IMG/VR virus record: IMGVR_UViG_3300029985_000079
Span: 1-40,410 of that record
From: a virus
Direction: 5' to 3' (one strand)
DNA: 40,410 bases
Positions within the stretch are counted from its first letter, which is position 1, and each line of letters begins with the position of its first letter. Position numbers and translations under genes: made by a program. The notes below the pieces were generated by a model. That model was not told the DNA's origin. It searched no databases and saw only the letters and a list, made by a program, of their open reading frames with translations. Shown here in pieces: positions 1 to 40,410 of this stretch.

Positions 1-2
1 AA

Positions 3-1892
3 AGAAATTTAGGAATCACTATAGGTTCCTTTTCCGAGTTGTTTCCGAAAAATATTTCTAAAAACTCTTCGCAAAAATCTTTGAAAATAACTTTGCCAAA
101 ATTTCCTAAAATATCTTCTCAAAAGTCCCAAATAGATTTTACTAGAAATGATAATGATGATTTTGATATTCAAGAAGAAAAATTGAAGACTTTGAAATCA
201 ATCTCTTCTAAATTAGATTTAATGAAAGGTTCTGGAAAAGATGAAAAGAAACCAGAAGAAAAACAAGAGACCGCCTTTGATAAAATTAAGAACCTTTTAG
301 CTGGATCTGCTGTTGGTGGTTTAATAGGAAAATTCGGATTCAAAACTGTAGCAAAAACTGTAGGAAAAGTCGCATCTAAAGTTGTTATGCCGATTATGGG
401 AATTATAGATTTAATTTCTAGAATAAAAGGTGGGATAGCTGATTATAATGCGGCAAAACTTTTAGGAGATAATGTAAAGGCAGATGGTGTAATTTATAAA
501 ACTGTTGTTGGTGGTTTTGGAGATTTGTTTCAAGGAGCGTCTGGTTGGATTCCGTTTCCATTAGGTCCATTGTTGCTTGGATTAGGAATGTTCATGAAAG
601 AAACCTCTTCTGATTACGATAGTGTAATAGCAGACAAAAGTAATAAAGGAATACAAGACAAACAAAAAGCTGCTTATGCTATGGATAGATTAGACCAAGG
701 AAAGAAATATGGGATAGTTCAATTAAAGCCTTCTACAGATTTAACTTGGCTTTATAAAGATTATGATTCAGATGATTGGGTTCCTTTATTATCTTCTGAT
801 GGAAAACCGTTATCTATGCTTTCTGGAAAAGATAGAATTCAACAAGCTGGTTCTGATGATAAAGGAGTTTTAAAATATAAGATTCAAACTGCTAACGGTC
901 TCGCAGATTTAATTTTAGAAAATGGAAAACCTAAGATGAAACTTGGAGACACCATTTCGGAAATAAGTCCTAAAAAAGCTGGGGGAAATGTAAAGAAAGA
1001 TTCTACATATTTGGTTGGTGAAAATGGTCCAGAAGCTTTTCAAACTAATGAAACGAAATCTAAAAACGAATCTGAGTTATTTAAGAATACTTTTTCGGAA
1101 ATCAATTCAAGCTTTAAGAAAATAGTTTCTAAAATAAATTTCGAAAAGTTTCTTCAAGTATTTACTCCAGAAACACTCACATATAAATTAGTAAATGTTA
1201 CAGAAAATATAGAAAGGGGTGTAGGAAAACTTTCTAAAAGTGGTTTCCAAAAGTTAATAGATTTTTCTAATGTTTCTAAAAATCCAGATGATAGATTCAA
1301 AACATTTATAAATCAAGTTTATGCGTTTGAGGGTGGATATGCTAATGATGTTAGAGATTCTGGCGGGGAAACTAAATTTGGGATTACTCATTTAACATAC
1401 GATGCATATAGAAAGAAAAACGGTCTTCCAAAGCAATCAGTAAAGCAAATGACCAAAGAGGAGTCTATAGAAATATATAGAGAAAATTATTGGTATGGTT
1501 CCCAAGCCCCCCAAATCTCTGACCCAAAACTTGCATATGCTTATTTTGATGCTTATATAAATGGACCAGATAGAGCAAATACATTATTAAAACAAGCGGG
1601 CGGAATAAATGGAGACGCTAATAAATTTTTAGAATTAAGAGACCAGAAATTTACAGAACAGGCATATCGCAAAAATCAAACTGGGTATCTTTCTGGTTGG
1701 TTGAATCGTGACCAGACACAACGAGAAATGTTTGCCGAAACTCCTCAGAAAGAAGTTGAATTATCTTCTTCAAACAATATTAAAACTGTTGAACAACCAC
1801 TTTCGAAAAGAGATGCCGATGCTAATTTCTTGATAAATAAAGTTATACCGGCTCTAGCGGAACATATTAAATTAAATTATGGGACGGAATAA
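3..1892 (+). CDS. Tape-measure-like tail protein with GH108 lysozyme domain (5' partial)
   Basis: The frame is open from the first bases of the window, so the TTG at 39 is probably internal and the gene starts upstream. The N-terminal third has a hydrophobic Gly/Ala-rich stretch (about residues 85-130 counted from 39). The motif YLVGENGPEAF near residue 325 is typical of tape-measure C-terminal regions. From about residue 420 there is a glycosyl hydrolase 108 (N-acetylmuramidase) domain: FEGGY contains the likely catalytic Glu (about residue 431), followed by DSGGETKFGIT and, later, YFDAYINGPDRA. The likely role is local peptidoglycan cleavage during DNA injection. The stop overlaps the next start (TAATG). 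The downstream gp5-like spike lacks a lysozyme domain, so this protein probably supplies that activity. The GH108 call is firm; the tape-measure assignment is inferred. Confidence 0.8.
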   Translation, partial: RNLGITIGSFSELFPKNISKNSSQKSLKITLPKFPKISSQKSQIDFTRNDNDDFDIQEEKLKTLKSISSKLDLMKGSGKDEKKPEEKQETAFDKIKNLLAGSAVGGLIGKFGFKTVAKTVGKVASKVVMPIMGIIDLISRIKGGIADYNAAKLLGDNVKADGVIYKTVVGGFGDLFQGASGWIPFPLGPLLLGLGMFMKETSSDYDSVIADKSNKGIQDKQKAAYAMDRLDQGKKYGIVQLKPSTDLTWLYKDYDSDDWVPLLSSDGKPLSMLSGKDRIQQAGSDDKGVLKYKIQTANGLADLILENGKPKMKLGDTISEISPKKAGGNVKKDSTYLVGENGPEAFQTNETKSKNESELFKNTFSEINSSFKKIVSKINFEKFLQVFTPETLTYKLVNVTENIERGVGKLSKSGFQKLIDFSNVSKNPDDRFKTFINQVYAFEGGYANDVRDSGGETKFGITHLTYDAYRKKNGLPKQSVKQMTKEESIEIYRENYWYGSQAPQISDPKLAYAYFDAYINGPDRANTLLKQAGGINGDANKFLELRDQKFTEQAYRKNQTGYLSGWLNRDQTQREMFAETPQKEVELSSSNNIKTVEQPLSKRDADANFLINKVIPALAEHIKLNYGTE

Positions 1893-2860
1893 TGGCAAGC
1901 TTTTCGATATACGATACTTCTAAACCGGGAACGACTAAAAACTTTCCGGAAGCTTCCCAAGAGCATTTAATTACTATTGAGTTTCATGATGAGGCGGGAC
2001 TTTTAGACCAATACCAATCATTCGGTTCTATTCAAGGATATATGACGAAAGAGTTTGAATATAGTTGCCAAGCAAATTATACAAACATTTTTAATAATCA
2101 ATTCGGATTTTCTAATGGTCTAGTTGCAAATATTTTAAGAGACGAAACTCAGAGAAATATTATGAACTATGGGGTTCTTACAAAAAAAGTTTATATGAAT
2201 GGAGAATCACCAGTCTTGGATGTTAGCTTTAGGTGCTGGGCTGGAGATATAGAAGACCATCCTACAAACTTCGGAGCTACAAATCCAGTTACAATTGCGA
2301 ATGGTTTGGTTGGAGCAACATTACCAAGAGTTGCTTCGGATAATATATTTAATGCAACTGGAACAACTAATTTTTTTAAAGGTCTAGCAAATAATACTGG
2401 ATTTGAACCTGTTAGAAATGGTCTTGCATCTGTTGGAACCGCCGCCGCTGCTACTGCGATTAAAGGCGTAAATAGTTTATTACCTTCCTTTGGTGTATCT
2501 ACTGGCCTCACGGATGTTGTTGCGGATAAGGTAGCGAACGATTCAGCATCAGATTTCGTAAAAACCGCATCAAATATAAAACTTGACCAATTCGTTTCTA
2601 AAAAACCACCAGTTTGTCATGTAACTATAGGAAACATTTTCGAAAAGGATTTAATGTTTGTTAAGTCAGTTAATGTAAAATTTTCTAAAGAATATATTTG
2701 GCAAGGCGTTCCTCTATACGGGGATTTTGATGTATCGTTCCAATCTCTTTTCAATGCTGCAACTTTGAGAGATGTAGGAAATTCCAGCCAACAAGAGTTA
2801 ATTTTCGGTTCCGGATTAAATGGTTCTAAATCCACCGGAAGAGTTTCGTTTGATAGCTAA
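1892..2860 (+). CDS. Putative baseplate/tail-tube-end structural protein
   Basis: A 322-residue protein coupled to the preceding gene by a one-base overlap and followed 8 bases later by the gp53-like gene. The first 130 residues are beta-rich and mention no recognised motif. A central low-complexity Ala/Gly/Val segment lies at about 135-215. The C-terminal 80 residues (PPVCHVTIGNIF, then VPLYGDFDVSFQSLF) look like a second compact beta domain. In T4-type phages this position could hold a tube-cap or tube-initiator protein (gp48/gp54 type), and the length fits gp54, but I cannot show homology. The role is inferred only from its place in the baseplate operon. Confidence 0.6.
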   Translation: MASFSIYDTSKPGTTKNFPEASQEHLITIEFHDEAGLLDQYQSFGSIQGYMTKEFEYSCQANYTNIFNNQFGFSNGLVANILRDETQRNIMNYGVLTKKVYMNGESPVLDVSFRCWAGDIEDHPTNFGATNPVTIANGLVGATLPRVASDNIFNATGTTNFFKGLANNTGFEPVRNGLASVGTAAAATAIKGVNSLLPSFGVSTGLTDVVADKVANDSASDFVKTASNIKLDQFVSKKPPVCHVTIGNIFEKDLMFVKSVNVKFSKEYIWQGVPLYGDFDVSFQSLFNAATLRDVGNSSQQELIFGSGLNGSKSTGRVSFDS

Positions 2861-2868
2861 AGGAAAAT

Positions 2869-3219
2869 ATGTCCACACTTTTTAATCGTTCAAATTTTAT
2901 AAAGACTGTAAATGGAGAAAAAGATTTTCTGTTAAACTCTTTTTCGAAATTTGTTTGGAAAAGAGCTTTCAAAAATTATAGAATAGTTTATGAAGATTAT
3001 ATGCGCCCTGATTTAATCTCTCAAAAAAATTATGGAACTATAGATTACTGGTGGATAATACTTTTAACAAATCCTAACATAGAAGATATTTGGAATGACA
3101 TGGCAATAAATTCAGACCAAGAAACTCAATATCCTACAGCATTGGTTCCCGGAGAAATGATAAGCATTCCTTCAATTTTAGATATCCAAGACTTTTACAC
3201 TTTTAATAAGAAACAATAA
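2869..3219 (+). CDS. Baseplate wedge protein, gp53-like
   Basis: A 116-residue protein with the features of the T4 gp53/LysM-like baseplate wedge family: an aromatic core (NYRIVYEDYMRPDLIS, then YGTIDYWWIILLTNPNIED) followed by a terminal segment GEMISIPSILDIQDFY. In T4, gp53 helps join wedges around the hub. The gene has a clear ribosome site (AAAGGAAA just before the ATG) and sits in a compact run with the hub and spike genes. It is shorter than T4 gp53, as is common in distant relatives. Confidence 0.75.
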   Translation: MSTLFNRSNFIKTVNGEKDFLLNSFSKFVWKRAFKNYRIVYEDYMRPDLISQKNYGTIDYWWIILLTNPNIEDIWNDMAINSDQETQYPTALVPGEMISIPSILDIQDFYTFNKKQ

Positions 3220-3222
3220 AAA

Positions 3223-4488
3223 ATGTCTGACAAAACTTTCGACCAAAATGTAGTTGGTTCTCAATTCAACTTATCATTAACTATCAATAATGTTTCCGTA
3301 TCTCCTGTAAATGTAAATTCTTCAGTTTTAAGAGAATGGATTTTTGACCAGATAGTTACATATGAATGCACTTTTATGGATACTGGAACTTTTGTAGAAC
3401 TATCTCCTCTCTATGATGAATGCCCTGTTCAAATAGAGTTTTCGAAAAATGGAGACCTAGACAAAGTCAAAATGGATATGGTAATAAATGCCTGGGAAAT
3501 TGAAAGAGTAGATGCGGATGATGGTTCTCTTTACATAATACATTTCATAGCTTTTCAAAAAACCACTGATTACTTTTATCCAATTCGTTTTAGACCATTT
3601 TCTAATCAAGGTTCTTCAGATGCTTTACAGTTTGTTTGTCAAGAGTCTGAAATAGATTTCGTTTTAGAAGATTCCTCAAATGACAACCAAACTTGGATAC
3701 AGTCTAATGTTTGTAATTACGCTTTCACAAAACATTTAATGGCTAGAGCATTTATACGCCCCGAAGATTTGCCTTTATTTTATTTTAATAGACACAATCA
3801 AGCTGTATATTCTTCTCTTTCTTATAAGACAAATTCTAAACCAAAATTCTTAGCTATCAACAATGACCATGCTTTTATGGATAATGGCAATGATACAACT
3901 ATAGCAAAAATTAAAGAACAAATAGGAAAAGATTCGGAAACACTTTTTTATAGAACTGGAATAACTTATAAAAACCTTTCTCCAATCCTTAATAAAATGA
4001 ATGGCTATGGAATTGATTTTACATATTTCGACCACACCAATTTCTTTGACTATTCTCTAAACTTTCCATATGCACCTTTGTCTAAGTTTGAGAATAAGAA
4101 TAAGAATAATGTAGGAAAATATACTAACGGAATAACTTATAATAGCCTTTCAAAAAATGTTCACGAAAATTATCTCCTTGCTAAATCACAAAACCTATAT
4201 TTGAAGCAAAGTTTTTTCGGAAACTATCTTCAAATCACTATCAATCCAAACATGAATATAAATATAGGAGATAAGATTGATGTATTGATTTACGATAACT
4301 TGGGAAGACTTTTGAACGGAACACCAAACGTAGATGCTGTAAACTCTGGAGAATATTTGGTGGGCGGAATTAGTCATGATATTAAAAAGGATGGTTTATA
4401 TTCTATGATTTTGACATTGTTTAGAAATGGAACAAATCAATCTAATCTTACGAATATTCTTTTTGAAGGAAATTTGGTAAACCCATGA
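3223..4488 (+). CDS. Baseplate hub protein, gp27/late-control-D-like
   Basis: A 421-residue protein immediately upstream of, and overlapping by ATGA, the gp5-like spike gene, which is the usual partner order for hub and spike. The N-terminal half has alternating beta strands (REWIFDQIVTYECTFMDTG, YDECPVQIEFS). The C-terminal part has the pattern LQITINPNMNINIGDKIDVLI, then GEYLVGGISHDI and SMILTLFRNG, resembling the C-terminal tube-like domain of gp27/gpD hub proteins. It would form the trimeric ring that carries the spike at the tail tip. Its start follows the gp53-like stop by only three bases and lacks a strong Shine-Dalgarno site, suggesting translational coupling. Confidence 0.7.
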   Translation: MSDKTFDQNVVGSQFNLSLTINNVSVSPVNVNSSVLREWIFDQIVTYECTFMDTGTFVELSPLYDECPVQIEFSKNGDLDKVKMDMVINAWEIERVDADDGSLYIIHFIAFQKTTDYFYPIRFRPFSNQGSSDALQFVCQESEIDFVLEDSSNDNQTWIQSNVCNYAFTKHLMARAFIRPEDLPLFYFNRHNQAVYSSLSYKTNSKPKFLAINNDHAFMDNGNDTTIAKIKEQIGKDSETLFYRTGITYKNLSPILNKMNGYGIDFTYFDHTNFFDYSLNFPYAPLSKFENKNKNNVGKYTNGITYNSLSKNVHENYLLAKSQNLYLKQSFFGNYLQITINPNMNINIGDKIDVLIYDNLGRLLNGTPNVDAVNSGEYLVGGISHDIKKDGLYSMILTLFRNGTNQSNLTNILFEGNLVNP

Positions 4489-5945
4489 GAGAATTTTTAG
4501 GAAACTCTTTGCAGGAAACCGTTAAAGAATACCTTTCGGAAAAGGAAGATCCGTATACTGGAGAATACATCGGGATAGTTTTAGATAATAACGATCCTTT
4601 GAAAATGGGAAGAGTTAAAGTAGAAGTATATGGAATTACGGATAGTATTCACGTTGAAGATTTGCCTTGGGCAATTCCGGAATTTCCTATGGCGTTTTCT
4701 GTAAAAGGTTCCTTTATGGTTCCGGAAATTAACACCCTAGTAAAAATTCGTTATGATGATGCGGATTTATACGAGCCCGTTTATTTTGGAAAAGTTATAG
4801 ATAGAAATAATCTTAATTTTGAAGCCGACTATCTAGAAAGTTATCCCGATAGTGTTATTTTGTATGAATGTGAAGATGGTAGTTACCAAAAAATAAATAG
4901 ACAAAAAGGAGAATTTACATTAAAAACTGGTGCTGGATGTTTTTTTAAATTACATCAAGACGGAACAATAAATTTAACAAACAATGCTACAGAAACAGGA
5001 GATGTAAATTTTAAGTTTAGAGGGAATTTTACTGTAGATAATAGGCTTGCAAATTATTACCAAATATCTCAAGCAATCTCGGTCTCAGCTTTCTCGGATG
5101 TTTCTTTAATGTCTAATGCAGGAATCTCGGTTCAATGCTTAGATGATATTTCTTTTCAAACTAATAGAGACTTTGATATAGAAAATGGTGGAAGAGTTTC
5201 TATAAAGTCTAGGTCAGAAGTCTTGGTCTCGACTTTAGAAACAAATATTCAAACAAACTCTTTTGAACTTTTGCCAGCCACCCCTCCTACAACAACTACA
5301 GTAGACCAAAATGGAATTCCAGGAATAGTTTCTCCAACCTTTCAAGTAAGTATTGGAAATGATTTGACAAAAGTTTCTACAATGTTCGTAACTCCCGATC
5401 CGACTGGAGGACCATTTAATTGTTTGCTTTTCGATCCACTCACAGGAGTTCCGCATCAAGGTCGTATAGCAACTGGAATAATAAATCCGATTGGGTTTGC
5501 TATAGATAATGTTCAAGTTGCTGCCGAAATTGCTACACTAAAAGCTAAGGTGGTTGCGAAATATACAAAACGTCAAGCAGATTTAGTCACTACAATGGCT
5601 AAGAAATATGCTTCTATAGATTCTTTAGCACAACTCGTTGTCGCCGCATCAAGCATAGAGGGGAGTTCGATAATTGCACAACAACAAGCGATAGAACTTT
5701 TATCATTGCAGACCTCTCTAACAGATGCTATGAATCAAGAATTGTCCAACATTGATACTACATATGGAGATTACCTTTCTAAACCACTTTTCGGAACAAC
5801 TTTAGATACAACTTCTCCAGAGGGTAAGAGAAATATATATAATACTGTTACACTTCCAGCAGCCACTATTACGGCGGCTTTGGATATAACAAATAAAACC
5901 AATGCTAAAGATTTAAGTATAGGCGCTGGTCTTTTCACGGAGTAA
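4485..5945 (+). CDS. Central tail spike, gp5/VgrG-like, without lysozyme domain
   Basis: A 486-residue protein. Residues about 20-110 form an OB-fold of the gp5/VgrG type: YTGEYIGIVLDNNDPLKMGR, then LPWAIPEFP, GSFMVPEINTLVKIRYDD and YEPVYFGKV. After it comes a beta-helix-like stretch (DGSYQKINRQKGEFTLKTG, then repeated N/T/S-rich strands to about residue 260). Residues 340-440 are helical and Ala/Gln-rich. T4 gp5 carries a lysozyme between OB-fold and needle; none is visible here, and a GH108 muramidase lies in the first gene of the window instead. The start overlaps the hub gene by ATGA. Confidence 0.85.
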   Translation: MREFLGNSLQETVKEYLSEKEDPYTGEYIGIVLDNNDPLKMGRVKVEVYGITDSIHVEDLPWAIPEFPMAFSVKGSFMVPEINTLVKIRYDDADLYEPVYFGKVIDRNNLNFEADYLESYPDSVILYECEDGSYQKINRQKGEFTLKTGAGCFFKLHQDGTINLTNNATETGDVNFKFRGNFTVDNRLANYYQISQAISVSAFSDVSLMSNAGISVQCLDDISFQTNRDFDIENGGRVSIKSRSEVLVSTLETNIQTNSFELLPATPPTTTTVDQNGIPGIVSPTFQVSIGNDLTKVSTMFVTPDPTGGPFNCLLFDPLTGVPHQGRIATGIINPIGFAIDNVQVAAEIATLKAKVVAKYTKRQADLVTTMAKKYASIDSLAQLVVAASSIEGSSIIAQQQAIELLSLQTSLTDAMNQELSNIDTTYGDYLSKPLFGTTLDTTSPEGKRNIYNTVTLPAATITAALDITNKTNAKDLSIGAGLFTE

Positions 5946-5949
5946 TTAA

Positions 5950-6444
5950 ATGATAGCCGAAACAATAAATGATAAAAATAACATTTCTAATATTCCTAAT
6001 CCTGTTTTTTTACAAGCGTTACAAATATTAGAATCGGCTGGCTTGTTGAATGAAAATTTAGCTATGGGTAGTCCCGCTAGAATCCTTCCAATCACTTCTG
6101 GCGGGATTCAAATATACGATAGTCCAAACGGCACACCAACAGCCTCAGTAGCTTTAGAAACAATTGTAGATGCTATTTCGAGAGCTATTTTAATAGGGTT
6201 TCAACAAGGCTTTTCGCAAGGTGTTTTGAAAAGTGATGGGTGCGCGAATATAAGTTTTGTTGTAAACCCAGCAACAGAATTATTATTACTAAATCAAGTC
6301 GGTCTCCCTGCTACAACAAATGTTCACGAAGCACTTATAGTTTTGGGGCAGGAACTAAATTTAATTAAAAATGGTTTGTCTAGTTTGGGCGTAGTAATTC
6401 CTCCTCAAATTCCTATTCCTACTGTTCCTTTAATTTTAGAATAA
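5950..6444 (+). CDS. Unknown baseplate-region protein (164 aa)
   Basis: Unrecognised protein between the spike gene and the wedge genes, starting four bases after the spike stop with GGAG upstream of the ATG. It has a hydrophobic, mildly repetitive composition and a Pro-rich C-terminus (PPQIPIPTVPLIL). I found no PAAR-type Pro-Ala-Ala-Arg pattern that would make it a spike-tip cap. The position suggests a baseplate or spike accessory component. Confidence 0.55.
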   Translation: MIAETINDKNNISNIPNPVFLQALQILESAGLLNENLAMGSPARILPITSGGIQIYDSPNGTPTASVALETIVDAISRAILIGFQQGFSQGVLKSDGCANISFVVNPATELLLLNQVGLPATTNVHEALIVLGQELNLIKNGLSSLGVVIPPQIPIPTVPLILE

Positions 6445-6452
6445 TTTTGTTA

Positions 6453-6460
6453 GATAAATA
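6453..6460 (+). promoter_or_regulatory. T4-type late promoter box GATAAATA
   Basis: GATAAATA differs by one base from the T4 late consensus TATAAATA and ends exactly five bases before the ATG of the next gene. There is no Shine-Dalgarno site between them, so the transcript would be nearly leaderless. Matching boxes lie before other genes in the window (for example 9056, 35263 and 36096). Confidence 0.45.
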
Positions 6461-6465
6461 TTCCT

Positions 6466-7527
6466 ATGTCAGATAACACACAAACTATTTGTAATGCGTT
6501 AAAGGGTGAGTGGTATTCTATAGTTACTTTAATAAACTATCTTGCAACTCTTTTAGATAGAATTAAAGCACAGATTCAAGCAATTATAGATAGAATTAAG
6601 AACACTATTATAAACCAAATCCTGAATACTATAAGAAGTCTCGAAGAGAATATAAGTAGCTTGTTAGGATTAAGAGCAATTGATTCGGCAAAAGCTAGAC
6701 AAGATTTTTGTAGTGTCTTGTATAAATGTGAATTCGCGATAGAAATGATTAGCAAATCAATTTCTCCAGAATTGTATAATGAAATTTTCGGAAACCATCC
6801 CATAAACGGAATAGACTTGTCTAAATACGGAATAACCACGGAGTTTAACAGTAGGTATGAATTGTTTGAGTATGTTTTTTGCCGTTTAAGTCTACAAGGA
6901 ATTCTGCAAAGTATTACGGACACTTTAATAAACAATATCTTAACATTTATAAACAAATTTACGAAATACTTTGACATAAATTTTTGGTTGGAGAATACGT
7001 TTATTGGTAGACAACTTTTATTATTGATTGCCGAATATGATGCAATTTTTAATAATACTATATTGCCATTTATGAATAAATTGGATTTGTTTTTAGGTTG
7101 TAGTTGGAGTATTTGTTCCTATACAGCTAGCACCCTAAATTACTATGATTCGTTCTCGGCAATATATAAGGCAAATAGAGATGCTACGAAACCAGTAGGA
7201 AATCAATGGTCTATAACTAAGGAAGCACTTTACGCAGATCTTACTCAAAGTTTTTCTCAAGCTAATTCGGAAATGGTTACTTTCAATAATACTCTAATGG
7301 CTCCTATAAATGGTGCTTCAACAATTTTCAAAATTACACCAAACAACACTCCAGCGCCAGTCACCCCAAACTCTAATCAAACTCTTCCATACAATAGCGA
7401 TGAATTAGCAACCATTAAAAATAATCTTGCAAATAGAAAATCTTTAATGACTCCAGGAATAACAGACGGAACACCAGTAAGAACAGTTATTAGATTGTCT
7501 TCTCCAAACTCTTCTGAGGTAGATTAA
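6466..7527 (+). CDS. Unknown baseplate-region structural protein (353 aa)
   Basis: Unrecognised protein between the spike operon and the gp25-like wedge gene. The N-terminal 75 residues are strongly helical with repeated Ile/Leu heptad-like spacing (LLDRIKAQIQAIIDRIKNTI), suggesting a coiled coil. Several cysteines appear (FCSVLYKCEF, CSWSICSY). The C-terminus is Thr/Asn/Pro-rich and probably extended. The start is the ATG five bases after a GATAAATA box. Position implies a virion component, probably in the baseplate; no enzymatic motif is visible. Confidence 0.55.
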   Translation: MSDNTQTICNALKGEWYSIVTLINYLATLLDRIKAQIQAIIDRIKNTIINQILNTIRSLEENISSLLGLRAIDSAKARQDFCSVLYKCEFAIEMISKSISPELYNEIFGNHPINGIDLSKYGITTEFNSRYELFEYVFCRLSLQGILQSITDTLINNILTFINKFTKYFDINFWLENTFIGRQLLLLIAEYDAIFNNTILPFMNKLDLFLGCSWSICSYTASTLNYYDSFSAIYKANRDATKPVGNQWSITKEALYADLTQSFSQANSEMVTFNNTLMAPINGASTIFKITPNNTPAPVTPNSNQTLPYNSDELATIKNNLANRKSLMTPGITDGTPVRTVIRLSSPNSSEVD

Positions 7528-7528
7528 A

Positions 7529-7906
7529 ATGAATTTATATGCCAACGAATATGCTTTGGATATTGCGAAGAAAGTTATATCAGACGTAGATGCATTAGAC
7601 CTACAAGCCATTTCACAGTCAATTGAGTCGATACTTATGACGGAGCCCAATGAAAGAGTATTTTCTCCAAATTACGGTTCGTTTCTTTCCGGAATAGTTT
7701 TCGAAAGTCTTACATCAAATTCTGCGGAAAAGTTGCTAGATGCTATTATAAATTTAGTAATACAATATGAGAAAAGGATTACTGTAATTTCTAATTTATG
7801 TTCTATGCAAATTTCTCAAAGTCAACATTCTATTACTTTGAAATTGGTTTACTTTCTTAATGAAGATCAGACTCCAGGACAGTTTACAAAAAAGATTGTT
7901 TTCTAA
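7529..7906 (+). CDS. Baseplate wedge protein, gp25-like
   Basis: A 125-residue protein with the gp25/W family pattern: AISQSIESILMTEPNERVF, then NYGSFLSGIVFE and SAEKLLDAIINLVIQYEKRI. Gp25-like proteins form part of the conserved inner wedge next to gp6 and help trigger sheath contraction. The length equals the family norm. It starts one base after the preceding stop and ends directly against the glycosyltransferase gene. In T4-type phages it usually pairs with gp6, whose homologue lies at 9087, beyond the inserted glycosyltransferase. Confidence 0.85.
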   Translation: MNLYANEYALDIAKKVISDVDALDLQAISQSIESILMTEPNERVFSPNYGSFLSGIVFESLTSNSAEKLLDAIINLVIQYEKRITVISNLCSMQISQSQHSITLKLVYFLNEDQTPGQFTKKIVF

Positions 7907-9064
7907 ATGAATATCGTAATAGTTCCTTCTCACGATCAAGCAGAACATATTCCGAAAATTATCTCAGCATATTCTAATCAAACTATTTTACCAGACCTTT
8001 TGTTATTTGTTTTAGATAGGTATTCCGAAAATTTTCAAGAAATCTTTTCCGAAAAAATACTAGTCAAATACATCACAAAAACTACTGGAGAGAATTTTTC
8101 GGCGGGGTTGACAAGAGATTTCGGGGTATCTTTCGTTCAAGAAAATTATCCAGACTATAATACGATCATTTTTTCAGATGGTGATTGTATACCTTCGGAA
8201 AAGTTTTTAGAAAGACATTTAGAAAATCTTAATCAAAACTTTCCTATAGTATCTTGCGGAAAACGATTTAAGCAAGACATGGATGGAAATTTTCAAGATG
8301 ATGAGAGATGCGATAAAAAATTGGTAAATGAATATTCTTTCACAAACAAAAATGGAAGAATGATTGTGGCAAATTATTTAACATTGGAAACTATATTTAC
8401 TTATTCTTGTAATCTAGGATTTAATAAACTTTCTGTAGAACTTTGCCAGAGTGTTAATGAAAAATTGGGATCTGGCAAAAGAGTTTTCAATAGTTATTTT
8501 GATGGAAGTTGGGGGGGAGAAGATAATTTTATTTCGCATATTCTTTATAGATGTGGTGGATACATTTTACTTACTTCTGAAGATTGTTTTGTAAATCATT
8601 TTTATCATCTAGAACAAAAGAAGAATCATATAGAAAAGAATAAAAAACTTAAAGAACTTTCGAAAAAACTTGAAGCAATGGTTTTGTCAGGAGTTTTCGA
8701 AGGTCCTATTCAAAATGTTAAAAAAGGTTTATGGATTTCTTTTGGACAACATGAAAGAAACAATATTAAAAATATAGTAGATGTCGAAGGTGTTGATTTT
8801 CGTGTTTGGAATATTTTAGAATGGATTTCGGAAAAGTATTCTAAAAATGATAAAATAGTTTTTAAGAATTTTTTGACGAACAATCGAAAGGAAAGCTTTT
8901 TAGGAATTTCTTGTAAAGACATTTCTGATTTTGATATACATTTTTATAAAGAGTTTTTAGGATATTTGAAGTTCTATTTCCGAAATGGTGAAGTGGTTTT
9001 TGAAGATGATGTAGAAAAATTTGAAATGAATTCTTGTTCTAGTAATTTGTTCGACTATAAATAA
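7907..9064 (+). CDS. GT-A fold glycosyltransferase (GT2-like) inside the baseplate operon
   Basis: A 385-residue protein with a GT-A/GT2 layout. There is an N-terminal nucleotide-binding strand-loop (IVIVPSHDQAEHIPKII) and a DxD-type metal motif FSDGDCIPS (D91, D93). The acceptor/catalytic segment GSWGGEDNFISH (E205, D206) resembles the WGGED motif of polysaccharide glycosyltransferases. The last 140 residues are unassigned. The start abuts the gp25-like stop without a gap. Its stop overlaps the late-type box of the gp6-like gene. The position suggests it modifies a tail or fibre protein, or host or phage glycans. Codon 203-204 lies in a run of seven G, unusual in this AT-rich sequence. Confidence 0.85.
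   Translation: MNIVIVPSHDQAEHIPKIISAYSNQTILPDLLLFVLDRYSENFQEIFSEKILVKYITKTTGENFSAGLTRDFGVSFVQENYPDYNTIIFSDGDCIPSEKFLERHLENLNQNFPIVSCGKRFKQDMDGNFQDDERCDKKLVNEYSFTNKNGRMIVANYLTLETIFTYSCNLGFNKLSVELCQSVNEKLGSGKRVFNSYFDGSWGGEDNFISHILYRCGGYILLTSEDCFVNHFYHLEQKKNHIEKNKKLKELSKKLEAMVLSGVFEGPIQNVKKGLWISFGQHERNNIKNIVDVEGVDFRVWNILEWISEKYSKNDKIVFKNFLTNNRKESFLGISCKDISDFDIHFYKEFLGYLKFYFRNGEVVFEDDVEKFEMNSCSSNLFDYK
9056..9063 (+). promoter_or_regulatory. T4-type late promoter box TATAAATA
   Basis: Exact TATAAATA, followed by ATTCT, 23 bases before the ATG at 9087. It overlaps the stop of the glycosyltransferase gene. The same 13-base string TATAAATAATTCT recurs at 35263. Confidence 0.65.
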
Positions 9065-9086
9065 TTCTATTGAATAAGGAATTTTA

Positions 9087-11699
9087 ATGCCCACGAACAA
9101 CATATTATCTTACACTGGATTAACATACAACGAAATGAGAGATTCTGTAATTTCTCGTTTAGCCCAGGATAGTCGATTTGCTAATTATTCTCAGTCTCAG
9201 TTGTATAGTGTAATTTCGGAAATTTTCTTAGCGGCTACTGACATGACGAACTTTTATATTGATCGTAGAGCTAATGAATCATTTCCATCTACGGCACAAT
9301 TAAGAAGTTCTATCGTAGAGCTTTCGAAAATTCTTGGATATGTTATTCGAAGACCTATTCCAGCCACTACTTCAATTAACATTAATATAAATTCTATTCC
9401 AAATGGTGCTGCTGCTGGACAGGTTATAACTTTCCCTAAATTTTCTCAATTTACTTTTAATGGGCAATCATTTTTGCTTCTTCAACCATTGCAGTATATT
9501 TTAACTCAGACTGATATAAACAATTTCGCTAATCCTAGTTTCTTTTTAACATTTAAGTATTGGTCTTCACAGCCTGGGTATAACTATCAATTATTTTCTA
9601 CAGAGTTAATTCCTCAACAATACCAGAATACTATCCAATTGGTTCAAGCATCTCAGAAAGTTTTCACTATAAACAATAGCCAAACCCAAGCTGACCAGAG
9701 GTTTCAATCTTATCAAATTCCAGACGTAACCTTTAGTAATTATTTTGGAGACCAAGATTTTGGGTTTGACGCCGATACAGGAAATATTACATTAACATCA
9801 AATATGACTAGAGTTGCTTGTGGTTCGGACCCTACCGTATTTACAGCATCTGCATCTTCGGATAGAGAATTTACAATTGATAGAAGGTCTTTCTTAAACA
9901 ATTATACAATACCGTTACAAACATCCGCTGGAGCAGGTCAGGACATTCAGTGGTGTGTTTTGTCAACCAATTTAGACGATACCGTTCAATTAAAATTTGC
10001 CGATGATGTGATTGCTTCTATCGGTGCTACTGGAAATGATAATATTTACATTCAATATCTTTCTACATTAGGTTCTGCTGGAAATACTGTTGGAGTAATT
10101 GGAAGAAGTATTCAATCTCAAGCAAATTCTTTTGGAAATGGAAATACTTTTACTACGTCTAATATGAAATTTACATTAGCATCAAATGTTGTTGGTGGTG
10201 CTGATATAGAAAGCATAGATTCTATTAAAGTAAATTCTCCAGAAATTTTTTATAGTTTAGACAGATGCGTTACGCCAAGAGACTATGTTAGCTATTTAAA
10301 AACTTTAACGATAATGGGCAGTCAAATTGAGAACGCCATTACTTTTGGAGAACAAGAAATAACTAGAGATAATACATATAAAGTTCCTAATATAAAGATG
10401 TTCAATACCGTATTATTTTCGGTTCTCCCAAATCTTTATTATCAACTTAACGGAAAATATGTAGGTGTTAAAGATGATTCAAATGTGTTGCTAGTAAATT
10501 CTACATCTAATGATTGGTTCAATTTAATGGTTCTTTCAGATTCTTCTACGCCTTTGAAAGATCCTGCTATAAATTCTTTAATAACGAGTAATTCAGACTT
10601 GGCAACAATTTATTCAAATCTTTACGCAAGGTCTATGATAACAATTAAAAACATTTATGTAACACCAGAGATAAGAGATTTTCAATTAGCTGGAAACATT
10701 TATCTAAATCCTTTGGTAGATATTCCTAGCACATATTCGACGATTACTGATGCTCTTTATAATTTCTTTAACAATAGCACAAATTTTAATTCTCCAGTAT
10801 ATCTTTCCGACGTTATAGATGTTGTTCAAAATTTTCCACAAGTAAATCATGCGAATCTTTCTTTTCAACCTAATATAAATCCAAACCAATATTATCTTTA
10901 TACTACAAATTCAGCAGCAGAGATGCCAAGCATTTCAGCAATTTTTCCAAATGTTCCTGTAGGGTATGTGTTCAATTCTTCTATATCTTCTACTGGACAA
11001 TGTGGAGTAAGAGAATATTCGGTTTCTGGAACGGATGATATAGTTTCTTTTTATCAGAAGGCAATTATTCAAATCAATAGTCTTTCGGCATATTCCCAAA
11101 ATACTATAAATGCTATTTGCTGTCTTTTGCCGAAATTAGAATTAAAAATGTATAAGTATGATAACACTACAGTAAGAACAGAAGTTATTTGGCCTAGCAC
11201 CAATATGCTGAATGATGATAGTTGTGGTGTTACATATTCCACAAATGGTAATGTGAATACTTCTTTCGACCCATCTCAAAGAAATCTTTATCTAGGACTT
11301 TTGCAATGTTTTTATAGTAACATTCAATTATTACTTTCTCAAAATCCTTCTTTAAGTAATACAAATACTGCCCAGAGTTTGATAAAGATTTTTGACGAGT
11401 TTTTGGCGAATAGAGGAAATTGTTTTTGTTCTTTGGGACAAATTTCTCAAAATCAAAATTCCGTAACACAAAATCAAACCAGTGTGTGTGTTCAAGCATT
11501 AACTACAGTAAATCTAAATGAACTTAATTCTTTTGTTCAAAATGATTTGATAAACGTTGCTACATGGCTTGTGAATAGTTTGGAAACTCCTATTACTGAA
11601 AATTTGCTGGATGGTTATGGAAATATCGTTAATTTTTCTTTAACAAACGAGATTCCTAGAATAACTGCACCAGCATTGAATCAATATCTATACAATTAA
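9087..11699 (+). CDS. Baseplate wedge protein, gp6-like
   Basis: An 870-residue protein of the gp6/Baseplate J type. The N-terminal region has the family's helical plug (YNEMRDSVISRLAQDSRF, then MTNFYIDRRANESF and SSIVELSKILGYVIRRP). A central segment contains RCVTPRDYVSYLKTL, and IKNIYVTPEIRDFQLAGNIY marks the C-terminal domain (about 520-620). Gp6 dimers form the inner ring of the wedges and pair with gp25. The last 250 residues are Asn/Gln/Ser/Cys-rich and may be lineage specific. A ribosome site (AAGGAA) and a TATAAATA box precede the ATG. Confidence 0.85.
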   Translation: MPTNNILSYTGLTYNEMRDSVISRLAQDSRFANYSQSQLYSVISEIFLAATDMTNFYIDRRANESFPSTAQLRSSIVELSKILGYVIRRPIPATTSINININSIPNGAAAGQVITFPKFSQFTFNGQSFLLLQPLQYILTQTDINNFANPSFFLTFKYWSSQPGYNYQLFSTELIPQQYQNTIQLVQASQKVFTINNSQTQADQRFQSYQIPDVTFSNYFGDQDFGFDADTGNITLTSNMTRVACGSDPTVFTASASSDREFTIDRRSFLNNYTIPLQTSAGAGQDIQWCVLSTNLDDTVQLKFADDVIASIGATGNDNIYIQYLSTLGSAGNTVGVIGRSIQSQANSFGNGNTFTTSNMKFTLASNVVGGADIESIDSIKVNSPEIFYSLDRCVTPRDYVSYLKTLTIMGSQIENAITFGEQEITRDNTYKVPNIKMFNTVLFSVLPNLYYQLNGKYVGVKDDSNVLLVNSTSNDWFNLMVLSDSSTPLKDPAINSLITSNSDLATIYSNLYARSMITIKNIYVTPEIRDFQLAGNIYLNPLVDIPSTYSTITDALYNFFNNSTNFNSPVYLSDVIDVVQNFPQVNHANLSFQPNINPNQYYLYTTNSAAEMPSISAIFPNVPVGYVFNSSISSTGQCGVREYSVSGTDDIVSFYQKAIIQINSLSAYSQNTINAICCLLPKLELKMYKYDNTTVRTEVIWPSTNMLNDDSCGVTYSTNGNVNTSFDPSQRNLYLGLLQCFYSNIQLLLSQNPSLSNTNTAQSLIKIFDEFLANRGNCFCSLGQISQNQNSVTQNQTSVCVQALTTVNLNELNSFVQNDLINVATWLVNSLETPITENLLDGYGNIVNFSLTNEIPRITAPALNQYLYN

Positions 11700-11714
11700 G
11701 TCGGAGAAATTTTT

Positions 11715-13277
11715 ATGCAGTTGATTGGGTCTTATATAAATTTGGGTCTCGGAAATGGATTAACTTTAACGCCGACCGTTAGTATCATTACATCAAGCAC
11801 CTCTGTTACATTGTCCTGGTCGTCAGTTCCTGGAGCTAATTTTTATGATATTTGGTATACTTTAGGAAGTGTCCGAACATTTGCTTCTACTGTTTCTGGA
11901 AATTCGTTTGTGGTGACTGGATTAAACACGTCTGCACAATATACGTTTGAAGTATTTGCTAAAAATGCCGCCGGTAAAATTGTTGCATATACTGGCGCTG
12001 CTTCGTCTCCAACGACTCCATTAGCCCGTGCTTGGGTCGGGCGAAATTTGGCAATGCAAGGAAGCGTTAACTCTATAGGAACTTTGACAAATGCATTTGC
12101 TGGTTCAACTATGTCGGCTATGACTAATGCTTTAGGATTTATTAACAAAGAATCTTGGCCTATAAAATCCGTCAGGCTTCTTTATGCTACTGGTTACGGC
12201 ACTAGCGGCGCAGCCATTCAATCGGCCCGTGTGGCGACGATGGGTTCTGGAACAGTGCAGGTTCCGCAATATGGTTGGTCGCAGGTGACATTTAATAGTG
12301 CAACTTCCTGGACCCCACCAATCGGATCTTATGATAATTATAATCTAAACGCAATCGTATCGGACGAAATAACTCTTATTCCATCCTGTCCAGCCGGAAA
12401 TTCTGTGATTATGTGGAACGCAGCAACGGGCGGTTCTGCATTAAATGTTCAGTGGCCAGGGGAAAATAAAAATAATTATTTGCCGTCTGTATATATGGCC
12501 GGAAATTTCTGCGGCGGAGATTATGCTTCTGTTGGAACAAGCGGCACGCCTACTTGGACAAATCAAAATTTAGGGGGTCCGGTCGCGCTTTTGCTATGCA
12601 CATATGAAACCTCGGCTGGTGCCCCGCCCTTGGTAAACATTATAGCTGGCGGCGACTCTGTCTGGGCTGGCGTCCCTCCAATTGTTAGCGGTTCCCAAAC
12701 ATACGGTGACCATTGGTGTGAAGTAGTAAATAATATAGCTCGCACCAACGGAAAAAAATTTAGAATAACATCCGTCGGCCAAGGCGGAGATACAATGTCC
12801 CAAACCAACACTAGAATCTCTAGTTTAAGTGCCGGTGGATTTTTTTCTTTTTGTGATAAAGTTATCGTTCAGGGCTGGTCTTGGAACGACAGGGACGATT
12901 CGGATAACACAACAATGCAAAATGCTCTTACATCCGACAAATCAATAATAACCGGGAGTGGTCGAGCCTTTGGTGTGGGTATATTATCCCCAATGGGACA
13001 ATCCGAAACTACTTCTGCCGTCCCGCTTGATTTTACAACCCAACAACAATTGATATATAATAATCAAGTATCATATATATCTGGGTTTGCGCCAAATAGT
13101 TTTTGGAACGTCAATTCTTCGATTTGGGACCCGATCGATCATTTAAGACATTTGTCAGCGAATTCGTATGATAATGTTCATTGTTATATTGGTGCTGGTA
13201 TAGGGCAGTCTCTTCAAGCATCGGCGGTATATTCTTCGGAATTGATAAATTTGCCTCTTCAAGGATATACAATATAA
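11715..13277 (+). CDS. Fibronectin III plus SGNH-type esterase tail protein
   Basis: A 520-residue protein. Residues about 18-105 form a fibronectin type III domain (SVTLSWSSVPGANFYDIWY, then TGLNTSAQYTFEVFAKN). A middle beta-rich part (110-300) is unassigned. From about 308 there is an SGNH/GDSL hydrolase fold. IIAGGDSVWAG carries the nucleophile Ser (about 314), GQGGDT fits block II Gly, VIVQGWSWND fits block III Asn, and YDNVHC near 486 supplies the Asp-x-x-His pair. Likely activity is deacetylation or ester cleavage of host surface glycans during adsorption. Base composition is clearly richer in G+C than its neighbours and the TTYCGRAA word common elsewhere is absent, which suggests recent acquisition. 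Confidence 0.75.
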   Translation: MQLIGSYINLGLGNGLTLTPTVSIITSSTSVTLSWSSVPGANFYDIWYTLGSVRTFASTVSGNSFVVTGLNTSAQYTFEVFAKNAAGKIVAYTGAASSPTTPLARAWVGRNLAMQGSVNSIGTLTNAFAGSTMSAMTNALGFINKESWPIKSVRLLYATGYGTSGAAIQSARVATMGSGTVQVPQYGWSQVTFNSATSWTPPIGSYDNYNLNAIVSDEITLIPSCPAGNSVIMWNAATGGSALNVQWPGENKNNYLPSVYMAGNFCGGDYASVGTSGTPTWTNQNLGGPVALLLCTYETSAGAPPLVNIIAGGDSVWAGVPPIVSGSQTYGDHWCEVVNNIARTNGKKFRITSVGQGGDTMSQTNTRISSLSAGGFFSFCDKVIVQGWSWNDRDDSDNTTMQNALTSDKSIITGSGRAFGVGILSPMGQSETTSAVPLDFTTQQQLIYNNQVSYISGFAPNSFWNVNSSIWDPIDHLRHLSANSYDNVHCYIGAGIGQSLQASAVYSSELINLPLQGYTI

Positions 13278-13288
13278 AAAATAATATC

Positions 13289-13296
13289 TCTAAATA
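13289..13296 (+). promoter_or_regulatory. Late-type promoter box TCTAAATA
   Basis: TCTAAATA followed by ATTCC, 29 bases before the ATG at 13326. It matches the 3' six bases of TATAAATA and sits in the only gap (13278-13325) between the SGNH gene and the giant fibre gene. AGGAA provides the ribosome site. Confidence 0.45.
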
Positions 13297-13325
13297 ATTC
13301 CATATATCATTGATAGGAATTTTTA

Positions 13326-16300
13326 ATGTCAAAACTTAATTTGCTGGTTGCTCAAGGAACAGGATTTAATACTCAGAATAATTTTGACGTATCTTTAGCT
13401 ATTCAAAATTTTGACACGTCGTCTGTTCCTCTTTCGGCAGTTCGTGTCGTATCTTATGCATGGCTTCAAGAAACTAATATAGGGACTCAGTTTACCTCTG
13501 GTGTAAATTCTTTAGGAACATTTTCGCAAATATCTTCGGCAGTTGACCCTACAAATGGTCTTCCACAGTCCGGCATAGTTTCTATAAATCTTACTGCAAC
13601 TTCTTATAGAGTTTTTCATAATATAGTAGATAGCAACAAGATAGCCCCTCAGTTGACTTTGAATGCTCCTAATGGACAGTCTTCAAACATTGCGGTAGTG
13701 GCTTATGCGAATAACAATCCTACATATTTTGATATAATTTTAGATGATGTTGTTCCTGTTCCTGGGTATACGGTTTCTTGGTTTCTTCCAGGAAATTATA
13801 ACACGTATACTAGTTCCGTTTCTTTAACTTCTTCTCCTTCAATTTCTATTCAAAAAATTCCTGAATATATTAGAGCAAAAGGAAACAAATACGATAGTCA
13901 AATTATAGTATCTTGGCCAAACTCTCCGGCACTTATTCCGAATGGTTTTGCTTTAACTGGAACCGATGTATATTTACAAATAAATCCCGGATTATTTCCT
14001 AGTTCTTTTATAACATCTGCTTGGTATTCTTCTCCAAATTCTACAATACTTTCTAACAATCCTTATTTCATACTTCAGCAATTTAATGGAAGTTCTTGGG
14101 TAAACGTTCAAGAATATACTGATGCAAATACTTTAGATACTTTAACTGGACAATTATTAACAGATAGTAATTTTATAAAACTTGTTAATAGTGCTACTGG
14201 AAACAATAACTCAGTTTATATTTCAGTTTCCGGAAACAATCCTATATCTGCTGGAACATTTGATTCCGGAGAATTATATATACAATCAAAAGGAAGTGGC
14301 TCAGACGCCCGTAGAAGGTCTTTAATAAAATTTGATACTTCTGTCATTCCTTCTTCTGCAACAAGTATCAAGAGTGCTGTTTTAAGGCTTAATACAAATA
14401 ATTTAACAAATGCTTGGAACTATCCTACTACTACTGGTTCGGTTGCGGTATATCAGGTTTCTTCTTCTTGGGTAGAGAATCAAGTAACGTGGGGTCAGCG
14501 TAGCTCTTCCGCAAATTGGGTTACTTCTGGTGGGGATTATATAAATTCTCCCGCCTTATGGATAGGAAATTCTAATCTTTCAAATTCATTTACTTCTTCT
14601 ACGTCTGCAAATCAATTTTGGATGGACTTTGATGTAACTACTATTGTAGATAATTGGAGACAAAATCCAGCAAATAACTTTGGATTTTTGGTAAGCCTTT
14701 TCGATAGTGGTAATGAAAATAATGCTTCAAACATTTCTATAGGGTTTAATTCTGGTAGGGTAAGTGGTTTTGGTCCTATTGCTGCATATCCTGAATTGTT
14801 GATTTCTTATAATTCTTTAAACACTTCTGGACCAACGCCTTCAGCAACAATAACATCACCATCTGCAAGTTCTGTAATTTTTAATCCTACATTTACTATT
14901 CAAGCATCTACAAGTATTTCCGGAGGTTCTGTAGAAAGTGTTAGTGCATATTATAGAGCAACCAATTCAGTAAGTCCTTATCAATTTTTAGGAAGTCTTT
15001 TTCAAACAACTTTAGGAAATTGGCAGAATACGTTTACTTCGTTGGTCCCCGGTTCTTATGACTTTATTGTTAGAGCTTTAAGTGATTTAGGAAATTTCGG
15101 GCAAAGCCTTGTAGATACTATTGTTTTCTCTACGTCCCCAGCAATAACAGTTACTAGCAATTCTATTTGTCATCCAGGAAACATTACTATAAATGGAACA
15201 ATAGATATTACAAACGGACCCCCAACTTCCGGAAGTCTTTCTTATGTTAATTCTTATATTCCCAACAACCAAAAAATAACATCTTTAATAGAAGACAGAT
15301 TAAATTCTGGTGTAGTTTGGGTGGGAACTGATGGTAATGGTTTATATAGAGTAAACAGAAACACAAATTCCGTTACTGGATTTACTACAACAAATTCCAA
15401 TATAGCTTTTCAAAATATTACTCATCTTTCTATGGATTCTCTTGGGTTCATTTGGATAGCTTATTCTGGAAATGGTGTAGGAACATTTAATTCTAAAAAT
15501 TGGGCGACACAAACATCTAATGATTGGTATTTGTATACTACCGCAAATAGTTCTTTATCAGCATATCCTATAAATGCAATAGATATAACTAGCTTTAGTA
15601 TAGATTCTAATGACGTAAAATATTTCGGATTAACTTGGGCGAACATAAACTCCGTATTATCTTTATCTGGTGCTACATTTACCGACCAATATGTAACAAA
15701 ATATAATATAGGAATATACCCTAGAAAGGTGTTAGCAAGTTCTGGGACTATCTTTGTATCTACTTCTGATAATAGAATTTTCAAATATTCTGCTGGTAGT
15801 TGGACTAATTATTCGTTACCTACATTTCAAAACATAAATGATTTTAAGATAGATAGTTTAGGAACAGTTTGGGTTGCAACGGATTCTGGGATTGCCACAC
15901 TTTCCGGAAGCACTTTTACAGAACTGCAATCATCTGCTACACCAATTTGGCCCAATGGATTAAATTCTGGTGCAGGACATTTATCTAACGTTCAAGCAAA
16001 AACAATTCACATAACTCCTACTAATACTAAAGTGATAGGATTCTCTACAGCCAATGGTGTTTATAATGGTGGTGTTGTAGAATATTCTGGAAATAACTTA
16101 ACTTCAGTTGGTTCCGGCTGGGTTGTTCTAGATAAATCTAATTATTCTGGAATACTTTCTAACAATGTTAATAAAATAATTGTCACCAGTTCTGATAATT
16201 ATCTTTGGGTTGGAACTGATGTCGGTGTTAGTGTAATTTCCAATTCTCCGGGATCTTATACTTGGCAAAACTTTTCGAACAGTTCTATAAATGTTCCCGT

Positions 16301-19300
16301 AACAGTTGCCGGAAATACTTGGTCTGCAAATGTAACATCTCCTGTTTATGGAAATACTGGATATAATGTTTCTTTTAATTATCCAGGAAATGTTGTATAT
16401 ACTAGTTCTTTTAATCTTAATACGGAACAACAGATTGGTTTAAGTATAGTTTATCCAAATACGAATCTTTTAACAATCCAGCCCAACATTTCAAAAAAGA
16501 TTTTAGAATATTCTGTAAACAATTATTTGGATGTTTCTAATGGTGATTCTGTTAATGTATTCGTTCAAAAGTCCGGACAACCCAGCGGTCCTTGGTCATC
16601 TTATTATTCATATATAAATTCTTTAGATGAGCAAATTTTCGAAACTCAAATCCCCGGAACATTTAATTACGTTAGGGTTGCTGCTTCAAATAATAATTGT
16701 TCTGCTACAAGTTCTCCATTTGCTGTATATGCTACTAATCAACCAGTAATAAATTTAACACCAGTTTCCGGAAATAATTTTACAAATAGTATTATAAAGT
16801 TTTTCGGAAATGTTTCTGATTTAGATTTTAGCAACCCTATAATAGTTAATGGCGTTTCTTATAAAGATAGTTTAACTTCTGTGGTATTTGGATATACTTC
16901 TGCCGGAAATTTTATAACGGTAGGAAATGCAACATTAGGAACATTGACTGGTTCTAGTGCTTCGTTTGAATTTGATTGGTCTTCTCCTATAGCCGGTGTT
17001 AATCAACTTTCGGCAATAGCTACTACAAATTATGGAACATCCGCAATAGCATCCATTTCATTTAATACTATTGTTGCTGTTCCTTCTGTTACAATTCTTT
17101 CTCCTATTGTAAACCAAATAATCCCTCTTAATTCTCCATTCATTTTAAGTGCGTCTACTCAGTATATTACAAATCCAGTATCTGCTGTAAATTTTTACAT
17201 TCAATCTGCCACAAATGGTTTAATAGGTTCTGGAACATCTGCCGGAAATATTTGGACACGATCATTAACTCCTTCGGCAACTCTTTCTGCTGGTCTTTAT
17301 AATCTTTATGCAATTGCTTCTGATATTTCCGGAGTAAGTGCTTCCGCAAATCCAGTTCCTTTCGTAGTAAATACCCCGCCGACGTTAATACAAATTTCTC
17401 CATTATCTTCTACATTTAGTGGCTCTTATCCTTATCAAGCCCAAGTAAATGATGTAAATGGAACTTATAATAATAGAGTAGATATCCTTTCTGGAGCGTC
17501 TATACTTTTCTCTGGTTATGCGAACGGCTTTGGAAACTTTACTTGGAATTGGAGTAATCCTGCTTCAGGAACATTTACATTATCTGCGAAAGTTTATGAT
17601 GGTTCTCCTTCATTATCTTCGGACTATACGGTAACTCCATTAAATTTTAATCTTAATAGTGCTTCTATATCATTGACTTCACAGACATTTCCTGGAGCTT
17701 CTTTTCAAGGGTCTTTGATTTCTCCTAAAGTAAATGTAATAACAACTTCTACTAATATAAATTTGTCCGCGAATGTAATCGGAAGCAATATTTCTAATGT
17801 CGTTTTTTGGAGATACAAATTCGACCCTGTTGCAAATGCTTTCGTAAGAGACTCGGTTCTTTCTACAGATGTTACAAGTCCTTATAATGCTACTGTTCAG
17901 CTTCCTTCTTCTAGATATTATACGTCTTCTACACAATCTCAATATAAATTTTGGGGGATTTTAGCAGAAGCTACTAGCACCAATGGGACAGTAATTGATA
18001 GTAATCTTTTACAATTTTATGTTAAAGAACAAGGAATTTCGGCAAGTATTCAAAACAGCACTTGTAGCAATCCTATAGTATTTTCCGGAAACTTTTTAGA
18101 TAGCGATGTAGCAGTCAATCCATCCTCTGCAATAATAGACAACTCTGTTTCTGCTGTAATTTATGATGGAACACACAACACATATTTGGGAAATCTTTCC
18201 TCGGGTGGGACAAGACCCAACGAACTAGTTCCTTTTACATATTCTTATTCTAATCCATCTTCTTCGGTCTCTGCTGTAAAATTTTATGTTCAAGATTCTT
18301 ATGGTATAGTTTCTTCTGCTGTTATAAATTATGGATTGATAAACCAAGTTCCATATATTAACTTATTATCATCTACAAATTATTATTCTTATAGTCCACT
18401 ATTCCAAACATTTTTAATATCAGCCGGAACAATTAGTTTATCGTCTACTATTTCCGGAGCTAATATAGCATCTGTTCAATATGTTGTTGCTAATTCTTTA
18501 GGGCAAACAATATTAAGCTCAGTAAACAATTCTGCTAGTTTTTATATATCGGCAAGCAATGATACAACAACCATATATTCTCAAATAACGAATTCCGGAA
18601 ATTGTGTAAATTATTCTACCGTATATAGTTATATTGTTTACCAAAACGTTTCCGCAAATATTCTTCCAAACAATTGTGCAAGTTGCTATTGTAATGGAAC
18701 TCCGTTAAGCATATCCGGAAATTATACAGATTTTAATTATAATAATGCTAATCTTATAGGAACCTTTGGGTATTCTGTTAGTGCAAAACTTTATGATAAT
18801 TTTAATAATTTGATTCAAGATATAACACCACAACTTTCAAATGTAGGAACTTCTCAACCATGGATAGTTTCTTGGTCAATTCCTACAGTAGGTGCGACAA
18901 GTGTTTATCTTAAAGTCACAAATGGAACTGGCGCAACTCAGACTATTTCTCAAAATCTTCCTAGACAAATATCGCAAGCTCCTACAATTGTTATAAACAG
19001 TCCCGTAAATGGTGCAATATATTCTCAAACAACTCCTATAAATTTTAATGTATCTACTTCTGGAGATGATATAAATGCTGTAAAAATATATTCAAATGGA
19101 AATCTTTTAGCAGTTAGTCAATTCAACTATAACGGAAATATTTATTCTTGGCTTGGCGAAAAGCTTCCTGGAATATATTCGGTATCTGCTGTAGTTTTGA
19201 CTAATGGTGGTTGTGTCGCTGTGTCTTCAGATACTATAACAATTTCAAACGGCCCTGTTGTTAATATTATAACACCAGTAGCAAATAGTTATTACAATGC

Positions 19301-19922
19301 AGGAACTATATTGTCCGTTACTGTAGATGCTAAAGCAAATCTTCCGGCAAATGTTTCGGCAGTTTCTGTAATAGCTTCTCCTGGAATTTCTCAATCAGCT
19401 ACGTTCCAAGGGGGTTCTATATGGTCTGCTACATTATCGGCATTAAGCAATTCAATATCTGCATACAGTATTTCGGCAATTGCTTATGACACTTTAGGGC
19501 AATCTACTACAGTTTCGGAAAAATTCTTTACAGGAATTTTGCCAAGTATTTCTGCAAGTATTTCTGGAACAACTTCTGCAAATACTAATTTTAATCAAAT
19601 GTTTACTGTAAATGTTTCTGGTTATTCAAATACTAGTGGAACGTTGGTAGCATCATATCTTAATATATCAGGAACCGTTGTAGGATTAACAAGTTCATCT
19701 TTGAATAATTTTTCCGGAAATATTTTGGCAAGTCAGTATTTAATTCCTGGACAAACGAACACAATTGTTGCATATGTTGTAGACAGTAATGGCGCAATAG
19801 CTTCTCAAAATCTTTATGTTTATGTTAATACGTTTTCTGGACAAACTTCTTATCCGGTTATAGAAATAATTTCCGTAAACCCTCCAGGAAAAGCTACCTA
19901 TCAGATTCTTCCTAGCCGCTAA
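13326..19922 (+). CDS. Giant multidomain tail fibre (2198 aa)
   Basis: The largest gene in the window. Domains in order: residues 1-290, beta-sandwich-like; about 295-495, a DNRLRE-like module (RRSLIKFDTSVIP, SVAVYQVSSSWVENQVTWG, DFDVTTIVDNW); about 505-610, Ig-like; about 645-985, a beta-propeller of repeated short blades with VVWVGTDGNGLYRV, VWVATDSGIATLSG and LWVGTDVGVSVIS, like periplasmic two-component-regulator propellers. From about 1000 to the end there is a long series of Ig-like repeats, many with the pattern SPxNGxxY...Y. Such a rod probably spans the distance to a host receptor. Cys residues are rare and appear in the Ig region (CSNPIV, CASCYCNG). The start is the ATG following GATAGGAA. 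No trypsin-like or autocleavage motif was seen. Confidence 0.85.
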   Translation: MSKLNLLVAQGTGFNTQNNFDVSLAIQNFDTSSVPLSAVRVVSYAWLQETNIGTQFTSGVNSLGTFSQISSAVDPTNGLPQSGIVSINLTATSYRVFHNIVDSNKIAPQLTLNAPNGQSSNIAVVAYANNNPTYFDIILDDVVPVPGYTVSWFLPGNYNTYTSSVSLTSSPSISIQKIPEYIRAKGNKYDSQIIVSWPNSPALIPNGFALTGTDVYLQINPGLFPSSFITSAWYSSPNSTILSNNPYFILQQFNGSSWVNVQEYTDANTLDTLTGQLLTDSNFIKLVNSATGNNNSVYISVSGNNPISAGTFDSGELYIQSKGSGSDARRRSLIKFDTSVIPSSATSIKSAVLRLNTNNLTNAWNYPTTTGSVAVYQVSSSWVENQVTWGQRSSSANWVTSGGDYINSPALWIGNSNLSNSFTSSTSANQFWMDFDVTTIVDNWRQNPANNFGFLVSLFDSGNENNASNISIGFNSGRVSGFGPIAAYPELLISYNSLNTSGPTPSATITSPSASSVIFNPTFTIQASTSISGGSVESVSAYYRATNSVSPYQFLGSLFQTTLGNWQNTFTSLVPGSYDFIVRALSDLGNFGQSLVDTIVFSTSPAITVTSNSICHPGNITINGTIDITNGPPTSGSLSYVNSYIPNNQKITSLIEDRLNSGVVWVGTDGNGLYRVNRNTNSVTGFTTTNSNIAFQNITHLSMDSLGFIWIAYSGNGVGTFNSKNWATQTSNDWYLYTTANSSLSAYPINAIDITSFSIDSNDVKYFGLTWANINSVLSLSGATFTDQYVTKYNIGIYPRKVLASSGTIFVSTSDNRIFKYSAGSWTNYSLPTFQNINDFKIDSLGTVWVATDSGIATLSGSTFTELQSSATPIWPNGLNSGAGHLSNVQAKTIHITPTNTKVIGFSTANGVYNGGVVEYSGNNLTSVGSGWVVLDKSNYSGILSNNVNKIIVTSSDNYLWVGTDVGVSVISNSPGSYTWQNFSNSSINVPVTVAGNTWSANVTSPVYGNTGYNVSFNYPGNVVYTSSFNLNTEQQIGLSIVYPNTNLLTIQPNISKKILEYSVNNYLDVSNGDSVNVFVQKSGQPSGPWSSYYSYINSLDEQIFETQIPGTFNYVRVAASNNNCSATSSPFAVYATNQPVINLTPVSGNNFTNSIIKFFGNVSDLDFSNPIIVNGVSYKDSLTSVVFGYTSAGNFITVGNATLGTLTGSSASFEFDWSSPIAGVNQLSAIATTNYGTSAIASISFNTIVAVPSVTILSPIVNQIIPLNSPFILSASTQYITNPVSAVNFYIQSATNGLIGSGTSAGNIWTRSLTPSATLSAGLYNLYAIASDISGVSASANPVPFVVNTPPTLIQISPLSSTFSGSYPYQAQVNDVNGTYNNRVDILSGASILFSGYANGFGNFTWNWSNPASGTFTLSAKVYDGSPSLSSDYTVTPLNFNLNSASISLTSQTFPGASFQGSLISPKVNVITTSTNINLSANVIGSNISNVVFWRYKFDPVANAFVRDSVLSTDVTSPYNATVQLPSSRYYTSSTQSQYKFWGILAEATSTNGTVIDSNLLQFYVKEQGISASIQNSTCSNPIVFSGNFLDSDVAVNPSSAIIDNSVSAVIYDGTHNTYLGNLSSGGTRPNELVPFTYSYSNPSSSVSAVKFYVQDSYGIVSSAVINYGLINQVPYINLLSSTNYYSYSPLFQTFLISAGTISLSSTISGANIASVQYVVANSLGQTILSSVNNSASFYISASNDTTTIYSQITNSGNCVNYSTVYSYIVYQNVSANILPNNCASCYCNGTPLSISGNYTDFNYNNANLIGTFGYSVSAKLYDNFNNLIQDITPQLSNVGTSQPWIVSWSIPTVGATSVYLKVTNGTGATQTISQNLPRQISQAPTIVINSPVNGAIYSQTTPINFNVSTSGDDINAVKIYSNGNLLAVSQFNYNGNIYSWLGEKLPGIYSVSAVVLTNGGCVAVSSDTITISNGPVVNIITPVANSYYNAGTILSVTVDAKANLPANVSAVSVIASPGISQSATFQGGSIWSATLSALSNSISAYSISAIAYDTLGQSTTVSEKFFTGILPSISASISGTTSANTNFNQMFTVNVSGYSNTSGTLVASYLNISGTVVGLTSSSLNNFSGNILASQYLIPGQTNTIVAYVVDSNGAIASQNLYVYVNTFSGQTSYPVIEIISVNPPGKATYQILPSR

Positions 19923-19925
19923 ATA
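19918..19925 (+). promoter_or_regulatory. Late-type promoter box GCTAAATA
   Basis: GCTAAATA overlaps the giant fibre stop codon and ends five bases before the ATG at 19931, the same spacing as the boxes at 6453, 25235, 26693 and 36096. The two 5' bases depart from TATAAATA, so this is a weaker candidate. Confidence 0.35.
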
Positions 19926-19930
19926 ATTTT

Positions 19931-20953
19931 ATGACTTCAATTAGCGCCGTTTTTGGAATTTCTGATTTTACAAATGGAATAGTTTCCGCTTCAATCGGAT
20001 TAACGTCTGCAAGCACCGGAACTATTGTAACATCTGGAATTCAATCTTTGGCAGGAGTTTCTAAATATTCTGTTCCTGTAAATGTTTCAGCAAACGGTGT
20101 AGTTCAAATATCTGCTATGAATTATGTAGGCCAATCTACAATATTCACGGAACAAAATTTTATAATAGCTTGTGATACTAATAGGACAATAAATTTAACG
20201 AACTATCTTCCGCAATATTTGAGAGATGATTATGATGGAAGTCCTAGTGAGTTTTTTCAGTTTACTCAATTTTTCGAAAGTTATCTTAACACAATTTATA
20301 CAGATGTAGATAATCCTTGTAATTTATCGGTTCTAGAGAAAACCAAAAGACTTCAAGACTTACATGACATAGACCAGATAGAAACCGGATATATTCCTTA
20401 TTATGCTCAGATGTTAGGATATAATGTAGGAATCAATAAAGGAGAACTAGGGACATTTTCGACAAATTCTTCAAAACTATATGCCGATTCTATGACAGAA
20501 TATCAAAATAAATGTTTAAGATTCGTTGTAGGAAATTTGCCTAATTGGTATTCTATAAAAACTACTAGAAACGCTGTTAGAATTTTGCTACTATCTTTCG
20601 GAATAATTGGAGATATTGTAGATTATTATACGAATGACTATGCTAACAATTGGATACAAAATAAAGTTGTTGCTGGGCAATATGTAGCCGATGATATTCC
20701 TTCTGATTGGTATCCTACTCCGCATATTTCCGTAGGTATTGATTTAGCAAACAGCGACAATTCTGTAGTTTATTCTGACCAAACTTCTCATATATTAAAC
20801 GCTATGGAAGACATAAGACCAGCAAATGTTGTTATAGAAGGTTTGCAAGGATATATAACAGATATTCCTGCACCATCTATTGTTGTCGCTTTGAATTTTA
20901 AGACAATGGCGAATCTAAATGTTACTAGGGCTTCTCAAATAAACATTCATTAA
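19931..20953 (+). CDS. Tail/baseplate protein, possibly gpI-like fibre connector
   Basis: A 340-residue protein. The first 80 residues are beta-rich, like the Ig-type repeats of the preceding fibre. The middle (about 95-225) is helical: LPQYLRDDYDGSPSEFFQ, then LHDIDQIETGYIPYYAQMLG and RFVVGNLPNWYSIKTTRNAV. This resembles P2 gpI-type tail proteins that join fibres to the baseplate. The C-terminal 100 residues include WYPTPHISVGIDLANSD and an Ile/Pro-rich end. It lies between two long fibre genes, which fits a connector role. The family assignment is tentative. Confidence 0.6.
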   Translation: MTSISAVFGISDFTNGIVSASIGLTSASTGTIVTSGIQSLAGVSKYSVPVNVSANGVVQISAMNYVGQSTIFTEQNFIIACDTNRTINLTNYLPQYLRDDYDGSPSEFFQFTQFFESYLNTIYTDVDNPCNLSVLEKTKRLQDLHDIDQIETGYIPYYAQMLGYNVGINKGELGTFSTNSSKLYADSMTEYQNKCLRFVVGNLPNWYSIKTTRNAVRILLLSFGIIGDIVDYYTNDYANNWIQNKVVAGQYVADDIPSDWYPTPHISVGIDLANSDNSVVYSDQTSHILNAMEDIRPANVVIEGLQGYITDIPAPSIVVALNFKTMANLNVTRASQINIH

Positions 20954-20959
20954 GGCTTT

Positions 20960-20967
20960 CATAAATA
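20960..20967 (+). promoter_or_regulatory. T4-type late promoter box CATAAATA
   Basis: CATAAATA followed by ATTG, 29 bases before the ATG at 20997 in the 43-base gap between two fibre genes. One mismatch to the T4 late consensus. ACAGGTAA is the probable ribosome site. Confidence 0.5.
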
Positions 20968-20996
20968 ATTGAAACGAACAAATTACAGGTAACTAC

Positions 20997-23900
20997 ATGC
21001 TTTTGAACATCTCTTCATATATTACTTCGGCAGGCTTACAAGCAGTTACTTCATCTGGTCCTGTAGGTCCTTATTTTGCCATTAAATATTTCGTTCCTTT
21101 TTATGATTATAGATTAGACACAACTATTTCTAGAGGCGAAAACGCAAATACTACAGCATTGTCTATAAGCTCTTTGAATTATGTTTCGGCAACTTCTCAA
21201 AATTTATTTGGTGAAAAGATTTTTTCAAATACTTCCTATACGATTTCTAATAATAATTTTCTTTATTGGAAATCTACTATGGGTTCTTTGTCAGATGGTG
21301 GAAATACTAATGTCCCCTCTCCACAAAGCGTAACAACTCCTGTAAATTTAGATGCTAATGGTCTTCCACTTTCTGTTGTGGTTTCTGGCACTAATTTTAC
21401 TTCTCCTTCTGGGCCAGGATTTTTTAACATTTCAGGAACGCACCAATATACTGCTGGGCAAGTTTCTACATATAATCCTATTTCTGGAACTAATTGGCCA
21501 CTATCTGCTTTCTATAGAGTTGATTCATATTCTCCAAATGCTAATGGATTAACATGCGCTACAGGAACATTCAAGTGTCGCATTCCTCCATCTAATAGTT
21601 CTTTTAAGTTTAATGGTTTAGCGTTATATGCGGTAAAAGTCAATAGTAACGGAATCGATGATTATGGAAATGGGGTGGCGTTCGCATTTAATCCAGTTCT
21701 ATTTTCGGTTGTTCTCTTAAACCAAGCTCAATTCAAACAATCACAAACTGGCGGAATAAACGATTTTGAAATTAGTGTAGATTTGGGGTTTGATTGGAAC
21801 ACGGTTTCTCCTGGAGTTTCTGGAAATCCAATTTATATCAACAATAACTATTGGGTAAAACTTCCTACATCTACCACAACTTCCGCGTCCGGGTTAAATT
21901 ATACTGGAGACATTGTAATATCTTCTTCCGCTGTGGGTGGATCGTGGTTTCCTGCTGCGAAATTAACAGTTACCGAACCATCTAAACAACAGCTTAGACT
22001 TGGTTATGATATGACTAAGTTTACCGATTTCAGAACAATAAGATTTCCGATTAGCATTGGTGGAGTTTTTCCTAATTCTACTGATATGGCGGTGCTCTCA
22101 ATTGATACTAGTTGTCCTCAAGATTCTTTGCTTCAATTAGGATATCAAACATCTGCTCTTGGTATTAAATCTGTAGCAATAGGTTGTTATGCCTCCGCCA
22201 CTGGATATTCCACGACAAATGGCAATACTACGTCCGCAGAAGTTGACATCGGTGGCGAAGGCGGATATACCGTTTCTATAGGCGTCAAATCTTTAGCGCA
22301 AGGCTTCGGCTCTGTTGCGTTAGGATATAATACGTCATCAATCGGATATTTGAATTTTGCGGGTGGCGATAGTTCATTAGCATCTCTGAATCTTTTATAC
22401 GGTGGCGGAGCGGACCCTGGATTAAACGTTACGCCAATAAACGGATTAAATTTTGCTTATGGAAAATCTGTAACCGCGATTTCTAGAGCGAACCCAACAA
22501 ATTTTGATTATATTCAACTGGCTGGCAATATGTTGGAAGACGCAGATGGGTCTAATGTGGCATTTGGCTTTCAAACATATGCTGGTGGGGGCGTTTCTTT
22601 TGCACATGGTATATTGACATCTGCGTTAGGGTTTGGTTCATTTTCGTTGGGTCAACAAACATTAGCAAACGGTGTATTTTCTATTGCTGGTGGAATAAAT
22701 TCTGTAGCAATGTCGGATGTTGGTTTTGCTTTAGGTAGTAACGTTTCTGCATTTGGCCCATATAATTTTGTATATGGTGTAAACGCTCAAGCCAGTTCGT
22801 TGGGAAGTAAATCTACACCATTAGCTATTGCAATTGGCCAAAATGTAAGTGCGACTACTTCTTATTCAATTGCTTTAGGAACGAATTCTCTAGCATCACA
22901 ATATAATTCTATAGCCATTGGCCAAAATTTTAATCCTTTGTCGAATCCATATCTAGCGATGACGGTATCAAATGGTGTAAATTCTGTCGCTATTGGTCAA
23001 GGAACATCTGCAATTCTTGGAACAGGTTGTTTTGCTCTTGGTTATAAAGTATTGTCTGATGGAAATAATTCATTTGGTTTTGGAAATACTACGTATGCAC
23101 ATGGCGACAATTCCTTATCTGTCGGCGTGAACACAGTTTCTTTCGGCACAAACTCCTTTGCATTTAATGAAAACACTTCTGCGATTGGTATAGATTCAAT
23201 TGCTGGTGGTTTTAGTTCAATTGCTGGAGGAGATTATTCTGTAGCTTTAGGATATATAAACAATGCTGGAGGAAAATATTCTGTAGCATTAGGAAATACA
23301 TCTTTTGCGGCATATGATAATTCTATAGCTATTGGAAATAATGTTTCTACAACACAAAACAACCAAATTATTATTGGCGGTTGTTCGAATAATGTTCTAA
23401 TTCAAGGAGCAAACATTCAAATTGGGGGAAATTGTTCTAATTCAGTAGTTACTATTCCTGGCATATCTCAATTAAATGATTCTATGAGACTTGCTATAAA
23501 TTTTTCTACGGGTGCAAGAGGAACCACCCCAGGAAATGTCGCTAGAACGTTTTCTGTTGATTTTTCTAGGGCTGGGTATCGTAGAGTTATTACGTTTACG
23601 GAAACTGGATATAATACGAATATTTTTAATATTGGTTCTCCATTTGGAACTATTGGGGCCGATGTTTTAATAGCTACCGCGAATCCATTTACTACATATT
23701 ACAAACTTTCTAATGGTGGAAATGGCGGCCAAATCATATGTACTCCTGGAGTTTCATTCTTTTCTGGAACAATATATAATATAAGTATTTCATTAAATAG
23801 AGCAACAAACGATCTTATATTTTTTGTGTATAATGCTACTAATCTAGGTTCTCCAATACCATATACATTTACTCCAGACAATTCAAACACAATATATCAA

Positions 23901-24338
23901 ACAAATTGCGGCAATAGTAACACTGGAGAAGATTTACATATAATAAATTGGATACAAAATTTAAATATTATAGACTCTTTTATTTCTTACGATAAAGGAC
24001 CCAACAATAATGTAACCACGATTATAAACGCGAGTCCAATAAATGGTGACGGGGTTTGTTCTTTCAATTTATATAATAGCACCGTTGCAGAATCTAATTA
24101 TGGGTCTAGAATAATGTTTCAAAATGATGATAATTATGATGACGTTCAAACTACTGGAACTGTTTCAGTAACAGCAACAACAGGTCGGGGCGCAGGAGAC
24201 GTTAGCCAGATTTTTGCCATTCTTCCATCTCCATATAATAATATTAAATATGGCCCAGGAACACAAACCGCAATATCTACTGGGTTGTTTGTGAATAGTA
24301 ATACCCATTCAGTAATTTCAGGAATAAAGTTATCGTGA
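20997..24338 (+). CDS. Tail fibre with YadA-head-like repeats
   Basis: A 1113-residue protein. Residues 1-375 are Ser/Asn/Thr-rich beta structure. About 377-795 contains many degenerate 14-residue repeats of the type SxAxGxxxxAxGxx, for example GIKSVAIGCYASATG, FGSVALGYNTSSIG and NSIAIGNNVSTTQNN. This is the pattern of the left-handed beta-roll head of YadA-type trimeric adhesins. Residues about 820-1113 form a separate C-terminal domain without a known motif and no visible membrane anchor. The most likely role is a trimeric receptor-binding fibre. Its central part has more GGC and GCG codons than neighbouring genes, hinting at a different origin. Its stop overlaps the next GTG start. Confidence 0.8.
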   Translation: MLLNISSYITSAGLQAVTSSGPVGPYFAIKYFVPFYDYRLDTTISRGENANTTALSISSLNYVSATSQNLFGEKIFSNTSYTISNNNFLYWKSTMGSLSDGGNTNVPSPQSVTTPVNLDANGLPLSVVVSGTNFTSPSGPGFFNISGTHQYTAGQVSTYNPISGTNWPLSAFYRVDSYSPNANGLTCATGTFKCRIPPSNSSFKFNGLALYAVKVNSNGIDDYGNGVAFAFNPVLFSVVLLNQAQFKQSQTGGINDFEISVDLGFDWNTVSPGVSGNPIYINNNYWVKLPTSTTTSASGLNYTGDIVISSSAVGGSWFPAAKLTVTEPSKQQLRLGYDMTKFTDFRTIRFPISIGGVFPNSTDMAVLSIDTSCPQDSLLQLGYQTSALGIKSVAIGCYASATGYSTTNGNTTSAEVDIGGEGGYTVSIGVKSLAQGFGSVALGYNTSSIGYLNFAGGDSSLASLNLLYGGGADPGLNVTPINGLNFAYGKSVTAISRANPTNFDYIQLAGNMLEDADGSNVAFGFQTYAGGGVSFAHGILTSALGFGSFSLGQQTLANGVFSIAGGINSVAMSDVGFALGSNVSAFGPYNFVYGVNAQASSLGSKSTPLAIAIGQNVSATTSYSIALGTNSLASQYNSIAIGQNFNPLSNPYLAMTVSNGVNSVAIGQGTSAILGTGCFALGYKVLSDGNNSFGFGNTTYAHGDNSLSVGVNTVSFGTNSFAFNENTSAIGIDSIAGGFSSIAGGDYSVALGYINNAGGKYSVALGNTSFAAYDNSIAIGNNVSTTQNNQIIIGGCSNNVLIQGANIQIGGNCSNSVVTIPGISQLNDSMRLAINFSTGARGTTPGNVARTFSVDFSRAGYRRVITFTETGYNTNIFNIGSPFGTIGADVLIATANPFTTYYKLSNGGNGGQIICTPGVSFFSGTIYNISISLNRATNDLIFFVYNATNLGSPIPYTFTPDNSNTIYQTNCGNSNTGEDLHIINWIQNLNIIDSFISYDKGPNNNVTTIINASPINGDGVCSFNLYNSTVAESNYGSRIMFQNDDNYDDVQTTGTVSVTATTGRGAGDVSQIFAILPSPYNNIKYGPGTQTAISTGLFVNSNTHSVISGIKLS

Positions 24339-24724
24339 AACTAAAACAAATCGAAAAAATCTACACATTATTCGAAAAGATTCCTAAAAGTTTTTCTATA
24401 AGTATTCAAGCAAAGATTCTGCAAAATAAGAAAATTGTAGAATCAGAGTTTCAAATAATAGAAGAGTTAAAGAAGAATCTATATGCAGAAGACTATGTAA
24501 AGTTTTCCCAGGAATACAATAGTTCGGAAAATAAATCTGAAGTAATTTCTAAATTTTCGGAAGCAATACAGACACAAGAAAAAAGGAACAAAGAGTTTGA
24601 AGAACATCTTTCGAAAATTTTTTCCGGAAATCTTGTTTACATAAATATTTCCGAACTTCCGGATGACATAACGGAACTCGATAAAGAAACACTTGAGACA
24701 ATTTTTTTGATAACTAAGGAGTAA
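24335..24724 (+). CDS. Small coiled protein after tail fibre (129 aa)
   Basis: Starts with GTG overlapping the fibre stop (GTGA), so it is probably translationally coupled. The protein is charged and mostly helical (KIVESEFQIIEELKKN, then NLYAEDYVKFSQEY and NKEFEEHLSKIF). Its layout parallels the next protein: a helical hairpin, a LYxE(D/E)Y motif, a second helix ending in EFExxL, and a short beta/IS(E/F)xxP segment. A fibre-folding or assembly role is possible from position but not shown. Confidence 0.6.
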   Translation: MKLKQIEKIYTLFEKIPKSFSISIQAKILQNKKIVESEFQIIEELKKNLYAEDYVKFSQEYNSSENKSEVISKFSEAIQTQEKRNKEFEEHLSKIFSGNLVYINISELPDDITELDKETLETIFLITKE

Positions 24725-24729
24725 TACAC

Positions 24730-25233
24730 ATGAACTTGAGCAGGGAAACCCTTTTTAATTTGAGTAAGAAAATTTCAGAACTTGATGTGAAAATTTATAA
24801 CAAGTATTTTTTGCTTGCTATAACACATGCAAAAACTATTTTAGAGCCTATTGTAAAAGAAATTGAAGATAAAACTAGAGAGCTTTATTCGGAAGAGTAT
24901 GCAAAATTTAACAATCTTAGAGTGTCAATTTTGTCTAAGTATGCCGAAAAGGATGCTGCTGGAAATGCTATTGTAACCAACGACCAAGTAAAAGTTCCTC
25001 AAGAATCTATTCAATTGGCATCTAAAGAAATTGAAGACTTGGTGACCACACATAAAGGCGCTATTGAAAAGTTTGAAACTGCTAAAAGAGAATTTGAAGC
25101 ATTTCTTAAAGAAGAGATTGAAGTAGAATTGCCCAAGATTTCTTTCGAACATTTTCCAACAGAGATTGAGAAGCATGTTTGGGAACCTTTGAAGGTGTTT
25201 GTGAAAGAATCTTTTGCAGACCTTTTGAAGTAA
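24730..25233 (+). CDS. Small coiled tail protein, DUF1617-like (167 aa)
   Basis: Helical protein with the order: helix (LFNLSKKISELDVKIYNKY), LYSEEYAKF, then KYAEKDAAGNAIVTND, then REFEAFLKEEIEVELPKI. The KYAEKDxxGNxI segment followed by an EFxxxLxEExExxLxxI helix is reminiscent of small phage proteins annotated DUF1617 and found near tail genes. It appears to be a divergent paralogue of the preceding 129-residue protein. The function is unknown. Confidence 0.6.
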   Translation: MNLSRETLFNLSKKISELDVKIYNKYFLLAITHAKTILEPIVKEIEDKTRELYSEEYAKFNNLRVSILSKYAEKDAAGNAIVTNDQVKVPQESIQLASKEIEDLVTTHKGAIEKFETAKREFEAFLKEEIEVELPKISFEHFPTEIEKHVWEPLKVFVKESFADLLK

Positions 25234-25234
25234 G

Positions 25235-25242
25235 TTAGAATA
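25235..25242 (+). promoter_or_regulatory. Weak late-type box TTAGAATA
   Basis: TTAGAATA ends five bases before the ATG at 25248, with the ATTTT spacer also seen at 19926. It has several mismatches to TATAAATA and is included because of the constant spacing and the lack of a Shine-Dalgarno site for this gene. Confidence 0.2.
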
Positions 25243-25247
25243 ATTTT

Positions 25248-25778
25248 ATGTCCGGCTTTCCAAATGTTCAACACAGCGATAAATGGCAAGCCGTATTTTC
25301 TAATATTCCTGGCTTCTCTCCAACTATTTCCGCCTATATAAATGATATGTCGTTGTTCGATAATTATGTAAAGTCGGTAACGTTTCCTTCATATACTTTA
25401 GAATTAGTAAAATCAAATTTTATGAACTATTCTATCAATCATCCCGTATCTAAAATAAATGATGATTTGAATTCTATTACTATGGATTTCAAAGTTTCCG
25501 AAGGATGTATGAATTATCTTATTTTTAGAACTTGGATTAGTGAATTGAGAGAAGAGCATAATATGGATAGTCAGAAATATTTTAGATTGAATTGCATAAA
25601 GGAACTTAAATTATTGTTTTTAGATAATATGAAAAGAACTAAGATGAAATTTATTTTCGAGAATGCTTTCTTAACAGATTTAGGTTCACTATCTATGACA
25701 AATGGAGTAGACGAAGAAATAACATTTTCTACTACTATTGCTTACGAGTTTTTAAGGGTAGAACCTGGGGACTGTTAA
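25248..25778 (+). CDS. Tail tube-like protein (gp19-like fold suspected)
   Basis: A 176-residue protein that begins with FPNVQHSDKWQAVFSNIPGF, has YVKSVTFPSYTLEL and NHPVSKINDDLNSITMDFKV, and ends with a beta-rich segment. The order of hydrophobic strands, the VSEGCMNYLIFRTWI helix and the length are like tube proteins of the T4 gp19/phage tube family, which includes tube-initiator paralogues. Its position far from a sheath gene, after the fibres, makes a specialised tube or baseplate part as likely as the main tube protein. It abuts regA directly. Confidence 0.5.
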   Translation: MSGFPNVQHSDKWQAVFSNIPGFSPTISAYINDMSLFDNYVKSVTFPSYTLELVKSNFMNYSINHPVSKINDDLNSITMDFKVSEGCMNYLIFRTWISELREEHNMDSQKYFRLNCIKELKLLFLDNMKRTKMKFIFENAFLTDLGSLSMTNGVDEEITFSTTIAYEFLRVEPGDC

Positions 25779-26156
25779 ATGGATTTGTTAGAAATTATTC
25801 CGAAAGTTAATGAAAATATTATAAACGAAACTTTGATGAGAATGGGTGTAGGAGATAAGAAAAGAAAAATCTTATATCCTTCCTGTCACCTTTACAAAGA
25901 CATAGACTCTCATTATTATCTTTGTCACTTCAAAGAAATGTTTTTGTTGCGCTCTACTCGACCAAGCTTTAATAATTTTTCCGAAGATGATTTGTTGAGA
26001 AGAAACTCGGTCGCTTTACTTTTAGAAGATTGGGATATGATAGAAATATTAAATCTCCCAGAAGAAAATGATACGGTATTCATTTTTACTTTATCTAATG
26101 CTGAGAAAAAAGATTGGTTAATTCAGCCTAAATTTAATCCGAGGACATTGACATGA
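25779..26156 (+). CDS. regA: RegA-like translational repressor of early genes
   Basis: A 125-residue protein matching T4 RegA (122 aa) along its length. Diagnostic stretches are NETLMRMGVGDKKRKILYPS, then CHLY and YYLCHFKEMF, then EDDLLRRNSVALLLEDWDMI and the C-terminal KDWLIQPKF. In T4, RegA binds AU-rich initiation regions of early mRNAs and blocks ribosome loading. The gene starts directly after the tube-like gene stop and overlaps the next gene by ATGA. In T4, regA sits in the replication cluster, so this location among late tail and lysis genes is unusual. Confidence 0.92.
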   Translation: MDLLEIIPKVNENIINETLMRMGVGDKKRKILYPSCHLYKDIDSHYYLCHFKEMFLLRSTRPSFNNFSEDDLLRRNSVALLLEDWDMIEILNLPEENDTVFIFTLSNAEKKDWLIQPKFNPRTLT

Positions 26157-26701
26157 ATACAAAAATGTGGTGGGTGCTAATTGTTGTTGCTTTGCTAATA
26201 GGGTTTTTTGGAGGGAAGCAATTTTTTCAACCAAAAGAATCCAAAATTATTCAAAATGTTGTTGCAAGAGTAGATACATTATACAAAGATAGGCAGAGTT
26301 ATATTCATGATACTGTAATAGTCAAGCAGAAAGTCGTGGTCAATCATTTCGAAAAAGTTTCTGGAAATCTTGACTCAGTATTTTCCGGAAAAGATTCTGC
26401 AAAAAAAGTCACGTTGTTTGATAGTGTTTATTATTCAAAAGACACTACAAAGTTTTTAGATATTTCTCAAGACCAAGCCAAGCAAGCTATAGAAGCAAAA
26501 TACTTGATGGAAAGAGATTCCGCGCTTTTAGGAATTTGCTTAGATAATGTTAAAAATGCTGATGAGACTATTTCCGAAATGAAAACTAATGTAGATTCTT
26601 TGAAAAATGTAAGAGTTTCCGAAGAACATTTTTGGAGAGATTCTGGTATAGGTTTTGGTGTTGGGCTCGCTTTTTTGGTTGCATATATTTTTATTAAATA
26701 G
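26153..26701 (+). CDS. Spanin-like protein with two terminal membrane segments
   Basis: A 182-residue protein with an N-terminal membrane segment (WWVLIVVALLIGFF, residues 6-20) and a C-terminal one (GIGFGVGLAFLVAYIFI, about 164-181). The 140 residues between them are hydrophilic: short beta-like repeats (DTLYKDRQSYIHDTVIVKQK), then a helical part (DQAKQAIEAKYLMERDSALL). Two anchors around a periplasm-spanning region suggest a spanin or other lysis-time envelope protein. No lipobox Cys is present at the N-terminus, so it is not a classical u-spanin. The proximity of a holin-like gene at 27937 supports a lysis role, which remains inferred. Confidence 0.6.
   Translation: MNTKMWWVLIVVALLIGFFGGKQFFQPKESKIIQNVVARVDTLYKDRQSYIHDTVIVKQKVVVNHFEKVSGNLDSVFSGKDSAKKVTLFDSVYYSKDTTKFLDISQDQAKQAIEAKYLMERDSALLGICLDNVKNADETISEMKTNVDSLKNVRVSEEHFWRDSGIGFGVGLAFLVAYIFIK
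26693..26700 (+). promoter_or_regulatory. Late-type box ATTAAATA before tnpB
   Basis: ATTAAATA ends five bases before the tnpB ATG at 26706, the same spacing as other candidate leaderless boxes. It lies within the last codons of the spanin-like gene, so coding constraint may explain it. Confidence 0.3.
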
Positions 26702-26705
26702 TTAT

Positions 26706-27920
26706 ATGACCAAACGAGCTTACAAATATAGAATCTATCCAACTGAAGAACAGAAGATAATTTTATCTAAGACTTTTGGTTGTGTAAGATTTGTTTGGAA
26801 TCAAATGGTAGATATTTTTAATTCATACGATAAAGAAATTAACACTAAGCCAATTTACAAATCACCACCTGAACTAAAATTAGAATTCTTATGGATGACG
26901 GAAGTCAATGCGGGAGCACTACAACAAAAAGTAAGAGATTTTGAAAAATTCAAAACTCAATATTTTTCAAAATCTAGAAAAAAGAAAATTGGTAGACCAC
27001 AATTCAAAAAGAAATCCAACCACCAATCTTTCAGACTCCCAAATCAAAAATTCAGATTAGAACAAAATTCAATTTGGTTAGAAAAGATAGGAGACATAGA
27101 AATTCGAATAGATCGTTTGCCTAAGAAAAATTCTAAATTCGTGTCAGTAACAATTTCGAAAACTCCTTCTGGAAAGTATTTTGCATCTATCCTCGTAGAA
27201 GAAGAAGCGAGTCCTAGATTTGAACAAACTAATAAAATCGTAGGATTAGATTTAGGATTGAAAGATTTCTTGATTTTATCTAATGGAGAAAAAATTGAGA
27301 ATCCAAGATGGCTTCGCAAGAGTCAAGCGAAGCTAAGAAAGACTCAAAAGAACCCGAGTCGAAAAGTGGTGGGTTCTAGCCGTTACAAGAAAACAAGAGT
27401 GAAGGTTGCTAGAGTCCATGAAAAAGTAGCTAATCAAAGAAGTTGGTTTCATCACAATCTTTCTTTAGACCTAATCAAGAGGTTTGACTTTATAGGAATA
27501 GAATCTTTAAATGTCAAAGGAATGGTGAAAAATAGAAAACTAGCTAGAGCAATTTCAGATGCTGGTTGGAGTCAGTTCATCAATTTCTTAAAATACAAAG
27601 CAGTGTGGAATCAAAAACAAATTCAAGCAATTGATCGTTGGTTCCCTTCTTCTAAAACTTGTAATGAATGTGGTTGTATCAATGATGATTTAACATTAGA
27701 AGATAGAACTTGGGAATGCCCTCATTGCCATGCTATCCTAGACAGAGACATTAACGCCGCTAAGAACATAGAAAAATTAGCCTTACAAATAGCACAAGGA
27801 GTTGCTTGTGCTCTACGGATGCCGATTCGATGTGAGACTTGGACAACACAAGCAGTTGAAGCAGAAGCGTCTAAAAAATCAGGCAATTTGCCAGACAACT
27901 ATATACTGACAGGACATTGA
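26706..27920 (+). CDS. tnpB: TnpB RNA-guided nuclease, IS200/IS605 family (no TnpA)
   Basis: A 404-residue protein starting at the ATG that gives the typical N-terminus (KRAYKYRIYPTEEQ, then FGCVRFVWNQMVD). An upstream in-frame ATG (26655) lies inside the spanin-like gene and adds unrelated residues. The RuvC triad looks intact: D182 in VGLDLGLKDF, E266 in FIGIESLNVKGM, and the DRDINAAKN motif at 346-354. A zinc ribbon CNECG...CPHC lies at about 319-340. Known TnpB proteins cut DNA guided by an omega RNA transcribed from their own 3' end. No TnpA lies nearby, so this is a solitary TnpB, probably acting as a homing-type element or domesticated nuclease. It is wedged between a spanin-like and a holin-like gene. 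Confidence 0.92.
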   Translation: MTKRAYKYRIYPTEEQKIILSKTFGCVRFVWNQMVDIFNSYDKEINTKPIYKSPPELKLEFLWMTEVNAGALQQKVRDFEKFKTQYFSKSRKKKIGRPQFKKKSNHQSFRLPNQKFRLEQNSIWLEKIGDIEIRIDRLPKKNSKFVSVTISKTPSGKYFASILVEEEASPRFEQTNKIVGLDLGLKDFLILSNGEKIENPRWLRKSQAKLRKTQKNPSRKVVGSSRYKKTRVKVARVHEKVANQRSWFHHNLSLDLIKRFDFIGIESLNVKGMVKNRKLARAISDAGWSQFINFLKYKAVWNQKQIQAIDRWFPSSKTCNECGCINDDLTLEDRTWECPHCHAILDRDINAAKNIEKLALQIAQGVACALRMPIRCETWTTQAVEAEASKKSGNLPDNYILTGH

Positions 27921-27936
27921 CCAAAGGAGACTAAAC

Positions 27937-28209
27937 GTGTGGGAATTTACTAAAAAAGTTTTGAAATATTTCGGAAATTTTCTTCAAGATAAGAACGGAG
28001 TTTCAAGTTCTAAGAGGTTAGTAAAAGTATCAAGTTACTATGCTGCGATTTATATAGCAATTTTTTCTGTAGTCCATCATCAAGATATTACAAATAACAT
28101 GTTAATACTTCTGACTGCGCTTTGTGGCGTATCTGCTGGAACATATGCGCTGACAAATAAATTTGAATCTAAGAAAGATATGGAAGGAGACGATAAAGAT
28201 GGAAAGTGA
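27937..28209 (+). CDS. Holin-like small membrane protein
   Basis: A 90-residue protein from a GTG start with a strong ribosome site (AAAGGAGA, six bases upstream). Sequence order: amphipathic helix (WEFTKKVLKYFGNFLQD), NGVSSSKRLVKVSSYYAAIY leading into a first membrane segment, a short loop (HHQDITN), a second segment (MLILLTALCGVSAGTYALT), and a charged tail. Two membrane segments with a charged C-terminus, plus the SSKRL motif common in small phage membrane proteins, fit a class II holin. No separate endolysin is recognisable in the window. Confidence 0.6.
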   Translation: MWEFTKKVLKYFGNFLQDKNGVSSSKRLVKVSSYYAAIYIAIFSVVHHQDITNNMLILLTALCGVSAGTYALTNKFESKKDMEGDDKDGK

Positions 28210-28375
28210 AAATTTTTCTTTCGACCAGTTTGATGAAATAATTAAGAATAATCCATTTCCGGAAGATTTCGCACACATGCACAAACTTTCCGAAAAACGT
28301 GACGTAGAATCTATTGATGATAAGTTTTTTGATAATGAAGAAGATTTAGAGTCAGATGATTTAAGTTTTATCTAG
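28199..28375 (+). CDS. Small acidic protein (58 aa)
   Basis: Overlaps the end of the holin-like gene by 11 bases. The ATG at 28199 is chosen because AAGGAG lies 10 bases before it; an in-frame ATG at 28163 has no ribosome site. The protein is very acidic, especially its end (DNEEDLESDDLSF), and contains no known motif. Confidence 0.6.
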   Translation: MESENFSFDQFDEIIKNNPFPEDFAHMHKLSEKRDVESIDDKFFDNEEDLESDDLSFI

Positions 28376-28403
28376 AATTTACTATTAACCATTTTGGAGA
28401 TTT

Positions 28404-29393
28404 ATGCCGAAAATTACTAAGAAAGCTAAGGTGAAGGAAATCGAAAAGGTAGATGAAGTCAAACAATCTCCTACAGTTATCTATGTGGCAGATAGAGACT
28501 TGTTAGGAAAACTTGCTTCTACAGATTTAGTAAACATTTCGAAAAGTTTTAACGTAAAGATTGATACAAAGGGCGAAAGATTTACTATCACATCTAATGA
28601 AATAAATGATTGTCGAAAAGCGGCTATAGTTTTAGAAAAGCTTTTTGATGCATTTGATAGAAACTTCGATATTCAAGATTCTGATATAGATGAATTGATA
28701 TCTTCGCTCTTACCAAAACCTTTAGCAGGAAGCAAATACAAAGGGATTTATAAGAACCATAAAGGCGAAGATTTCAGTCCTAGAACAGAAAATCAAGAAC
28801 TAGCTATTAAAATGATTAAGAATAAAACTATTTCTGTGTTGTATGGTCATGCAGGAACTGGAAAATCAAAGCTAAGTGTTTGCATGTCACTCAAAATGCT
28901 AGATGATGGTAGATACGATAAAATTATTGTAGTCCGTCCTATGATAACTGTTGGAAATGCTATTGGATATCTTCCTGGAAATTTAGACGAGAAATATGGT
29001 GTGTATGTTTCTCCAATTGCCGAAACCTTTTTGGAAATGCTTGGCGAACGTGGATATGAGCAAAAACTAAAAGAAAATAAAATCTTATACACTCCTGTTG
29101 GTTTCGTTCGAGGAGGAAATTTCGAAAATGCTTTCATAATAATTGATGAAGCACAGAATTTATCTAAGCATGAAATTCTAACTCTTTTAACTCGTATCTG
29201 TCACAATACTAAAGTTTGTATTACTGGAGATAGAAGCCAATCTGATATAAAATCTTCAAAACCAGAAAAATCCGGATTAGAATGCGTTGTAGAACTTTTG
29301 AAAGATGTGGATGATGTTGGTATGGTAAAATTCGGCCTTCAAGATATTCAAAGGCATAAGTTAGTCGGAGAAATAATTAGGGCGTTTGAGTAA
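28404..29393 (+). CDS. phoH: PhoH-like P-loop ATPase
   Basis: A 329-residue protein. After a Lys-rich start, an N-terminal domain (about 25-115) resembles the KH-like region of PhoH proteins. The ATPase core shows RTENQELAIKMI, Walker A GHAGTGKS (148-155), VRPMITVGNAIGYLPG, and Walker B IIIDEAQN (about 247-254) followed by KVCITGDRSQSD. PhoH proteins are RNA-associated ATPases found in bacteria and often in large phages; their role in infection is unsettled. GGAG lies before the ATG. The stop overlaps the next start (TAATG). Confidence 0.92.
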   Translation: MPKITKKAKVKEIEKVDEVKQSPTVIYVADRDLLGKLASTDLVNISKSFNVKIDTKGERFTITSNEINDCRKAAIVLEKLFDAFDRNFDIQDSDIDELISSLLPKPLAGSKYKGIYKNHKGEDFSPRTENQELAIKMIKNKTISVLYGHAGTGKSKLSVCMSLKMLDDGRYDKIIVVRPMITVGNAIGYLPGNLDEKYGVYVSPIAETFLEMLGERGYEQKLKENKILYTPVGFVRGGNFENAFIIIDEAQNLSKHEILTLLTRICHNTKVCITGDRSQSDIKSSKPEKSGLECVVELLKDVDDVGMVKFGLQDIQRHKLVGEIIRAFE

Positions 29394-30034
29394 TGATTAA
29401 GATATCTTCTTTAGATGAACCAACGCAAAATTTTTTAGATTATGTGGATTCTACTCTAAAGAAGTATCGTTTTACTTTAGTTCTTTCTATGGATGATTTA
29501 ACAGTAGGAAAAAATACTGTAGGAGGAACTTTTGACGAGATTGATAAGAAATTAGAAATATCAATCAAAGATGAAGGATGGCTAGAAGTATTAGTTCATG
29601 AGTTTAATCATTTTCTACAATATATACAACAAGAACCAATTTTTCTAAAACTTTCCGAAAGTGGCTCTAACATGTCTGAAGATTTGTGGTCATGGCTCGA
29701 CCACGAAATTGAATTACCCAAAAAAAGAATTTCGGAAATTATACAATCAATTATAGATATGGAATTAGATTGTGAAAGACGTTCCGTAAAAATGATTAAA
29801 GAATTTTCTCTTCCCATAGATATAAAAGAGTATGTTTTTGTTGCATATACTTATCTAAACTTTTATAATTATGTTAAAAAGCATCGGACATGGTTCAAAC
29901 AAAGTGTGGGGCTGTCAGATATAAAAGAACTTAGAAGCATGAAAAATATACATCTTCGAGGAAAGTTCAAAAGACTTCCGAAAGGGTTTGAAGAAATTTT
30001 TCGGAAATACTCTAAAAAGTCCTTGACAAGCTAG
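29393..30034 (+). CDS. Putative zinc metallopeptidase-like protein (HExxH)
   Basis: A 213-residue protein. It carries the zinc-binding helix VHEFNHFLQ (H69, E70, H73) and a later acidic helix MELDCERRS (about 122-130) that could provide the third ligand, as in gluzincin-type folds. The rest is helical and basic towards the C-terminus (KNIHLRGKFKRLPKGFEE). No signal peptide or membrane segment is seen, so it is cytoplasmic. The substrate is unknown. The early promoter of the ligase gene lies across its last codons. Confidence 0.65.
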   Translation: MIKISSLDEPTQNFLDYVDSTLKKYRFTLVLSMDDLTVGKNTVGGTFDEIDKKLEISIKDEGWLEVLVHEFNHFLQYIQQEPIFLKLSESGSNMSEDLWSWLDHEIELPKKRISEIIQSIIDMELDCERRSVKMIKEFSLPIDIKEYVFVAYTYLNFYNYVKKHRTWFKQSVGLSDIKELRSMKNIHLRGKFKRLPKGFEEIFRKYSKKSLTS

Positions 30035-30051
30035 ATTAAATTTGTTATCTT
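30023..30051 (+). promoter_or_regulatory. Early sigma-70-type promoter (TTGACA-17-TATCTT)
   Basis: TTGACA at 30023-30028 and TATCTT at 30046-30051 with 17 bases between. The flanks CCTTGACAA and TTTGTTATCTT are shared with the promoter at 37533. It would drive the ligase, the miniprotein array and the methyltransferase. Confidence 0.85.
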
Positions 30052-30082
30052 GTTTTAGACCCCATTGAAAGGATAATTAAAA

Positions 30083-31903
30083 ATGTTACAAAAACTAGTA
30101 GAAGAAATTAAACAACTATCTCAAGAATATTATGATACGGGAACTTCGTCAGCTACTGATAAAGAATTTGACGAAAAGTTAGAACAAGTCCGGAAGCTAG
30201 ATCCTAATCATGGTATTTTAACTGAAGTCGGCCATGGTTACGTTTTGAAGGGAATTGATGAGAAGGAAAAAACTCAACATCCTATTCCAGTTGGTTCTAT
30301 TGAAATTAAGACAAAAGATATAAACGTTTTAAAAAAGTTTCTTAATGCCAATACTACACAATCTACAAAAATTGATGGAAATTCTATTTTAGCCACATAT
30401 AAAAATGGGCATCAATATAAAGTTGCGACCAGAGGAAAAGATAATATAGGAATAGACAGGACCGCGAAATTTGAGAAAAAGTTTCCGAAAACTGTTCCCG
30501 TAAAAGAAAACTTTGCTGTTCGAAGTGAGGCGGCGATTAAAAAAGTAAATTACACAATAGACAATGGATTCGATATTTCTAAATCTTCTAGGAATGCTGT
30601 AGCTGGTGCAATTTCTAGGCAAGATGATTGGGAGAATATTTTCAAATGGGTAGATGTTATTTCATATACATTTACAAATATAGATACTAAGGAAGACATA
30701 ACCGAAAAATATCCTTGGGAAACTTGGTTCAATGTAGAAAAACAAATTCCTGTAGATAATTTAATTTTTACTGATGTGAAAGCATTCAAGAAAAAATATA
30801 AAGACGATTATACATATGATGCTGACGGAGTAGTTTTCAAAACTGGCCCTGAATATCTCGCTTTCAAATTTGATGATGAAGTAGTAAATACAAAACTGCT
30901 GTCAGTCAAATGGAGCATAGGAAAAGACCAAAGATTAACTCCTGTAGCCATTCTAGAGCCGGTTCAATTAGCTGGAGCCACTATCTCTAAGGCAAGTCTA
31001 GGAAGCTATGCAAAGGCTTTAGAAAAGGATTGCTGGCCAGTTTTTGCAGACCATGTGGTAGAAATTTCTAGAGCCAATGAAATTATTCCTCATGTAGAGA
31101 GAACAATTTCGAAAAATCTTAATACAATATTTAAGCAAAGTTTTTCCGAAATTGTTCCTAAATGCCCTGTTTGTAATTCTAACGGAGAACAAAATGGAGA
31201 GCATATATTTTGTGTAAATCCTAGCTGTGAGAATTTAAACTCGTCAAGGCTTTATACATTTTCTTCATACTTTTATCCGGAAGGACTTTCCGAAAAGATT
31301 ATAGAAAAGTTTTTTGAAAGCGAAGAGATTTATACTGTATATGATTTGATAAAGTATAATAAAAAGTTTTCCGGAAACGTTTATGGACTAGGAGAAAGTC
31401 ATATAGAAAAGATTAACAAATTTTTAGAAAATATTTCCGGAACAGTTGATGTTAAGATCGTCTACAATACTTTTCTGAATAGTTGTGGTGAAAGGCTTGC
31501 TCAAAAGATTGTAGATTCTGGGTTCGATTTGATAGAGTTTTTCGAAGATGCTACAGAAATAAACAAATTGAACAATCTTTCAAATTTCAATTCAAACGTT
31601 ATTTCCGAAATGGTTGACAAAAAAGAATTGTTCTTCGAGTTCGTAAATTTAAAACAAATTAAACAGGAGAAAAAGATGTCAGTAAACGCAGGTAAATATG
31701 TAATCACTGGAGTAAGATTTCATGGAGACGATTTAGTAAAAGTTGAGGCCGCTGGTTGGTCAGAAGCAAGTTCGGTTTCTAAGAATACTCAAGTGCTCGT
31801 TGTTAAGGATCCTTCTACTACTTCTTCGAAAGCTACCAAGGCGAGAGAATTAGGAATTAAGATTCTTTCCGTAGAGGAGTTTCTGGAGTATATCTGTGCA
31901 TGA
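30083..31903 (+). CDS. NAD+-dependent DNA ligase
   Basis: A 606-residue LigA-type ligase. Adenylation domain: KIDG (K96 is the AMP-accepting Lys), VRSE, SSRNAVAGAISR and YDADGVVFK, with LLSVKW as the last nucleotidyltransferase motif. The OB-fold has LTPVAILEPVQLAGATISKA. A four-Cys zinc finger follows (CPVC...CVNPSC). Helix-hairpin-helix segments and a C-terminal BRCT domain (about 532-606) complete the order. It is shorter than bacterial LigA (about 670) and lacks an obvious full Ia domain with the NMN-binding tyrosines. The phage probably uses it in replication and repair. It is read from the early promoter at 30023. An internal start precedes the BRCT domain (see 31665). Confidence 0.92.
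   Translation: MLQKLVEEIKQLSQEYYDTGTSSATDKEFDEKLEQVRKLDPNHGILTEVGHGYVLKGIDEKEKTQHPIPVGSIEIKTKDINVLKKFLNANTTQSTKIDGNSILATYKNGHQYKVATRGKDNIGIDRTAKFEKKFPKTVPVKENFAVRSEAAIKKVNYTIDNGFDISKSSRNAVAGAISRQDDWENIFKWVDVISYTFTNIDTKEDITEKYPWETWFNVEKQIPVDNLIFTDVKAFKKKYKDDYTYDADGVVFKTGPEYLAFKFDDEVVNTKLLSVKWSIGKDQRLTPVAILEPVQLAGATISKASLGSYAKALEKDCWPVFADHVVEISRANEIIPHVERTISKNLNTIFKQSFSEIVPKCPVCNSNGEQNGEHIFCVNPSCENLNSSRLYTFSSYFYPEGLSEKIIEKFFESEEIYTVYDLIKYNKKFSGNVYGLGESHIEKINKFLENISGTVDVKIVYNTFLNSCGERLAQKIVDSGFDLIEFFEDATEINKLNNLSNFNSNVISEMVDKKELFFEFVNLKQIKQEKKMSVNAGKYVITGVRFHGDDLVKVEAAGWSEASSVSKNTQVLVVKDPSTTSSKATKARELGIKILSVEEFLEYICA
31665..31678 (+). promoter_or_regulatory. Internal ribosome site and ATG before the ligase BRCT domain
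   Basis: AGGAG at 31665-31669 followed by six bases and an in-frame ATG at 31676. Initiation here would make a separate 75-residue BRCT-only polypeptide ending with the ligase stop at 31903. The boundary matches the domain junction closely. Confidence 0.4.
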
Positions 31904-32063
31904 TTTTCGAGATTTCTTTTTAATAAATCCTAAAACCTTAAACTGGTGCTCTGGAAGAATTCCCTGTTTTGAAAAATGGTTTTTAGACTATCATTTATCA
32001 AATTGTATAATGACAGAAAGACCACCGACAAATTGGAAAGCTTTTTATGATAAAATATTCTAA
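31896..32063 (+). CDS. Array miniprotein A (55 aa)
   Basis: GTG start overlapping the ligase stop by eight bases, with GGAG about 10 bases upstream. The sequence begins HDFRDFFLINPKTLNW, and the core FEKWFLDYHLSN aligns with the DFKKxFLxxDxxN core of the downstream genes, ending NWKAFYDKIF. It is the first of ten consecutive overlapping small genes. No function is recognised. GTG and partial core make it somewhat less certain than members C to H. Confidence 0.5.
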   Translation: MHDFRDFFLINPKTLNWCSGRIPCFEKWFLDYHLSNCIMTERPPTNWKAFYDKIF

Positions 32064-32217
32064 TATTATAATTTGTGATAAAAAATTTGGATATGATTTA
32101 GGATTTGGTTCTGGTGCAGATTTTAAAAAATCTTTCTTAAAATATGAAACGAAAAATTTATTTTTGAAGAAAAATTATACGATTACTTTCTGGAAAGCTT
32201 TTTATGAAAACCTTTGA
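32047..32217 (+). CDS. Array miniprotein B (56 aa)
   Basis: Starts 17 bases before the stop of member A. The core is DFKKSFLKYETKN, followed by TFWKAFYENL, which matches the WKAFYDKIF end of member A. This shared ending suggests A and B are sister copies. The N-terminal part (YSNIIICDKKFGYDLGFG) is aromatic and Gly-rich. No known domain. Confidence 0.55.
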   Translation: MIKYSNIIICDKKFGYDLGFGSGADFKKSFLKYETKNLFLKKNYTITFWKAFYENL

Positions 32218-32404
32218 AACATTTTATAGATGGGATTTGGAAAATGGTTTCGAAACTTGGAATATAAAACTTTTACTAGACTTTAAGAAAATCTTTTTAG
32301 AATACGATGTTAAAAATTTTAATATAAAAAGTTATGTAGGTTTTAATAGAAAAAGTTATGTAGGATTTTTTGAAGAAATGTTAAAGGATTTCCATGATTC
32401 ATGA
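32204..32404 (+). CDS. Array miniprotein C (66 aa) with internal tandem duplication
   Basis: Overlaps member B by 14 bases, with GGAAAG upstream. It shows the full family plan: MKTFETFYRWD, then DFKKIFLEYDVKN, then a C-terminal FFEEMLKDF. A 24-bp tandem duplication inside the gene gives the repeated residues FNIKSYVG and FNRKSYVG. Its N-terminus is nearly identical to that of member H (MKTYETFVYWD), showing recent duplication within the array. Confidence 0.7.
   Translation: MKTFETFYRWDLENGFETWNIKLLLDFKKIFLEYDVKNFNIKSYVGFNRKSYVGFFEEMLKDFHDS
32317..32364 (+). repeat. 24-bp in-frame tandem duplication in member C
   Basis: Two adjacent 24-base units (32317-32340 and 32341-32364) differ at one base. 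Eight codons are duplicated and the reading frame is kept, lengthening the loop after the family core. Confidence 0.9.
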
Positions 32405-32591
32405 AAAATTTTCTGGATTTTATTTAGCATGTTCTTATGTCATTTTTACTTACGGATATGATACAAAAGCTCTTATTATGGGCCAAGATGAATTAGACTT
32501 TTTAGAAACATTTTTAGATAATGATTGTCAAAATAATTTTATAAAAGAAGTTTTCGGAAAGCCTTGGAACAAAATTTATGAACAATTTTGA
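32394..32591 (+). CDS. Array miniprotein D (65 aa)
   Basis: Overlaps member C by 11 bases with AAAGGA before the ATG. The N-terminal segment is longer and more hydrophobic (FYLACSYVIFTYGYD). The core is DFLETFLDNDCQNNFI, followed by KPWNKIYEQF. The match to the family core is clear. No membrane segment is long enough to be convincing. Confidence 0.65.
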   Translation: MIHEKFSGFYLACSYVIFTYGYDTKALIMGQDELDFLETFLDNDCQNNFIKEVFGKPWNKIYEQF

Positions 32592-32796
32592 ATATTTTAT
32601 GAAGATAGATTTAGAAAAACTTTGCAGAAATCCTCCTTATCATGCTGGATGTTTTGATTATGATTTCCCTGTAGACTTTGAGAAATATTTTCTGGAATCT
32701 GACAATAGAAATGACTTTATTATAAATTATTTTGTTCCGAGTTTTTATAAAAGAGTTTATAAAAGAGTTTATGAAAATATTAGAAAGAGTTTATGA
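32578..32796 (+). CDS. Array miniprotein E (72 aa) with 12-bp tandem repeat
   Basis: Overlaps member D by 14 bases. It begins NNFEYFMKIDLEK and has the core DFEKYFLESDNRNDFI, then a C-terminal helix with repeated KRVY KRVY from a perfect 12-bp duplication. It is the longest member, the extra length coming from this repeat and from a Cys/His-containing insert (YHAGCFDYD). Confidence 0.7.
   Translation: MNNFEYFMKIDLEKLCRNPPYHAGCFDYDFPVDFEKYFLESDNRNDFIINYFVPSFYKRVYKRVYENIRKSL
32746..32769 (+). repeat. 12-bp in-frame tandem duplication in member E
   Basis: Two perfect adjacent copies of a 12-base unit (TATAAAAGAGTT) duplicate four codons. A degenerate third copy (TATGAAAATATT) follows. Confidence 0.9.
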
Positions 32797-32993
32797 GAAA
32801 ACTTAAGAAAATTCAAAGAGTTAATGTTTATCGCATCATCCATTTCAATTGGCGGGATATTTTTAATTATACTTCTAAATTAGATTTTAAGGATTATTTT
32901 ATAAACAAAGATGTTTCAAATGATTTTTTTGTTGCAGGACATCATGCGAGTCTTACTGAATTCGAAAATATTTATAAAGAACTTTTCAAATGA
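32793..32993 (+). CDS. Array miniprotein F (66 aa)
   Basis: Coupled to member E by an ATGA overlap. It has a basic N-terminus (RKLKKIQRVNVYRI), an FNWRDIFNY segment, the core DFKDYFINKDVSNDFF and the ending EFENIYKELF. All family positions are present. Confidence 0.7.
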   Translation: MRKLKKIQRVNVYRIIHFNWRDIFNYTSKLDFKDYFINKDVSNDFFVAGHHASLTEFENIYKELFK

Positions 32994-33166
32994 TATACAA
33001 TACTAAAGGAATAAATGGCTGGAATATTTTTGAAAATGTGCATGTTGGTTGGGTTTGGTTAGATTTTGAAAAAGTTTTTATAGATTACGATGGTTATAAT
33101 TTTTATTTCAAATCTTTGGATTACTATTTTAAGAAAAGTTTGACGAAAGGTTGGTTGAATTTTTGA
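32990..33166 (+). CDS. Array miniprotein G (58 aa)
   Basis: Coupled to member F by ATGA. It carries GWNIFENVHVGWVW, then the core DFEKVFIDYDGYNFYF, and ends KKSLTKGWLNF. It is rich in Trp and Phe. The stop shares one base with the start of member H (TGATG). Confidence 0.65.
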   Translation: MIYNTKGINGWNIFENVHVGWVWLDFEKVFIDYDGYNFYFKSLDYYFKKSLTKGWLNF

Positions 33167-33351
33167 TGAAAACGTATGAAACTTTTGTTTATTGGGATGC
33201 AAAAAATCATTATGCGTTTTATAATAGCGATCCTAGTTCTTGTGCCGACCTTAAGAAATTTTATTTGAATAGAGATTTCTTAAACAGAATTATGAGAACT
33301 ATTAAAAACGAATATGAGTTTGGAAAGATTATTAAAGAAAGTTTAAGATGA
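33166..33351 (+). CDS. Array miniprotein H (61 aa)
   Basis: The ATG at 33166 is chosen over an in-frame ATG at 33151 because it gives the MKTYETFVYWD start seen in member C and a one-base overlap with member G. The core is DLKKFYLNRDFLN, the ending FGKIIKESL. A family member with a diverged core. Confidence 0.65.
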   Translation: MKTYETFVYWDAKNHYAFYNSDPSSCADLKKFYLNRDFLNRIMRTIKNEYEFGKIIKESLR

Positions 33352-33524
33352 TTCTATTGTTTGATAAAATTGAAAATAAATTTTTTGATATGAATCCAGG
33401 ATTAAATAGTTGTCGAAATATAGAGTCTGCATTTATTAATGATTGGTTTTATATATTCGCTGATAGTAATTTTAATATGATTTTAAGAAAACCTTCTAGG
33501 GAACTTTACAGGAAACTTTTATGA
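33348..33524 (+). CDS. Array miniprotein I (58 aa, diverged)
   Basis: Coupled to member H by ATGA. It has the N-terminal pattern LLFDKIENKFFDMN and a weak core IESAFINDWFYIF, ending SRELYRKLL. It is the most diverged of the full-length copies. Its status as a family member rests on length, position and the aromatic spacing. Confidence 0.5.
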   Translation: MILLFDKIENKFFDMNPGLNSCRNIESAFINDWFYIFADSNFNMILRKPSRELYRKLL

Positions 33525-33628
33525 ATTGGAATAGATCATATTTTTGGAATATTAAAAAAGATATCCATCATGCAACTATACAGGAGTATTTTATGAAATT
33601 ACTAAATACTAATAAAAGGAACAGATGA
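33521..33628 (+). CDS. Array miniprotein J (35 aa, truncated copy)
   Basis: ATGA-coupled to member I and to the methyltransferase start at 33625. It begins NWNRSYFWNIKKDIHHATIQ, then EYFMKLLN, like a copy lacking the second half. An ATG within it (33593, with AGGAG upstream) is a possible remnant start. It may be decaying or serve only as a translational link. Confidence 0.4.
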   Translation: MNWNRSYFWNIKKDIHHATIQEYFMKLLNTNKRNR

Positions 33629-34551
33629 TAAAAGAAAAATCAGAAAGAAACAAAACAATAGATTTTAATGAAAAAGATTTAGAAACATATTCTAATAAAT
33701 TGAATAAAATAACGAGCAACGAACCTGTCGAAAATGTTTTAAATAAAATTTTTAATAATGATTTATTTGAAGCGTTAGATTATTTTCCAGACAATTTCGT
33801 AGACCTTTTGATATTAGATCCGCCCTACAATTTATCTAAAAATTTTGGAGAAATAAATTTTAAAAAAACAACTAACGACAAATACTTAGAATATTTGGAT
33901 TCCTGGTTTAGTAAAATTATAAGATTGTTAAAACCAACAGCAACAATATATCTTTGTGGTGATTGGAAATGTTCTGTTCAGCAATATACAGTTTTAGAAA
34001 AATATGCGATAATAAGAAATAGGATTGTCTGGCAAAGAGAAAAGGGAAGAGGTGCTTCAAAAAATTGGAAAAATAGTTCCGAAGACATCCTATTTGCTAC
34101 AATGACTGACGAATATTATTTTGATGTAGATTCTATTAAAACCAAAAAGAAAGTAATTGCTCCGTATAAACAAGACGGCGTTGCAAAAGATTGGGTAGAA
34201 GACGGATCTGGAAAATTTAGAATGACGTTTCCTTCGAATTTTTTGGATGATATTACGGTTCCTTATTGGTCCATGCCGGAAAATACAATTCATCCTACCC
34301 AAAAGCCAGAAAAGCTAATAGCAAAACTAATTTTGGCAAGCTGCCCGGAAAATGGTGTAGTGTTTGATGTTTTTATGGGATCTGGAACAACTGCCGTCGT
34401 GTCTAAAAAATTGGGAAGAAATTTTTCTGGAATAGAGATTGACGAAAAGTATTGTGTGATTTCGGAAAAGCGTTTAGAAAAAGTCGAAGAAAACAAAAAT
34501 ATACAAGGTTACGTCAATGGTGTATTTTTAGAGAGAAATCAGAAGTCTTAA
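33625..34551 (+). CDS. DNA methyltransferase, beta class (N6-adenine type likely)
   Basis: A 308-residue protein. Motif IV DPPYN is at 65-69, then a target-recognition region. HPTQKPEKL (motif X region) and motif I DVFMGSGTT (248-256) come near the C-terminus. The order IV-TRD-X-I defines the beta class, which includes CcrM- and HinfI-like enzymes. DPPY favours adenine N6 as the target. It is the last gene of the chain that begins at the ligase promoter. A PD-(D/E)XK nuclease gene follows 40 bases later, so the pair is probably a type II restriction-modification system; a stand-alone anti-restriction methylase is the alternative. Confidence 0.9.
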   Translation: MIKEKSERNKTIDFNEKDLETYSNKLNKITSNEPVENVLNKIFNNDLFEALDYFPDNFVDLLILDPPYNLSKNFGEINFKKTTNDKYLEYLDSWFSKIIRLLKPTATIYLCGDWKCSVQQYTVLEKYAIIRNRIVWQREKGRGASKNWKNSSEDILFATMTDEYYFDVDSIKTKKKVIAPYKQDGVAKDWVEDGSGKFRMTFPSNFLDDITVPYWSMPENTIHPTQKPEKLIAKLILASCPENGVVFDVFMGSGTTAVVSKKLGRNFSGIEIDEKYCVISEKRLEKVEENKNIQGYVNGVFLERNQKS

Positions 34552-34563
34552 TTTTTTTTTGCT

Positions 34564-34571
34564 ATTAAATA
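34564..34571 (+). promoter_or_regulatory. Late-type box ATTAAATA before the nuclease gene
   Basis: ATTAAATA in the 40-base gap between methyltransferase and nuclease genes, 20 bases before the ATG at 34592. It has one substitution relative to TATAAATA. An A+T tract with ten T lies just upstream (34551-34560), without a hairpin before it. Confidence 0.4.
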
Positions 34572-34591
34572 TCACAACAGAAAGAATATAA

Positions 34592-35236
34592 ATGTCTAAA
34601 TTATATGACGCATCAGTTATAAAAACGATAGAAGAAAATACGAAAACTATTCTAAACGATAACAATGAAATAAAGGAAAAGTTGTCTAAAAATGATGTTC
34701 GTTCTATTGGAAAACTTTTTGAAGAAATTATTAAAAACAATCTTTTAGAAATATTTCCTACAGATTTAGTAAAAGAGACTAGATTTAAGAATAGTAGGAA
34801 ATCAATGGCAGACTTCACTGTTGTCGATTGTGATAATTTTATTCATATTATAGATGTAAAGTCTCACAGATTAGATACGAAATTTAATATGCCTAATCTG
34901 ACTTCCGTAGAAAAATTAAAAGAATTGTATAAAACTAATAATAATTATTTTTCTATTTTACTGGTTAAATATACCATAGATAAAAATATATTTGTTGTAA
35001 GTGATGTTATTTTTACTCCTGTAGAAAACATAGAATTTGATTGTTTAACTATAGGCGCGTTAGGAAAAGGCCAGATTCAATTAAGAAATTCTAATAGAGT
35101 TTGTTTAAATTTTCAAGTTACTCGCCAGCAATTTTTGAAATCCTTATATACAAAATTGATGGGTTATTATGATAAACAAATTAACAAATCTCAGAAATCA
35201 AAAATAGAATGTAAAAATTTTCTAAAGACGTTTTAG
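34592..35236 (+). CDS. Putative type II restriction endonuclease, PD-(D/E)XK fold
   Basis: A 214-residue protein. A helix IGKLFEEIIKNNLLEIF precedes the nuclease core. ADFTV with D74 and HIIDVKSH with D88 and K90 form the D...DxK active site. It continues FNMPNLTSVEKLKELY, a pattern I associate with type II restriction enzymes that read DVK-T/S then NMPNL. A strand follows (NYFSILLVKYTID), then FQVTRQQFLKSLYTKL. Placement directly after a methyltransferase strongly supports restriction function. The cut site cannot be read from the sequence. Confidence 0.7.
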   Translation: MSKLYDASVIKTIEENTKTILNDNNEIKEKLSKNDVRSIGKLFEEIIKNNLLEIFPTDLVKETRFKNSRKSMADFTVVDCDNFIHIIDVKSHRLDTKFNMPNLTSVEKLKELYKTNNNYFSILLVKYTIDKNIFVVSDVIFTPVENIEFDCLTIGALGKGQIQLRNSNRVCLNFQVTRQQFLKSLYTKLMGYYDKQINKSQKSKIECKNFLKTF

Positions 35237-35262
35237 GAAATAGTTTTTAAAATCTTTGTGAT

Positions 35263-35270
35263 TATAAATA
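35263..35270 (+). promoter_or_regulatory. T4-type late promoter box TATAAATA
   Basis: Exact TATAAATA followed by ATTCT, identical over 13 bases to the box at 9056. It lies 18 bases before the ATG at 35289, with AAGAGG as ribosome site. Confidence 0.65.
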
Positions 35271-35288
35271 ATTCTAAAAGAGGCTAAC

Positions 35289-35975
35289 ATGCACAAAGAA
35301 CAATTATTTAAGCTCAATTCAATGTTGGGTGGAACTAGTTTAGATTTTGATGGAACTGAAATCCAAGAGGTCCAAGAAACCGAAGAGCAAGAAATACATC
35401 TTTCAATAGAAGAAGATACCCCCGTTCAAAGCTTTTTAGAAAATTTTTCGGAAACATTTGATAGGTTTAATGCGATTGAACTAAACGAATCCGAAATCTC
35501 CGTCGTGACCGAACTAGACATTGCAGACGATTTGGCAAATATTCAGGAAGCCCTTGACAATATCCGTGAGAAAATTTTGCTTAAGGAAGATATCGGAAGT
35601 CTTTCTCAAATCGGTGCGATAGCTATTCCAGGTTTAAGTATTTTAGGAGCCGCACTTATTGGAACTTTGGTAAGAGCTAAAGCTAACGGGGAAGCAACTT
35701 TACCAAAACCTTTAGCAAACCTTCTGCATGACGTTTACCAATTTATTAGCAATGGGAAAACTAAAGAACGTAGAGAAATCATTCGCGCATCCCTTTTGAG
35801 AAGCAACCCAAAGATTGATAAAAAAGATGTTGAATGGCTGATCGATATTGCTATGAAGAAAGGTGATGAGATTAAGAAACATCCTACCATCTCTCTTTCA
35901 AAAGATTCTAGAGTCAATGGAAAATACGAAACAGAGTTTGCAAAGATTAACAAGAAGAGATTTGGTCTAGAATAA
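35289..35975 (+). CDS. Unknown late protein with one membrane segment (228 aa)
   Basis: The first 105 residues are acidic and helical (EIQEVQETEEQEIHLSIEED, then LDIADDLANIQEALDNI). One hydrophobic segment follows at about 113-130 (IGAIAIPGLSILGAALIG). The C-terminal part is basic and helical (KTKERREIIRASLLRSN, then DKKDVEWLIDIAMKKG). The exact TATAAATA box ahead implies late expression, so a virion or membrane role is plausible, but no family is recognised. Confidence 0.65.
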   Translation: MHKEQLFKLNSMLGGTSLDFDGTEIQEVQETEEQEIHLSIEEDTPVQSFLENFSETFDRFNAIELNESEISVVTELDIADDLANIQEALDNIREKILLKEDIGSLSQIGAIAIPGLSILGAALIGTLVRAKANGEATLPKPLANLLHDVYQFISNGKTKERREIIRASLLRSNPKIDKKDVEWLIDIAMKKGDEIKKHPTISLSKDSRVNGKYETEFAKINKKRFGLE

Positions 35976-35976
35976 A

Positions 35977-36093
35977 ATGCAATCTCTTCTAACCGAATTG
36001 AAAGATTTGTTAGCTGAGATAAAATGTGGAAAAGGAACTCCGGAAACTATTGAGAAACTTTTAGAGATTCTTAGGCAACTAGAATCTCTTTAA
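35977..36093 (+). CDS. Tiny helical protein (38 aa)
   Basis: An ATG one base after the preceding stop opens a 38-residue amphipathic helix-turn-helix peptide: MQSLLTELKDLLAEIKCG, then TPETIEKLLEILRQLESL. It lies fully between two late-type genes and keeps a heptad leucine pattern, which favours a real coding sequence. Confidence 0.5.
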   Translation: MQSLLTELKDLLAEIKCGKGTPETIEKLLEILRQLESL

Positions 36094-36095
36094 TG

Positions 36096-36103
36096 TATAA
36101 ATA
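36096..36103 (+). promoter_or_regulatory. T4-type late promoter box TATAAATA
   Basis: Exact TATAAATA ending five bases before the ATG at 36109. If T4 spacing holds, transcription would begin at about that ATG. Confidence 0.55.
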
Positions 36104-36108
36104 ATCTT

Positions 36109-36639
36109 ATGGATATTAAAACACCAATTCGGAAAATTATTCTTTGGGCTAGATTTGACAGGATAATCAATATGACTCCATCGGAAATTCGTATGACTAG
36201 AGAGTCTGACGAAGCAAAAAATGTAAGCCAAACCCCGGCGGATGCTCAAAAAGTGGGAGCAAACGTAAAGGCGGGTAAAGAAGAAAGTAAAAAATTGGAA
36301 GAGATATTAAAAAAGGTTTCTAAATATCGTGGCCAATATAAAAAAGTTCCCAATTTGTCTGATTCTGAATGGTCTACAATTTCGACTGCTGTCAGATTCA
36401 TTTCTAGGGCGCGAAGTAATATAGGTCCTTTAGAAGATGAACATGGTAAATGGACCAGTAAGAAAATTTGTCTTCGGATTTGGGGAAGGAACGAAACAAA
36501 CGCATCTTCCTTTCCGAATAAGAACAGCGTCAAGGCGGAAGTAAGTTCTAAAGTCCATGCAGAAAGAGAACGTCAGAGAGAAAAAGAAAAGAAAGAATCG
36601 AAAAAACTTAACGAAGACTTTTTCAAAAAGTATCTCTAA
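36109..36639 (+). CDS. Unknown late, Lys-rich protein (176 or 155 aa)
   Basis: No family recognised. The frame starts at the ATG five bases after a TATAAATA box; a second ATG at 36172 has AGGA upstream and would give 155 residues beginning MTPSEIRMTRESDEA. Features are SQTPADAQKVGANVKAGKEE, a central YRGQYKKVPNLSDSEWSTI, then RFISRARSNIGPLEDEHG followed by ICLRIWGRNE, and a basic coiled end (ERERQREKEKKESKK). The tail and the Arg/Lys content suggest nucleic-acid or capsid contact. The two starts cannot be separated from sequence alone. Confidence 0.6.
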   Translation: MDIKTPIRKIILWARFDRIINMTPSEIRMTRESDEAKNVSQTPADAQKVGANVKAGKEESKKLEEILKKVSKYRGQYKKVPNLSDSEWSTISTAVRFISRARSNIGPLEDEHGKWTSKKICLRIWGRNETNASSFPNKNSVKAEVSSKVHAERERQREKEKKESKKLNEDFFKKYL

Positions 36640-36658
36640 AAGCTTTTGATAAGTTTCT

Positions 36659-37021
36659 CTAAAACAATTCTAAATCTTTCAAAAACATCTCACTCAAAAA
36701 GCTCCAATATTTTGTTTTTCCATTCATCATAAGTAGATATCCAGAATTTTCAGAAAAGATTTCCGAAAAACTTTTTTGAATATATTCTAAAGATTCTTCT
36801 TCGTCATGAATAACATAAACCGAAAGAACCCACTTACTATTAAATAAAAATATTTGGAAAGTGAGTTCGCTGATTATTTCTAATTTTTGAATACGTATGT
36901 TAAAAGTTTCTTCTAAAAGTTTTGCTTCAAGATTTTCGCAGATTAGTTTGAATTCTAATTTTGTCAACCATCCTGCACCAAACTTAGAAAATGTTCTAGA
37001 ACTTGAAGAAACTTTTAACAA
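36659..37021 (-). CDS. Unknown minus-strand protein (120 aa)
   Basis: Second gene of the only minus-strand operon in the window. The start is taken as TTG, three bases after the stop of the upstream gene; weak support for the exact start. Residues 20-50 are helical (LTKLEFKLICENLEAKLLEE), followed by alternating beta strands (TFQIFLFNSKWVLSVYVIHD) and another helix. It faces the end of the plus-strand gene at 36639 with only 19 bases between. Confidence 0.5.
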   Translation of the reverse strand: MLKVSSSSRTFSKFGAGWLTKLEFKLICENLEAKLLEETFNIRIQKLEIISELTFQIFLFNSKWVLSVYVIHDEEESLEYIQKSFSEIFSENSGYLLMMNGKTKYWSFLSEMFLKDLELF

Positions 37022-37024
37022 ATT

Positions 37025-37438
37025 TTACTCAGATTTTTCTAAAATAAATGTAGCAAGATTTTCCTTATCTTTAATGTAATTTCCGACAACCGAAAGATTA
37101 TCTAGGACCTCTGTTTCGAAAGTAATCGCGAACTTTGCTTCCGAGTCCTTATTCTTTCGTTCAATCTTCATAATCTTTACTGGAATTTCAATCTCATTGA
37201 TATTAAGAAGATATGCTCCGGTTCTTTCTTCTGCCCAAGTCACTGAAGTATAATAAATATCATTTGCTACAAGACCATCCACAAAATGTGAAAGATCTCC
37301 ATCAGTATATTCGAATTCTGCCTTCAAGACTCCTACACGCTTAGTAATCTTCTCATCCGACTCCTCTGGTCCCTGGACTTTTTTGGAAACGATCTTCAAA
37401 GCCGCTAAAATTCCAGAGTATTTCTTTTCTAGTTTCAT
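37025..37438 (-). CDS. Unknown minus-strand early protein (137 aa)
   Basis: The ATG at 37438 is chosen because AAGGGAG lies six bases before it and the promoter -10 box sits inside the longer frame that opens at 37489. The protein starts KLEKKYSGILAALKIVSKK. It has a beta-rich middle (VGVLKAEFEYTDGDLSHFVD) and an end with EIPVKIMKIERKNKDSEAKF. No known domain. It is read from a strong divergent promoter, so it may be a regulator or early host-directed protein. Confidence 0.65.
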   Translation of the reverse strand: MKLEKKYSGILAALKIVSKKVQGPEESDEKITKRVGVLKAEFEYTDGDLSHFVDGLVANDIYYTSVTWAEERTGAYLLNINEIEIPVKIMKIERKNKDSEAKFAITFETEVLDNLSVVGNYIKDKENLATFILEKSE

Positions 37439-37460
37439 TATAGTCTCCCTTGTTGAGTCC

Positions 37461-37489
37461 ATTGTAGCATCTTTAATCTCGACTGTCAA
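37461..37489 (-). promoter_or_regulatory. Minus-strand sigma-70-type promoter (TTGACA-17-TACAAT)
   Basis: On the minus strand TTGACA occupies 37489-37484 and TACAAT 37466-37461, with 17 bases between. It is divergent from the plus-strand promoter at 37533; the two -35 boxes are about 43 bases apart. Confidence 0.8.
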
Positions 37490-37532
37490 GAAACCTTTAA
37501 GAAAATTTTCCGAAAGATCTTGAAGAAAGTCC

Positions 37533-37561
37533 TTGACAAACGTCTCTAAATTTGTTATCTT
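37533..37561 (+). promoter_or_regulatory. Early sigma-70-type promoter (TTGACA-17-TATCTT)
   Basis: TTGACA at 37533-37538, TATCTT at 37556-37561, 17-base spacer. Both boxes and the flanking AAGTCCTTGACAA and AAATTTGTTATCTT strings match the promoter at 30023. Confidence 0.88.
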
Positions 37562-37583
37562 CTTAAATCACAAGGAGGTGCTT

Positions 37584-37862
37584 ATGGCGAACCGATATAA
37601 GTATAACTGCAAGAAACTTCACGGAAAACTTTCAAAAGCGTCTGGTACATTTTGGGCAAGCGATATCAAAGACGCTTGTTTAAAATTTTCGGAACTAGTT
37701 AATTACAAAATTGTAGACAAAGAATATTCATATATTTTAGGAGAGGCGAATCATCAAACATCTGCTTCTTCTGGAGGATATTGTTTATTTAATTTTAAGA
37801 ATGGTGACGAGGATGTTCAAGCATTTATAGAAAAGCTTGAAACAGATCGCATCAAATTTTAA
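37584..37862 (+). CDS. Unknown early protein (92 aa)
   Basis: The ATG at 37584 follows AAGGAGGTG, the strongest ribosome site in the window, and lies downstream of the promoter whose -35 box would be within a longer frame from 37533. The protein begins ANRYKYNCKKLHGKLSKASG, has WASDIKDACLKFSELVNYK and ends VQAFIEKLETDRIKF. A small alpha/beta fold is likely; no family recognised. Strong expression signals point to an abundant early product. Confidence 0.75.
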   Translation: MANRYKYNCKKLHGKLSKASGTFWASDIKDACLKFSELVNYKIVDKEYSYILGEANHQTSASSGGYCLFNFKNGDEDVQAFIEKLETDRIKF

Positions 37863-37876
37863 GAAAGGTTTTCGAA

Positions 37877-37963
37877 ATGAATATATCAAATGAGCATGTT
37901 TTTGAATTGGTAAAAGAAGAAATTTTAAAAGAATATAAACTAAATGGAAAGGGTATTTTATGA
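37877..37963 (+). CDS. Short leader-like peptide (28 aa)
   Basis: AAAGG precedes an ATG giving a 28-residue helical peptide (NISNEHVFELVKEEILKEYK), whose stop overlaps the next ATG by ATGA. It may mainly couple translation; coding status is moderate. Confidence 0.4.
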   Translation: MNISNEHVFELVKEEILKEYKLNGKGIL

Positions 37964-38130
37964 ATTTTTTGAAATATCAAATGTTGTTTTTTCTAATTTA
38001 TGTTTGCGGAATGTTGGACGAAATTTTTTGGTCTGGAAATAATAAAATTTGGTCATTTGTTATAAAGTTTGTGGCATTTATTATTGCAACAGAACTAGCA
38101 ATTTACATCTCATCAAAGGAACAAAAATGA
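37960..38130 (+). CDS. Small membrane protein (56 aa)
   Basis: Overlaps both neighbours by ATGA. Two hydrophobic segments: YQMLFFLIYVCGML (about 6-19) and IWSFVIKFVAFIIATELAIY (about 31-50). No family recognised. It is followed by another small membrane protein, so the two may act together in the host inner membrane. Confidence 0.55.
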   Translation: MNFLKYQMLFFLIYVCGMLDEIFWSGNNKIWSFVIKFVAFIIATELAIYISSKEQK

Positions 38131-38390
38131 TCTTACAAACAATTAAAAATTATGTTTTAGGGATTTTAGACAGACTAGTAAATCCAGAAAATTATAATGA
38201 ACGATTAGTAAACTTCTATAGTTATTTTCAGATAGGTTTTGCAAATGCTATATTCTTGCCTTTGATATTGCTTTGGTTCGCATTTTGTGGGATTGTTACT
38301 ATAAACTTTCTGAATTTATTTGGGATGTGTATTTTAATGATTCCTGTCGGTGGTGTTATAGAATTTATTTCAAGGAGATTTAAAATATGA
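38127..38390 (+). CDS. Small membrane protein (87 aa)
   Basis: The ATG at 38127 has AAAGGAA upstream and overlaps the preceding stop; an earlier in-frame ATG (38049) lies inside that gene. Two membrane segments are visible, AIFLPLILLWFAFCGIVTI (about 41-59) and FGMCILMIPVGGVIEFI (about 65-81), before a basic end (SRRFKI). Function unknown. Confidence 0.6.
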   Translation: MILQTIKNYVLGILDRLVNPENYNERLVNFYSYFQIGFANAIFLPLILLWFAFCGIVTINFLNLFGMCILMIPVGGVIEFISRRFKI

Positions 38391-38635
38391 GCAAAACATA
38401 TACTATAGAAAAAAATATAGATACTTATGTAGACATCGAAATAGATTTAGATGATGTTTTAGGATTTATTTCCGAAATGTCTTTAGAAGATTTACAGAAA
38501 GTTAAAGACGCTGTTTTGCAAAATTGTTCTGAATTTGATTGGGAAGATAATATAAACATAAATGCTCCGAACCTAATCGCCAAGATGGAGTTTGAAGAGT
38601 TTTTAGAAAGCTTTAAGAAAAAATGGCGAATCTAG
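38387..38635 (+). CDS. Small acidic protein (82 aa)
   Basis: ATGA overlap with the membrane gene. It is acidic, with IDTYVDIEIDLDDVLGFI, then SLEDLQKVKDAVLQN, and a C-terminal FEEFLESFKKKWRI. The first 60 residues look like a compact helix-rich fold. No family recognised. Confidence 0.6.
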   Translation: MSKTYTIEKNIDTYVDIEIDLDDVLGFISEMSLEDLQKVKDAVLQNCSEFDWEDNININAPNLIAKMEFEEFLESFKKKWRI

Positions 38636-38826
38636 ATGACGTGCATGTTTTTGCATATTGGTACTTTCTAAATCATTCCTGTCCGATAATTTTAACATGG
38701 TTGCCATTAGTTTCTTATAAATTTATTGCGTTCGACGTAAATAACAATCCTACGAAGTTTCAATGGATCGGAAAAGATTTTGATAAATATATAGTAACGA
38801 GGAAATATTATGAAAGAAATTTGTAA
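38623..38826 (+). CDS. Small aromatic-rich protein (67 aa)
   Basis: Overlaps the preceding gene by 13 bases. Its N-terminal part is aromatic (VHVFAYWYFLNHSCPIILTW), and its end is GKDFDKYIVTRKYY. The DFDKY segment recalls the DFKKxF core of the miniprotein array, but the match is too short to be certain. No membrane anchor is clear. Confidence 0.5.
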   Translation: MANLDDVHVFAYWYFLNHSCPIILTWLPLVSYKFIAFDVNNNPTKFQWIGKDFDKYIVTRKYYERNL

Positions 38827-39010
38827 ATGTTTTTGCCATCAATCTCCTCTGTATCACCATCAAGGGAACTGTTGCGAAAATACAGGAAAGATTTATCTAG
38901 ATTCTTTAGGAAATGTTATAGAAAATCTTTACAAAAAAATTTCTATAGAGACTGCGAAAAAGATTTGCCCGTGCTGCGGTGGGACTGGTATAGTACATGA
39001 GAAAAATTGA
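38810..39010 (+). CDS. Small zinc-binding-like protein (66 aa)
   Basis: Overlaps its neighbours by 17 and 14 bases, with GAGGAAA before the ATG. Cys and His cluster at both ends: CKCFCHQ and HHQGNCC near the start, and CPCCGGTG near the C-terminus, the last resembling a DnaJ-type zinc knuckle (CxxCxGTG). It probably folds around one or two zinc ions and binds protein or nucleic acid. Confidence 0.65.
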   Translation: MKEICKCFCHQSPLYHHQGNCCENTGKIYLDSLGNVIENLYKKISIETAKKICPCCGGTGIVHEKN

Positions 39011-39248
39011 GTTTCTTTATTATATGCCTAAACAAAAAGGATATGCAGAAACTATTGCGTGTTATTTTCAAAATGTTTCTGAAGATGTTTCTGAAGATCG
39101 TAGGAAACTTTTCGTAGGGGATAGAAGGAATTTAAGTTCAAAAATTTTAGATGACTATTGGAATAATGCGATATTTAAATATATAAAAAACGAAGCAACT
39201 TTTAATGATGTAAAATATTTTAGAAAATGTTTTTTGGAGGTTTTATGA
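38997..39248 (+). CDS. Small unknown protein (83 aa) with 12-bp tandem repeat
   Basis: Overlaps the zinc protein by 14 bases. It starts RKIEFLYYMPKQKGY, has VSEDVSED from a perfect 12-bp duplication, and ends NDVKYFRKCFLEVL. The DVKYFRKCFLE end loosely resembles the miniprotein family core. No function recognised. Confidence 0.55.
   Translation: MRKIEFLYYMPKQKGYAETIACYFQNVSEDVSEDRRKLFVGDRRNLSSKILDDYWNNAIFKYIKNEATFNDVKYFRKCFLEVL
39075..39098 (+). repeat. 12-bp in-frame tandem duplication
   Basis: Two perfect adjacent copies of GTTTCTGAAGAT duplicate the codons for VSED within the 83-residue gene. Confidence 0.9.
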
Positions 39249-39481
39249 GTTTAGAAAGACGCAGACAAGAAGAATCTAGATTCAAAACAAAGGCTAAGAA
39301 GATTGCTAAGAGTTGGGGAATTCAAGAAACCGATGAAAAGAATATAGGAAGAATCTACTCTACCCACGGAAAATCTTGCTCTTGTTATGCTTGTGGAAAT
39401 CCAAGAAAATATAACACCGAGAAGACTCTTAAAGAAATATCTTCCGAAAAGAATTTCAAAAAAGATTTAGAAAACTTTTAG
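39245..39481 (+). CDS. Small basic zinc-knuckle protein (78 aa)
   Basis: The ATG at 39245 follows GGAGG and overlaps the previous stop by ATGA; a longer frame from 39227 adds only six residues and lacks a ribosome site. It is basic at the start (SLERRRQEESRFKTKAKK). HGKSCSCYACGNPRKYN (about 42-58) is a compact Cys motif seen in many small bacterial and phage proteins of unknown function. Nucleic-acid binding is plausible. Confidence 0.7.
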   Translation: MSLERRRQEESRFKTKAKKIAKSWGIQETDEKNIGRIYSTHGKSCSCYACGNPRKYNTEKTLKEISSEKNFKKDLENF

Positions 39482-39489
39482 AAAAGACC

Positions 39490-39518
39490 TTGACAAACCC
39501 TTTGAAAAGTGTTATCTT
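39490..39518 (+). promoter_or_regulatory. Early sigma-70-type promoter (TTGACA-17-TATCTT)
   Basis: TTGACA at 39490-39495 and TATCTT at 39513-39518 with a 17-base spacer. It shares CCTTGACAAAC and GTTATCTT with the promoter at 37533. Confidence 0.88.
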
Positions 39519-39549
39519 AAAAGAATTGCTTCAACCAAGGAGATACAAA

Positions 39550-39747
39550 ATGAAGTGGACTCGAAACGAACCTTATAAAATTCCTAAGAATCATATCCCT
39601 GGATTATATGTAGGGAAAACTAAGTCTGGTAGAAATTTGATTTGTTTTTCCGAATCTAAGGATGACGCTTTCTTAAATCTCATCAACGGGATTTCTAGAG
39701 ATGACGAACTAGTAAACATTTCAAGGGAGGTTTCGAATGAGTTGTGA
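39550..39747 (+). CDS. Unknown small early protein (65 aa)
   Basis: The start at 39550 follows AAGGAG and lies 32 bases after the -10 box; the frame opening at 39490 would start within the promoter. The sequence is KWTRNEPYKIPKNHIPGLYV, then TKSGRNLICFSESKDDAFLN. Small beta-rich protein without recognised family. It overlaps the next gene by 11 bases. Confidence 0.65.
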   Translation: MKWTRNEPYKIPKNHIPGLYVGKTKSGRNLICFSESKDDAFLNLINGISRDDELVNISREVSNEL

Positions 39748-40249
39748 TAAAGAAGGTTGCTCTAAGGCTAAATATTTTTTCGTAGCATTTCAAGGACTAG
39801 CTTATCAAAAGATTCCTAAAGAAATGTTAGACCAGCTTCCTGATGCCGATGTGCGCGAACAGATGGGGATTAAAGAAATCAATGGAAAGTTAATGGCTTC
39901 CGGAATGATTTCTAGTAACATTTGTTTAAGAGTAGAGACTGGATTATTTGTTCCATCTTTTATAGAAAATTATATCAAGATGTCTAGCAATGTGAATGAC
40001 GTTAAGATAAGTTTTGTGAAAGAGCTTTCCGAAGAAGAGTATAAAGAAGATGCAAAGATTGCTAAGATGCTTTCTAAAAAACCAGAAGACCAAGTTGTTA
40101 CTCATGATGTTCAGTCAGAAATAGATGATTTGATTGGGAGGACAGAACAAGGAAATCTTAGAATTATTGTAGACCCAAATTCCGAAAAGCCTAAGAAAGA
40201 ATTTGATGGTTTGTTTGAAGCAGATCCTGATTGGAATACGGATGATTAA
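39737..40249 (+). CDS. Unknown early protein (170 aa)
   Basis: AAGGGAGG precedes the ATG. The N-terminal half looks folded (KAKYFFVAFQGLAYQKIP, then ICLRVETGLFVPSFIENYIK). The second half is charged and helical (LSEEEYKEDAKIAKMLSKKP), ending in an acidic tail (FEADPDWNTDD). An N-terminal Cys pair (CDKEGC) is present. No family recognised. Confidence 0.65.
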   Translation: MSCDKEGCSKAKYFFVAFQGLAYQKIPKEMLDQLPDADVREQMGIKEINGKLMASGMISSNICLRVETGLFVPSFIENYIKMSSNVNDVKISFVKELSEEEYKEDAKIAKMLSKKPEDQVVTHDVQSEIDDLIGRTEQGNLRIIVDPNSEKPKKEFDGLFEADPDWNTDD

Positions 40250-40410
40250 CTATGGTTTATGTTGCATTAGAATCACTAGAGATGTTTGTGATATTCCTAT
40301 ATATCCAGTTGCAGTAGATTTTAAAGAATATTTCCTATGGGATTATTTCGAAAAGAATAGAATCGTTAAGATAGACCTTTTAGAAAATGTTATGGAAAGA
40401 ATTCTACAAA
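40242..40410 (+). CDS. Miniprotein-family member (3' partial)
   Basis: The ATG at 40242 overlaps the preceding gene by eight bases and the frame stays open to the window end (56 residues visible). It contains AVDFKEYFLWDYFEKNRI, matching the DFKKxFLxxDxxN core of the array at 31896-33628, and ends DLLENVMERILQ, like the terminal helix of those proteins. It shows the family is spread to a second locus, about 7 kb away. Confidence 0.6.
   Translation, partial: MINYGLCCIRITRDVCDIPIYPVAVDFKEYFLWDYFEKNRIVKIDLLENVMERILQ

Follow-up and report, generated by a model that had tools for sequence, protein, structure and literature searches.

Ten overlapping miniprotein genes, eight of them diverged paralogues, between the ligase and methyltransferase genes of an uncultivated phage

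Described clusters of small paralogues

Clusters of small, diverged paralogues acting as inhibitors are described for bacterial polyimmunity loci in passages of PMC3482391, where the homogeneous loci (tandem SUKH, Imm6, Imm11 and others) consist of tandem, closely spaced genes in the same orientation, often distant paralogues, and are read as a library of inhibitors of one immunity-protein type. Several small anti-defence paralogues likewise lie near one another in single genomes of archaeal rudiviruses, with 26/35 AcrID1 homologues from four rudiviruses found in close proximity according to a section of PMC11065993. A third precedent comes from T4-like anti-defence loci including dmd-tifA, where parts of PMC9391042 and PMC13096335 report copy number raised by recombination, the dmd-tifA amplification itself being documented in the former. 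Finally, runs of short ORFs with close spacing are also common in the small-gene clusters of ordinary phages.

The locus described here lies in a 40,410-nucleotide stretch of an uncultivated phage (the window), in which ten same-strand genes of 35–72 codons, designated A to J, fill positions 31896–33628 between a DNA ligase gene and a DNA methyltransferase gene. It shares the polyimmunity layout, with tandem same-strand small paralogues, short spacing and no toxin gene in between. However, polyimmunity loci are bacterial and tied to polymorphic toxins, whereas this array is phage-borne with overlapping genes, and a known immunity superfamily, as expected of a polyimmunity locus, was not matched in Pfam or NCBIfam. 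The AcrID1 genes differ in having archaeal hosts and in being small, mostly single genes with a common early regulatory sequence, with no overlapping run in that section of PMC11065993, while the T4-like amplifications are laboratory events involving one segment, in contrast to array copies which are only 13–31% identical. In six ordinary-phage chains inspected by eye the genes looked unrelated, whereas the present chain is longer and has 8/10 genes from one family. A literature search for phage arrays of small paralogues returned analogues only, including PMC4909266, which in the relevant passage describes paralogous helix-turn-helix genes and not such an array.

Layout and coding signals

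The upstream neighbour is a NAD-dependent DNA ligase gene (30083..31903; PF03120, PF01653 and BRCT) and the downstream neighbour a DNA methyltransferase gene (33625..34551; phrog_67), both on the + strand and followed on that strand by a putative HincII-like restriction endonuclease gene (34592..35236; PF09226). The first-pass annotation had seen an adjoining restriction-modification pair here, of which the methyltransferase is well supported (PF01555, E 1.1e-42), but the nuclease match (E 6.4e-4) falls below the Pfam gathering score. Between these neighbours, all on the + strand, lie genes A (31896..32063, 55 aa, GTG start), B (32047..32217, 56 aa), C (32204..32404, 66 aa), D (32394..32591, 65 aa), E (32578..32796, 72 aa), F (32793..32993, 66 aa), G (32990..33166, 58 aa), H (33166..33351, 61 aa), I (33348..33524, 58 aa) and J (33521..33628, 35 aa). 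The ORF coordinates confirm the chain with 1–17 nt overlaps, the values from A/B to I/J being 17, 14, 11, 14, 4, 4, 1, 4 and 4 nt; the ligase stop overlaps gene A by 8 nt, and gene J overlaps the methyltransferase start by 4 nt. It had also been stated that five of these genes are absent or mis-started in a simple long-ORF search, which is about right, as A, B, G, I and J encode fewer than 60 aa; gene H appears in the ORF list with a TTG start (33151), 15 nt upstream of the ATG at 33166 that we prefer. Gene C contains a 24-nt tandem duplication (32317–32364), and gene E has 12-nt tandem units close to its 3' end (32744–32794).

With a minimum ORF length of 35 codons, overlapping ORFs formed a chain of up to ten in this region, compared with maxima of 0–3 in 300 dinucleotide-preserving shuffles and zero on the reverse strand. 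The 168 comparison loci (1.38 Mb, almost entirely viral, some mutually overlapping) reached at most six under a somewhat looser criterion, in a chain which by eye did not look like one family, and chains of five or six were found in 11/336 strand scans of these loci when gaps of up to 15 nt were allowed. The window itself has a second chain of seven ORFs at 37960–39481. Among the three forward frames, codon usage was best in the gene's own frame for 7/10 genes, tied for one (I) and not best for two (A and J), although this is a weak test, with reverse frames often equalling the own-frame scores.

The Shine-Dalgarno energy before the array starts averaged −3.5 kcal/mol, while random positions gave −1.4 and 26 other genes −4.5 (p 0.24 for array versus other genes, the one pair for which p was computed), and values of −4 kcal/mol or below were present at 4/10 array starts versus 12% of random positions. 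A review of overlapping gene pairs reports, in the portion bearing on spacing, enrichment of −4, −1 and −8 (PMC12548453), and one of these three spacings is present at 7/11 junctions from ligase/A through J/methyltransferase; conversely, 4/9 of the overlaps within A–J (17, 14, 11 and 14 nt) exceed the coupling-favoured spacings, which counts against a coupled array. Between 27900 and 36200 promoter patterns were no more frequent than in shuffled sequence and the terminator pattern was not found, and neither RNA families nor tRNAs were detected in the whole window.

A paralogous family and the search for its relatives

The first-pass annotation proposed that at least seven of the proteins share one plan, and the number rose to eight in a leave-one-out analysis, where each of A to H was recovered with an HMM built from the remaining seven (A 15.2, B 22.7, C 37.9, D 23.8, E 22.1, F 19.7, G 19.1 and H 20.5 bits), with 0/200 shuffles and 0/254 background ORFs scoring as well. 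Genes I and J are part of the chain, but scored at shuffle level against the HMM of A–H (1.3 bits with 95/200 shuffles equal or better, and 2.9 bits with 59/200, respectively) and are not counted as members. Pairwise identity within A–H is low. Pairwise z-scores against 300 shuffles included 8.7 (C–H), 8.4 (A–B), 7.5 (E–F), 7.2 (C–G) and 6.9 (B–E), and most of the core DFKKxFLxxDxxN is kept in A–H with divergence elsewhere. These results support A–H being diverged paralogues arranged as a single overlapping run. Around the common core the net charge ranges from −5.4 to +4.5, as expected of proteins with different binding partners. Strong acidity is the defining feature of DNA-mimic anti-restriction proteins, and we rejected A–H as a DNA-mimic set because the family is not uniformly acidic (pI 4.45–9.52), D (pI 4.45) being the only strongly acidic member. 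AlphaFold models of gene B (alignment A5, pLDDT 55) and gene C (alignment A6, pLDDT 54) were too poor for use; the latter may comprise two short strands plus three helices, and gave no Foldseek match in the PDB at E ≤0.001.

The family had been called undescribed, which is borne out within the libraries searched, as there was no significant match in PHROGs (best E 0.052 and 0.063), Pfam, NCBIfam (no match) or PDB sequences (best E 0.87), nor any match in PADLOC for members B, C and E. The Pfam search with 11 members at E up to 10 returned only CLAMP and Ig_NOMO (E 0.07–0.1, best 0.073), and no member matched a known inhibitor family. AcrID1 proteins carry the Pfam name DUF1374, and this model, assumed to be present in the library, was not among the Pfam matches. 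A weak match of B to phrog_15356 was discarded, as nothing in the window matched the profile of that family. Host assignment from a TnpB gene was likewise abandoned, its eight matches (six Methanobrevibacter and two others, 30–72% over parts of the query) naming no host.

No relatives outside this phage lineage were found in phage records, viral-contig scans or 790 prokaryote genomes. A tblastn search of phage records with B, C, E and H gave nothing below E 3, and viral contigs queried with the ligase, methyltransferase, gene E, PhoH and the gene at 39737–40249 yielded only G001 and G002 as phage relatives, the methyltransferase query additionally matching L006, L007 and L008. An earlier profile (A2) matches G000, G001 and G002, the same records that supplied its rows. 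Three DNA pattern scans for the core and the N-terminus were followed by profile searches: the first gave at least 119 stretches, with 79 of 80 listed records searched, the remaining one being G001, together with L113 and L118 from the 39 beyond those listed, where L135 is G002; the second gave 44 stretches (all 42 non-own records searched) and the third four (both non-own records searched). Ten of the 117 profile-searched records matched at E up to 0.05, but these partial matches of 12–14 bits were rejected as chance. Two N-terminal peptide patterns (from C and H) found 29 stretches in genome contigs and no relatives among them, and in prokaryote genomes there were 0/3, 0/398 and 0/392 with a match (two of the first three genomes being recounted as centres), an empty result which in this search is little proof.

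Change between strains and possible roles

The array is 100% identical in G001 over 1901 nt, while the second strain, G002, has A, B and the first 52 codons of C, with the ligase/A, A/B and B/C overlaps of the same lengths. Gene A is present there as an intact divergent allele (70% nucleotide identity, dN/dS about 0.33) which differs in length by one codon but keeps its frame, and gene B is 96% identical at the nucleotide level. Between the strains B and C together have nine nonsynonymous changes and one synonymous change, against 23.2:112.8 in eleven conserved genes (Fisher p 4e-6), a ratio that rests on ten differences and is within neutral expectation. This comparison used the longest aligned piece per gene (520/870 codons for the wedge gene, for example), dropped gene 11715, which had no match in G002, and included 293 bases given as N in G002. 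The description of the array as rapidly diversifying therefore holds in part: B and C are changing fast in amino acids, far more so than conserved genes, but in a manner not distinguishable from neutral drift, and A is under purifying selection.

Our preferred reading, held tentatively and at somewhat less than an even chance, is that the array encodes tandemly duplicated, translationally coupled small binding proteins directed at different variants of a host target, most plausibly of defence components. A single ancestral gene, roughly 60 codons long, would have been duplicated repeatedly in a T4-like phage, the copies retaining most of the core and diverging elsewhere. A single message would yield all of them together, the position of each start on or just before the preceding stop, as seen in the spacing, providing translational coupling, and each protein would block a different variant of the host target, which would make the array the phage equivalent of a homogeneous polyimmunity locus. 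We infer the co-translation, binding and target, and by analogy with known tandem arrays of small inhibitors the proteins may be host-defence inhibitors. If they are inhibitors with different targets, a single operon would offer a ready panel for identifying the host factors that have to be blocked in infection by this phage, and would illustrate how duplication can assemble such a panel in a phage, and annotation which drops or mis-starts genes below 60 codons could hide similar arrays.

The eight paralogues could instead be subunits of one hetero-oligomer such as a ring or shell, with the overlaps equalising their amounts, which would be an unusual complex from paralogues of about 60 residues. 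The overlaps are continuous along the array, the copies could diverge into distinct interfaces, and a title in the reference list of the coupling review, according to which coupled pairs frequently specify subunits of the same complex (PMC12548453), favours this arrangement; nevertheless we consider it unlikely, as the array is located next to ligase and restriction-modification genes rather than among tail or baseplate genes, net charge and length vary widely between members, and B and C do not show the constraint that conserved genes have in the same strains. We give a similarly low probability to the array being left over from gene-dosage amplification of a formerly useful gene, with copies drifting under weak selection and without separate functions. 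The changes in B and C are compatible with such drift, I and J appear decayed or unrelated, and phage gene amplification is documented for T4 dmd-tifA in the passages cited above, but all ten frames are open, the core is largely retained in A–H, and gene A has stayed intact through 30% nucleotide divergence with a dN/dS of about 0.33. Unselected DNA is moreover usually lost from phage genomes.

A role as accessories of the neighbouring restriction-modification pair, in specificity or control or in shielding the phage's own DNA, would fit with the methyltransferase and putative nuclease genes adjoining the array and with the direct overlap of gene J with the former. It is nonetheless improbable: to our knowledge no such collection of eight accessory proteins is required by this kind of type II system, the variable acidity speaks against a DNA-mimic set, and the methyltransferase relative L007 has no family-profile match in its whole record at E up to 1, a point hardly tested by L006, whose record extends only some 240 bases upstream of the methyltransferase gene. 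Adjacent units in different, overlapping frames could also reflect one repeat protein, made as a fused chain through ribosomal frameshifting or surviving as remains of one long gene, but this is very improbable given that each unit begins with a start codon of its own, several starts have ribosome-binding signals (the 4/10 noted above), and the first three junctions from ligase/A onwards have the same overlap lengths in G002. Least credible is an artefact of non-coding AT-rich repeats open by chance; the region has 25% GC and the codon usage test with its high reverse-frame scores is weak, but shuffled sequences reached a chain of at most three and the reverse strand none, the family signal is at the protein level, and gene A of G002 remains in frame despite its length difference.

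Returning to the small binding proteins, a more specific proposal, which we regard as doubtful, is a phage 'poly-inhibitor' locus of at least eight diverged miniprotein copies of unknown fold, with coupled translation, each directed against a different host-defence variant, and with a possible second array at ORF K (40242..40410, + strand), where the window is cut by the contig end. This ORF has the core DFKEYFL and scored 10.8 bits, with 2/2000 shuffles as good and one reversed decoy slightly above it in the six-frame contig search; judged by its sequence it is a candidate for a further family member, and maybe the start of that second array.

A chain of ten overlapping genes and its eight-member family

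Positions 31896-33628 of the window are tiled by ten same-strand ORFs of 35-72 codons (A-J, + strand), located between the genes for an NAD-dependent DNA ligase (30083..31903) and a DNA methyltransferase (33625..34551). The overlaps between neighbours from A to J are 17, 14, 11, 14, 4, 4, 1, 4 and 4 nt, and the array also overlaps the ligase stop (8 nt) at its first end and the methyltransferase start (4 nt) at its last. The run of ten overlapping small genes claimed in the first-pass annotation was confirmed, as the longest comparable chain in 300 dinucleotide-preserving shuffles of the array region was three. The reverse strand of the real region gave a longest chain of zero, and no chain longer than six occurred in 168 further loci (1.38 Mb in total, a non-random sample mostly obtained by DNA pattern and partly overlapping). 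Little is gained from codon usage: a gene's own frame scored highest among the three forward frames in 7/10 cases (I was tied, A and J did not), and the reverse frames frequently equalled these scores. Another chain, of seven small overlapping ORFs outside the A-H family, is present at 37960-39481.

Eight of the ten genes (A-H) form a single family, as is clear from leave-one-out HMM searches, pairwise scores and conserved core columns; the array and this family are real. An HMM built from seven members retrieved the eighth in all eight cases (15.2-37.9 bits), with scores unmatched by any of 200 target shuffles or 254 other window ORFs, which makes eight members, one more than the minimum of seven proposed earlier. 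I and J, which are part of the chain, scored 1.3 and 2.9 bits, the same level as their shuffles, and were not retrieved as family members. Against 300 shuffles, pairwise z-scores were highest for C-H (8.7), A-B (8.4), E-F (7.5), C-G (7.2) and B-E (6.9), and some pairs gave no signal (e.g. A-H and E-H). Identities within A-H are 13-31%, and conservation is strongest in the core DFKKxFLxxDxxN, where D, F, K, F, L, D and N each occur in six to eight of the eight members. Repeated DNA is consistent with enlargement of the array by duplication: 20-nt repeats with 95% identity lie at the A/B and B/C junctions, and there are short tandem repeats of 24 nt in C and 12 nt in E.

ORF K, a possible eleventh gene and a candidate further member of the family, runs from 40242 to the contig end at 40410, where it may open a second array. 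It begins on the stop codon of the preceding gene, contains VDFKEYFL, and scored 10.8 bits with the family HMM, with 2/2000 shuffles equally good. When the window, the longer contig G001 and nearly all of G002 (a second strain of the phage) were searched in six frames, it was the top forward match outside A-H, with one reversed decoy slightly above it (9.8 vs 9.1 bits). G001 ends at the same point within ORF K, and none of the contigs found extends it beyond the break.

The phage and the search for relatives

The window is a complete IMG/VR virus record (40,410 bases), and its genes are those of a divergent phage with a contractile tail. In one 870-aa protein, some parts are similar to the T4-type baseplate wedge proteins known from Synechococcus phages (matches in 16 records, to 15-23% of the query), a tail-tube protein matches phrog_45, and PhoH and the NAD-dependent ligase are also encoded. 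G001 (67,680 bases) carries an identical array (100% over 1901 nt). The methyltransferase and the gene after it, a nuclease with a weak HincII-like match, span 33625-35236, and the phage possibly carries a complete restriction-modification pair.

No relatives of the array family beyond this phage lineage were found in the families, phage records, viral contigs and prokaryote genomes searched, which supports the earlier description of the family as undescribed; for the literature the scope was open-access papers. The kind has precedents, in that viruses and bacteria are known to carry clusters of small inhibitors from one family. Family libraries gave no significant match, nor did PADLOC with three members as queries, the best E-value among PDB sequences was 0.87, and tblastn of B, C, E and H against phage records returned nothing below E 3. 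A profile search of 117 viral-contig records from outside this phage lineage, collected by DNA pattern, gave no full match, and its 10 partial matches were rejected as chance-level; for one core pattern this holds among the matches listed, with 37 further stretches (one from G002) left out of the profile search, and for a stricter core pattern the listing was complete. Prokaryote genomes from the phyla of two centre genomes gave 0/398 and 0/392 matches, and two N-terminal peptide patterns found no relative in genome_contigs. Since the family is short and diverged it could be missed by every one of these searches, and hence its orphan status holds at this sensitivity.

Possible function of the array

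Because the genes overlap, translation of the array is suggested to be coupled. Spacings of -4, -1 or -8, described as enriched in a review (PMC12548453), are found at 7/11 junctions from ligase/A through J/methyltransferase, and the other four have longer overlaps, which according to the same text reduce coupling. Predicted Shine-Dalgarno pairing before the array starts is intermediate (mean -3.5 kcal/mol), compared with -1.4 at random positions and -4.5 for 26 other genes (p 0.24 for array vs other genes).

The net charge of A-H ranges from -5.4 to +4.5 around the common core, which is what binders with different partners would show, and A-H could be a set of small binders, each with its own partner. 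A similar architecture is found in homogeneous polyimmunity loci (PMC3482391) and AcrID1 clusters (PMC11065993), both interpreted as inhibitor libraries, and by this analogy the array would most likely be a library of inhibitors. The main rivals are that the eight paralogues would assemble into a hetero-oligomer, or that they are drifting copies left over from an old amplification, a process itself documented for T4 dmd-tifA (PMC9391042).

Divergence between the two strains

A second strain of the same phage is represented by G002 (40,293 bases), which has 97.6% identity to the window in two stretches close to the array. Of 22 non-array genes compared, 21 have a match there, with nucleotide identities of 71-100% (>88% for 18 genes). 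G002 covers A and B and stops 52 codons into gene C, and its overlaps are unchanged from those of the window (ligase/A 8, A/B 17 and B/C 14 nt). Around the array, divergence is greater at 30083-32053: the ligase is 82% and gene A 70% identical (dN/dS about 0.33, with one whole-codon length difference), compared with 97.6% just upstream and 96% and 97% for B and C downstream. It is uneven along the ligase, high in A (62-63% identity in its last 120 nt) and falls near the A/B junction, a pattern which points to replacement of alleles by recombination, as if a block with the ligase and gene A had been exchanged.

The rapid diversification proposed earlier was borne out in part. Together, B and C have nine nonsynonymous changes and one synonymous change, compared with 23.2 and 112.8 in eleven conserved genes (>95% identical; Fisher p 4e-6) and 597.5 and 1069.5 in all 21 matched non-array genes (p 7e-4). 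However, with an assumed neutral nonsynonymous share of 0.77 the probability of at least 9 of 10 nonsynonymous changes is 0.29, and therefore relaxed and positive selection on B and C are indistinguishable. The excess is also not peculiar to the array, since a non-array gene at 26153-26701 is as unusual (8 nonsynonymous, 2 synonymous).

The strains also differ in gene content. A TnpB-type gene with IS605 OrfB/Cas12f1-like domains (window 26689-27899) lies in a stretch absent from G002, and this stretch looks like an insertion in the window's strain, as G002 joins both flanks directly (about 3220-3224 of its locus L004). Conversely, G002 has a 202-aa ORF absent from the window (L004 5378-5986), located between the match to the window gene at 29393-30034 and the ligase.
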